Part shown: positions 1 to 44,204 of the stretch, piece after piece
Layout: every line of letters begins with the position of its first letter
Numbering within the stretch: the stretch's first letter is position 1
Source of the DNA: Candidatus Cloacimonadota bacterium
Lineage (GTDB): Bacteria; Cloacimonadota; Cloacimonadia; Cloacimonadales; Cloacimonadaceae
NCBI GenBank assembly: GCA_012522935.1
Contig: JAAYJN010000010.1
Coordinates: forward strand, 1-44,204
Length of the DNA: 44,204 nt
Direction: 5' to 3'
Made by a program: the position numbers and the translations under genes
The notes under the pieces: model-generated
Database searches by the model: none
Seen by the model: only the letters and a program-made list of their open reading frames with translations
What the model was told of the DNA's origin: nothing

Positions 1-422
1 TAAAACCGGTGGAACCACCGGCTGAAAGCCAGTGTTACTGCTCGCGCAGCGAGCTCCCCCTAACCCCTGGCCTCTGCACTCTAACCTCTGCGAGCGCAGC
101 GAGCACCCTAAAGAGTCTCGGAGAGACGCTATTTCAGGTCAACTCCTGGTATACTAATACGTTACGAGTCTCGGAGAGACGGCACTTCAGATCTAATACA
201 GCGCACGAAGCAAACCCCTCATCCCCTGACCTTAGGCACCTGATCTTGGTATGCGTAGCAAGTCTAAATCTGCTTGTGTATCACGAAATGGGGTTTGATG
301 GCACACAAAATGCGTTAACCGTATTCTATGACTCACAAGTAACCTGAACGCAATATTTTGGGTAGATCGAGGTGTTCTCAAAGGGGATAATTACAGTACA
401 AGCAAACGAGACCTATCTCGGT
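1..422. other. Repeat-rich intergenic region at left edge
   Basis: I find no credible gene here; the open frames lack a ribosome-binding site and consist of repeat sequence. The stretch holds several perfect short hairpins: ccggtgg-aa-ccaccgg at 6-21, gctcgc-gca-gcgagc at 40-54, and gtctc-gga-gagac twice, at 115-127 and 168-180. Positions 38-147 share a composite repeat with 23384-23446. From about 250 to 422 the sequence is plain AT-rich DNA in which I see nothing further. The next gene (minus strand) ends at 423. Confidence 0.7.
38..147. repeat. Composite intergenic repeat, copy 1
   Basis: Two blocks recur near 23384-23446. The first is ctgctcgcgcagcgagctcc (38-57), identical there. The second begins taaagagtctcgg (about 109) and ends ggtcaactcctg (about 147), with only a few differences in the other copy. 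In this copy the two blocks are separated by about 50 bases that include a second gagcgcagcgagcac-type element; in the other copy they are adjacent. A dispersed non-coding repeat is the simplest reading. No transposase gene is near either copy. Confidence 0.65.
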
Positions 423-1193
423 TTATTCTTTGACATAATCATAACACAGAATTTTCCAATCGCCTTTCTTCATGCTCTCATAATCAAATCCGTACCGCTC
501 ATGTTTCGGCCAATCATTTGGGAATTTTACCCTGAAGAACCCACCTATAGCGGATTCCATTCCATCATTAGGGCCTTCTAAAGCAAGCAATGTGTTCCCA
601 GGAGAGAAATCTTCCCGACAGAATTGTGCGCTGATAACAACAACGAGAGCGGCCATTGCGTCTACAAGATTTCGGAAGTTTGCAGAGTTAAAATGCTTTA
701 AACGATCATGTTTTATCCCAACAAAATCCTCATACCATCGGGGTTTTGGTATTTTATCCTCATTGGTCTTACGACATCGAGAGAATTCCTTAAAAGGCTG
801 GATTATTTTTTCATTGTCATTCCAATATGGTATTTTTACTTCATAGGAAGACAATCGATGTGATTTGTTAATCAGTATATAATCACTAATGTTCAGTCTA
901 TCGTCTTTGACTTCGTATCCGTTTTCTTTTAATATAGCCCTAAAATTTGTTTCTATTTCAACGCAGATACGAAAGAACAGTTCGTATATTCTCAAAGAAT
1001 ATGTATCCAAGTTTGTATCACAAGGTTCGATATAGTACAGTAGATTTTGGAAATCATGTTGAATAAGTAAAAATGCTCTAATATAGTGTTCAGGCGATAT
1101 AGAATAATCCGGGTCAGAGATATATCGCGTAGGACTGTAGGTACCATCAATAAAGGGTCGACAAGTCCTCTTATATGGGAATTGTATAGACAT
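423..1193 (-). CDS. Conserved hypothetical protein next to the type I restriction locus
   Basis: This 256-residue protein has no signal peptide and no membrane segment. It appears mostly alpha-helical, with a central stretch rich in aromatic and charged residues and a conserved-looking core around residues 160-190: W-Y-x3-V-G-I-K-H-D-R, then F-x3-N-F-R-N-L-V-D-A-M-A-A-L. From memory, this KHDR...A-L core marks a family of uncharacterised proteins found in many bacterial genomes, often in variable regions. I cannot name a function. The start is supported by AGGAG eight bases upstream. It lies 124 bases downstream of the fused hsdM-hsdS gene on the same strand, so it may be the last gene of the restriction operon and could be an accessory defence protein. 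A HEPN-like helical fold is conceivable (R-x2-H at the core) but is speculation. Confidence 0.7.
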   Translation of the reverse strand: MSIQFPYKRTCRPFIDGTYSPTRYISDPDYSISPEHYIRAFLLIQHDFQNLLYYIEPCDTNLDTYSLRIYELFFRICVEIETNFRAILKENGYEVKDDRLNISDYILINKSHRLSSYEVKIPYWNDNEKIIQPFKEFSRCRKTNEDKIPKPRWYEDFVGIKHDRLKHFNSANFRNLVDAMAALVVVISAQFCREDFSPGNTLLALEGPNDGMESAIGGFFRVKFPNDWPKHERYGFDYESMKKGDWKILCYDYVKE

Positions 1194-1317
1194 AGTTCGT
1201 TCTCCTCATAGCATTATGTGTAAATAGTTGAAATCTTTAGAAAACATTATTGTTTTGTGCTTTTGCTTAGCCTGCATTACAGCAGGGAGCGTGGAAAACA
1301 TGGAATGAACCATACAA

Positions 1318-3906
1318 TCAGCTACTCCCTTCCCATAATTTATTGACCCGGTCTTTTATCTTCTGCTCATAGAGAGTGATTAGCTGGCGGTTGGTGTCGA
1401 TAAGTTTTTGTTCGTTCTCTATACGGTCAATGATGGCTTGCTGAATACTGAGATCGGGCACCGGAATCCGGAAAGTATTTATGAAACTTTTAGGTATTCT
1501 TTGTAACCCTCCAGTTCCCGTCATATTAGCTATTGCCGGAATTCTAAAATAGGGGCTAACGAGTAAGATGTAAATCCATTGAGGCAGGATTTTATCTGTG
1601 CATCTAAAAACATAGTATTCACTTGAACCAAATCCTATTCCGTTCAATAAGTCTAAAGCTATTCCAGCTTTACCATTCTCAAAGCAAGGAGTAACCTTGG
1701 CAAGGAGAATATCATTGTTTTTAAAATATGTGTAGCTACCAGATAGTAATTCCCCTATTGGTCTTGAGACTAAAGGAGTAAAAGTCATTCGATTAGTCAA
1801 TAAATCGCTCATGGGAACAAAAGATACAGGCAGTTCACTTGAGAGATTAGAAACCTCTTTTTTTAAGGGATTTATCACTGCTATTTTTTGAATCTCATAC
1901 TGTTCCCACTCTGGATCAATATCAATACGCGGTTTCCAATTATCCACCACCTGTTTGGCGCCATCAATTATCTTTTGGTAGGAATCCAGCTCTGCTACAA
2001 TCTCTTCCTGGACTGATAGGGGTGGTAGGGGGACTTTAATCTTCGCTATCTCTGATATTTTTACTGATGGATAGCTTGGATTATACGTAATCTCCCTTGC
2101 ATCAAAAACCATTAATAAATAATAAATAAATTTAGGTATTGCTTTTGTAGGATCTGGTTTGATTGTTGCTAAATGACTTGAGACATAGCCGTCAACACCA
2201 AGCAAGGCTCTATGATTAAGTAATGTTGAAGCGCCACTTTTGGGGAATAGAATTGTCCCCTTGGTAAATAGTCTCATATCTTTAATGCCATCATCATTTA
2301 GATAATCTGTTGAAGAAATGAGATTGTCTGAAAGGTGCAATTTACCAACATCAGCTGTTCTAAAAAAGGGATATTTTCCGTTAACAAACTTCGTCGCCTC
2401 CTGAGGTGCAGAATTACCTGAACCTATGATACAAAACTCACCAAGTGCAGTAACTGGGTAGTGAGACAATGATTTAAGGGCAGGCCTATATCTCTCTCCA
2501 TCAAGATTGAAGTCCTTTTTCTCGGCCAGCATAGCCTTCTCTGCCAAGATCACGTCCTTCTCCGGCACGTTGTATTCCTCTCCGGAGAGCAGCGCTTTTT
2601 TATATGCCATCGCATTGGCGAAGGCGGCGGGCAGGTCGTTGGCAGCGATGGGCCTTCTTTGGGCGCCTAAGTCAAAGCCATCGTTATTAATTTTGAGAAA
2701 GATGATTTTATCGGTTTTTTGAGCTAACTTTTTATCTATCCAGAGGATGGAGGTTTTCACGCCGCTATAGGGGTTAAACACTCCCGGGGGCAGGGAGATC
2801 ACGCCCACCAGATAGTTTTCTTCCACCATCAATCTGCGCAGTTCTTTGTATGCCTTCCCGTTTTGGAAGATGATGCCTTCGGGCACGATGATGCCGGCTC
2901 TGCCATTACTGGTAAGGTGTTCCAGCATATAATCCACAAACAGCACTTCGCTGCGTTTGGCTTGGATGCTAAATTTTTGGTGGGGGCGGATGCCTCCTTT
3001 GGGCGTCATGAAGGGCGGATTGGCAAGGATCACGTTGGCATATTCGTTCCAGCGCTGGGTGCTGGTGAGCGTATCATATTCATAGATTTGAGGTGTATTA
3101 AAGCCGTGCAGATACATATTTACCAGGGAGAGGCGCACCATCTCAAAGGCGATATCATAGCCCTTGATATTGTTGTGCAGATATGCACGCTGGTCTGGGG
3201 TAAGCAGGTCTCCGGTGTATTTCTTTCCATTTTGGCTGATCAGCTCATCCAGCGGTGTGCCGTGGTTATCGAAGGTGTGGGGGTCTTTAACGGGATCATA
3301 ATTTGAGCTGTTTGTTTTGATGATGTGTTTGTAGGCAGAGATCAGGAATCCGGCGGTGCCACAGGCGGGGTCCAGGATGCTGTCCTCTTTTTGGGGATCG
3401 ATAAGCTCCACCATAAAATCTATGATATGGCGTGGGGTGCGGAATTGCCCGGCATCTCCCTGTGAGCCCAATACAGCTAAGAGATATTCAAAGGCATCGC
3501 CCAGTTTTTCGCTGTGTTCATAGGTAAATTCATCTATTGTTTTCAGGAATAGCCTCAGGGTTTCGGGGTCACGGTAGGGCAGGAATGCATTTTTGAAGAT
3601 ATCCCTGAAGAGGGTGGGGATGGAGGCGTTGGCGGGAATCCTGGCCAGGGCATCCTGATAGAGATTCACCCTGCCTTCACCGCTCAATTTGGGATCAAAG
3701 AGGCGGTTCCATGCATATTGGGCAAAATCTCCGGTGAAATATTTGGGATTGCCTCCCAGTTCTATGGATTCGTTATCCATATCATACATAAATTTATAGA
3801 TGAGAGCGATGGTGATTTGTTCCACCTGGGTGCTGGGTACGGGCACTTTGCCCACCAGGATATCCCGGGCATCATCAATCTTTTTTTTGGTGGCGGTATC
3901 AAGCAA
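1318..3906 (-). CDS. hsdM: Type I restriction-modification methyltransferase fused to specificity subunit (HsdM-HsdS)
   Basis: This 862-residue protein methylates adenine at a recognition sequence that its own C-terminal half should select. The N-terminal helical HsdM domain (about 1-150) leads to GQFRTPR (153-159), SAM-binding motif I DPACGTAGF (179-187) and catalytic motif IV NPPF (296-299), so it is an N6-adenine methyltransferase. From about residue 482 there are two target-recognition domains (about 482-625 and 675-815). Each is followed by the helical spacer typical of HsdS: PLPPLSVQEEIVAEL near 626 and PVPDLSIQQAIIDRI near 815. HsdM and HsdS are normally separate genes; here one frame spans both with no sign of a frameshift. 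The start is TTG with AGGAG seven bases upstream; that AGGAG overlaps the hsdR stop codon, so translation is probably coupled. Confidence 0.93.
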   Translation of the reverse strand: MLDTATKKKIDDARDILVGKVPVPSTQVEQITIALIYKFMYDMDNESIELGGNPKYFTGDFAQYAWNRLFDPKLSGEGRVNLYQDALARIPANASIPTLFRDIFKNAFLPYRDPETLRLFLKTIDEFTYEHSEKLGDAFEYLLAVLGSQGDAGQFRTPRHIIDFMVELIDPQKEDSILDPACGTAGFLISAYKHIIKTNSSNYDPVKDPHTFDNHGTPLDELISQNGKKYTGDLLTPDQRAYLHNNIKGYDIAFEMVRLSLVNMYLHGFNTPQIYEYDTLTSTQRWNEYANVILANPPFMTPKGGIRPHQKFSIQAKRSEVLFVDYMLEHLTSNGRAGIIVPEGIIFQNGKAYKELRRLMVEENYLVGVISLPPGVFNPYSGVKTSILWIDKKLAQKTDKIIFLKINNDGFDLGAQRRPIAANDLPAAFANAMAYKKALLSGEEYNVPEKDVILAEKAMLAEKKDFNLDGERYRPALKSLSHYPVTALGEFCIIGSGNSAPQEATKFVNGKYPFFRTADVGKLHLSDNLISSTDYLNDDGIKDMRLFTKGTILFPKSGASTLLNHRALLGVDGYVSSHLATIKPDPTKAIPKFIYYLLMVFDAREITYNPSYPSVKISEIAKIKVPLPPLSVQEEIVAELDSYQKIIDGAKQVVDNWKPRIDIDPEWEQYEIQKIAVINPLKKEVSNLSSELPVSFVPMSDLLTNRMTFTPLVSRPIGELLSGSYTYFKNNDILLAKVTPCFENGKAGIALDLLNGIGFGSSEYYVFRCTDKILPQWIYILLVSPYFRIPAIANMTGTGGLQRIPKSFINTFRIPVPDLSIQQAIIDRIENEQKLIDTNRQLITLYEQKIKDRVNKLWEGSS

Positions 3907-3916
3907 AGGGGGGCTC

Positions 3917-6439
3917 CTACATAAATTTGTTTAAGACAACGTAATCTTTGATATATTCAGGTATGGCTGTGCGCCAGTTTTCGTTGATTGCTCTAAAATC
4001 TGCCATGCTGAAGCGGGGATAGGTGTGCAGCTCGGCATAGTTTTTGTTTTCTATGATCTGGCGCAGGCGACCGTCTGTGATATAAGCCATGAAATAGTAT
4101 TTGAGGGCGGGAATATCATTCTCGGAAACTGGTTTGGAAATGGAGATAAACTTGTCAAATTCACTGTTTAGCAGTTCGTTTTTATTTTTGAAGCCGGGGA
4201 TGAAGCCAAAAGCCTTTTCCACCACTTCACGAAGGCTGAGGCGGCGGTCAAGCTGGATTGATTGGCGCAGTTTTTCCAGGGTAAAATAATCCTCAGGCTT
4301 ATCGATGTGGTTTTCATTGATATAATCCAATACAAAATCCCACTTTCCGTCCTCAATACCCTGTTTCACGATGGGGTCGTTCTTTATTTTTTCTTCAAAC
4401 TTATGGAAGAACATGCGGTCTATCTTCATACCCTCTATGCCCACCTCGATACGCTGCACTTGGGCAAGGGGATCGGGGGTAAAGATAACCGCCGCATCCT
4501 TGGGCTGGGCTGGTGGCAGTGGATCGGCATCGGGCTGAGGCTCTGAGGCGGCTGGCAGGGTAAGGATTTGATCGTAATCGTATTCCTCTTCAAAGTATTC
4601 ACAATTGGCAAAGAAATCGAAGAGCAGGAAGTTCGTTTTTATCTTATCCTGATGCTGGGCTTTGAGGGCATCATCTATAAACTGCTGATAAAAATCATGG
4701 CGGCGGGTGCCTCTGCCCTTGATCTGAATAAAATCTGTGGGTGAAAAGATGGGGCGCATGAGGGCGATATTGAGGATATCAGTGCAATCGTAGCCGGTGG
4801 TCATCATGCCCACGGTTACGCAGACTCTGGTTTTGGAGGTGCGGTAATCCGGGATGAAATTGCCCCTGCCACTGAGGTTGTTGTTTGAGAAATTGATAGA
4901 CATCTGTTGGGCATCGGGGATGATGGAGGTCACCTGCATGGCAAAATCAGATTTGTATTTGCCGGGGAACATCTTATCTGCCAGCACGTTCAGGATTTGG
5001 GTGATTTTGGTAGCGTGCCTTTGGCTTACGGCAAAGACTATGGATTTACCAATTTCGCCACTGATGGGATCGCGGGCGGCATTCTCCAAAAAGGCGCGGC
5101 ACAGGGTGATATTGGTGTTTTGGGAAAAGAAGCGCTTTTCAAAATCACGTTCTTTATAATAGGCTGTGGATTCCTCGGCAGTTTCGGCTTTATCTATGTA
5201 GGCATATCCCTCATCAGACAAAAGCTGGGTGGTAACGCGGGTACGGGCATCGATTACGATGGGACTGATGAGGAAGCCATCTTCTACGCCATCCAACATG
5301 GAATAGCGGAAGGTGGGCACGCCGCTTTTACAGCCAAAGGTTTCATAGGTATCCAAAAGCAGCCTGCGCTCGTATTCGCGAGGGCTGTTTTCATCAGGGG
5401 CGGCGTTTTTGAGATAATCCTTGGGGGTGGCGGTAAGCCCCAGCTTGTAGCCCACAAAGTATTCAAATACGGCTCTGGCATTGCCGCCGATGGAGCGGTG
5501 GGCTTCGTCTGAGATTACCAGATCAAAATCTGTGGGGCTAAATTTTGTGCGGTATTTATCTCCGGAGAGCAGGGATTGCACGGTGGTAATCACGATGTCT
5601 GCCCTTCTCCAATCTTCTCTGTTTTCTTTGTAGATAAGGGAGGTGTAGTCGTTTGAGAGATACCTCACCATGCTGCGCTGTGCCTGATCTTCCAATTCCA
5701 GCCTATCCACCAGAAAGAGCACGCGATGGGCATTTCCTGTTTTTAAAAACAGCTTCATCACCGCTGCGGAAATAAGCGTTTTGCCCGTGCCCGTTGCCAT
5801 CTCAAAGAGGAAGCGGTTGTTGCCATTACGCACTGAATTTTGGATGGATTCAACGGCTTTTACCTGATAGGGTCTGAGGATGGGTAGGTTGTGTTTTTTG
5901 AGGTATTCGGCTTGGGTGTCTGGATTTTGGAAGTCTGGATCTCGGGCATATTCGGGCTTTATGGTGACGGCAATATAGCCTTTGGTAATCACCTCGTTCT
6001 GCAATGCTTTGGGATCAGGCATATATTTATTATAGCTCTCTATAGACTCCGGAGTGGGAAATTTGGTGATGATTTCGGGATTGCCAAACTGTGTATCCCA
6101 AAAATAGTGGAGATTTCCATTTGAGAGCAGGATAAAGCGGCAGTTTTGGGATTTGGCATAGGTTCGGGCTTGTTCTTTGCCCACCAGGGGATTGTGTTTT
6201 TCGCTCTTTGCTTCCAACACGATGATGGGGTGGGAACGCTGGTCCAAAAGCAGAAAATCGATGAAACCCCGTGATTGCTTTTCAAAATCCTCACCATATT
6301 CATTTATCATCTCTTGGGTGATCTTGATGTTGTTTTCAAGCACCACGTTAGCAGGCTTGCCGTCTTTCTCAAAGAACCTCCAGCCGGCTTCTCTGAGGAG
6401 GTCGTTAATCTTTATACGCGCTTGTGCTTCTGTGCTCAT
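3917..6439 (-). CDS. hsdR: Type I restriction enzyme R subunit (HsdR)
   Basis: This is the 840-residue nuclease and translocase of the type I system. The N-terminal PD-(D/E)xK nuclease shows D61 (GFIDFLLL) and E76-A-K78 (VLEAK), followed by the KEQARTYA motif usual in this family. The SF2 helicase motor has Walker A ATGTGKT (215-221), DEAH (311-314) and GLTATPK (about 334-340). The helicase C half includes IQIKGRGTRRHD. The C-terminal region (about 690-840) resembles the EcoEI-type R C-terminal domain. I chose the ATG at 6439 because GAGGG lies seven bases upstream; an in-frame ATG at 6478 would add 13 residues but has no ribosome-binding site. Only 10 bases separate its stop from the fused hsdM-hsdS start. 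No frameshift or missing catalytic residue is seen, so the system looks intact. Confidence 0.94.
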   Translation of the reverse strand: MSTEAQARIKINDLLREAGWRFFEKDGKPANVVLENNIKITQEMINEYGEDFEKQSRGFIDFLLLDQRSHPIIVLEAKSEKHNPLVGKEQARTYAKSQNCRFILLSNGNLHYFWDTQFGNPEIITKFPTPESIESYNKYMPDPKALQNEVITKGYIAVTIKPEYARDPDFQNPDTQAEYLKKHNLPILRPYQVKAVESIQNSVRNGNNRFLFEMATGTGKTLISAAVMKLFLKTGNAHRVLFLVDRLELEDQAQRSMVRYLSNDYTSLIYKENREDWRRADIVITTVQSLLSGDKYRTKFSPTDFDLVISDEAHRSIGGNARAVFEYFVGYKLGLTATPKDYLKNAAPDENSPREYERRLLLDTYETFGCKSGVPTFRYSMLDGVEDGFLISPIVIDARTRVTTQLLSDEGYAYIDKAETAEESTAYYKERDFEKRFFSQNTNITLCRAFLENAARDPISGEIGKSIVFAVSQRHATKITQILNVLADKMFPGKYKSDFAMQVTSIIPDAQQMSINFSNNNLSGRGNFIPDYRTSKTRVCVTVGMMTTGYDCTDILNIALMRPIFSPTDFIQIKGRGTRRHDFYQQFIDDALKAQHQDKIKTNFLLFDFFANCEYFEEEYDYDQILTLPAASEPQPDADPLPPAQPKDAAVIFTPDPLAQVQRIEVGIEGMKIDRMFFHKFEEKIKNDPIVKQGIEDGKWDFVLDYINENHIDKPEDYFTLEKLRQSIQLDRRLSLREVVEKAFGFIPGFKNKNELLNSEFDKFISISKPVSENDIPALKYYFMAYITDGRLRQIIENKNYAELHTYPRFSMADFRAINENWRTAIPEYIKDYVVLNKFM

Positions 6440-6505
6440 CGATATTCCCTCGGTCATGATAGATATGATTCTTGGCATCTATCTATCACTTTCATAAGTT
6501 TCTAC

Positions 6506-6534
6506 AATAAATAAACAATCTCGAATTCTGTCAA
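6506..6534 (-). promoter_or_regulatory. Candidate sigma-70-type promoter of the hsdR operon
   Basis: Read on the minus strand, TTGACA (6529-6534) is separated by 17 bases from TTTATT (6506-6511). The -35 is perfect and the -10 matches four of six consensus positions. Predicted transcription would start near 6499, about 60 bases ahead of the chosen hsdR start. Confidence 0.45.
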
Positions 6535-6547
6535 TCCCAAAAACGGG

Positions 6548-6568
6548 AAGCCAGCCTGCGGCTGGCTT
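6548..6568. repeat. Perfect 9-bp hairpin with 3-nt loop
   Basis: aagccagcc-tgc-ggctggctt forms a perfect 9-bp stem with a TGC loop between the divergent hsdR and WG-repeat lipoprotein genes. There is no T-run on either side, so it is not a typical terminator. It has the same architecture as the other 3-nt-loop hairpins in gaps of this window. Confidence 0.6.
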
Positions 6569-6626
6569 GGGAACCAGTTGACATTGATCAGTGGACAAGG
6601 AGGCTTCGTCCGGATAAAAATTGAAC

Positions 6627-6655
6627 TTGACGGAAAAAGATAGATGGAATGCAAT
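6627..6655 (+). promoter_or_regulatory. Candidate promoter of the WG-repeat lipoprotein gene
   Basis: TTGACG (6627-6632), a 17-base spacer and TGCAAT (6650-6655) fit a sigma-70-type promoter with one -35 mismatch and two -10 mismatches. Transcription would begin near 6662, giving a leader of about 50 bases before the ATG at 6715. Confidence 0.4.
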
Positions 6656-6714
6656 GTAAAGTGTTATTGAATATCTCTAAACAAAGCATGAGAAAAACAA
6701 AAGGAGTAAGAGCC

Positions 6715-7869
6715 ATGAAAACCAAGCTTAGCTTTCGCAGAGTCATCTTGGCAGTGTTGCTAATCACCCTGTTGAATATCGCACAGGGCTGTTCCAAAGA
6801 AAAACCCGGTATTTCAAAGTATTTCCCTGTCCAAACGGAAAAATCAGGCACCTGGAATCTCATGGATATGGATGGTAACCTGATCTTGGATAAGGGCTTG
6901 GAACACAGACCAATGACTGCAACAGAAGGCATCTTTTATATTTTGAAAAAGGGAAGTTTTGAGTATTACAAGGCAGGCAAAGAGCCGCTTAAAATCGGGA
7001 CTGCATATTTTGACGGATCCATTTTTAGCGAGGGATTGGCAGCCGTGGTCCAAGGCGAAGGTGATGACGGCATCATTCAATATATCGATCACGAGGGAGT
7101 TGCCAAAATCACCCTTCACAAGCTGGATGGCATGCGGGTTACAGCCGCATCCATCTTTAGCGAAGGCATGGCATGGGTCAAAAATGAAAACGACAAATAT
7201 GGCTTTATAGACAAATCCGGCACCCTTGTGATTCCCTTCAAGTATGATTATGCGAGGCCGTTTCACGAGGGACGGGCACTGGTATCACAAGATGCGGAAT
7301 TCAGCGTCAGGACTGGATTTATTGACGCCAAGGGCGAGGAGGTGATCAAGCTGACCGATCAATACTATTATTTCGCAGATTTCCAGGAAGGATACACCAC
7401 GTTCCGCGATAATAGCAACGGCTACCATGGCACCATCGATACCACGGGCAAGATCGCAATCGATATCAATAAAGAATTCTATCATATTGGCTCATTTGTG
7501 AATGGCGTGGCAGATTTTTATGATGAAAATGCCCAAGGTCTGGCCGATACCAAAGGCAATGTGGTGGTACAGCCCAAATATGATGAAATCACATTCTTCC
7601 CCGCCGGCATCGCGGTTCGTACCGATAATAAATGCGGCGTGCTTGATTTTGAAGGGAAGGAAATCTTTGACATGACGGATCAGTATGAGAGCATAGTTCC
7701 CTGGGCTGATGGGAAATACTTGGTGAAGGATGGGAGTTTTGCTATTTTTGTGGATCAAAACGGCAAGCAAATAGGAAACGACCGTTACTACGATTTTGAT
7801 GAGCGTGGATTTTGGAGCCATATGCTTAAGACCAATGTGGATATCTACCATTCTGGCGCGGGAGAATAG
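6715..7869 (+). CDS. WG-repeat lipoprotein
   Basis: This 384-residue exported protein has no assigned biochemical role. The start is the ATG at 6715, with AAGGAG eight bases upstream; an earlier in-frame ATG at 6649 falls inside the candidate promoter. The N-terminus is a lipoprotein signal (KTKLSFRR, a hydrophobic run, then A-Q-G-C with Cys26 as the lipidation site), so it is probably anchored in the envelope. Q at position -2 of the lipobox is unusual. The rest is a chain of WG-type beta repeats, clearest in YGFIDKSGTLVIPFKYDYA followed by F-x-E-G-R-A, with related units through the protein. WG repeats are thought to mediate binding. It is a single-gene unit divergent from the restriction operon. 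Confidence 0.85.
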   Translation: MKTKLSFRRVILAVLLITLLNIAQGCSKEKPGISKYFPVQTEKSGTWNLMDMDGNLILDKGLEHRPMTATEGIFYILKKGSFEYYKAGKEPLKIGTAYFDGSIFSEGLAAVVQGEGDDGIIQYIDHEGVAKITLHKLDGMRVTAASIFSEGMAWVKNENDKYGFIDKSGTLVIPFKYDYARPFHEGRALVSQDAEFSVRTGFIDAKGEEVIKLTDQYYYFADFQEGYTTFRDNSNGYHGTIDTTGKIAIDINKEFYHIGSFVNGVADFYDENAQGLADTKGNVVVQPKYDEITFFPAGIAVRTDNKCGVLDFEGKEIFDMTDQYESIVPWADGKYLVKDGSFAIFVDQNGKQIGNDRYYDFDERGFWSHMLKTNVDIYHSGAGE

Positions 7870-8164
7870 AAGAGGAGCGAGCGGGATCGCAAGGTTTCAA
7901 GTTTCAAGGCTTAGCTAATGCCAAGTCTGTTTTGAATTTGTAAAAATCCCTGTCCCCTAACCCCTACGGCGAAGCCGCTCCCCTGTTCTCTGTGAGCGTA
8001 GCGAACACAGTAATTCGTGGTTAACAAAAAAGGTGATAGGGTTAGGTATTTGGTATTTCGGATTAAACAAAAGGGAATACCAGAAACATTTGGACTTGAC
8101 AAAAACCTCTTTTATGAACGGCTTGGTTTTTTACAAAATCGAATTCAAATCAAAGGAGAAGTTC
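7870..8164. other. Intergenic region with short hairpins and a shared block
   Basis: No gene is evident. It contains the hairpin cggc-gaa-gccg (7970-7980) and the imperfect element gtgagcgtagcgaacac (about 7998-8014), which resembles an element near 90-106. Bases 7917-7952 (beginning aatgccaagtct, ending aaaaatccctg) recur in similar form at 32024-32058. A TTGACA at 8096-8101 may be the -35 of the next gene, but I cannot pair it with a convincing -10. Confidence 0.6.
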
Positions 8165-8968
8165 GTGCAAAAGGTAATAGTTATTATTTTGGCTTTTTTA
8201 ATTCTCAGCAGCGCTGCCATGGCGAAAGAGGTGGTAATTGGTGAGGGGAATGAAGAACTCATATTTCCATTTAGTCATGACAAACCATACCATCACAGTG
8301 CAGCCATATATCTTGCAGATGAAATAGGGGAACAAGGCAATATTACGCAGATTCAGCTGAATTGCACCAAAGCCAACAGACATGTAAATTTGGAATGTGA
8401 GATTTTTGCAAAGAGCATCCAACAAACCACTTTCGATTCTTCTAAATGGAATGATCTGATTCCGGGTGCTGAGCTTGTTTATGCAGGGAATCATAATTTC
8501 AGTGCAACCGGATGGCATACATTTGATTTGGATGATTATTATTATGATGGCAGCGACCATCTTCTTCTCATGTTTTACAGTTTTGCAAACGACACCACCA
8601 ATAATCCCAAAATTCAATGGGAAACATCTGAAACTCCTGCCACTCTTTTCTATTGTAAGGCAGGAACAACAACAAATAATCCAAATTTGAACGCACGCTT
8701 ACAGCGCCCGAATATCATCCTTACAATTCAGGATATTAATACGCCCACCATCAGTATCATCATGGATGAACAAAACATGCCCAAGATTATGTGGGATTCT
8801 GTGGAAAATGCTGTTGGCTATAATATATATAGCTCTGCTGAGCCCCATAATGGCGAGGACGGCTGGATGCTGTTGGATACCGTTTCAGAGCCCGGATACA
8901 CCTATGAAGGTACTGATGATGCACGCTTCTTTAGGGTAAAAACCCTGAATGAGGACGTGGAGCCTTAA
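8165..8968 (+). CDS. Secreted protein with C-terminal fibronectin-III-like domain
   Basis: The protein is 267 residues and is predicted to be exported. I chose the GTG at 8165 because AAGGAG lies six bases upstream and the protein then begins with a clean signal peptide (MQKVIVIILAFLILSSAAMA, cleavage after AMA near residue 20). Reading from the upstream ATG would bury this signal behind 44 charged residues. Residues about 21-175 form a beta-rich domain of unknown family. Residues about 180-267 look like a fibronectin-III module (P-K-I-M-W-D-S-V-E-N-A-V-G-Y-N-I-Y-S, then FFRVKTLNE). It lacks the C-terminal sorting module of the larger secreted proteins here. Function unknown; a surface or extracellular binding protein is plausible. 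Confidence 0.75.
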   Translation: MQKVIVIILAFLILSSAAMAKEVVIGEGNEELIFPFSHDKPYHHSAAIYLADEIGEQGNITQIQLNCTKANRHVNLECEIFAKSIQQTTFDSSKWNDLIPGAELVYAGNHNFSATGWHTFDLDDYYYDGSDHLLLMFYSFANDTTNNPKIQWETSETPATLFYCKAGTTTNNPNLNARLQRPNIILTIQDINTPTISIIMDEQNMPKIMWDSVENAVGYNIYSSAEPHNGEDGWMLLDTVSEPGYTYEGTDDARFFRVKTLNEDVEP

Positions 8969-8993
8969 GGATTAACGCATCCGTAATTTTGGC

Positions 8994-9029
8994 AAAAAAA
9001 GCAAAGGCTGTTCTTAGTGAACAGCCTTT
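8994..9029 (-). terminator. Rho-independent terminator of the CotH gene pair
   Basis: An 11-bp perfect stem (aaaggctgttc at 9003-9013 with gaacagccttt at 9019-9029) encloses a 5-nt loop. Read on the minus strand it is followed by GC and a run of T, as expected for an intrinsic terminator. The TAA stop of the minus-strand gene (9014-9016) sits in the loop. On the plus strand the following sequence is only modestly T-rich, so termination of the plus-strand gene is less certain. Confidence 0.8.
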
Positions 9030-11098
9030 ACTTTGTAAAACATTTTATCATTAGCCTCTGAGGGCAAGAGCTCGATATAGTTGAAGGGAATACCCTCAAT
9101 GGTTTGCCAGATCTGGGCATAAGGATCTTCAGAGTAGTAAAGCGTATAGCTATAGGCTCCCGGTACCGCTTCCCAGGATAGCATTATCATGCCGGTATCG
9201 GTAAGTTCGATGGCAAGCTCCGGCTGGGGCAGGCCGCTGATCACATTGATTTGCCAGATGGGATAATCAATATTGTTGAGGCTATTGGCGCGGGTCCAAT
9301 TTGCCGGATTATTCATCGCCAGACGCAACTGGGTTGCTGTGCCGGTGGTGATGCCGTGATATACGCCGTTATCGATTTCTGTATCAAAGCCCAGGGCGGT
9401 TTCTCCCAAGACAAGCGGTTCCGGCAGGTAGGAGCTATTATTGGTGGGGATTCCTTCGGTGAGCCAATCACAGGTGGAGATGGCGGCGATAAAGGAGGGT
9501 TGCGTGAGGTAGCCCTGATAGGCAATGATCTGATCTCCATCGTTGGAAAAGCCGCTGAATCCGGGGTGGTAGCTGCCTTCATCCGGATAATCAATCTCTT
9601 CCACGATGTGGATAACCTCTCCAGCCAGATAGGGGCGTCCCACGCCGCGCCATTCGTAGGTTTCTTCATTGGGGGCAAAGGCTGTGCCATCCCAGGCTTT
9701 ATCCGTGAAATTGATCTTGGTATTTTCCAGTACATCGGTGAGCAGCACAAAGGTGAAGCGATCGGGAGAATCTGAGGCGTATTCCACAAAAGCCAGGTCT
9801 CCCACATCCAGGGTGGAGCCGATGGGGCCGATGGTGGTGGAAACGCTGATGAGAGGCACAGAACCATCAATCTTATAATCAATTGCCGCTCCGGTATTGG
9901 TGTAGGGGAAGATCTTGAAGTAGTAGGTGTGATCTTCATTGAGATCAAACACCAGCTGGTTTTGCACGCCGAAGGGGACGTTTTTGGTGAGCTTTTTATC
10001 GGGGTATTCCACGCCGTCCACGGGGTCTTCGATGGAGGCTGCATCCACCTTGCTGCCGCGGATGAGGTAGCCATCGGGCAAGACCGGTCCAGTGGAATCC
10101 GTCCAGTTCAAAAGGGTTTGATAATAGCTGGTTTGCGTGGCGCCAAAAGCGGTGGGATATGCGCTGGGCTGGGGCTTTGTGGTGAAGCCAAAAACGGGCA
10201 GAGCCAGGGACTGCACTCCCTGGGTTTCGTGTATGATATCTTCGCCATACTCCCCAGCCTGGGTGGGCTGAAAGAGGATTTGGACGGTTTTATCGATGCC
10301 ACCACTGCGGGGGAGCAGCTCCAGGGAAGTGGTAAAATCTTCGCTATCCGAAGCTCTGATGCGGAAAGGATGGGATACTGTAATCTGGATATTGCCCAAG
10401 AGGTTTTGGCCGATGAGCTGATACTCCTGCAGCTCAGAAAGAGCACCGGGAGCAGCATAGAAATCCTCCAGCTCGGCAACGACTTCCAGATGGGGCAGCA
10501 AGGGATCGCCGGTGATGAGGATATCATCCCAGCGCCATTTGCCGTCGGAAGCGTAAGAGCCGGTGGGTTTTGAGGGCACGTAAATGCTGTTGGCATCATC
10601 ACCAAAGGCGGCTACAATCTTGATGGCGAGATGGGGGTTGTTATTAAAGCCCTCTATTGTGCTGCCATCAAAGGTGCCCGGATACCAGGTATCACCTGCT
10701 GTCACAGTGTTGACCACAGCTTCCGTCCATTGGACTGGAGAGGCGGTGTGATCCAAAGTATAATACATCACGCTGCGATTGGGGGCTTTGTTGCTGTGAC
10801 GCAAGACCCAGGAGATTTCTATATTGGCATATCCGGCTGTGGAGAATTCGATCATCATGCCGGCTGTGAGGTTGGCGGTGCCTTGGGCGGGGAAAGTGGT
10901 GGTGCTCCAGCCTCTGCTGGGGTCATCGGGATAGCCCTTGCCAAAGCCGTCATCGGTCATTCCACCGATGAGGGAGATACCTCCGCTGCCGGTGTGCGGT
11001 TCCAAGTCATTGTTTTCAAAATCCCAGCCAAGGATGGTGGCAGCGCTCAAGCCACTGAGGATGAGGATGCTGCAGATAAGTATGAGATATCGTTTCAT
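9014..11098 (-). CDS. Large secreted multidomain protein (Ig-like, FN3)
   Basis: The protein is 694 residues with a signal peptide (MKRYLILICSILILSGLSAA). Approximate layout: a beta-sandwich domain rich in aromatic residues (22-200); an Ig-like domain with the P-F-R-I-R-A and F-x-P-T-Q-A-G-E-Y pattern common in FCB secreted proteins (205-310); a fibronectin-III-like domain (315-420); a domain beginning near GDLAFVEYASDSPDRFTFVLL that resembles lamin-tail-like or adhesion modules (430-645); and a short FN3-like end (648-694). It has no catalytic motif I recognise and no YPNPF sorting module. The start has AGGAGG nine bases upstream. It follows the CotH-domain gene by 13 bases, so the two are surely co-transcribed. 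A surface or matrix protein that works with its neighbour is a reasonable inference. Confidence 0.8.
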   Translation of the reverse strand: MKRYLILICSILILSGLSAATILGWDFENNDLEPHTGSGGISLIGGMTDDGFGKGYPDDPSRGWSTTTFPAQGTANLTAGMMIEFSTAGYANIEISWVLRHSNKAPNRSVMYYTLDHTASPVQWTEAVVNTVTAGDTWYPGTFDGSTIEGFNNNPHLAIKIVAAFGDDANSIYVPSKPTGSYASDGKWRWDDILITGDPLLPHLEVVAELEDFYAAPGALSELQEYQLIGQNLLGNIQITVSHPFRIRASDSEDFTTSLELLPRSGGIDKTVQILFQPTQAGEYGEDIIHETQGVQSLALPVFGFTTKPQPSAYPTAFGATQTSYYQTLLNWTDSTGPVLPDGYLIRGSKVDAASIEDPVDGVEYPDKKLTKNVPFGVQNQLVFDLNEDHTYYFKIFPYTNTGAAIDYKIDGSVPLISVSTTIGPIGSTLDVGDLAFVEYASDSPDRFTFVLLTDVLENTKINFTDKAWDGTAFAPNEETYEWRGVGRPYLAGEVIHIVEEIDYPDEGSYHPGFSGFSNDGDQIIAYQGYLTQPSFIAAISTCDWLTEGIPTNNSSYLPEPLVLGETALGFDTEIDNGVYHGITTGTATQLRLAMNNPANWTRANSLNNIDYPIWQINVISGLPQPELAIELTDTGMIMLSWEAVPGAYSYTLYYSEDPYAQIWQTIEGIPFNYIELLPSEANDKMFYKVKAVH

Positions 11099-11111
11099 GA
11101 ATCAAATCCTC

Positions 11112-14100
11112 CTATTTAACGATACATATTTTGCGGGTGAGGCGGGGGCTGCCTTCCTGATAAACACTCAGGAAATAGATGCCTCTGCCCAAAGTGTGAC
11201 CCCGGGAATCTTTGCCATCCCAGGTTTGGATGGAAGCTGCTTCCAGCTGGTGCACCAGCTGCCCTTTGAGGTTGTAGATATTGATGGTGCCGCCGGCACG
11301 GGTGTTATCCAGCTTGATGGTGATCTGTGAATGCATGGGGTTTGGGTAAACGCTGAGGCTGGGAATGGCCTGTGGCGTCAGGGGATCGTCCGTAGCGGTG
11401 GAAGTATTGCTCTCGCCCGGTGTGGCAGGCAGGTCTTGCCCCACTCCAAAGAGCCGCCAGGCCTCTCCTCCATCGGTTTGACGGCCATAGGAGACATCGG
11501 TGGCAAGGTTGGTATCAGCAGTCCACATAATGCTATCCATCACCCTCATTTTATCTGGGGCAATCAGATATACGGCATCGGCGCTGTTGCCAAGCTTATC
11601 GTTGATATGCAGGGGACCTTGGTCCATATCTTCATCAAACCATAAGACGATAAAGCCGTTGGCAGGGATGGTGGTTTGATCCGTAAAGCCATAAGGGATG
11701 CGGGTGAGGGCATAATTGGGATCGGCATAGTGATCATCCACCAAATAGTATCCGGCAATATCCACGGGAAAATCGTTGGGATTGTAGATCTCTGCCCAAT
11801 CCTCGTATTCGCCAGCTTCATCAGCGTGGGTGCTGCTATTGGAAGCCATCAGCTCGTTGATATAAAGCAGAGGCGCTTCAAAACCGATGAGGATATTGTA
11901 TTCTGGGCTGATGATATCATTGTTGACTCCATCACTGGCACGGATGCGGAAATTGATCTGATCTCCATCATTCAAAGCGGGAAGCTGGGCGTTGAATCTG
12001 CCGGCGGAGAGGGCCATCGTAAGGGTGCTGTAATCCGTCTCTGAATAGTCTTTATAGAGCAGCTGGGCTGTAATCGGGTCTGCATCTGCATCGCTGATAA
12101 CAGCCGAGACCGTGACGGGCGAGCCTGGCAAGGCAGGATAGGGGCTGTATTCAATCTCGCTGATCACAGGGGGCATATTGCCTTCGCCACCGTTGGAGGC
12201 ACCGGGGGTGCAGGGCAGGTCTTGCCCCACGCCAAAGAGCCGCCAGTTTGTACTGCCATCAGGGTATCTGCCGATGGAGCGGTCGTTTACATCCAGATCC
12301 GTCTCTGCCGTCCAGGTGAAGCTATCGATGATGGTAGTGCCGTCAGATGAGATCAGATACACGCTATCTGCGCCACCGCCCAATTTGTCATTAATATGCA
12401 GGGGACCTTGATCCATGTCTTCATCAAACCACACGATCAGATAGCCGTGGGGCGGGATGGTGGTGATATCCGGATAGCCGTGGGGGATCTGGGTCCAGGC
12501 GTCGATGCCGTTGCCATAGTGATTATCCGTCATATACATGCCTGCGATATCCACGGGGTAAGAGTTGGGGTTGTAAAGTTCCACCCAGTCATCGGCTTCG
12601 CCAAAGGGATCGGGGAAGGAGGCGTTTTTTGCCATGATTTCATTGATCACGATCTCGCCTGTGGTGGAGGCGACGGGGATGGTGAAGAATTCATATTCCG
12701 CACGAGGAGGGAAGAACATGCCCTGGGCACTATTTTCTGCCCAGAAAAAGTATTCGATATCACCGGTGGAGACGGGGACGCCCACGCCATAGACGCCATC
12801 ACCTGCTGCGCCATCACCATGCAGCCCATCGTCATACATCTCATGATAGGCAAAGGAGCCCTTGGAGATCTGTCTGATACCCAATTGCACATAATCTGCG
12901 TCACTTATAACAGCGGTGAATTGCACGGTGTCTCCGGGCTGGATATCCTGGGAGTGCTCTTGTGAAATGAGCGTGGGGACGACACCGGCAAAGGCGCCGT
13001 GGCCAAGCAGAAAGGTGCTGCGCCCATTCATCAATTGGGTGATGCCGGGCACCACCACGCCGGGGAAGCCAAATACACCGGATACCTGGTTGTTGAGGTT
13101 GTTTTCAAAGTGGGTGTAGCTGTACAGATAATTGGGGTCTGCCTGCACGTGTGGCTGGCAGATGGCCTGAAGCTGGGCGCCGCGGGTGGCATACCAGCCG
13201 TTGATAAAGTTCTCCTCTATCATGGTGCGCATGTGGGCGATATACATCTTTTTGTAGCGGGGGTTGCTAAGCACGTTTTTGAGCAGGAGGAAGGTATTGC
13301 TGGTGGAATTGCGCAGAGGATTGAGCTGTTGGCTTTGCGAAACGGAAGTGCTCATAAATCCACCAAACGACATATTCAAATCCCAAAGCAGTGGGTTGAT
13401 CCTGCCATCGCGATCACAAAAGAGATAGAAATTGTGAAACATATTGATGGGGGAATCCAGATTGACCAGGAGGTTATCAAACACACACATCCACAGGTTT
13501 TGATCCACATTCATCACCTCGGCAATATCGGCAGGATTGTGTTGCAGGGTATATGTAAAATCGAAGAGGGTATCCCATCCTGTGCTGGATTTGAGGGCAT
13601 AATAATTTTGATAGGAAGTGGGGTCGTCTCCCAAATATCCCCACACGGTGACGGCATTCATCGTGTTGGTATCGCATTTGAAGCGGGGTTGCCCTGCGGT
13701 GTGAAAGTGTTCGTTCATAAAGTAGGCATCCACATCCTGTACGGAAGTATAGACACCTATCAATACATCGTTTACATACAGGTTTGCATAGTTTGCCCTG
13801 CAGGCTGGCATATATTTGCGGGCAATCTCGTAGGAAAGCGTCTCCCTCACAAAAGATGGATCAAAATAGCCATTTGCCAGCTTCAGGGTGCCATAGGGTC
13901 CCAAAAGCTGTCCGGGGATGATGTGATCCAGTTTGATATTGAAGGGGTTTTTGATGCGGTTTGGGCTGTAAGAGCTGTTTCCCTTGAAGCGCACGCCCCC
14001 GCTGTCGAAGGGCACACCGTTGATCACGGCATTGCCCACCAGCCGCTCCTTTCCCTGGGCATAGAGATTCTTGAGGATTTGCCTCCAATTGTCTTGGGCA

Positions 14101-14207
14101 AAGTAAAGACGGATTTCATTTACCGTGTCGATGTCGTAAAAATCTTGGGCTGCGAGGGCTGTTGATATAGCCAAAAATACCAACAACAGACTTAGACACT
14201 TGCGCAT
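11112..14207 (-). CDS. Secreted CotH-kinase-family protein with two lamin-tail domains and sorting domain
   Basis: This 1031-residue protein has a signal peptide (cleavage near residue 19-20). Residues about 28-390 are a CotH protein-kinase-like domain: F-K-G-N-S-S (74-79) and WDLNMSFGG (275-283) match the nucleotide and metal-binding motifs of the family. Bacterial CotH proteins were shown to phosphorylate secreted or spore proteins, so extracellular kinase activity is possible but untested here. Two lamin-tail domains follow (about 516-672 and 781-933), sharing WFDEDMDQGPLHINDKLG exactly. An Ig-like segment lies between them (about 680-775). The end (953-1031) is a type IX sorting module with YPNPM, IYNLKGQ, WDGKD and GIYFL. 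The start has AGGAGG four bases upstream. It is first in a two-gene unit with the 9014-11098 gene. Confidence 0.9.
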   Translation of the reverse strand: MRKCLSLLLVFLAISTALAAQDFYDIDTVNEIRLYFAQDNWRQILKNLYAQGKERLVGNAVINGVPFDSGGVRFKGNSSYSPNRIKNPFNIKLDHIIPGQLLGPYGTLKLANGYFDPSFVRETLSYEIARKYMPACRANYANLYVNDVLIGVYTSVQDVDAYFMNEHFHTAGQPRFKCDTNTMNAVTVWGYLGDDPTSYQNYYALKSSTGWDTLFDFTYTLQHNPADIAEVMNVDQNLWMCVFDNLLVNLDSPINMFHNFYLFCDRDGRINPLLWDLNMSFGGFMSTSVSQSQQLNPLRNSTSNTFLLLKNVLSNPRYKKMYIAHMRTMIEENFINGWYATRGAQLQAICQPHVQADPNYLYSYTHFENNLNNQVSGVFGFPGVVVPGITQLMNGRSTFLLGHGAFAGVVPTLISQEHSQDIQPGDTVQFTAVISDADYVQLGIRQISKGSFAYHEMYDDGLHGDGAAGDGVYGVGVPVSTGDIEYFFWAENSAQGMFFPPRAEYEFFTIPVASTTGEIVINEIMAKNASFPDPFGEADDWVELYNPNSYPVDIAGMYMTDNHYGNGIDAWTQIPHGYPDITTIPPHGYLIVWFDEDMDQGPLHINDKLGGGADSVYLISSDGTTIIDSFTWTAETDLDVNDRSIGRYPDGSTNWRLFGVGQDLPCTPGASNGGEGNMPPVISEIEYSPYPALPGSPVTVSAVISDADADPITAQLLYKDYSETDYSTLTMALSAGRFNAQLPALNDGDQINFRIRASDGVNNDIISPEYNILIGFEAPLLYINELMASNSSTHADEAGEYEDWAEIYNPNDFPVDIAGYYLVDDHYADPNYALTRIPYGFTDQTTIPANGFIVLWFDEDMDQGPLHINDKLGNSADAVYLIAPDKMRVMDSIMWTADTNLATDVSYGRQTDGGEAWRLFGVGQDLPATPGESNTSTATDDPLTPQAIPSLSVYPNPMHSQITIKLDNTRAGGTINIYNLKGQLVHQLEAASIQTWDGKDSRGHTLGRGIYFLSVYQEGSPRLTRKICIVK

Positions 14208-14618
14208 TTAACCTCCTTGGTTACAGCGATGTAAGCGGTTTTCAAGAATGGGTGTAACGGCCTATTATCTGATTAGTACAGTATGTATGGTAATGTTTAA
14301 TTTTCTTGCCTTGATGTCAAGAGTTTTATGTATTTGGCAGACCGCTACTGAAAACTGCCAAACCATCCTGTCTTAAAATATAGGTTAATGGAAGGGCTGG
14401 TTTTGGTATCTTGGCGGAACGTTGCCTGTTTGATACCGTTGTGATGTGGTTGCGATACCCAGCGATTTGCTGGGAGAGGCAACGGCATCGCAAGGGCATC
14501 TCATAGGGAAGGAGAGAAGGTCCCTATAAATGTATGTGGCTATTTTGGGTCTGACAATATCAAGTATCAGAAGCGCAACGAGGTATCCGGCTCAAAGAGG
14601 AGGAGCAACGGGGGTAAA
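14208..14618. other. Intergenic region upstream of the CotH gene
   Basis: No gene is supported in these 411 bases. Near the CotH gene there is a palindromic cttgatgtcaag (14310-14321) that contains a minus-strand TTGACA (14315-14320), probably the -35 of the CotH promoter; I cannot find a good -10. Further right, 14405-14483 has nested inverted repeats: ggtatc/gataccc-type arms, gttgcc at 14421-14426 with ggcaac at 14478-14483, and a perfect cccagc-gattt-gctggg hairpin at 14458-14474. This could be the 3' structure of the leuS operon, but there is no T-run. Confidence 0.5.
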
Positions 14619-16307
14619 TTATTGGTAGAGGAAGCGCTTAATCTTTTGCGTGGGTGTTTTTTCGAAGGGTTCTATTTGTTGGATGAGGTTGTTGATGCGG
14701 GCAAAGGATGCCACATTGTGGTTTATGTGTCCGCGCAGGTTTTCCAGATATTTACTGATAAAGCGTTCTGCCTGTTTGGTGCCCATCTTGTTCAGATGAT
14801 ATTGGGCATCCAGGATTTCGGCATTCAAAAACACTCTGCCGATGATCTTGCCATTTGATTGGTAGACAAGTGATTCCAACACGCCTTCGTCATCATTGAG
14901 GCGGGCTTCCAGGTCTTCCGGATAGATATTTTCCCCGGTGGCTGCCACGATCACATTCTTGCTGCGACCCTTGATATACAGATAGCCGCGCTTCATGCGT
15001 CCCAAATCTCCGGTGCGGAAGAATCCATCTTCGGTAAATGCTTCCTCGGTGCGCACTTTATCCTTGTAATAGCCCATCATCACGGTATCGCCTTTCACTT
15101 GAATCTCACCGATGCCCGTCTTGGGATGAGGGCTGTCGATGCGCACCTGCAGGGTATCCAGGATCACGCCGGTGGAGCGGAATTTTACCACAGCGGGAGT
15201 GCAGCCGGCGATGAGCGGGGAGGTTTCCGTAAGCCCATAGCCGATGGCATAGGGGAAGTTTGCTTCATAAAGGAATCGCTCCACCTCTTCCGAGAGCAAT
15301 GCGCCGCCGATGCCAAAAAAGTGAAGGGCACCGCCGAAGGTTTTCATCAGTTTTTTGCCGGCGACCTTGTGCAGCATCTTGCGCAGTGGGGGTATCTTAT
15401 ACATTTTGCGCATCAGCATATTGCTGTTGAGCTGGGGATAAATCTGGATTTTGAAAATCTTTTCGATGATGAGGGGCACGGTGAGCATCATCGTGGGGCG
15501 TATCTTCTGCATGGCGGGGATGAGCACCCTTGCCGTGGGGGGCTTATCGAGGTAATACACGCAGGAGCCCTGCATCATGGGGATGATAAAGCCGATGGTG
15601 CATTCATAGGTGTGGGGCAAGGGCAACACGGAAAGCAGACGGTCGTTTTCATCCACTTTTTGGATGCCCATGGTGATGTGGGCGTCGTAGACCAGGTTTT
15701 TGTGGGAAAGCATCACGCCTTTGGTGTTGCCAGTGGTGCCGGAGGTGTACACAATGGCTGCCAAATCGTTTTCCTGAGGATCGGAATCAATCAGCCCCAC
15801 GGCTTTGAGCGCCTTGCCGCGCAGGATGCTAAATTGTTTTTTGCCCATTTGGATCAGGCTCTTCACCTTGTCTTGAGACAGGGGATCCTGGATTGGCTCA
15901 AATGAATCCAAAAGCACCAGCTGGGGCATGGGGTCCAGATCGGAATAGCCTATCTTTTCATACTGTAAAGAGGAGACAAAGACCATCTTGGAACCGCTGT
16001 GGCGAATGATGTGCAGGATTTCATTGATATGAAAATCCACCAATATTGGCACCACCACCGCTCCCATGGAGGTGATTGCCAGATAGGCAACTCCCCATTG
16101 GGGCATGTTTTGACTCAGGATTGCCACTTTATCACCCTTTTCTATGCCATTTTCACGCATCAACCCCACCACCTCATCTATGCGTTCGCGCAATTCGTTG
16201 TAGGTGATGGGCTCATCATCCACCCAGGAGAGGGCGGGACGTTTGCCGTATGCTTTGCAGGTACGGTCTATCAATGCTTTAAGGGTAAAGCGTTCCAAAT
16301 CTTTCAT
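14619..16307 (-). CDS. Long-chain acyl-CoA synthetase (AMP-dependent synthetase)
   Basis: This 562-residue enzyme of the adenylate-forming superfamily should activate a fatty acid with ATP and CoA through an acyl-AMP intermediate. Visible motifs are the P-loop-like YTSGTTGNTKG (187-197), GYGLTET (356-362) and FFRTGDLG (429-436). The C-terminal subdomain ends near PTQKIKRF, which carries the catalytic lysine region. Overall pattern and length fit the FadD/long-chain group better than acetyl-CoA synthetase, but chain length cannot be read from sequence. It starts four bases after the leuS stop, and the AAAGGA ribosome-binding site overlaps the end of leuS, so it is co-transcribed and probably translationally coupled. 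It likely feeds fatty acids into lipid synthesis or degradation; the FadL-like gene elsewhere in the window could supply them. Confidence 0.92.
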   Translation of the reverse strand: MKDLERFTLKALIDRTCKAYGKRPALSWVDDEPITYNELRERIDEVVGLMRENGIEKGDKVAILSQNMPQWGVAYLAITSMGAVVVPILVDFHINEILHIIRHSGSKMVFVSSLQYEKIGYSDLDPMPQLVLLDSFEPIQDPLSQDKVKSLIQMGKKQFSILRGKALKAVGLIDSDPQENDLAAIVYTSGTTGNTKGVMLSHKNLVYDAHITMGIQKVDENDRLLSVLPLPHTYECTIGFIIPMMQGSCVYYLDKPPTARVLIPAMQKIRPTMMLTVPLIIEKIFKIQIYPQLNSNMLMRKMYKIPPLRKMLHKVAGKKLMKTFGGALHFFGIGGALLSEEVERFLYEANFPYAIGYGLTETSPLIAGCTPAVVKFRSTGVILDTLQVRIDSPHPKTGIGEIQVKGDTVMMGYYKDKVRTEEAFTEDGFFRTGDLGRMKRGYLYIKGRSKNVIVAATGENIYPEDLEARLNDDEGVLESLVYQSNGKIIGRVFLNAEILDAQYHLNKMGTKQAERFISKYLENLRGHINHNVASFARINNLIQQIEPFEKTPTQKIKRFLYQ

Positions 16308-16311
16308 TTAG

Positions 16312-18807
16312 TCATCCTTTCGCTGCTGCGATACTTACCATTTTGTTGGGGATCACGATTACTTTTTTTACCACGAAGCCTTCCAGGGTACGCTGGACGT
16401 TTTCCACGTTCAAGGCATGGGTCTTCAGCTCTTCTTCATCAATATCGGGCGCTACTTCCAGCTTGCCGCGCAATTTGCCATTCACCTGCACCACATAGGT
16501 GATGAGGTCGCGGGTTAGCCAGCGCTCTTCATACTGTGGCAAGCCAACCTCATGCAGCAGCTGGGTATAGCCCATCATCTCCCACAGCTCTTCGGCAATA
16601 TGGGGGGCAAAGGGATACAGCATCAGGGGGATGCTGCGGCAGGCAGAGGCAAATGTGGCAAGGGCTGCACCTTCCAAACCAGAGGGGTCTTTGATTGCCG
16701 TGCAGTGGTTAAGGTGTTCCATCACGGCGGCGATGGCGGTGTTGTATTGCATCCGCTGCAGGCTGTCATCCAGCCATTTCTTTACCGCTTGGTGGGTGCT
16801 GTAAAGCAATTCCTTATCTTTGGCATCCAGGGCTTCCAAATCCTGCTGGCTCACGGATATCTGCAGGCCTCTTTGGATGGCATCCCGGTTGCCACTGATC
16901 AAACGCCAGATACGGTTCAAAAAGCGGTAGGCACCCATGATGCCGTCGTCGCTCCATTCCACATCCTTATCTGGAGGAGAGGCAAACAACAGGAACACCC
17001 TCAGGGTATCGGCGCCAAACTTTTGGATGATATAGCTGGGATCCACCACATTGCCTTTGGATTTGCTCATCTTGGCACCGTCTTTCAGCACCATGCCCTG
17101 GGTGAGCAATCTCTGGAAGGGCTCGTCTGCTTCCAGCCATCCCAAATCACGCATGAATTTGCCGATAAAGCGCGCATACAGCAGGTGCATCACGGCATGC
17201 TCGATGCCGCCAATGTATTGATCCACCGGCATCCAATAGCTGGCTTTGGCGGGGTCAAAAGGCTGGGTGCTATTGTGAGGATCAGCATAACGCGCATAAT
17301 ACCAGGAGCTATCCACGAAGGTATCCATGGTGTCTGTCTCCCGCTGGGCATCGCCTCCACAGCCGGGGCATTTTACATTCAGCCATTCAGGCACAGAAAG
17401 CAGGGGATTGGAGGTGGTTTTGCCCACCTGCACGTTCTCTGGCAGCTCCACAGGCAGGTCTTCATCAGGAACCAGCACCACTCCACAGGAGGGGCAGTGG
17501 ATGACGGGGATGGGCGTTCCCCAATAGCGTTGACGGGAGATGCCCCAATCCCTGAGGCGATAGCTGCTGGAGACCTGTCCATAGCCTTTTTCTTCTATCA
17601 GTTTGGAGATGGCTTCCTTGGCTGCCTCGCTATCCATTCCGTCAAAGGGGGCGCTATTTGCCATGATTCCAGGCTCTATGTAGGCTTCCTCCATGGTGGC
17701 TACGTCCAGGTTTTGCTCTGGATTTTGGATCACCACCTGGATGGGAATGTCATACTTGCGGGCAAATTCAAAATCTCGCTGATCATGGGCAGGCACAGCC
17801 ATCACGGCTCCCGTGCCATAATCCATCAGCACATAATTGGTAATCCAAATCTGTATCTTGCTGCCGTTGAGGGGGTTTATGCAATGTCTGCCGCTAAAGA
17901 TGCCTTCCTTGATGGTATCAGCAGCGCTGCGGCTGATCTTGTCTTCATTTATCACTTTATCACAGAAGGCGCGCAAAGCGGTGTCTTGAGGATTCTCCGC
18001 CAGCCACTTTTGCACCAGAGGATGCTCCGGCGGCAATGCCATGAAGGTGACGCCATACACAGTATCCGGGCGGGTGGTGAATACACTGATGGGGCTGCCG
18101 TCTTCCTGGAGAGGAAAATCTATGCGCGTGCCTTCGCTCTTGCCAATCCAATGCCTTTGCATCTGTATCACGCGCTCGGGCCAATCTATCATTTTGGAAA
18201 AGTCCAACAGTTCTTCCGCATAATCCGTAATGCGAAAATACCATTGCTCCAGCTCTTTCTGATTCACCTCGCCATGACAGCGCCAACAGCGCCCTTCATC
18301 CACCTGCTCGTTTGCCAATACGGTCTGACAGGCTTCACACCAGTTTTGGAACGAACGCTTGCGATAAACCAAGCCCTTCTCGTATAGTTTCTTAAAGAGA
18401 TACTGTCCCCAGTGGTAATAATCCGGACGGCAGGTGCTCACCTCGCGCTCCCAATCCAAACCAAAGCCCATGGAGTCAAATTGACTGCGCATGGAGGCTA
18501 TGTTTTCCTCCGTGGTGATGCGGGGATGGGAGTTGTGTTCGATGGCATAGTTTTCTGCGGGCATGCCAAAGCTATCATAGCCCATGGGCTGCATCACGGC
18601 ATAGCCCTGCATCATTTTGAGGCGGGAAATGGCATCACCGATGGCATAGTTTGATGCGTGCCCGATATGTAGCACTCCAGATGGATAGGGAAACATGGAA
18701 AGCACATAATATTTAGGTTTGCCGGGCACTTCCTGGGGAGAAAATATGCGCCGTTCTTGCCATGTCTTTTGCCATTTGGGTTCGATCTTATGAAATGGAT
18801 ATTCCAT
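16312..18807 (-). CDS. leuS: Leucyl-tRNA synthetase
   Basis: This 831-residue cytosolic enzyme charges tRNA-Leu with leucine. It is a class I synthetase with HIGH (47-50) and KMSKS (579-583). The CP1 editing domain, with FTTRPDTVYG near 243-252, is present. There are two zinc-knuckle-like cysteine sets: C157/C160/C174/C177, and C438/C441 with C480/C483. The C-terminal anticodon-binding domain and the final tRNA-binding module (VQVNGKLRGKLEV) are complete. I chose the ATG at 18807, with GGAGA six bases upstream; the frame is open to an ATG at 18867 (20 more residues) but that extension lacks a ribosome-binding site and similarity to the usual N-terminus. It is transcribed with the acyl-CoA synthetase gene and divergently from the DUF1538 operon. 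Confidence 0.98.
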   Translation of the reverse strand: MEYPFHKIEPKWQKTWQERRIFSPQEVPGKPKYYVLSMFPYPSGVLHIGHASNYAIGDAISRLKMMQGYAVMQPMGYDSFGMPAENYAIEHNSHPRITTEENIASMRSQFDSMGFGLDWEREVSTCRPDYYHWGQYLFKKLYEKGLVYRKRSFQNWCEACQTVLANEQVDEGRCWRCHGEVNQKELEQWYFRITDYAEELLDFSKMIDWPERVIQMQRHWIGKSEGTRIDFPLQEDGSPISVFTTRPDTVYGVTFMALPPEHPLVQKWLAENPQDTALRAFCDKVINEDKISRSAADTIKEGIFSGRHCINPLNGSKIQIWITNYVLMDYGTGAVMAVPAHDQRDFEFARKYDIPIQVVIQNPEQNLDVATMEEAYIEPGIMANSAPFDGMDSEAAKEAISKLIEEKGYGQVSSSYRLRDWGISRQRYWGTPIPVIHCPSCGVVLVPDEDLPVELPENVQVGKTTSNPLLSVPEWLNVKCPGCGGDAQRETDTMDTFVDSSWYYARYADPHNSTQPFDPAKASYWMPVDQYIGGIEHAVMHLLYARFIGKFMRDLGWLEADEPFQRLLTQGMVLKDGAKMSKSKGNVVDPSYIIQKFGADTLRVFLLFASPPDKDVEWSDDGIMGAYRFLNRIWRLISGNRDAIQRGLQISVSQQDLEALDAKDKELLYSTHQAVKKWLDDSLQRMQYNTAIAAVMEHLNHCTAIKDPSGLEGAALATFASACRSIPLMLYPFAPHIAEELWEMMGYTQLLHEVGLPQYEERWLTRDLITYVVQVNGKLRGKLEVAPDIDEEELKTHALNVENVQRTLEGFVVKKVIVIPNKMVSIAAAKG

Positions 18808-18869
18808 TGTGTGTCTCCAGGCTGAGGCATCAAGTGCCTTATGCCATAATGATCTATGATTGAACAATC

Positions 18870-18899
18870 CATAAATTTGAAAGGCGTCTTGATGTCAAG
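18870..18899 (-). promoter_or_regulatory. Candidate leuS promoter with palindromic -35
   Basis: On the minus strand TTGACA (18893-18898) precedes TTTATG (18870-18875) by 17 bases; the -10 is weak. The -35 sits inside cttgatgtcaag (18888-18899), a perfect 5+5 palindrome that also occurs at 14310-14321 ahead of the CotH gene. No T-box or other leader structure for leuS was recognised. Confidence 0.4.
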
Positions 18900-18947
18900 C
18901 ACAATGAAAAGCTGTGCGCCGGTTATGTGATAGGCAGATTTATTTGC

Positions 18948-18977
18948 TTGACAGTATTCGCTGTATCCAAAATAAAT
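18948..18977 (+). promoter_or_regulatory. Candidate promoter of the DUF1538-PII operon
   Basis: A perfect TTGACA (18948-18953) is followed after 18 bases by ATAAAT (18972-18977). The -10 is imperfect. Transcription would start near 18984, about 40 bases before the ATG at 19024. The 216-base gap to leuS thus holds divergent promoters. Confidence 0.4.
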
Positions 18978-19023
18978 GTAGAGACTGGAAATACCCTCGA
19001 TAATACGCACTGGAGAATGACTT

Positions 19024-21159
19024 ATGAAAGCCGGAAAAGACCAGCGAGTAAAATATAATGTGAGCGCCAAAGAAGCCTTTAATCTGGTATTGCGCTATGC
19101 ACGAAAAAGAATACTGGAACAGATCAAATCTGTGGCATTGATTATCATTTATATGGTGCTGTTTCAGGTGTTGGTGCTCAAGATACCGCTGTATGATTCC
19201 GTTTTATTGGGCGTGGGCTTTACAATGGTTATCTTTGGCTTGGCTTTCTTTATGGAGGGATTGCTTTTGGGCTTGATGCCCCTGGGAGAGGTGTTGGGCA
19301 TCAGGCTGCCAGCCAAGACGAATCTGGCAACCATCCTCATCATTGGCTTTATCTTGGGCGTGGGCGCCACTTTTGCAGAGCCCGCCATCGGAGCTCTCAA
19401 AATGGCAGGCGCCAGCATCAATGCCTGGAGTTCCCCACTGCTTTTCCTCTTTCTCAATCGTTTTTCACACTACCTGGTTTATGCCATTGGCGTGGGGGTG
19501 GGCTTTGCCATGATCTTCGGCATCCTCAGGTTTCTCTACGGATGGTCTCTCAAACCTTTTATCTATATCTGTGTGCCCATCCTGCTGGCAATCTCACTTT
19601 ATGCCTATTTTGATCCCAATCTAAACCGCCTCCTGGGCTTGGCATGGGATTGCGGTGCCATCACCACCGGTCCTGTAACGGTGCCCCTCATCCTGGCAAT
19701 GGGGCTGGGCATCAGCCATGTTTCCAAGCGCAGCGGCAAAAACGACGGCAGTGGCTTTGGCGTGGTCACCCTGGCATCGCTATTCCCCATCATGGCTGTG
19801 ATCATCACAGGCTTAGCTGTATCTCCCAAGGTGCAGGAGCCGATGTCTGAAAAAGACTTTTTCGCCTATGAAAACAAAGCCAATGCCAGCTTTATCTTGG
19901 GTGGAGAGGACAAGCTGAAAGGCTATGCCCTCTGCCAAACCACTTACGATAATTATCTGCCGCTCTTTGCGAATGATGAGGCACAGTATCAGGAATTTTG
20001 TAACAGCCTGGTGCGGGATAAAGACAAGAGACTGCAGGTATTTGGCTCGGAAAACGTATTTGAGGGCTGGCTGTTGGCTCAGGAAGATCACGATCTCAAG
20101 CTACGTTATTATGGCAGCGATGCCAAGATGGAGCAAGCCTTGGAAAGGTATAATGGCAAGGGTATGGCAGATTTCAACCCTCTGGACAAGGTGAAAAAAC
20201 ACTCCCGCGATGCCGCCCAAGCCATCATTCCCCTTTCCGCATTCTTGATTCTGGTGATGTTTTTGGTGCTCAGAGAGCGCTTGCCCCGTGCCGATGAAAT
20301 CATCCTGGGGCTGGTCTTTGCCCTCTTGGGGATGGCAATCTTTAGTGGCGGCATAGAGATGGGACTTGCCAAAATAGGCGACCAGGTGGGCGCCAACCTG
20401 CCGGCATCCTACACGCGGATAGAGCTGCCCACAGAGCGCATCACCATCAAGGGCTTCAGCGATGACTTGGTAAACGAAGCCATCATGCCCGATGGGCGCA
20501 TCCAACAATTCTTTTATTTTCATCATAAAGACGACTACCTCAGGATTCCCTACCAGGCAGACAAACACAATCGGGAACTGGGAATCTATGAACACATCCC
20601 CAGCCGCGGTCCCCTGTTTGGCGCCACAGATATGAATCTGGCAGGCCTCTTGGTGGTCCTGCTCTTTGCCTTTGTGATGGGCTATGGCGCCACCTTGGCA
20701 GAGCCGGCTCTCAACGCCTTGGGCATGGCGGTGGAAGATATCACCGTGGGCACCTTCAAAAAGAAGCTGCTCATCCAGACCGTGGCGGTGGGCGTGGGCT
20801 TTGGCATCGCCTTGGGCATGGCAAAGATCATCTGGGAGCTGCCGCTCTTTTGGATGCTGGCACCCCCTTATCTGCTGCTGCTGTTTCTCTCCGCCATTTC
20901 CAGCGAGGATTTTGTGAATATCGGCTGGGATAGCGCTGGCGTCACCACGGGTCCCATCACCGTGCCCCTGGTGCTTGCCCTGGGACTGGGCGTGGGCTCG
21001 CAATTAGGCGTGGCAGAAGGCTTTGGCATCCTCTCCATGGCTTCCGTATGCCCCATCATCTCTGTGCTCACAGTGGGATTGGTGACAAATTATAGACGCA
21101 AGGCTGCCTTACGCGCCTTTGCCCGTGAAGAATCAACTGCTCTGGGGGTGGAATCATGA
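19024..21159 (+). CDS. DUF1538 family membrane transporter, internally duplicated
   Basis: This 711-residue inner-membrane protein is built of two homologous halves. The first half (about 30-270) and second half (about 400-690) share the signatures G-x-G-A-T-x-A-E-P-A (112-121 and 553-562) and T-T-G-P-[V/I]-T-V-P-L (214-222 and 641-649), each half with many hydrophobic helices. Between them (about 270-395) and again near 455-535 are polar regions likely outside the membrane core. These features identify DUF1538. I recall a DUF1538 pair (UmpA/UmpB) reported as a cation/proton antiporter, so ion transport is plausible but the substrate is not known here. The start has GGAG eight bases upstream. 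Its stop overlaps the start of the PII-like gene by 4 bp, which suggests the PII-like protein controls it. Confidence 0.88.
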   Translation: MKAGKDQRVKYNVSAKEAFNLVLRYARKRILEQIKSVALIIIYMVLFQVLVLKIPLYDSVLLGVGFTMVIFGLAFFMEGLLLGLMPLGEVLGIRLPAKTNLATILIIGFILGVGATFAEPAIGALKMAGASINAWSSPLLFLFLNRFSHYLVYAIGVGVGFAMIFGILRFLYGWSLKPFIYICVPILLAISLYAYFDPNLNRLLGLAWDCGAITTGPVTVPLILAMGLGISHVSKRSGKNDGSGFGVVTLASLFPIMAVIITGLAVSPKVQEPMSEKDFFAYENKANASFILGGEDKLKGYALCQTTYDNYLPLFANDEAQYQEFCNSLVRDKDKRLQVFGSENVFEGWLLAQEDHDLKLRYYGSDAKMEQALERYNGKGMADFNPLDKVKKHSRDAAQAIIPLSAFLILVMFLVLRERLPRADEIILGLVFALLGMAIFSGGIEMGLAKIGDQVGANLPASYTRIELPTERITIKGFSDDLVNEAIMPDGRIQQFFYFHHKDDYLRIPYQADKHNRELGIYEHIPSRGPLFGATDMNLAGLLVVLLFAFVMGYGATLAEPALNALGMAVEDITVGTFKKKLLIQTVAVGVGFGIALGMAKIIWELPLFWMLAPPYLLLLFLSAISSEDFVNIGWDSAGVTTGPITVPLVLALGLGVGSQLGVAEGFGILSMASVCPIISVLTVGLVTNYRRKAALRAFAREESTALGVES

Positions 21160-22280
21160 ACACAGCCATCAGAATCAATATCGCCATCAATAAAGCTCTC
21201 ACCCGCTCTTTGACAGAATATCTGAAAAGCCTAAACATCAGAAACATCTTTGTGGAAACAGGCAGAACCTCCACCCTCAATAACGGCACGGGCTTGTTTG
21301 GGCTGCGTCCCAAGACGCCCCTGGCTTATGACCCCGTGGAGATTGTGAGCATCTTTGTACACCAATCCCTGGAAGACGATCTGATGGCAGGCGTGTTTCA
21401 CACCCTTGATCTCAAAACCCCCGGCCGTGGCACCATCCAAAGCAGCGATATCACCATCATCAAGGCTCATCCCAGCTTCCAAATCTGCAGTCAATTACAG
21501 ATTCCCCAGCAAATACCAGCCAGTTTTTTTACAGACCTCAGGGCGATCGCCTGTGTGGTGCAGCGTGGCGAAGGCGATGCCGTGGCGCGTGTTTCTCTCA
21601 AGGCAGGCGCCAGTGTGCCCGTCACCACCTACGGCATTGGCGGAGGCGTGAGAGACAAGCTGGGGCTCTTGCGCATCACCATCCCGCCAGAAAAAGAGGT
21701 GATAGACCTCGTAATGAGCAAATACGACATCGATTCCGTGATGGAAATGTTTATTTCCGAAGCCAAGCTGGATGCACCCGGACGCGGCATAGCCTATATC
21801 CATCCCATCCGCAAAGGAACCGTGAATACCCGCATCTCCCGCAAGAGAGCCGAACAAGCCGCCAATATGGAACAGATGATCTCTGCCATTGATTCCATAG
21901 TGGGAGGCGTGGAATGGCGCAAAACCAGATTGGAACAGGAAAACACCCGCATGCGCACCTTCCTCACAGACCTCGTGGAATTGATCCTGGTCTGCAGCGA
22001 TGGCTTTGGCAAAAAGCTCAGCAAGATAGCCATGGAGAATGGAGCTTCCGGCGCCACCATCTGTAAAACAAGATATATCTATACTTCAGAAGAAGATTAC
22101 GATAGAAACCCTCCGCGGCGCGATATCAGCAAAATGATAGTATCCCCCTCCGCCGTCCCCAAAATAACCCAGGCAATCGAAGAAGCAGGCGGTTTTGAGG
22201 ATGAAGCCCAGGCTTTGCTCTACAGCCACCCGGTGTTAAAAGCCTATACATACCGGGCAAAAGAAGTAAAAAGAATATAG
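21156..22280 (+). CDS. Tandem PII-like signalling protein, partner of the DUF1538 transporter
   Basis: This 374-residue cytosolic protein appears to carry PII-like ferredoxin-fold units in tandem. Unit A (about 1-105) ends with L-K-T-P-G-R-G (86-92). Unit B (about 129-219) has V-T-T-Y-G-I-G-G-G-V-R-D-K-L-G-L-L-R-I (156-174) and ends with L-D-A-P-G-R-G-I-A-Y (205-214). Unit C (about 272-362) shows G-A-S-G-A-T (296-301) and lacks the PGRG signature. An alpha-helical linker lies around 225-270. The PGRG loops sit where PII proteins hold their nucleotide-binding B-loop. Classical PII proteins are about 112 residues and trimeric, and they gate transporters such as AmtB. Translation is coupled to the transporter gene through an ATGA overlap. 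Ligand and target are inferred, not shown. Confidence 0.8.
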   Translation: MNTAIRINIAINKALTRSLTEYLKSLNIRNIFVETGRTSTLNNGTGLFGLRPKTPLAYDPVEIVSIFVHQSLEDDLMAGVFHTLDLKTPGRGTIQSSDITIIKAHPSFQICSQLQIPQQIPASFFTDLRAIACVVQRGEGDAVARVSLKAGASVPVTTYGIGGGVRDKLGLLRITIPPEKEVIDLVMSKYDIDSVMEMFISEAKLDAPGRGIAYIHPIRKGTVNTRISRKRAEQAANMEQMISAIDSIVGGVEWRKTRLEQENTRMRTFLTDLVELILVCSDGFGKKLSKIAMENGASGATICKTRYIYTSEEDYDRNPPRRDISKMIVSPSAVPKITQAIEEAGGFEDEAQALLYSHPVLKAYTYRAKEVKRI

Positions 22281-22463
22281 GGAAAGCCACCTGCCGTGCA
22301 TAGGGAAATCGCCGGCAAATACGCCGTATGCCATTCATCACAGCTGATATTACACAAGGGCTCAAGGTAGGACTATAAAGGCATTCCGTGCTTTATAAAC
22401 AAGGGCATTGATACGAATCCACAAAAGAAATCCAAAAAACTTATAATAACGCACTCTTTTTTA
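22281..22463. other. Intergenic region after the PII-like gene
   Basis: No gene is seen. A hairpin with a 7-bp stem, tataaag at 22374-22380 pairing with ctttata at 22391-22397, lies about 95 bases after the stop. It lacks a T-run, so terminator function is uncertain. Confidence 0.4.
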
Positions 22464-22492
22464 TTGACAAAAATAATATGAATTGTTATAAG
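22464..22492 (+). promoter_or_regulatory. Strong sigma-70-type promoter of the Sel1-repeat gene
   Basis: TTGACA (22464-22469), an AT-rich 17-base spacer and TATAAG (22487-22492) make the best promoter match in the window. Predicted transcription starts near 22499, leaving a leader of only about 18 bases that is almost entirely the ribosome-binding site. This placement also rules out the upstream ATG at 22478 as a start. Confidence 0.7.
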
Positions 22493-22516
22493 TGTCCCAC
22501 CCTTAAGGAGGATATA

Positions 22517-23305
22517 ATGGATAGAATTTTTATGTTCTTATCGGTGTTGCTTGCCTGTTTTAGCGTGGCTGCTGTGCAGGCGGTGGATTATGATTCTTTC
22601 ACTCTTGAAGAGCTCTCTGTTTTGGCTTCACAAGATAACGATGCCATAGCTCAGACACATTTGGGAAAGATGTATTATTATGGTTTTGACGTGGAGCAGG
22701 ATTCCCAGGAAGCATTCAAATGGTTCTCCATGGCGGCAGATCAAAAACATCCGGAAGCCATATTCAAACTGGGTGAAATGTATATCTATGGCAATGGCGT
22801 GGAGCAAGACGAAGAAGAAGGACTCAAAAGGTATTTTTTGGCGGCCGAACTGGGTTATGACGAGGTTCAGAATCTATTGGGAATAATGTATGAAATCGGG
22901 GATATGGTGGAGCAAAGCTACGAACAAGCCTGCCATTGGTATTCCCTGGCAGCCCAGCAAGGGGATTTGGCAGCCCAATACAAGCTGGGAGAGTTGTATT
23001 ACTTTGATGATTATGATCTGCAAGATTTTGCAGAGGCTCGGAAATGGTTCCTAATGGCTGCTGATCAAGGGCTTTCGGATGCTCTATATTATTTGGGAGA
23101 AATGTATGAGCACGGCTATGGCATGGAGCCAGACATAGAAACAGCATATATGTACTATCTTCTTAGCTCGGATTACGCCAATGAGGTAGAGCTTGAAGAT
23201 TTCTTTGATGACCCTGAATTGATTAAAATAGAACTAAGCCCCCAACAACGTAAAAGGATTATCGACCAAGCCCGTGAATGGATGGAAGAAAGAGGATTTT
23301 TATAG
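22517..23305 (+). CDS. Secreted Sel1-repeat protein
   Basis: The protein is 262 residues with a signal peptide (MDRIFMFLSVLLACFSVAAVQA). It is followed by about five Sel1-type TPR-like repeats of roughly 36 residues, with the usual A-x2-x-L-G-x-M-Y-x2-G pattern and A-x2-W-x2-x-A-A-x2-G. Examples are LGKMYYYGFDVEQDSQEAFK, LGEMYIYGNGVEQDEEEGLK and LGEMYEHGYGMEPDIETAYM. Sel1 repeats form a helical solenoid for protein-protein contacts; the partner is unknown. It is acidic throughout and ends in a charged helix (RKRIIDQAREWMEER). The start at 22517 has AAGGAGG five bases upstream. It stands alone with its own strong promoter. Confidence 0.88.
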   Translation: MDRIFMFLSVLLACFSVAAVQAVDYDSFTLEELSVLASQDNDAIAQTHLGKMYYYGFDVEQDSQEAFKWFSMAADQKHPEAIFKLGEMYIYGNGVEQDEEEGLKRYFLAAELGYDEVQNLLGIMYEIGDMVEQSYEQACHWYSLAAQQGDLAAQYKLGELYYFDDYDLQDFAEARKWFLMAADQGLSDALYYLGEMYEHGYGMEPDIETAYMYYLLSSDYANEVELEDFFDDPELIKIELSPQQRKRIIDQAREWMEERGFL

Positions 23306-23383
23306 GTTCCAGAAGCTTTCCACCTAAACAGGTTTCAGGTGCCAGGTTTCAGTGCAGCGGCGAAACGCCGCTCTCCTCTGACA

Positions 23384-23446
23384 CCTGCTCGCGCAGCGAG
23401 CTCCTTAAAGAGTCTCGGAAGAGTCGATATTTCCGGTCAACTCCTG
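23384..23446. repeat. Composite intergenic repeat, copy 2
   Basis: This copy repeats ctgctcgcgcagcgagctcc exactly as at 38-57, followed directly by a block starting taaagagtctcgg and ending ggtcaactcctg that matches 109-147 with a few substitutions. It contains the gctcgc-gca-gcgagc hairpin. Confidence 0.65.
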
Positions 23447-23471
23447 CTGTCCCCTGTCCCCTGGGCGCTTC

Positions 23472-23538
23472 GCGCCCATTAGCCACCCTTGTCTCACCCT
23501 TGCTTAGACAAAGGAGAGACAAGGGTGGTTAACAGGGA
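23472..23538. repeat. Inverted-repeat element (gcgcccattagcc ... gggtggttaacaggga), copy 1
   Basis: A perfect 13-bp inverted repeat (ccacccttgtctc at 23483-23495 with gagacaagggtgg at 23516-23528) is bounded by gcgcccattagcc on the left and gggtggttaacagggaag on the right. The same boundaries occur at 39569-39647. The stem extends with one mismatch into tta/taa. It resembles a small non-autonomous mobile or REP-like element, but no target-site duplication could be confirmed. Confidence 0.6.
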
Positions 23539-23760
23539 AGAAGGCCGCAAGATGGCACCAAAATCCCTCCCCGCTTTCTTTTTGATTGTATTTCCCTCAC
23601 GGAGTGTCTCATTTTTCGCTTGCCTAAATTGTCTGTGAAAAAATAGTGGATTTCAATGTGAAAAACAGTGCAGGGTTTGCCTGCCCTATTGGTAATATAA
23701 CAAAAGAATATCCTTGGCAAAGCTTCTTGTATATTAGCTTTTTGCCATATTAGGGGAAAG

Positions 23761-25005
23761 ATGAAACGACTTTTAATACTACTCTTGGCTTTACCGCTTG
23801 TGCTGATGGCGCAAGAGTATAGCCTGGATGAACTCATCGAACAAGGCATGCAAAATGGATGGGATGCTCAGCGCAGTCAACTGCAATTGGAGAGCAGTGC
23901 CTCCCAATTGAGCAGTGCCACTTGGAATCTGATACCGGATGCGGATTTGAGCTATGGCTTAAATTATGATCTGCATAACAAGGGCACGGGTGCAGACCTC
24001 ACCAATAGCTTCAGATTCAGCATCAGCAAGACGATCAGCCTCAATGACGCCGCTTGGTTCAACTACAAGCAGGCAAAGATAGGCAAAGACAAGGCGGAGC
24101 TCACCTATGAAAGCTCCATCTCCGCCTATGCTTTCAGCGTGTTTGAGGCATATCTGAAGGTATTGAGCGCCCAAAAGCAACTGGTTTCCCTGCAGGAAAA
24201 CCTGGCGATTCAAACCCGCGTGTGGCAACAGGCGCAGGTATTGAGGCAATTGGGCAAGAATACGGAATTTGACGTAAAGCAAAGCGAAATTGCCGTGATG
24301 AATTCCAATATCAGCATCATGCAGTTGGAAAATACCATCCGCTCCAATCGCGAGCAGCTCTTTGGCTTGGTTCAGGTAGAGGATGAGGGTTATCCCTTGA
24401 CAGACCTGGAGGCGGCAGAGGACTATCAAATCCCAGAGCTTGATCCCGATAGCATCAACCAAATCAGAATCCTCAAGGAAGAGATCAGAAGCACAAATCT
24501 GAGCCAAAAGCAGAGTTCCTTGGGTTTTTGGCCCCATCTGAGCCTGAATTACAGCCTGGTGCGCAACGCCGGCGGTGATAATTTTGCCTTTGATAGATAC
24601 AGCACCAATCATGGCGTATCCCTCAATCTCAGCTATTCCCTGTGGAATTACTTCCGGCAGGGAAGCAGCCACAAGCGCAGCAATATCAGCCTGCGCATGG
24701 CAGAGCTCTCACTTTTGGACAAAGTGGATGACATCCGCCGCCAATATCAAAACGCCAGTCAGGAGCTGGAATATCTGATCCGCCTGGATGAATTGTATCA
24801 GGAAAAGCTGGATCAATCCAGCCGTCAGATCAATATCGCCGAAGAGCGCTACCGCCTGGGGCTGATCGACCTCTTGGAACTGGATAAGACCCGCACCGAT
24901 TATATCGATGCCGATATTGCATACAACGCCAATCGTTATCAGATCTTGGCAAAGCAGGAAAGCCTGAACTTTCTTTTGTCTCAAAAAATCCTTGGAAAAT
25001 GGTAG
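23761..25005 (+). CDS. TolC-family outer-membrane channel
   Basis: The protein is 414 residues with a signal peptide (MKRLLILLLALPLVLMA). It has two similar halves of long amphipathic helices separated by short beta strands, as in outer-membrane efflux proteins; V-x-V-L-x-A-Q-K and RYRLGLIDLLELDKTRTDYIDA are typical TolC helix signatures. It is shorter than E. coli TolC, as is common in this group. It would form the trimeric outer-membrane exit duct for the adaptor and ABC transporter encoded next to it. The start follows AGGGGAAAG closely. Its stop overlaps the region upstream of the adaptor gene, so the two are co-transcribed. The exported substrate cannot be told from sequence. Confidence 0.9.
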   Translation: MKRLLILLLALPLVLMAQEYSLDELIEQGMQNGWDAQRSQLQLESSASQLSSATWNLIPDADLSYGLNYDLHNKGTGADLTNSFRFSISKTISLNDAAWFNYKQAKIGKDKAELTYESSISAYAFSVFEAYLKVLSAQKQLVSLQENLAIQTRVWQQAQVLRQLGKNTEFDVKQSEIAVMNSNISIMQLENTIRSNREQLFGLVQVEDEGYPLTDLEAAEDYQIPELDPDSINQIRILKEEIRSTNLSQKQSSLGFWPHLSLNYSLVRNAGGDNFAFDRYSTNHGVSLNLSYSLWNYFRQGSSHKRSNISLRMAELSLLDKVDDIRRQYQNASQELEYLIRLDELYQEKLDQSSRQINIAEERYRLGLIDLLELDKTRTDYIDADIAYNANRYQILAKQESLNFLLSQKILGKW

Positions 25006-25019
25006 GAGCCATACAACAA

Positions 25020-26417
25020 ATGAAAAAATATATCAAATACATCGTCATTGCCATCATCCTCATCGCCGTCATCTTTGGCTATATGAGCTGTCGCAAAAAG
25101 AAAAACCGCCCGGAATGGCGTACAGACACCACGTCATTTGGCAATATCCGCGAAGTGGTTACCGCCACTGGCTCGCTTAATCCCTATGTTTTGGTGGAAG
25201 TGGGTACAGAGGTATCCGGAAAGATAGAAAAACTTTACAAAGACTTTAATGATAATGTGAAAAGGGGAGAGCTTTTGGCAACCCTGGATACGGAACTGCT
25301 GAGAACAGCATTGGAATCCTCACGAGCCGAACTCACCAAAGCACAGACCTCACAGGCAGAGGCAAAGCTGGATCATGACAACCTTGTGGAACTGGTAAAA
25401 CACGGCATGGCAGCGGAATATGAATTGAGGAAAGCGGAATTTCGCATGCAACAAGCCCAGCAAAGCCTTGCCACTGCCAGATTGAACCTGCAGCGCGCCC
25501 AAAAGAACCTGGATAATGCCTATATCAAATCACCCATCGATGGCGTGATCGTGGGACGCAGCGTGGACGAAGGGCAGACCGTGGCTGCCAGCCTGAATGC
25601 ACCCACCCTCTTCAAAATAGCCAACAACCTGGATAAAATGCAAATCACTGCCAACGTGGACGAAGCCGATATCGGCAGGATAAAAGTGGGCTTGCCCGTG
25701 GAATTTAGCGTGGATGCCTATACCACGATGGCTTTTACGGGTGAAGTGCAACAGATTCGCCTCAATCCTGTCACAGAGCAAAACGTGGTGAGCTATAGCG
25801 TGATCATCGATGCAGACAATCCCGGACGCGTGCTTTTGCCCGGAATGACCACCAACGTCACCATCATCGTCAAATCCCGTGAAAACGCGATGCGCATCCC
25901 TGAAACTGCCACCCGCTTTCGTGCTTCCAATGAATTGTGGAGCCTCTTTGGGCTGAAATGGGATGATGAATCGATGCAAAAAGAGCGTGAAAAGGCGATG
26001 GAAGAATTGCAGAAAGAGATTGCAAGCGCACGTGAAGCCCAGAGCGAAAATGCCCCGGACAATGGCGCCGCCAAGGCAGATCAAGGCGAATCTGCACCGC
26101 GCATGGGCAGGGGCGGCGGACAGGGCAGACAAGGCGGTCAGGGCGGCATGCAAGCACCTGGCGGTGGAATGCCCCCAGGCGGCCCCGGCATGATGGGCAT
26201 GGGAGGCCGCGGCACCTCAATGGCATCGGTCTGGATTCTGAAAAATGATAAACCCGAGCTGCGCATGGTGCAGACAGGCATCTCCGATGGAGCCTTTGTG
26301 GAAGTAATTTCCGGCATCAAGGAAGGTGAAACCCTGATCAGCGGCGTGGTGTATAAGAATTCCAAGCAGGCCTCTCAGAGCAGTCCCATGGGCGGCCCTG
26401 GAATGAGAAGGTTCTAA
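25020..26417 (+). CDS. MacA-like periplasmic adaptor (HlyD/RND family)
   Basis: The protein is 465 residues. An N-terminal membrane anchor (about 4-23) is followed by a barrel-sandwich/lipoyl half (VGTEVSGKIEKLYKDFNDNV, 61-80), an alpha-hairpin (about 90-165), the second lipoyl half (YIKSPIDGVIVGRSVDEGQTV, split by a short turn, 168-188), a beta-barrel (about 200-285) and a membrane-proximal domain. It should bridge the TolC-like channel and the MacB-type transporter. Odd feature: a helical charged stretch (about 316-342) and a Gly/Gln/Met/Pro-rich low-complexity segment (361-399) interrupt the membrane-proximal domain, and the C-terminus is also Gly/Met-rich. I chose the ATG at 25020 (AGGAG 11 bases upstream, lysines before the anchor); an ATG at 24999 would overlap the previous gene by seven bases and is possible. 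Confidence 0.9.
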   Translation: MKKYIKYIVIAIILIAVIFGYMSCRKKKNRPEWRTDTTSFGNIREVVTATGSLNPYVLVEVGTEVSGKIEKLYKDFNDNVKRGELLATLDTELLRTALESSRAELTKAQTSQAEAKLDHDNLVELVKHGMAAEYELRKAEFRMQQAQQSLATARLNLQRAQKNLDNAYIKSPIDGVIVGRSVDEGQTVAASLNAPTLFKIANNLDKMQITANVDEADIGRIKVGLPVEFSVDAYTTMAFTGEVQQIRLNPVTEQNVVSYSVIIDADNPGRVLLPGMTTNVTIIVKSRENAMRIPETATRFRASNELWSLFGLKWDDESMQKEREKAMEELQKEIASAREAQSENAPDNGAAKADQGESAPRMGRGGGQGRQGGQGGMQAPGGGMPPGGPGMMGMGGRGTSMASVWILKNDKPELRMVQTGISDGAFVEVISGIKEGETLISGVVYKNSKQASQSSPMGGPGMRRF

Positions 26418-26421
26418 GATT

Positions 26422-27177
26422 ATGACCCAGTGTAGCCTCATCAGCACCCAAGGAATTACCAAGACCTATCAGATGGGCGAGTTTCAGGTGCATGCCCTGC
26501 GGGGAATAGACCTCTGTATCCAGAAAGGGGAATTCATTGCCATCATGGGCGCCAGCGGCAGCGGCAAGACCACGTTTATGAACCTTTTGGGCTGTTTGGA
26601 CAGACCCAGCGAGGGAAGCTATGAACTGGATGGCATTGCCGTGCATAATATGAATTCGAACCAGCTCACACAGGTGCGCAATGAAAAGATTGGCTATGTA
26701 TTCCAGTCCTTTTACCTTTTGCCTCGCACCACAGCATTGGAAAACGTGGAATTGCCCCTGCTTTATACCCGCCAAATGAGCAATAAAGACAGGCTGGAGC
26801 GTGCCCTGGGAGCCTTGGATACCGTGGGGCTTTCGGATAGGACAAAGCACTTTCCCAATCAGCTTTCCGGTGGACAGCAACAGCGGGTGGCGATCGCCCG
26901 TGCCATCGTCAATGATCCCGTATTCTTGTTGGCAGACGAGCCCACGGGCAATCTGGATAGCCGCACCGGAATCGAGGTGATGGCTATCTTTCAAGAGCTG
27001 CATCAGCGCGGCAAAACCATCATCCTCGTCACTCACGAACTTGAAATCAGCCAATATGCAGACCGCATCATCACTTTCCGTGATGGACTGGTGATCTCAG
27101 ACAAACCCAATCCCAACCCCCGCAATGCCAAGGAAGATCTTGTCAAGATGCCTATGTTGGATGAGCTTCAGGAGTAA
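26422..27177 (+). CDS. ABC transporter ATPase, MacB/LolD type
   Basis: This 251-residue cytoplasmic ATPase powers the adjacent permease. It has Walker [10 protein letters not shown] (43-51), Q-loop near VFQSFYLL (93-100), signature LSGGQQQR (148-155), Walker B VFLLADEP (167-174) and the H-loop in VTHELE. The conserved DEPTGNLD and pattern are those of the MacB/LolD/FtsE class that drives mechanotransmission rather than transport across the inner membrane. It starts four bases after the adaptor gene. In E. coli MacB the ATPase is fused to the permease; here they are separate. Confidence 0.95.
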
Positions 27178-27180
27178 AAT

Positions 27181-28398
27181 ATGTCTCTCTTAGGAATCAT
27201 AAAAATAGCCCTCAAATCCCTTACCCGCAATAAAACGCGCACCTTCCTCACCATGTTGGGAATCATCATCGGCGTGGCGGCTGTGATTGCCATGCTTGCC
27301 ATCGGTCAGGGTGCCAAGAAGATAGTGGAAGACCAGGTGAACAGCATGGGCACAAACGTGATCATGGTATCCTCAAACTTTATGAGCCAACAATCCAACG
27401 TGCGCCAAGCCCAAGGCGGCGGCAACCTGATCAATATAGACGATGTAAACGCTGTCAACAGCGAGATAGATGGGGTGCTTTATACCTCGCCGGTGTATAA
27501 CTCCTGGGGACAGCTGAAGTATGAAAACAAAAACTGGCGCAGCGGCATTACAGGCGTGGGCGTGGATTACTTTCTCATTCGCGGCATCACCGCTGTGGAA
27601 GGGGATTTGTTTTACAATTCCGATGTGGAAAACGGCACCAAGGTGTGTGTGATTGGCAAAACCGTGGCAGACAACCTCTTTGGTGATATCGATCCCGTGG
27701 ATAAGATCATCCGCATCCGCAATATCCCCTTCACCGTGAAAGGCGTGATGAATTCCAAAGGCGAAAACGTGATGGGTATGGACCAGGATGATATCGTGCT
27801 GGCTCCTTATAGCACCGTGGAAACGAGGCTTTTGGGAGGACGCTGGAGATTTATGACCATGATGGTCTCCGCAGAATCCAAAGACCGCATCCAAGTGGTG
27901 CAGCAAGATATCCTCAACCTCCTGCAAAGCCGTCACCGCGGCACCACCAGCGAGGAATTTATGGTGCGCACCCAGACAGACGTGGCAGAAACCGCCAGCA
28001 GCGTATCCGATACGATGACCGTGCTGCTTGCCAGCATCGCCGGAATCTCGCTCCTTGTGGGAGGCATCGGCATCATGAATATCATGCTGGTATCCGTTAC
28101 CGAACGCATCAAAGAAATCGGCATCCGCATGGCTGTGGGAGCACACAAGCGTGACGTACTCATGCAATTCATCATCGAAGCCGTCACCATCAGCATCTTA
28201 GGCGGCATCCTGGGCATCCTGCTGGGCTTGGGAGCCACCTCCCTCGTGGGCAAATATATGCAGTGGAGCGTGACCGTCACCTCCTTCAGTATCTTCCTCT
28301 CCGTGGGATTCTCCTGTGCCATCGGCATCTTCTTTGGCTGGTATCCTGCCCGCAAGGCTGCCAATCTGGACCTCATCGATGCCCTCAGATACGAGTAA
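27181..28398 (+). CDS. MacB/FtsX-type ABC transporter permease
   Basis: This 405-residue inner-membrane protein has four predicted helices at about 21-42, 279-304, 329-353 and 366-388, with a large periplasmic domain (about 45-275) between the first two. The N-terminal L-T-R-N-K-T-R-T-F-L-T-M-L-G-I-I-I-G-V motif and the cytosolic E-R-I-K-E-I-G-I-R-M-A-V-G-A loop after helix 2 are diagnostic of MacB_PCD/FtsX permeases. With the ATPase, adaptor and TolC-like protein it forms a predicted tripartite exporter for a periplasmic substrate (peptide, lipid or macrolide-like compound). AGGAG overlaps the ATPase stop, six bases before the ATG, so translation is coupled. Confidence 0.95.
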   Translation: MSLLGIIKIALKSLTRNKTRTFLTMLGIIIGVAAVIAMLAIGQGAKKIVEDQVNSMGTNVIMVSSNFMSQQSNVRQAQGGGNLINIDDVNAVNSEIDGVLYTSPVYNSWGQLKYENKNWRSGITGVGVDYFLIRGITAVEGDLFYNSDVENGTKVCVIGKTVADNLFGDIDPVDKIIRIRNIPFTVKGVMNSKGENVMGMDQDDIVLAPYSTVETRLLGGRWRFMTMMVSAESKDRIQVVQQDILNLLQSRHRGTTSEEFMVRTQTDVAETASSVSDTMTVLLASIAGISLLVGGIGIMNIMLVSVTERIKEIGIRMAVGAHKRDVLMQFIIEAVTISILGGILGILLGLGATSLVGKYMQWSVTVTSFSIFLSVGFSCAIGIFFGWYPARKAANLDLIDALRYE

Positions 28399-28430
28399 TT
28401 ATCTATAAGAGATTGATACAAAGAGGACCT

Positions 28431-30533
28431 ATGAAGCGCTGGCAGCTCGCTCTTGCCCTTGTCTTGGCTTGCAGCTTTTTGGGTGCCGCAGCCCGCAAAC
28501 CTGCCGCTCCCATCGCAGCCCGCCGCCAGCACAGCCAAACCGTCCATGGCGTTACTCTGGAAGACCCCTGGGCATGGCTGGCTGATAGGGAAGACCCCCA
28601 GTTGGCAAAGGTATTGAAGGCAGAGGTTAAATACGCCACTGCCTGCCTCAAGGATAGCAAAGCACTTGCCCAAGAGCTGTTTAAAGAATACAAAGCGCGC
28701 ATCCCCGCCCTGGAAGAATCCCCCCATGCCCTCTCCAACGGCTATTACTATTACAATCGCCAAAGCATGCGCCAAGAGCATAGCGTCTATTATCGCCGTC
28801 AAAACGTGGCCAATGCCCCTGAAGAGCTGCTGATGGACGTGAATAAGCTTGCCAAGGGGAAGAGATACTTTGATCTGGATATCTTCAGCATCAGCCCTGA
28901 TAATCAGCTTTTGGCATACAGCACGGATGAGAGCGGTGCGGAGGTTTATCGCCTCTGGATAAAGGACTTGAAGACGGGCAAGACCAGAGACCTGAAGCTG
29001 GATTATATCTCAGACTTTGTGTGGCAAGCCGATAGCCGCCATGCCCTTGTCATCCTGGATAACGAAATCATGCGCAGCAACCGCTGTTACCGCCTGGATA
29101 CCAGCACTGGCGAGCTGCAGCTGCTTTATACGGAGGAAGACCCCGCCTTCAACTTAGGCCTGTATAAATGGGGAGATAGAGAACGCATATTCCTGAGCGC
29201 CGGCAGCAAGAACGATAGCGAGGTGTGGCAAATAGCCTGGGACGACCTCTCCGGCAGCTTCCGCCCCATCGCCGGCAGACAGCCCAACCTGAAATACAGC
29301 GCCACCATCCACAATGGGGATATGTATTTTTATACCAATAGATGGAATCCGGATTACAGCATCGGCTGGTGCCCGCTGGATACCTGTGGTTATGAAGGCT
29401 GGCAGGAGCTGATTCCCAGTCCCCAAAGCTATTCCCTGCAGGATTTTACCCTCTTTACAGATCATATCGTGGTTAATTATATGTATGCCGGACACAATCA
29501 ATTGGCAATCTATGACCGCCATGATGCCCGGCTGCTCCACGAGATTATCCCCGCTGAACCCTCCGATCTGGGGTTGTGGAACAACCCCGATCCCAGCGCA
29601 CCTACCTTCAATTACTACCTGGAAAGCTGGCTGCGCCCCTACCAGATCTTCTCCCACAGCTTTGCCACCCATGCAGACAGCCTCTATTATAGCGCAGTTT
29701 CCCCCACGGGCTACGATCCGGAAAACTACGTCAGCACATCCATATCCTATCCGGCACCCGATGGCACCCTCATCCCCCTCACCCTCATCCACAAAAAGGA
29801 CCTGCCTCCAGCACCCAATCCTCTGTGGCTCAATGGCTACGGCGCCTATGGTGATGTGGAAAGCCCCTGGTTTTCCCGCTCCCGTCAATCCATCCTGGAT
29901 AGAGGCGTAATCTGGGCAATGGCACATGTGCGCGGTGGAGGCGAGATGGGACAGGCGTGGCACGACGGGGGGCGCATGCTGAACAAGAAAAACAGCTTTA
30001 TGGATTTCACCGCTGCCGTGGAATACCTCATCTCCCAAGGGATCACCGCCCCGGATAGGATCCTCATCGAAGGCGGCAGCGCCGGAGGATTGTTGATGGG
30101 CGCCGTCACCAACCTCATTCCCACCCGCGTCAAGGCCGTGATTGCCGATGTTCCCTTCGTGGATGTGATCAATACGGTGTTGGATGAGGAGCTGCCCCTC
30201 ACCGTGGGCGAATATAAAGAATGGGGAAACCCCGCCAACCCCGATGAATTTCACTATATGCTCAGCTACAGCCCCTATGACAACGTGCGCCCCGCCGTAT
30301 ATCCCCAAATGCTGATTTCCAGCGGCTGGATGGATTATCGCGTGGGCTATTGGGAAGGGCTCAAATGGGCGCAAAAGCTGAGGGCAAACAACCTGGGTAA
30401 TTCCCAAATAATCTATCTGTTACAAAAGGATGAGGGTCACACAGGCAGTGCCCAGCGCCTGCAAGTATTTCGCAACTTGGCCCAAAGCGTGGCGTGGGGA
30501 CTATATTGGATCATTCCAGGGAGGGATAAATGA
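28431..30533 (+). CDS. Prolyl oligopeptidase-family serine peptidase (S9, oligopeptidase B-like)
   Basis: The protein is 700 residues. A signal-like N-terminus (KRWQLALALVLACSFLGAAA) suggests export, possibly with Cys14 lipidated though the lipobox is poor. VHGVTLEDPWAWL (38-50) is the typical S9 start, a seven-bladed propeller spans about 100-420, and the alpha/beta-hydrolase domain has the catalytic triad S550 (G-G-S-A-G-G), D635 (M-D-Y-R-V) and H670 (D-E-G-H-T-G). R501-G-G-G-E is the usual oxyanion-side motif. It should cleave short peptides after proline or basic residues. The start at 28431 has GAGG four bases upstream; the frame is open further upstream inside the permease gene, but that extension is not used. 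It lies 32 bases after the permease gene and overlaps dacB by 4 bp. Confidence 0.93.
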   Translation: MKRWQLALALVLACSFLGAAARKPAAPIAARRQHSQTVHGVTLEDPWAWLADREDPQLAKVLKAEVKYATACLKDSKALAQELFKEYKARIPALEESPHALSNGYYYYNRQSMRQEHSVYYRRQNVANAPEELLMDVNKLAKGKRYFDLDIFSISPDNQLLAYSTDESGAEVYRLWIKDLKTGKTRDLKLDYISDFVWQADSRHALVILDNEIMRSNRCYRLDTSTGELQLLYTEEDPAFNLGLYKWGDRERIFLSAGSKNDSEVWQIAWDDLSGSFRPIAGRQPNLKYSATIHNGDMYFYTNRWNPDYSIGWCPLDTCGYEGWQELIPSPQSYSLQDFTLFTDHIVVNYMYAGHNQLAIYDRHDARLLHEIIPAEPSDLGLWNNPDPSAPTFNYYLESWLRPYQIFSHSFATHADSLYYSAVSPTGYDPENYVSTSISYPAPDGTLIPLTLIHKKDLPPAPNPLWLNGYGAYGDVESPWFSRSRQSILDRGVIWAMAHVRGGGEMGQAWHDGGRMLNKKNSFMDFTAAVEYLISQGITAPDRILIEGGSAGGLLMGAVTNLIPTRVKAVIADVPFVDVINTVLDEELPLTVGEYKEWGNPANPDEFHYMLSYSPYDNVRPAVYPQMLISSGWMDYRVGYWEGLKWAQKLRANNLGNSQIIYLLQKDEGHTGSAQRLQVFRNLAQSVAWGLYWIIPGRDK

Positions 30534-31960
30534 TAAAACCAAGGCTTAACCACAGTTGGCTTGCCCTGCTCTTGCTCTTGATAATGGGGCAATTGAGCGC
30601 AAACGACGCTTTGCACACCGCCTTACAGCAACACCTAACATCAAGTCAGGTGGCGGGCTCCACCCTGTCTTTTGCCCTCTGGGAGCCCACTTCCCCGGAA
30701 CCGGTATATGCATATCATGATAGTCTTTACGTGATCCCCGCCTCTGTACACAAGATATTTACCGCCGCCACAGCCTTGCACCACCTGGGACAAGATTATC
30801 AGTGGCATACCACGCTGGCTTATCAGGGAAAGCTGGTAAGAGGCAGGCTGGAGGGGGATTTGCTGGTTATCGGCGGAGGGGACCCCACCTGGAATGAAGA
30901 CTACTGGGAAAACGGTGCCAAACAGTTGTTTCAAAACTGGGCAGATTCCCTGTTGACGAGGGGAATCACCCACATCGAGGGCAACCTGATAGCCAATGTA
31001 TCCCACTTTCCCACGCGGGAGTATAATCCACATTGGGACAAAGATGACCGCCCTTATTACTACGCACCAGCCGTCAGCAGCCTCCCCTTCAATGCCAATC
31101 GCATCATCCACCAATTTGAGGCTGGCGACAAGGCTGGAGACCCGGTAAAGATCAGCGTTATAGACGATTATGAATACTTTACCGTGGAGAATAGCCTTAC
31201 AACCGGCAAACCCAACAGCCGCCTCAATACCTGGGCTGTTCCCCTGGCGGATTCGCTGTCCTACACCCTGATGGGCACGGTTCCTGCCAATACCAAGGCA
31301 GTGGAAAAGCTCGCCCTGCGCCGACCCGAATACTTTGTTATCAAGGAATTCAGGGAAGTATTGGAGCAAAATGGCATCAGCGTGGCAGGGCAAATCCTCG
31401 TCCAAGGGAATGCAGTGGATTATGACCAATTGGAGCTGCTCTTTGTGCAGGATTCCCCCCATCTGAATAGCGTGGTGAGCCAGATGGTGAAGACCAGCTC
31501 AAACTTTCTGGCAGAAAGCATTTTGCACAGCCTGGCTGCCGATTATGATGAAGCCTTGAGGCAAGTGGGCAACACGCTGCAAGAGCTGGGTGTGGGCATG
31601 CAAAACTTCCGCTTTCAAGATGGCTGTGGGCTGAGCCGAGACACCAGACTGAGCACCCGCGAAATCGGCGCCTTGCTCTATCATGCACGGATTCAGCCTT
31701 GGTTTGACGCCTTTTTCTCTGCCTTGCCCATCTCCGGCGTGGATGGCACACTATCCAATCGTATGCAAGATAACAAGGTAAAGGGAAGGGTGTTTGCTAA
31801 AACAGGCGGCATGACAGGTATCAGCACCATGGCGGGATATATCCAGCACTCCGATGAACGCCTCCTGGCATTTGCCATCCTCAATTCCGGCTTCAAGAAT
31901 TCCGCCCATATCCGCCAGTGGCAGGATGAACTGTTGGGCATTTTGTGTGAGATGTATTAG
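30530..31960 (+). CDS. dacB: D-alanyl-D-alanine carboxypeptidase/endopeptidase, PBP4 type (S13)
   Basis: This 476-residue periplasmic enzyme trims or cuts peptidoglycan cross-links. It has a signal peptide (about 1-24) and the three penicillin-binding motifs: S72-V-H-K75, S323-S-N325 and K424-T-G426. The long insertion between the first two motifs (about 100-300) is typical of class C PBP4. The start ATG overlaps the stop of the preceding peptidase gene (ATGA), with GGAGG upstream. Being the last gene of the exporter/peptidase cluster, it may act on the same cell-wall or peptide material, although simple operon sharing is equally possible. Confidence 0.95.
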   Translation: MIKPRLNHSWLALLLLLIMGQLSANDALHTALQQHLTSSQVAGSTLSFALWEPTSPEPVYAYHDSLYVIPASVHKIFTAATALHHLGQDYQWHTTLAYQGKLVRGRLEGDLLVIGGGDPTWNEDYWENGAKQLFQNWADSLLTRGITHIEGNLIANVSHFPTREYNPHWDKDDRPYYYAPAVSSLPFNANRIIHQFEAGDKAGDPVKISVIDDYEYFTVENSLTTGKPNSRLNTWAVPLADSLSYTLMGTVPANTKAVEKLALRRPEYFVIKEFREVLEQNGISVAGQILVQGNAVDYDQLELLFVQDSPHLNSVVSQMVKTSSNFLAESILHSLAADYDEALRQVGNTLQELGVGMQNFRFQDGCGLSRDTRLSTREIGALLYHARIQPWFDAFFSALPISGVDGTLSNRMQDNKVKGRVFAKTGGMTGISTMAGYIQHSDERLLAFAILNSGFKNSAHIRQWQDELLGILCEMY

Positions 31961-32246
31961 ATAGGCGCACGCTGCGCGTGCCTTAGGGTTCAGGGAACAG
32001 GGGCCAGAAGACAGCGCTTCGCCAATGCAAAGTCTATTTTCAATTAGTAAAATCCTTGTAATTAGGGGTTACAAAAGCGTCAGCGGCTTCACAACAGTGC
32101 GAAGCACGCTCAACTTGAGCAAAGCGAATCTCAACCGTGAACGAAGTGAGCACTCAACTGGTGCTCTTAGCGCCTCTCAACGCTTGCACAGCGAGCCCCC
32201 CTGTCCACTGTTCCCTTGCTTGCGCAACGCGCCCAACATTTTACTC
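31961..32246. repeat. Intergenic hairpin cluster
   Basis: No gene. It contains gcacgc-tgc-gcgtgc (31967-31981) immediately after the dacB stop, and gtgc-gaa-gcac (32097-32107). Several imperfect relatives follow, such as gtgaacgaagtgagcac and gcttgcacagcgagc. Bases 32024-32058 resemble 7917-7952. The first hairpin could help end dacB transcription but has no T-run. Confidence 0.6.
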
Positions 32247-32275
32247 TTGACACAATTATGCACTCATATTTATGT
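32247..32275 (+). promoter_or_regulatory. Candidate promoter of the FadL-like gene
   Basis: TTGACA (32247-32252) is followed after 16-17 bases by TTTATG/TTATGT (32269-32275). The -35 is perfect, the -10 weak. The leader would be about 45 bases to the ATG at 32326. Confidence 0.45.
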
Positions 32276-32325
32276 AGCTTTAGGGTTCACATTATGAATC
32301 CAATTCAAACATAAGGAGAATGCAC

Positions 32326-33594
32326 ATGCAGAAAATTACCTTGCTTGTGCTGCTGATTGCCATCAGCACATTCAGCATCCCTCTTTTTGCCGGAGGCTTT
32401 GCGCTTTCCGGTGTAGGTTCGCGTTCCACAGCCATGGGAGGTGCCTTCCGCGGGCTCTCCGATGACGCCACCGCCATGTATTGGAATCCAGCCGGCCTGG
32501 CTTTCCAGGATGGAATGTCTATATCTTTGGGCGGCACCTTTATCATGCCCTCAGCAAAATGGGAAAACCCCGGAGTCCCCACTCTGCGCCCGGGAGAAAC
32601 CGAATCCGAGAAGAATCTCAAAGCCATTCCCAGTGTTTTCCTCACTATGGCCAAACATCCCAAACTCAAGTATGGTCTTGGTATGTATGTCCCTTACGGT
32701 TTGGGCAGCAGCTGGGATCTTTATGAGACCAATCCCGGGCTCATCGGTGCAGCAGATTTCCCCAAGAATGAGACCTCCAGCAGCATCACCATTTTTGACC
32801 TCCATCCCACTATTGCCTACCAGATTTCACCCAAGGCTTCCGCAGGATTGGGCGTGAGCCTGATGTATGGAACCATTGATATGGCAAAGTTTGGGGAAAG
32901 TTCATACACTCCCCTCTACCTGCTGACAACCACCGATATATCCGGCAAAGGAATGGGCATTGGCGCCAATTTTGGTTTCCTCTACAAGCCCCAGGATAAC
33001 CTCAGCCTTGGCTTTAGCGGCAAAATCCCCTCCAGCATCAAGATGGAAGGCGATACCAAAATCACGAACTATGGCGTTCAGCAAGCAGCCTTGGGCAATA
33101 CCATTGATACTGAAACCACCCTCAAGCTTCCCGCCGAAGCAGGCATTGGCGCATCCTTCAAATGCATGCCAAACCTGATCCTGAACCTGGATTATGCCTA
33201 TACGATGTGGAGCAGCCTGGACAAAGTGGTTTTGAAGCTCAAAACTTCCGCTGGCACAGTGGAAAACGACATGGTTTTTGATTGGGAAGACACCTCCCGC
33301 ATCAGCCTTGGTGCCGAGTATGCCCTGGGTGCCGATAAGATCCGCTTGGGCGGATATTGGGAGCAAAGCCCCGTTCCGGAATCAACCCAAACCCCTGCCC
33401 TGTCTGATATTGGCGATAAAATCAGTGCCAACCTTGGCTGGGGACGCAAGTTTGGCAGCATGGGCCTGGATTTGAACTTCCAATATGTCAGTTTTACCCA
33501 AAGGGAAGTGACAACCCCCACTTTGGACAACCTTCCCGGCGTTTACAACGCCCAATCCCTCTCTGGCAATATCGGTCTCAGCTGGGATTTCTAA
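32326..33594 (+). CDS. FadL/OMPP1/TodX-family outer-membrane transport protein
   Basis: This 422-residue outer-membrane barrel takes up hydrophobic compounds in known family members (fatty acids in FadL, aromatics in TodX). After a signal peptide ending near FAG (about 22) comes the family N-terminal signature G-F-A-L-S-G-V-G-S-R-S-T-A-M-G-G-A and D-D-A-T-A-M-Y-W-N-P-A-G-L-A, the hatch region. The remainder is alternating amphipathic strands and the protein ends in F (IGLSWDF), as barrel proteins do. The ATG at 32326 is preferred because AAGGAG lies seven bases upstream; the ATG at 32320 would be only one base from it. It may work with the acyl-CoA synthetase at 14619-16307, which is inference. 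Confidence 0.92.
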   Translation: MQKITLLVLLIAISTFSIPLFAGGFALSGVGSRSTAMGGAFRGLSDDATAMYWNPAGLAFQDGMSISLGGTFIMPSAKWENPGVPTLRPGETESEKNLKAIPSVFLTMAKHPKLKYGLGMYVPYGLGSSWDLYETNPGLIGAADFPKNETSSSITIFDLHPTIAYQISPKASAGLGVSLMYGTIDMAKFGESSYTPLYLLTTTDISGKGMGIGANFGFLYKPQDNLSLGFSGKIPSSIKMEGDTKITNYGVQQAALGNTIDTETTLKLPAEAGIGASFKCMPNLILNLDYAYTMWSSLDKVVLKLKTSAGTVENDMVFDWEDTSRISLGAEYALGADKIRLGGYWEQSPVPESTQTPALSDIGDKISANLGWGRKFGSMGLDLNFQYVSFTQREVTTPTLDNLPGVYNAQSLSGNIGLSWDF

Positions 33595-33615
33595 ACCCCA
33601 AAGACTAATTCAAGA

Positions 33616-33645
33616 AAGGCGGCTTCATAGACTTGATGCCGCCTT
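33616..33645. terminator. Hairpin between convergent genes, probable terminator
   Basis: aaggcggc (33616-33623) pairs perfectly with gccgcctt (33638-33645) around a 14-nt loop, midway between the FadL-like gene and the oppositely oriented M28 peptidase gene. Flanks are only mildly T-rich on each strand, so a bidirectional but weak terminator is the best reading. Confidence 0.5.
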
Positions 33646-33669
33646 GTTCTATGTAAAAATCTCTATGTA

Positions 33670-36561
33670 CTATTTGAGGTGCACAATCTTGGTGCTGCTG
33701 CCGGCTTTACCCTGTTTGGCAGTGATGATATAGATGCCGGAGCCCAGCGTCTTGCCATGTGCGTCCTTACCATCCCAGCTCAGCTGTATCTCTTTGCCGC
33801 CGGTTTCGTTATACAGGCTGCGCACCAGCTGTCCGCGCAGGTTATAAACGCTCACTTGTACGGGTTGGGAGGTGTCTTTCACGCTTAGGGAAATCCGGGT
33901 GGAACCTGCAAAGGGATTGGGATAGGGATTGCCAAAGCGCAGTGCGGGCACGATGTTTTGGTTGGGATCATCGCCATCGCCTTCTTTGAATACGTTCGCA
34001 AACGCATACCTCACCAGGTCCTTAGCCTGCTGTGCCTGCATATTGTAGAGGGGATAGCTGAGGGTAATCGCCTTGCCCTCGCCATATTCGTTGTAAATGC
34101 CCACCGCCATTCCATTCAGTCCGCCCTGAGGGGTGTCGTCCTCAAAGTCGTTGCCATAGCCATAGATAGCGGTGGCGTGGTCTGCCACTTCCATCCCCTC
34201 GATATTGATGAGGTGATAGTTCAGCGGGGCGATGCTCTTATCCGGATCCACCTCCAGCAAGGGGTATCCATCCACCAGCGGCACTGCCTTTAGAAAGCGC
34301 GCCGCATTGGCATAATCCACCCCGGATATGCCCAGGGCGCTATTCACCCAATTATCATCATCAAAACTGGCGGGATAGCCGGCATTCATCGCAAACGCCA
34401 TGCTGGGATAATAGAAGCTGAAGAGGATGTTGCCGCCATTGGAGATATACCGATCCAGCACCTGCTGTGCTATCATGGGCTGGGTGTGGGTGAAGAGGTC
34501 GTTGATATGCCAGAGGATGGAGGAATAAACGCCGATATCAGCCAGACGCAGAAAGCTGGGCAAGTGTGCCAAATCCAGCGTATCATATTCAAAATCACCC
34601 AGGGCAAATCCGTAGAATTCATCCACCTCCTCATCGGTGGGCTGGGAGGGTGTGGCGCCGGTATAGCCGGTGGTTTCATCGATGACCAGGATGCCCTGAT
34701 CCATGCTCTGCGGCCGGCTGGCCACCTGCAGCGTGGGCTGGCTGAGGTTGCCATCCTCATCCTCCGCTTTCAGTGTATAGTAATAGAAGTGCCGTCCACC
34801 CTGCACGTCCGTATCCAGATAGCTGTGCTCTTCTTTGTCAATAAACGCCAATACTGCCCCTTCCTCCCCTGCCTGTTGGGAGCGGTATAGATGATAGCCG
34901 GTTAGGTCGGTTTCCTGATTGGGCGTCCAGTTGAGGGTGATGCCATCCGTCTGGGGGATGTCATAAAACTCCAGTGGCATCTGGGGAATCACGTATGGCG
35001 TGCCCACTCCGTAGAGGCGATAGCTCTCGTTGCCCTTGTCGTCAACGCAGCTTACCCCCACATAATATGCCTGCCCTTCTTCCAAACCATTGATTGTGCA
35101 TGAATTGCCTGTCACCTCGATGTGGCCGCTGAGATTGTATTGCTGGATGCCATAATAGAGGTGATAGGAGCTCACGAGCGGGTCATCCGGCGCAGTCCAC
35201 TGCACGTAGAGGCTCTGCCCATCCCCCGCATCATACACCTGCACGGTATCGGGTGCGGAAGGCATATCTGCAAAGGAAGCCGCCACCGCCACAGAGGCTT
35301 TGATCACTTCCGCGGCATACAGCGGATCGGTATTTATCACCAAATCGTTGGAAGAGTGATAGTAGGGGCAAAACTCCTCTTCAAAGAAATAGATTACGTT
35401 GTAGCCCTGCTGCCAGAAGGGAAAGCTATCGCTGCTGCCACTGTTGAGGCTGCCAAAGAAGGCGCCCAAACTGGTGTAATTCTGCGTGATTTCGGAGGTA
35501 AACATGCTTTGCTCCATACTGCCGGCATAGGGCATCAGCATCACTTGCCAATTACCGGGGGAAGCGGTGTTGTGGGCTATCATATCATGATTGATCATCA
35601 GCCGGATATTCAGGTCGTTCTCCTTTGCCCAGGCGGCATAAGCCCGGGAGCCCCACAGCCCAAACTCCTCCGCGGCAAAAGTCATAAAACGGATGGAAGA
35701 GCGTGGCTGGTATCCATATTCCATCATCACCCTCGCCATTTCCAGGGTGGCAACTGCTCCGCTGGCGTTGTCATCAGCGCCGGGTGCGCTTTCATAGGGA
35801 TTGCCATGGTTATTGGTGGAATCGTGATGACCACCCACCACTATGTATTGCTCCGGGAAAAGGCTGCCGGGCAGGGTGGCAATCACGTTGTATTGGGTGG
35901 TATTATTCCATTGGAAAGGGAAGAGCTGCACGTCCGTGAGCCCTAAGGAGAGGTATTTGTCGCGTATCCACTCGGCTATTTCCAAACGATTGGGCGCCAG
36001 GGCATAGCGGGTGACAAAGTCCTCCAACCCCTGCATCATCCCCTGCACGGAAGCTGGGTTTACAAGATTCAGCATCTGGGTGATTTCGCTGCGCATGAGG
36101 GAGGCATCCGCCATCTGCATTCCGTCCGCGGCAAAGCGCAGGGGCTGCAAATCCAGGATGGTAAAGGGATGGGCGGTCTGTGCACGCAGCTGGATTTCAT
36201 CCAGATCACTTTGCAAGAGGAGGGCATTATCCATCTCTGTGATCTCTTTGCCAGAGCCTGGCGGCAAAGAGATGGGCTGGGCATCCAGGCTGCTGATCAG
36301 ATACAGCTTTTCCGCCAGAGGGAGGGATGCCAGGCGGGTGGAAATGCCTTCATACTGTGCGCCTTTATCCATGGGGATGCCTGCCAAAATATGGTTTTGA
36401 GTGTAGTAATAAACATCAATCCCCTGTGCATCCAAAGCCTGGGCAGTGTGCCAGATATCTGTTCCATCACGTCCAGTCTCTATCTTTGCCAAATACCGCG
36501 CCTGTGTGGGCAGGGCGATCATTATCAGCCATAATACCAGTATCCATGCAGTGCGTTTCAT
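33670..36561 (-). CDS. Secreted M28-family zinc metallopeptidase with FN3 domains and sorting domain
   Basis: The protein is 963 residues with a signal peptide (about 1-21) and an N-terminal propeptide-like region (about 22-190). The M28 catalytic domain (about 195-435) shows all ligands: H245-x-D247, D263 (GADDNASG), E298-E299, D326 and H402. It is therefore probably an active aminopeptidase or exopeptidase with two zinc ions. Two fibronectin-III domains follow (about 437-530 and 530-620), then a region (about 625-870) resembling a glutamine-amidotransferase-like fold with I-L-W-H-I-N-D. The end (about 880-963) is a type IX sorting module with YPNPF, VYNLRGQ, WDGKD and GIYI. It is convergent with the FadL-like gene. 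Start supported by AGGA nine bases upstream. It presumably digests extracellular peptides. Confidence 0.93.
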   Translation of the reverse strand: MKRTAWILVLWLIMIALPTQARYLAKIETGRDGTDIWHTAQALDAQGIDVYYYTQNHILAGIPMDKGAQYEGISTRLASLPLAEKLYLISSLDAQPISLPPGSGKEITEMDNALLLQSDLDEIQLRAQTAHPFTILDLQPLRFAADGMQMADASLMRSEITQMLNLVNPASVQGMMQGLEDFVTRYALAPNRLEIAEWIRDKYLSLGLTDVQLFPFQWNNTTQYNVIATLPGSLFPEQYIVVGGHHDSTNNHGNPYESAPGADDNASGAVATLEMARVMMEYGYQPRSSIRFMTFAAEEFGLWGSRAYAAWAKENDLNIRLMINHDMIAHNTASPGNWQVMLMPYAGSMEQSMFTSEITQNYTSLGAFFGSLNSGSSDSFPFWQQGYNVIYFFEEEFCPYYHSSNDLVINTDPLYAAEVIKASVAVAASFADMPSAPDTVQVYDAGDGQSLYVQWTAPDDPLVSSYHLYYGIQQYNLSGHIEVTGNSCTINGLEEGQAYYVGVSCVDDKGNESYRLYGVGTPYVIPQMPLEFYDIPQTDGITLNWTPNQETDLTGYHLYRSQQAGEEGAVLAFIDKEEHSYLDTDVQGGRHFYYYTLKAEDEDGNLSQPTLQVASRPQSMDQGILVIDETTGYTGATPSQPTDEEVDEFYGFALGDFEYDTLDLAHLPSFLRLADIGVYSSILWHINDLFTHTQPMIAQQVLDRYISNGGNILFSFYYPSMAFAMNAGYPASFDDDNWVNSALGISGVDYANAARFLKAVPLVDGYPLLEVDPDKSIAPLNYHLINIEGMEVADHATAIYGYGNDFEDDTPQGGLNGMAVGIYNEYGEGKAITLSYPLYNMQAQQAKDLVRYAFANVFKEGDGDDPNQNIVPALRFGNPYPNPFAGSTRISLSVKDTSQPVQVSVYNLRGQLVRSLYNETGGKEIQLSWDGKDAHGKTLGSGIYIITAKQGKAGSSTKIVHLK

Positions 36562-36582
36562 AGTTTATATTCCTGATTCCAA

Positions 36583-36599
36583 TAGTATTTATAATACTA
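36583..36599. promoter_or_regulatory. AT-rich palindrome upstream of the M28 peptidase gene
   Basis: tagtatt-tat-aatacta is a perfect 7-bp inverted repeat 22 bases before the peptidase start. On the minus strand it includes TATAAA, so it may overlap the -10 region and could be an operator; no clear -35 was found. Confidence 0.35.
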
Positions 36600-36733
36600 G
36601 ATATTAATGCAAGATTCATTCCCCGGCTTGGCTTCAAACATATCAATCCATGGCTGGAGGAATATATTTCCTGCCTCAAGCGTTCCAGCCCTTCCTCAGC
36701 CCCTTTCCCAGTCTTACAGATGGCAGATTTTTA

Positions 36734-36764
36734 TTGACAGATAAGGGCCACTTTGGAAAGTGGC
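36734..36764 (+). promoter_or_regulatory. -35-like box and palindrome ahead of the tRNA-Val genes
   Basis: TTGACA (36734-36739) is followed by the perfect palindrome gccacttt-gg-aaagtggc (36747-36764), which ends eight bases before the first tRNA. The place where a -10 should lie falls within the palindrome and does not match consensus, so either the promoter is unusual or the tRNAs are read from elsewhere. Confidence 0.3.
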
Positions 36765-36772
36765 ATCCACGT

Positions 36773-36849
<77 letters not shown>

Positions 36850-36857
36850 CCGTTAAT

Positions 36858-36934
36858 GGGTGATTAGCTCAGCTGGTTAGAGCGCTACGTTCACATCGTA
36901 GAGGTCACTGGTTCGAATCCAGTATCACCCACCA
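36858..36934 (+). tRNA. tRNA-Val (anticodon CAC)
   Basis: This 77-base cloverleaf is nearly identical to the preceding tRNA and starts eight bases after it. The anticodon loop is ttcacat (anticodon CAC, reading GUG). The acceptor stem gggtgat/atcaccc pairs perfectly and CCA is encoded. A run of seven T follows at 36936-36942, which may end transcription of the pair. The two genes look like a tandem duplication with diverged anticodons. Confidence 0.95.
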
Positions 36935-37072
36935 CTTTTTTTGTAAGGGCAGTGCGTCCGTTATGAGACCTAATTTTGGATTTTGAGACTAAAGGGGATA
37001 AGCTAAAGATCCCTGCATGTGGGGGAACCTATGTCTCCACCCAATGCAAAATAAAGATATAAAGAGGAACCA

Positions 37073-38275
37073 ATGAAAATACTGGTGCTGAATTGCGGAA
37101 GCTCTTCCATCAAATACCAACTCATCAACATTACCAATCAAGACGTTTTGGCAGAGGGCATCGCAGAACGGATTGGCGAAGACATTGCGTTGTTTACCTT
37201 CAAAACACCCACTTTTGCCAAAAAGAAACAAAAAATGGTGATTGATGATCACGAAAAAGGCTTGCAGCTGATCTTGGACGCCCTTGTGGACGAAAACAAC
37301 GGTGTTATCAGATCCCTGAACGAAATCGATGCCGTGGGACACCGCCTGGTGCATGCCGGCGAACACTTTTCCGATGCCGTGGTGGTGACCGAGGAAGTGG
37401 TGGACGTGATGAAGCGTTGTATTTCCCTGGCACCTCTGCACAACCCCGCCAATCTCAAAGGCGTGGAAGCCGTAACCAAAAGCATGCCCCAAGTGCCCCA
37501 ATGCGGCGTATTCGATACGGCTTTTCACCAGACGATGCCGCCCCAAGCTTTCCTCTATCCCCTGCCTCTGGAATTTTATAATACCCACAAGATCAGACGC
37601 TATGGCTTCCATGGCACATCCCATCAATATGTAAGCATGAAAGCTGCAGAGTTTTTGGGACGCAACCTGGAAGACCTCAAAATCATCGCCTGCCACCTGG
37701 GCAATGGCGCCTCCATCACTGCCATCGATGGCGGCAAATCCATCGATACCTCCATGGGGCTCACCCCGCTGGAAGGCCTGGTAATGGGCACCCGCTGTGG
37801 TGATATCGATCCCGCCATCCCCATCCATATGCAGACCCAATTGGGGCTCAGCGTGGATGAAGTGAATGCCATTATGAACAAAAAGAGTGGCATGTTAGGC
37901 CTTTCCCACGTGAGCAACGATATGCGCGTGATCGAAGAAGAGATAACGGAAAACAAAAACCCCGCCGCCATTCAGGCATTTGATGTGTATTGCTATCGCA
38001 TCAAAAAATACATCGGCAGCTATTTTGCCGCGATGAACGGCCTCGACCTGCTCATCTTCACCGGCGGTGTGGGCGAAAACATGCCCATCATGCGCGCCAA
38101 AGTGTGTGAAAATATGGACGCCATGGGCATCACCCTCGATCTGGAAGCAAATGCCAAATTTGGCGGAGATATCGAGGTGTTGAACCAGCCCGGCAGCAAA
38201 GTAAACGTGCTGAAGGTTGCCACCAATGAAGAGCTGATGATAGCTCTGGAAACCCAAAGACTGCTTACCAGCTAA
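37073..38275 (+). CDS. ackA: Acetate kinase
   Basis: This 400-residue cytosolic enzyme interconverts acetate plus ATP and acetyl phosphate plus ADP; in fermenters it makes ATP from acetyl-CoA via phosphotransacetylase. Family signatures are N7 in VLNCGSSSIKY, R91 in GHRLVHAG, D148 in GVFDTAFH, H180 in YGFHGTSH, and R241 in MGTRCGDIDP. Length is standard. The start has GAGGAA just upstream. No phosphotransacetylase gene lies in the window. An 81-base gap separates it from the S4-domain gene. Confidence 0.98.
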   Translation: MKILVLNCGSSSIKYQLINITNQDVLAEGIAERIGEDIALFTFKTPTFAKKKQKMVIDDHEKGLQLILDALVDENNGVIRSLNEIDAVGHRLVHAGEHFSDAVVVTEEVVDVMKRCISLAPLHNPANLKGVEAVTKSMPQVPQCGVFDTAFHQTMPPQAFLYPLPLEFYNTHKIRRYGFHGTSHQYVSMKAAEFLGRNLEDLKIIACHLGNGASITAIDGGKSIDTSMGLTPLEGLVMGTRCGDIDPAIPIHMQTQLGLSVDEVNAIMNKKSGMLGLSHVSNDMRVIEEEITENKNPAAIQAFDVYCYRIKKYIGSYFAAMNGLDLLIFTGGVGENMPIMRAKVCENMDAMGITLDLEANAKFGGDIEVLNQPGSKVNVLKVATNEELMIALETQRLLTS

Positions 38276-38356
38276 ACCCTTACCATACAAAAGACCAAGA
38301 ATACCAATATATAGCCCTGCTTTCCCACGTGTGAACAGGCAAAGGAAACAAACCAG

Positions 38357-38620
38357 ATGCGGATAGATTTGCTGCTCAACAAACTATGCCTCACCAAAAC
38401 GCGCAGCATCGCCAAAACAGCCTGCGACAAAGGATTGGTGACCATCAACGACAAGGTGGCAAAGGCATCCTCCGCCGTTGCCCCTGATGATATCATCGGC
38501 ATCAAGCTGTATGGGCACGAACACATCCTGAGGGTGGAAAAGCTGCCCCAGGGTAATGTGGCAAAAAAAGATGCCGCCACATACTACGAATTAATCAGCC
38601 GCAAGCCAATCAGCGAATAA
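38357..38620 (+). CDS. Small S4-domain RNA-binding protein (Hsp15/RqcP-like)
   Basis: This 87-residue protein is essentially a single S4 domain: R-I-D-L-L-L-N-K-L-C-L-T-K-T-R-S-I-A-K-T followed by A-C-D-K-G-L-V-T-I-N-D-K-V-A-K-A-S. It ends in a short charged tail. Such stand-alone S4 proteins (Hsp15, RqcP) bind ribosomal RNA or stalled 50S subunits; which of these applies is not clear. A weak AGGA lies 10 bases upstream of the ATG. Its TAA stop overlaps the ATG of the next gene by one base (TAATG). Confidence 0.88.
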   Translation: MRIDLLLNKLCLTKTRSIAKTACDKGLVTINDKVAKASSAVAPDDIIGIKLYGHEHILRVEKLPQGNVAKKDAATYYELISRKPISE

Positions 38621-39531
38621 TGACCAGCTTGCGGCTCTTTTTTCTATTCTTAGCCGCAGTTCTACTTTCTGCACTGCCTCTGAAGGCGGAATACCGCTTT
38701 GTGGCAAGCTCCCGCTATGTACAGATCTACGGCACCCGCGAAAGCGCCGCCTCCACCCAAAAGCTGAGAGCCATGCTGGATGATGCTATCGACGAAATCC
38801 AGCGCGAAACAGGCATTTATCTGGATGATGGCCCCGATATCTATATCGTGCCGGATAGCCGCAGCTATCAAAGCCTGAGCCTGGGACGCCAGCGGGTGGT
38901 GGAATTTAGCGATGCCTTTTATAGTGGCAAAGAAGAGCGCATCTATATCAAATCCCGTGCAGAGCTGGGCACAGAATACCTCAAAATCCTCACCCATGAA
39001 TATATCCACTGGTATATAGAACAGCTCTTGGAGGGTGCCACCCTGTGGTTTCATGAGGGCATGGCGATGCTCTTTGCCCGTCAACTGAGCTGGGAAAGCT
39101 ATATCTATTTCACCCAGCAACGCTTTTTTGGCAGACACAGCAACCTCTTTGAGATGAGCTATCAATACCCCGATAACCCCAATGATTGGCAGATCTATTA
39201 TCTCACCTCCCACTTTGCCATCAGCTATCTCAAAAATAAGAAGCCCGAGGGCTGGAAACGCTTTTGGAACCAGGTGGCATTCGATCATAAACAGGGTCGC
39301 AAAAGCGTCTTTATCCGCGCCTTCGGCAATAGCTTTCACACCAGTCTTTTGGATTTCAACAACGAATTTGACGCCCATTGCCAAAGCCTCGCCTGGCAAT
39401 ACCTCATTTTGGGCTTCAATACCCTGCTCTTTGCCTTCCTCCCCTTTCTGGTGCTATATATCTACTTCAAGCGCCGCAAACGCATGAAATCCCTGCCCGA
39501 TCTGCCCCTGCCAGATGAAGGAGTGGAATAA
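38620..39531 (+). CDS. Membrane-anchored gluzincin metallopeptidase (peptidase MA-like)
   Basis: The protein is 303 residues with a signal peptide (about 1-23) and a C-terminal membrane helix (about 258-281) followed by RRKR, so the body lies in the periplasm. The zinc site is H126-E127-Y-I-H130 with the third ligand probably E146 in W-F-H-E-G, the gluzincin arrangement of the peptidase MA family. The substrate is unknown. No ribosome-binding site precedes the ATG; the TAATG junction suggests translational coupling to the S4 gene. Confidence 0.85.
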   Translation: MTSLRLFFLFLAAVLLSALPLKAEYRFVASSRYVQIYGTRESAASTQKLRAMLDDAIDEIQRETGIYLDDGPDIYIVPDSRSYQSLSLGRQRVVEFSDAFYSGKEERIYIKSRAELGTEYLKILTHEYIHWYIEQLLEGATLWFHEGMAMLFARQLSWESYIYFTQQRFFGRHSNLFEMSYQYPDNPNDWQIYYLTSHFAISYLKNKKPEGWKRFWNQVAFDHKQGRKSVFIRAFGNSFHTSLLDFNNEFDAHCQSLAWQYLILGFNTLLFAFLPFLVLYIYFKRRKRMKSLPDLPLPDEGVE

Positions 39532-39852
39532 AACATAAGTCCATCCTCACCAGCTTCGCCGCTCTTCCGCGCCCATTAGCCTCCTTTGAACCTCCCTTGT
39601 CCAGACAAGGGTGAGACAAGGGTGAGACAAGGGTGGTTAACAGGGAAGGAATAGGCAAGAAAGGGCTAATTGCATATTTTATAGGTAATTAATACAAAAA
39701 CGCAAAAATAACTTGACATGGATTGAAGAAAATAAAATCATGTGATTGTAAGAAAGATATTTTGTAATATTGGCCACGGATGCTATCCATAAGACCAACA
39801 ATCAATAAATAACAGCCCACAAGAATTAATCGCAACAAATTGGGAGGACCCA
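39532..39852. other. Intergenic region with repeat element and AT-rich leader
   Basis: The left part holds the repeat element at 39569-39647. The right part is strongly AT-rich with a TTGACA at 39713-39718; I see no good -10 at standard spacing (AATCAT at 17 bases). It probably carries the promoter of the large secreted-protein gene. GGGAGG lies just before its ATG. Confidence 0.5.
39569..39647. repeat. Inverted/tandem repeat element, copy 2
   Basis: It is bounded by gcgcccattagcc and gggtggttaacagggaa like the element at 23472-23538. The right arm is expanded here into three tandem 11-base units (gacaagggtga at 39604-39614 and 39615-39625, then gacaagggtgg). The left arm cctcccttgtc (39591-39601) can pair with any of the three with one mismatch. 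Confidence 0.65.
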
Positions 39853-42800
39853 ATGAAAAGATTTATATTAATTCTGCTGACCATTGCCGTCTTGTTAAAC
39901 GTGGCGTATGCCAAACAGATGCATGCCAGTCCCCATCATCAGCTGTTTACATCCCCTGCGGGGTATAGGATGCCGCCCAGGCGCAATATACCACATTATA
40001 CCTTTAGCAAAACACCCGTAACAATCATGACCAGCTATTTTGACTATATGATAGGCTCCTTCCATGGTTTGCCCGTCCGGGTGGTTCCCCCTTCTGCAAC
40101 CGGGGCATACTTTATGACCTTCCAGGGCAACTTTTTGCAGAATCCCTTCTTCAGAAATGTGTTTTACGCCTATTTGTTTGAGTACGATAACTTGCCTGCC
40201 AGCTACATAATCACAGACAGCCACATAGTGGGAGGCTATCCCACAATGGCTGTTGATCCCGTATCAGGAATGCCCATGTTTGCCTGGCACGGCGATGAGG
40301 ATGATGATCCAGAGCTGGAAGTCCTGTTTGTTTCAGATTCTATTCAGCATGGATTGTACGGACATTGGAACGACACCCAAGTGATTATCTATAATCCCAT
40401 TACCATCAGGGCTTCCGATGGCAGCATGACCGATAACAACGAATTTATCTGGCCCACCATGCAGATAGGACCCTCCCCGATGGCTGGCAAACGCAGAGTG
40501 TATGTGCTGGCCCGCAATACACAAAGCGGCTCCGCCTTTGGTGCAAGTGACAATGCTTATATCGCCTATGCAGATTTTAATGGTAATGATTTGGAAAATG
40601 GGGTTCCCTTGATATGGAGCCATACCAGCATCCCCCAGTTGAATCAATGGAATATCGATCAAAGTGTATACCGCAGACCCTTCCAGGCATTCACTGTGGA
40701 TAATTCTGGCAATCTTTACTATGCCGGCTATCACAGAGCACTTGGAGCAGATGGCATAACCTCCATCGATGAAGAACTCCTGGATATATTTGTATGTCCA
40801 AACTATGGTGAAGGGCAGTGGACACGCCTCAGCTTTTGGGACCAGCTGCCCACCTGGAATCCACCCGCCAGCCCCAATAACCCAGCCGGTTACTTTGTTG
40901 ATAGTTACGGGCAGCCCCTTAGCGATGATCAGCTTAGTTTCAGAATTGCCAATTGCTCAAACCACAATGCCTCCGTAGATCAATATGGCAGGGTGCACGT
41001 GCCGTGTATCTACGCCCTTTCCTCAAATGAAGGACACTACTATCCAGACTTTCAGTATGTAAAAGAATTTGTATATGACCCAGCCACCCAGAGCGTTACC
41101 ATCAATGACATCTATCCCCAAAGAACCGCTGGGGATGACTTTAACCCTTACTTTACCCCTTGGGATGTGGAAGCTCCCTTTGGGGTGGTGGATGGATATG
41201 TGGATTCCGGTGGCATCACCGCTCCCAGGATGGTGACAGATTTCCCCTTCCCGCACTGGGATCTCAGCGCCCATAATGACGGCATGATGTTCCATTATAA
41301 CAATCTCAAAATCAGCAATGCAAACGAGCATGGCATGATGGTGGCTGTGTGGCAAAGCTCCCACCGTGCACGTATGTATAACGAATACAACGACAGTGAT
41401 TATGCAGCCTTTGCCGATACTCCTGAAATCTGGATTTCCGTATCTCCCAATAATGGAGATTATTGGAGCGAACCCATAGTGCTGAACAAAGTGGAGACCC
41501 CCGAATTTGGCGATGTTTACAATATCAAACCCATGTGGGCATATCCCGCAGACAGTGTTATTTTCAGCGGCATGTTAGGCGATCTTAAAAAGGGCAAGGT
41601 GGGGCTGATGTTTTATAATGATTTCACTTGGGGTGCAAATTCCCTCACCCCTCCCTATCATGCATACCAAGATGGCGGCAAGGTGATGTTTGCAGAATTG
41701 GAGGTTGTGTTTCCAGAGCCGGGAATCTATCCCGAAGATCCTTTTGGCGAGCCTGTGGCTTTAAGCAGCAGCATGACCCTGATGGCGGAAGTGACCATTG
41801 ATGGAATCCCTGCCACAACCAATGATATCTTGGCTGCTTATGTTACGGTGAATGGGCAGGAACAGCTGCGCGGCAAGGAAAACATTGTGATGGTAAATGG
41901 CGTGGCGGGCTGCCAGATCGAAATATTCACACAAACCAATGGCGAAGACATCAGCTTCCAAGTATGGGATAACGACGGGCATCGGGTGTTGCCTACATCT
42001 GCAGGCATTACAAGCCAGCCAAACGAGGTTGTGGGTTCCTGGCCGGATGATTTGTTTCTCATCAATGCCGGTATCGGCGCACAAACCGTGGAAAACCCCA
42101 CATTCGATCCCCCAAATGGTAACTATGTAAGCGCACAATATATTGAGCTTGGCTGCTCCACTCCGGGTGCCATGATCCGCTATACCACCGATGAGAGTGA
42201 TCCCACCGAATATTCCTCCCTCTATACAGAGCCCATCTACCTGCCAGAAAATAGCAGTATCAGAATCAAAGCAAAAGCATTCAAGGGAAATTGGACACCA
42301 AGCCAGATTGTTAGTTCGCGTTATTTCATAACAGGAACGGTTGCCACCCCCATCATGACTCCTCCCGCCGGACATTATACAAGCCCACAATACGTGACCA
42401 TAAGCTGCCCCACATTTTATACCCAGATACGCTATACCATGAATGGAACTGAACCGTCTCAAACTTCTTCCCTTTATACAGCTCCCATCAATCTATCTAC
42501 AAATTCAAACTACACCATCAAAGCAAAAGCATACAGGACCGATTGGATTCCCAGCCCCACCGTTAGCGCACACTATTACATCACCGGAACTGTTCCCACA
42601 CCCATATTCGACCCTCCAGCGGGAATGTATATGGGAGAAGTGCAAGTATCCCTCATTTGCCACACGTCCAACGCCAATATCCATTACACCTTGGATGGCA
42701 GCACACCGGACGAATCATCTCCCCCATATGCAGGACCCATCACCATTACTGAGGATACCACGCTCAAGGCAATAGCATTCAAAACCGATTGGACGACCAG

Positions 42801-43137
42801 TGGGGTAGCCGAAGGCTTGTATGAAATCATCCCGGTTTCCAACCCCGATGATACCCAAGCCCCTCTCTTTACGGGAATACACAACGTCTACCCCAACCCC
42901 TTCGCAGATGCCATCACCATCCGTATCGGTATCAAAGAACCCGACCCCCAGTATCAATTGAATATCTATAACCTGAAAGGACAGCGTGTACATCAGTATG
43001 TGGGTAATGCAAAAGGATTCCAAGATTACCGTTGGGATGGACGCGATGCCTCTGGCAAAAAGCTGCCCGCCGGTATCTATTTCCTGCGCATGCAAACACC
43101 CACCCAAACAAGCATCAAGAAGATTGTGAGGCAGTAA
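39853..43137 (+). CDS. Large secreted protein with three chitobiase-C-terminal-like repeats and sorting domain
   Basis: The protein is 1094 residues with a signal peptide (MKRFILILLTIAVLLNVAYA). Residues about 30-630 look like a beta-propeller or sialidase-like region with repeated aromatic/Asp motifs (for example TPEIWISVSPNNGDYWSEP); no catalytic site is recognised. A short beta domain follows (about 635-740). Three repeats of exactly 84 residues begin at 746, 830 and 914, each with P-P-x-G-x-Y, I-R-Y-T-x-[D/N] and K-A-x-A-[Y/F]-[K/R]-x-[D/N]-W; they match the chitobiase/beta-hexosaminidase C-terminal (CHB_HEX_C_1) type. The end (about 1008-1094) is a type IX sorting module with YPNPF, IYNLKGQ, WDGRD and GIYFL. 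A surface-attached or secreted carbohydrate-binding role is plausible, unproven. Confidence 0.88.
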   Translation: MKRFILILLTIAVLLNVAYAKQMHASPHHQLFTSPAGYRMPPRRNIPHYTFSKTPVTIMTSYFDYMIGSFHGLPVRVVPPSATGAYFMTFQGNFLQNPFFRNVFYAYLFEYDNLPASYIITDSHIVGGYPTMAVDPVSGMPMFAWHGDEDDDPELEVLFVSDSIQHGLYGHWNDTQVIIYNPITIRASDGSMTDNNEFIWPTMQIGPSPMAGKRRVYVLARNTQSGSAFGASDNAYIAYADFNGNDLENGVPLIWSHTSIPQLNQWNIDQSVYRRPFQAFTVDNSGNLYYAGYHRALGADGITSIDEELLDIFVCPNYGEGQWTRLSFWDQLPTWNPPASPNNPAGYFVDSYGQPLSDDQLSFRIANCSNHNASVDQYGRVHVPCIYALSSNEGHYYPDFQYVKEFVYDPATQSVTINDIYPQRTAGDDFNPYFTPWDVEAPFGVVDGYVDSGGITAPRMVTDFPFPHWDLSAHNDGMMFHYNNLKISNANEHGMMVAVWQSSHRARMYNEYNDSDYAAFADTPEIWISVSPNNGDYWSEPIVLNKVETPEFGDVYNIKPMWAYPADSVIFSGMLGDLKKGKVGLMFYNDFTWGANSLTPPYHAYQDGGKVMFAELEVVFPEPGIYPEDPFGEPVALSSSMTLMAEVTIDGIPATTNDILAAYVTVNGQEQLRGKENIVMVNGVAGCQIEIFTQTNGEDISFQVWDNDGHRVLPTSAGITSQPNEVVGSWPDDLFLINAGIGAQTVENPTFDPPNGNYVSAQYIELGCSTPGAMIRYTTDESDPTEYSSLYTEPIYLPENSSIRIKAKAFKGNWTPSQIVSSRYFITGTVATPIMTPPAGHYTSPQYVTISCPTFYTQIRYTMNGTEPSQTSSLYTAPINLSTNSNYTIKAKAYRTDWIPSPTVSAHYYITGTVPTPIFDPPAGMYMGEVQVSLICHTSNANIHYTLDGSTPDESSPPYAGPITITEDTTLKAIAFKTDWTTSGVAEGLYEIIPVSNPDDTQAPLFTGIHNVYPNPFADAITIRIGIKEPDPQYQLNIYNLKGQRVHQYVGNAKGFQDYRWDGRDASGKKLPAGIYFLRMQTPTQTSIKKIVRQ

Positions 43138-43284
43138 GACAGACCATTAACCATACCACTATTCTTTCATCCAGGCGGGTATCCGGCGGATGACAGAAAT
43201 TGACGATTGAAAATCTGCATGGGTTCCATGAAGATTAAAACAATATAAAAAATATGAGGCTTTTATTACAAAAGTGAGGTTCTT

Positions 43285-44204
43285 ATGAAAAAGATGCTCT
43301 TGATTTTACTGCTCGTTACTTTGTGCTGGATGGTCTCAGCAGAAAAAGTAGAGGAAAGTATGGCTATCCGGATAGCAGAAGGATTGATGGGAAACATGAC
43401 CAAGAGGACAATGACAGCCTTCTCGGTTCATCCCCACATGGGTCAGGATGCCAGCAGCCCGGATTTTTACGTTGTCAGTTTTTCTCCCGGGGGGTTTGTA
43501 TTGGTGGCAGGAGATGATCTTTCTGCTCCCGTTTTGGGATATTCCACAAATGGTCTTTTCCCCACAAAAGAGATGCCAGCCCATGTGGAATGGTATCTGG
43601 GGCAGTACAGCCGCAGTATGCAAGAAATACGCGCCAACCCTCAATGGGGAGTGGATCCGGGCTGGAACAAATTGCTAAGGAAAGACTTCTCTGACTTTGT
43701 GATCACAAGAGATGTGGCGCCCTTGTGTGCCACCACCTGGGATCAGGGTTGGCCCTATAATTCCCTGTGTCCGCCAGATGCAAGCGGTCCCGGAGGTCAT
43801 GTGTATGCAGGCTGTGTGGCAACCGCCATGGCACAAATCATGAAGAAGTGGAATTATCCCGCAACCGGCAATGGGTCTCACTCATATTATGCAGATGGTT
43901 ATGGCACTCAAACCGTAAATTTCGGTGCCACCACTTACAATTGGAGTTTGATGCCCAATTCCATTTCCCAGGAAAACATACATATATCCACCTTGCTCTA
44001 CCATTGTGGGGTGGGTGTGGATATGATGTATAGTTACGATGGCAGCGGTGCATATAGCGACGATGCCAGGGATGCCATGGTCAATTATTTTCGTTACAAC
44101 AATGCGGCTCAACTTCATTGGGCAAATGATTACAGCTCCACAATCTGGGCATCCATGTTGAGAAGTGATTTGGACCAAGGGCGTCCCATATATTACAGGG
44201 GACA
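43285..44204 (+). CDS. Secreted C10-family cysteine peptidase (streptopain-like), partial at right edge
   Basis: The gene starts at the ATG at 43285 (GAGG about six bases upstream) and is still open after 306 codons at the window end. A signal peptide (MKKMLLILLLVTLCWMVSA) is followed by a propeptide of the Spi/C10 type (about 20-140, with YVVSFSPGGFVLVAGDD). The catalytic domain begins near TTWDQGWPYN. The catalytic cysteine is C177 in A-G-C-V-A-T-A-M-A-Q-I-M; the catalytic histidine would lie beyond the window. Relatives include streptopain SpeB and Prevotella interpain, which are secreted as zymogens. It follows the large CHB-repeat gene by 147 bases and may be separately transcribed. A C-terminal sorting domain would be expected past the edge. 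Confidence 0.9.
   Translation, partial: MKKMLLILLLVTLCWMVSAEKVEESMAIRIAEGLMGNMTKRTMTAFSVHPHMGQDASSPDFYVVSFSPGGFVLVAGDDLSAPVLGYSTNGLFPTKEMPAHVEWYLGQYSRSMQEIRANPQWGVDPGWNKLLRKDFSDFVITRDVAPLCATTWDQGWPYNSLCPPDASGPGGHVYAGCVATAMAQIMKKWNYPATGNGSHSYYADGYGTQTVNFGATTYNWSLMPNSISQENIHISTLLYHCGVGVDMMYSYDGSGAYSDDARDAMVNYFRYNNAAQLHWANDYSSTIWASMLRSDLDQGRPIYYRG

Follow-up and report, generated by a model that had tools for sequence, protein, structure and literature searches.

In the 44,204-nucleotide stretch of a Candidatus Cloacimonadota genome analyzed here (the window), a gene for a two-half membrane protein of the DUF1538 family overlaps a gene for a protein built from three PII-like units, and this pairing was found to be conserved in more than 10 phyla. 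We consider it fairly likely, with a probability of roughly 0.6, that the two genes encode one functional unit composed of a DUF1538 monovalent-cation/H+ antiporter and a dedicated, ligand-dependent regulator of the PII family. The observation made in the initial annotation of this DNA was confirmed, and its interpretation is partly supported, with the support applying to the pairing.

The DUF1538 gene (711 aa; 19024..21159, plus strand), identified by its open reading frame, PF07556 matches and an AlphaFold2 model, and the gene for the PII-like protein (374 aa; 21156..22280, plus strand), identified by family alignment, a unit profile, AlphaFold2 and Foldseek, share the four nucleotides ATGA at 21156..21159 of the plus strand, which contain the stop codon of the former and the start codon of the latter. 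This overlap, already described in the initial annotation, makes translational coupling of the two genes probable; inspection of the sequence revealed a G-rich, ribosome-binding-like stretch just 5' of it, and the locus survey contained 23 loci at which the paired genes overlap by 4 bp. The orientation divergent from leuS was likewise as described, with the leuS start codon at 18807 on the minus strand and an intergenic region of 216 bp (18808..19023) extending to the DUF1538 gene. The promoter that had been postulated for the two-gene unit itself did not stand out in the sequence, since the gap contains no more promoter-like matches than shuffled sequence (six vs 4.3 +/- 2.5 expected) and the one weak match at 18877-18905 was not above chance. 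Rfam revealed no riboswitch or other RNA element at the pair, its matches in the window being limited to two tRNAs at 36.8-36.9 kb. The neighboring genes encode an AMP-binding enzyme, LeuS, a Sel1-repeat protein, a TolC-like OEP and HlyD, in agreement with the earlier statement that the pair has no nitrogen-metabolism neighbor.

The survey of DUF1538 genes that had been proposed along with the original observation revealed a PII-like gene directly after the DUF1538 gene at 110 of the 111 distinct loci that could be evaluated (one duplicate removed) from more than 10 phyla. An absence of conserved adjacency, named at the time as grounds for abandoning the idea, was therefore not observed, because the pair is conserved, and usually overlapping, in many phyla. 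Among 125 Cloacimonadota genomes, DUF1538 was present above the cut-off in 15 and the PII-like gene in the same 15 (Fisher p about 1e-19, relatedness ignored), and the two genes were adjacent at all 17 Cloacimonadota loci, window included. Short peptide patterns, searched for in 84,980 species genomes, yielded 43 loci, six of which were repeated Cloacimonadota loci, and the remaining 37 comprised 35 with an adjoining PII-like gene, one at a contig edge and one lacking the partner (35/36 evaluable). The exception was L072 of the Erysipelotrichales. The samples of Gammaproteobacteria and Bacillota were drawn without regard to neighbors and the 30 best-scoring loci of each were examined; the pair was present at all 29 evaluable gammaproteobacterial loci, the remaining one being located at a contig edge, and at all 30 loci from Bacillota. 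On plasmids of Methylocystis, Paraclostridium, Chelativorans and Peptoclostridium, DUF1538 is followed by a gene annotated as "P-II family nitrogen regulator". Crp-like regulators upstream of the pair were seen at two Clostridiales loci only. Three weak DUF1538-like matches (G092, G095 and G100; 18-20 bits, below the cut-off) had no PII-like gene nearby and were not counted.

The pairing is thus not a product of chance. Since the flanking genes are not conserved, with none of the 119 Pfam families among 78 neighbors occurring in more than two and no conserved third gene, it is the two-gene unit that constitutes the conserved entity. Mere co-transcription of two genes, with the PII-like protein acting elsewhere on transcription or metabolism, would be a very improbable explanation for a strict one-to-one co-occurrence in Cloacimonadota, for the absence of a shared third gene and for the co-variation of the two architectures detailed below.

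The DUF1538 protein contains two PF07556 domains (193 and 176 bits vs a cut-off of 22.6; E=6.7e-108 in Pfam). When compared to the equivalog models for UmpA (NF041627) and UmpB (NF041628), it reached 206 vs 490 and 160 vs 500 bits, respectively, and remained below both cut-offs, which characterizes it at the sequence level as a distant homologue of the UmpA and UmpB halves and not as an equivalog. UmpAB of Halomonas zhaodongensis, a heterodimeric two-component Na+(Li+,K+)/H+ antiporter (PMC5484666), was the sole characterized DUF1538 pair that we found, and its description is the antiport report to which the initial annotation referred. UmpAB and the window protein share the PF07556 family, two homologous halves and conserved Glu and Asp residues in the membrane, while the latter differs in being a single fused chain with two inserts, in scoring below the equivalog cut-offs and in having a three-unit PII partner. 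The other gammaproteobacterial pairs of UmpA-UmpB type in the survey have a single-unit PII gene next in line, and no gammaproteobacterial locus in the sample scored above the UmpA equivalog cut-off. Because the scores of the window protein are so far below those of the equivalogs, we infer its putative antiport activity by homology.

AlphaFold2 gave a model of the DUF1538 protein with pLDDT 88 and pTM 0.87. In an alignment of 50 relatives, four acidic residues within the membrane are invariant (E119, D209, E560 and D636), corresponding to one Glu (FAEP motif) and one Asp (WDxG motif) in each half; the UmpA-type alignment likewise shows E153/D240. As judged from the alignment, an invariant Glu and Asp per half is the pattern expected of cation/H+ exchange. 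Loop charges predict a topology in which both termini and the short basic loops face the inside and the two inserts the outside. The first, an inter-half insert (aa ~270-384; 19831..20175, plus strand), is mostly helical by its secondary structure and predicted from loop charges to be extracytoplasmic. The second (aa ~463-538; 20410..20637, plus strand) contains beta structure, is likewise predicted from loop charges to be extracytoplasmic, and is present in most, but not all, members with a three-unit partner. A Foldseek search with the AlphaFold2 model returned no PDB match at E<=0.001, so no transport mechanism can be transferred by structure. The fold without a PDB match and the distance to UmpAB, the single family member assayed so far (PMC5484666), leave some room for a different main substrate, another small ion or a metabolite, with antiport occurring only upon overexpression and the PII-like protein reporting on that metabolite. 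We regard this as a minority possibility, against which stand the direct antiport data for UmpAB and the invariant membrane Glu and Asp of each half.

The downstream protein is not recognizable as a PII protein by family models alone, as it matched neither Pfam (PF00543 included) nor NCBIfam. Family alignment, unit profile and AlphaFold2 all divide it into three units (residues about 1-105, 126-226 and 269-366), which agrees with its earlier description as a multi-unit PII-like protein and makes it a case that is invisible to Pfam. In the AlphaFold2 model, based on an alignment of 41 relatives, each unit adopts a beta-alpha-beta-beta-alpha-beta fold (pLDDT 87, pTM 0.86), and the high pTM indicates a defined mutual arrangement of the three; the fused units would probably form a threefold pseudo-trimer. 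In Foldseek, one unit matched numerous PII proteins of solved structure (probability 1.00, TM about 0.7 by target, about 2 A at best), and the three-unit arrangement had no counterpart among solved structures, whole-chain matches having a TM of about 0.2. Only the middle unit matched PII proteins by phmmer (plant PII 4ush, E=4e-4). In the unit profile, one strong unit (about 110 bits) was accompanied in most of the long relatives by one or two weak ones. PF00543 was matched by 20 of 41 three-unit relatives at E<=0.01, and all four of the one- and two-unit relatives tested exceeded the Pfam P-II cut-off.

Closer examination of the three units revealed very uneven conservation, dominated by unit 2 and the helical linker that follows it. 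Unit 1 (aa 1-105; 21156..21470, plus strand) retains the fold, the PGxG B-loop motif and R37 across relatives and is otherwise degenerate. Unit 2 (aa 126-226; 21531..21833, plus strand), the one closest to single-unit relatives, has 35 positions conserved in >=70% of sequences and carries the motifs GxGxRDxLGLLRITxxxEKE and LDxPGxG. The linker between units 2 and 3 (aa 227-268; 21834..21959, plus strand) is conserved at A236, Q240, A244, D246, G250, W254 and R255, with D246, W254 and R255 being invariant, while unit 3 (aa 269-366; 21960..22253, plus strand) keeps the fold and a GAxGAT motif and lacks the GxG of the B-loop (PGxG in unit 1). Judging from this conservation pattern, the chain is not a set of three equal sensors.

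The number of PII units co-varies with the architecture of the transporter. Split or compact DUF1538 proteins are accompanied by one PII, two separate PIIs or one two-unit PII, and long fused DUF1538 proteins by a three-unit PII. In the DUF1538 tree, after correction of one contig-truncated row, the three-unit state formed one clade derived by a single change, which spans Cloacimonadota, Verrucomicrobiota, Planctomycetota, Bacteroidota, Pseudomonadota, Thermodesulfobacteriota, Myxococcota, Spirochaetota, Gemmatimonadota, Zixibacteria and Latescibacterota. The inter-half insert was present in all 41 aligned DUF1538 relatives with a three-unit PII vs none of the nine others, the inter-half segment measuring 70-202 residues in the former and 21-32 in the latter. 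With a single change in the tree and this distribution of the insert, the three-unit sensor and the extracytoplasmic insert arose on the same branch.

A near-invariant pairing in which unit number tracks transporter architecture is also what a constitutive structural subunit would produce, i.e. a cytosolic cap that serves assembly or efficient transport and is not a ligand switch. Membrane proteins with a PII-like cytosolic part are known from Bacillus subtilis (AexB, YvjA) and Borrelia (BB0017, DUF2179) (PMC13170310, PMC6516651), and the AexB cap increases transport efficiency (PMC13170310); in these proteins membrane part and PII-like domain form one chain, whereas in the window the PII-like protein has a gene of its own. 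We nevertheless consider a purely structural role unlikely, as unit 2 is strongly conserved at T-loop and B-loop positions, the ligand sites of PII proteins, the Erysipelotrichales locus has DUF1538 without a partner, and UmpAB was functional in E. coli from plasmids that bore umpA and umpB alone and no PII gene (PMC5484666). Since UmpAB functions from such a clone, transport does not require the PII partner, and a regulatory, most likely inhibitory, role is therefore the simplest reading. By analogy, the PII-like protein would probably be an inhibitory regulator like GlnK and SbtB, with the qualification that the E. coli host of the UmpAB assays presumably contained PII proteins of its own.

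Classical nitrogen control was considered as the context of this regulation and rejected. The window genome (94% complete) contains no PF00543 match and no Amt ammonium transporter, and for this reason the pair is not part of classical nitrogen control; no nitrogen-related neighbors are shared among the loci either. Canonical PII is scarce in Cloacimonadota as a whole, with 55 of 59 sampled genomes lacking a match and only two exceeding the cut-off.

In canonical PII proteins, ATP is bound by K90, R101 and R103 (E. coli numbering). Alignments to PII chains and within the single-unit family revealed that the equivalents of these residues are not conserved in the PII-like family, while the B-loop glycines are kept. 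The window protein therefore resembles canonical PII (GlnB/GlnK) and NifI in its unit fold and the GxG of the B-loop and differs from them in its three fused units, their unequal conservation and the lack of the three ATP ligands. The inter-strand loop of unit 2 (residues 164-178) comprises 15 residues, is shorter than a canonical T-loop and contains no tyrosine, so that the uridylylation tyrosine of canonical PII is absent from it. With the ATP ligands not conserved and the inter-strand loop short, plugging of the transporter in the manner of GlnK cannot simply be assumed. PDB entry 9p1x, with two PII chains, was evaluated as a candidate match to the DUF1538-PII pair and set aside, since the match was weak (E=0.24 for a single-unit relative) and no accompanying paper was found.

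Cyclic di-AMP controls K+ transport in other bacteria, and a PII-like protein acting as its receptor, as DarA/PstA do, would link K+/Na+ antiport to a K+ second messenger. A diadenylate cyclase is indeed encoded in the window genome and in 111 of 125 Cloacimonadota genomes, a distribution so close to universal that it does not track the pair. The cyclase was undetected in 10 of 32 genomes with DUF1538 loci, some of which may be incomplete and one of which is that of cultured Sinimarinibacterium, which has the pair. Cyclic di-AMP is thus disfavored as the general ligand, and a receptor function of this kind seems quite improbable.

In the reading we prefer, that of an antiporter with its own ligand-dependent PII regulator, DUF1538 would be a two-half secondary transporter, most likely exchanging monovalent cations for H+ like UmpAB. 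The PII-like protein, made together with the transporter, would dock on its cytoplasmic face and lower or lock transport in response to a small ligand from the cytosol, for which an adenine nucleotide is the probable candidate. Members of the PII superfamily are homotrimers that bind their ligands at the boundaries of the subunits. The three units of a PII trimer, fused and diverged in the window protein, would form the probable pseudo-trimer with one main ligand site centered on unit 2.

GlnK-AmtB and SbtB-SbtA would serve as models for such control. GlnK inhibits AmtB by direct binding (PMC10710835), and the cyanobacterial PII-like protein SbtB binds and inhibits the bicarbonate transporter SbtA in a nucleotide-dependent manner (PMC8352866). 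As in the window, the genes for the transporter AmtB and the PII-family protein GlnK are neighbors, although the transporters are unrelated, and the partner found here is a single chain of three units without a canonical T-loop in a genome devoid of Amt and canonical PII. The amtB-glnK-like logic initially proposed stands in part: given the conserved pair, and by analogy to these systems, a PII-regulated kind of transporter is the best reading, while the gene order is reversed, with the transporter gene first in the window and glnK-amtB in E. coli. SbtA-SbtB shares with the window pair a PII-like protein that acts outside nitrogen control and is encoded with a transporter; SbtB differs in being a single-unit homotrimer with a long T-loop, and SbtA belongs to an unrelated transporter family.

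The open-access papers mentioning DUF1538 that were examined contained no description of a DUF1538-PII pairing and no binding, structural or transport data for such pairs; DUF1538 does appear among the key genes of a growth-pH predictor (PMC13255231). As databases already annotate the neighboring genes one by one, what is new is that the two genes are recognized as one conserved unit and that the PII-like partner has a form with three units. A more far-reaching proposal, possible but tentative, is that DUF1538 represents a structurally new class of cation antiporters controlled as a rule by its own branch of PII proteins, and that in the lineage seen here the PII trimer has been fused into one asymmetric chain, which has one principal ligand site and co-evolved with the extracytoplasmic insert.

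The adjacency of DUF1538 and PII-like genes points to a switch, so far overlooked, by which ion transport would be adjusted to the metabolic state of the cell. DUF1538 was found in about one third of the sampled genomes of Gammaproteobacteria (76/229) and Bacillota (101/300), but assays are available for a single pair, expressed from a clone lacking the PII gene. Should the pairing prove functional, previously undescribed metabolite control would act on a widespread class of ion/proton exchangers, cells without canonical PII would still use a PII protein, and PII signaling would reach pH and salt homeostasis. The forms with one, two and three units that occur in nature would reveal how a PII trimer turns into a single chain and which of its ligand sites are retained.

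The window genome, which is 94% complete, gave no match in profile searches for either canonical PII (PF00543) or the ammonium transporter (PF00909), a combined absence that is unusual among bacteria. Matches to PF00543 were likewise absent from 55 of the 59 genomes in the phylum sample. The segment directly downstream of the DUF1538-PII unit (22478-26417) encodes a Sel1-repeat protein and, after it, efflux proteins of the TolC-like (OEP) and HlyD types. Two adjacent tRNA genes are located on the forward strand at 36773-36931.

Among the DUF1538 loci surveyed in other genomes, two, each from a Clostridiales genome, had a gene for a Crp-like regulator immediately upstream of the DUF1538-PII unit (L070, 403-1065; L071, 4240-4902); this regulator contains a cyclic-nucleotide-binding domain. 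At locus L075, the single-unit PII gene was followed by another short gene (about 6850-7240), whose 127-aa product, judged by eye, is possibly a degenerate PII-like unit.

On Methylocystis rosea plasmid pGW6_2 (L111), IS66 transposon genes flanked the unit of split DUF1538 pair and single-unit PII at either end, and this unit may move between replicons. Compact DUF1538-PII units were present in a Cloacimonadota bin (L032/L068) and a Treponema bin (L069), both derived from sample Th196P3, and their DUF1538 proteins were 73% identical, a likeness that may reflect either horizontal transfer or binning error.

The DUF1538 protein of the window (19024-21159, forward strand) carries two inserts that are predicted to be extracytoplasmic. 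The first (19831-20175) accompanied three-unit PII in all members of the alignment, while the second (20410-20637) was missing from one three-unit subclade. The AlphaFold2 model of this protein reached a pTM of 0.87, and since a Foldseek search of the model against the PDB returned no match at E<=0.001, DUF1538 possibly represents a new transporter fold.
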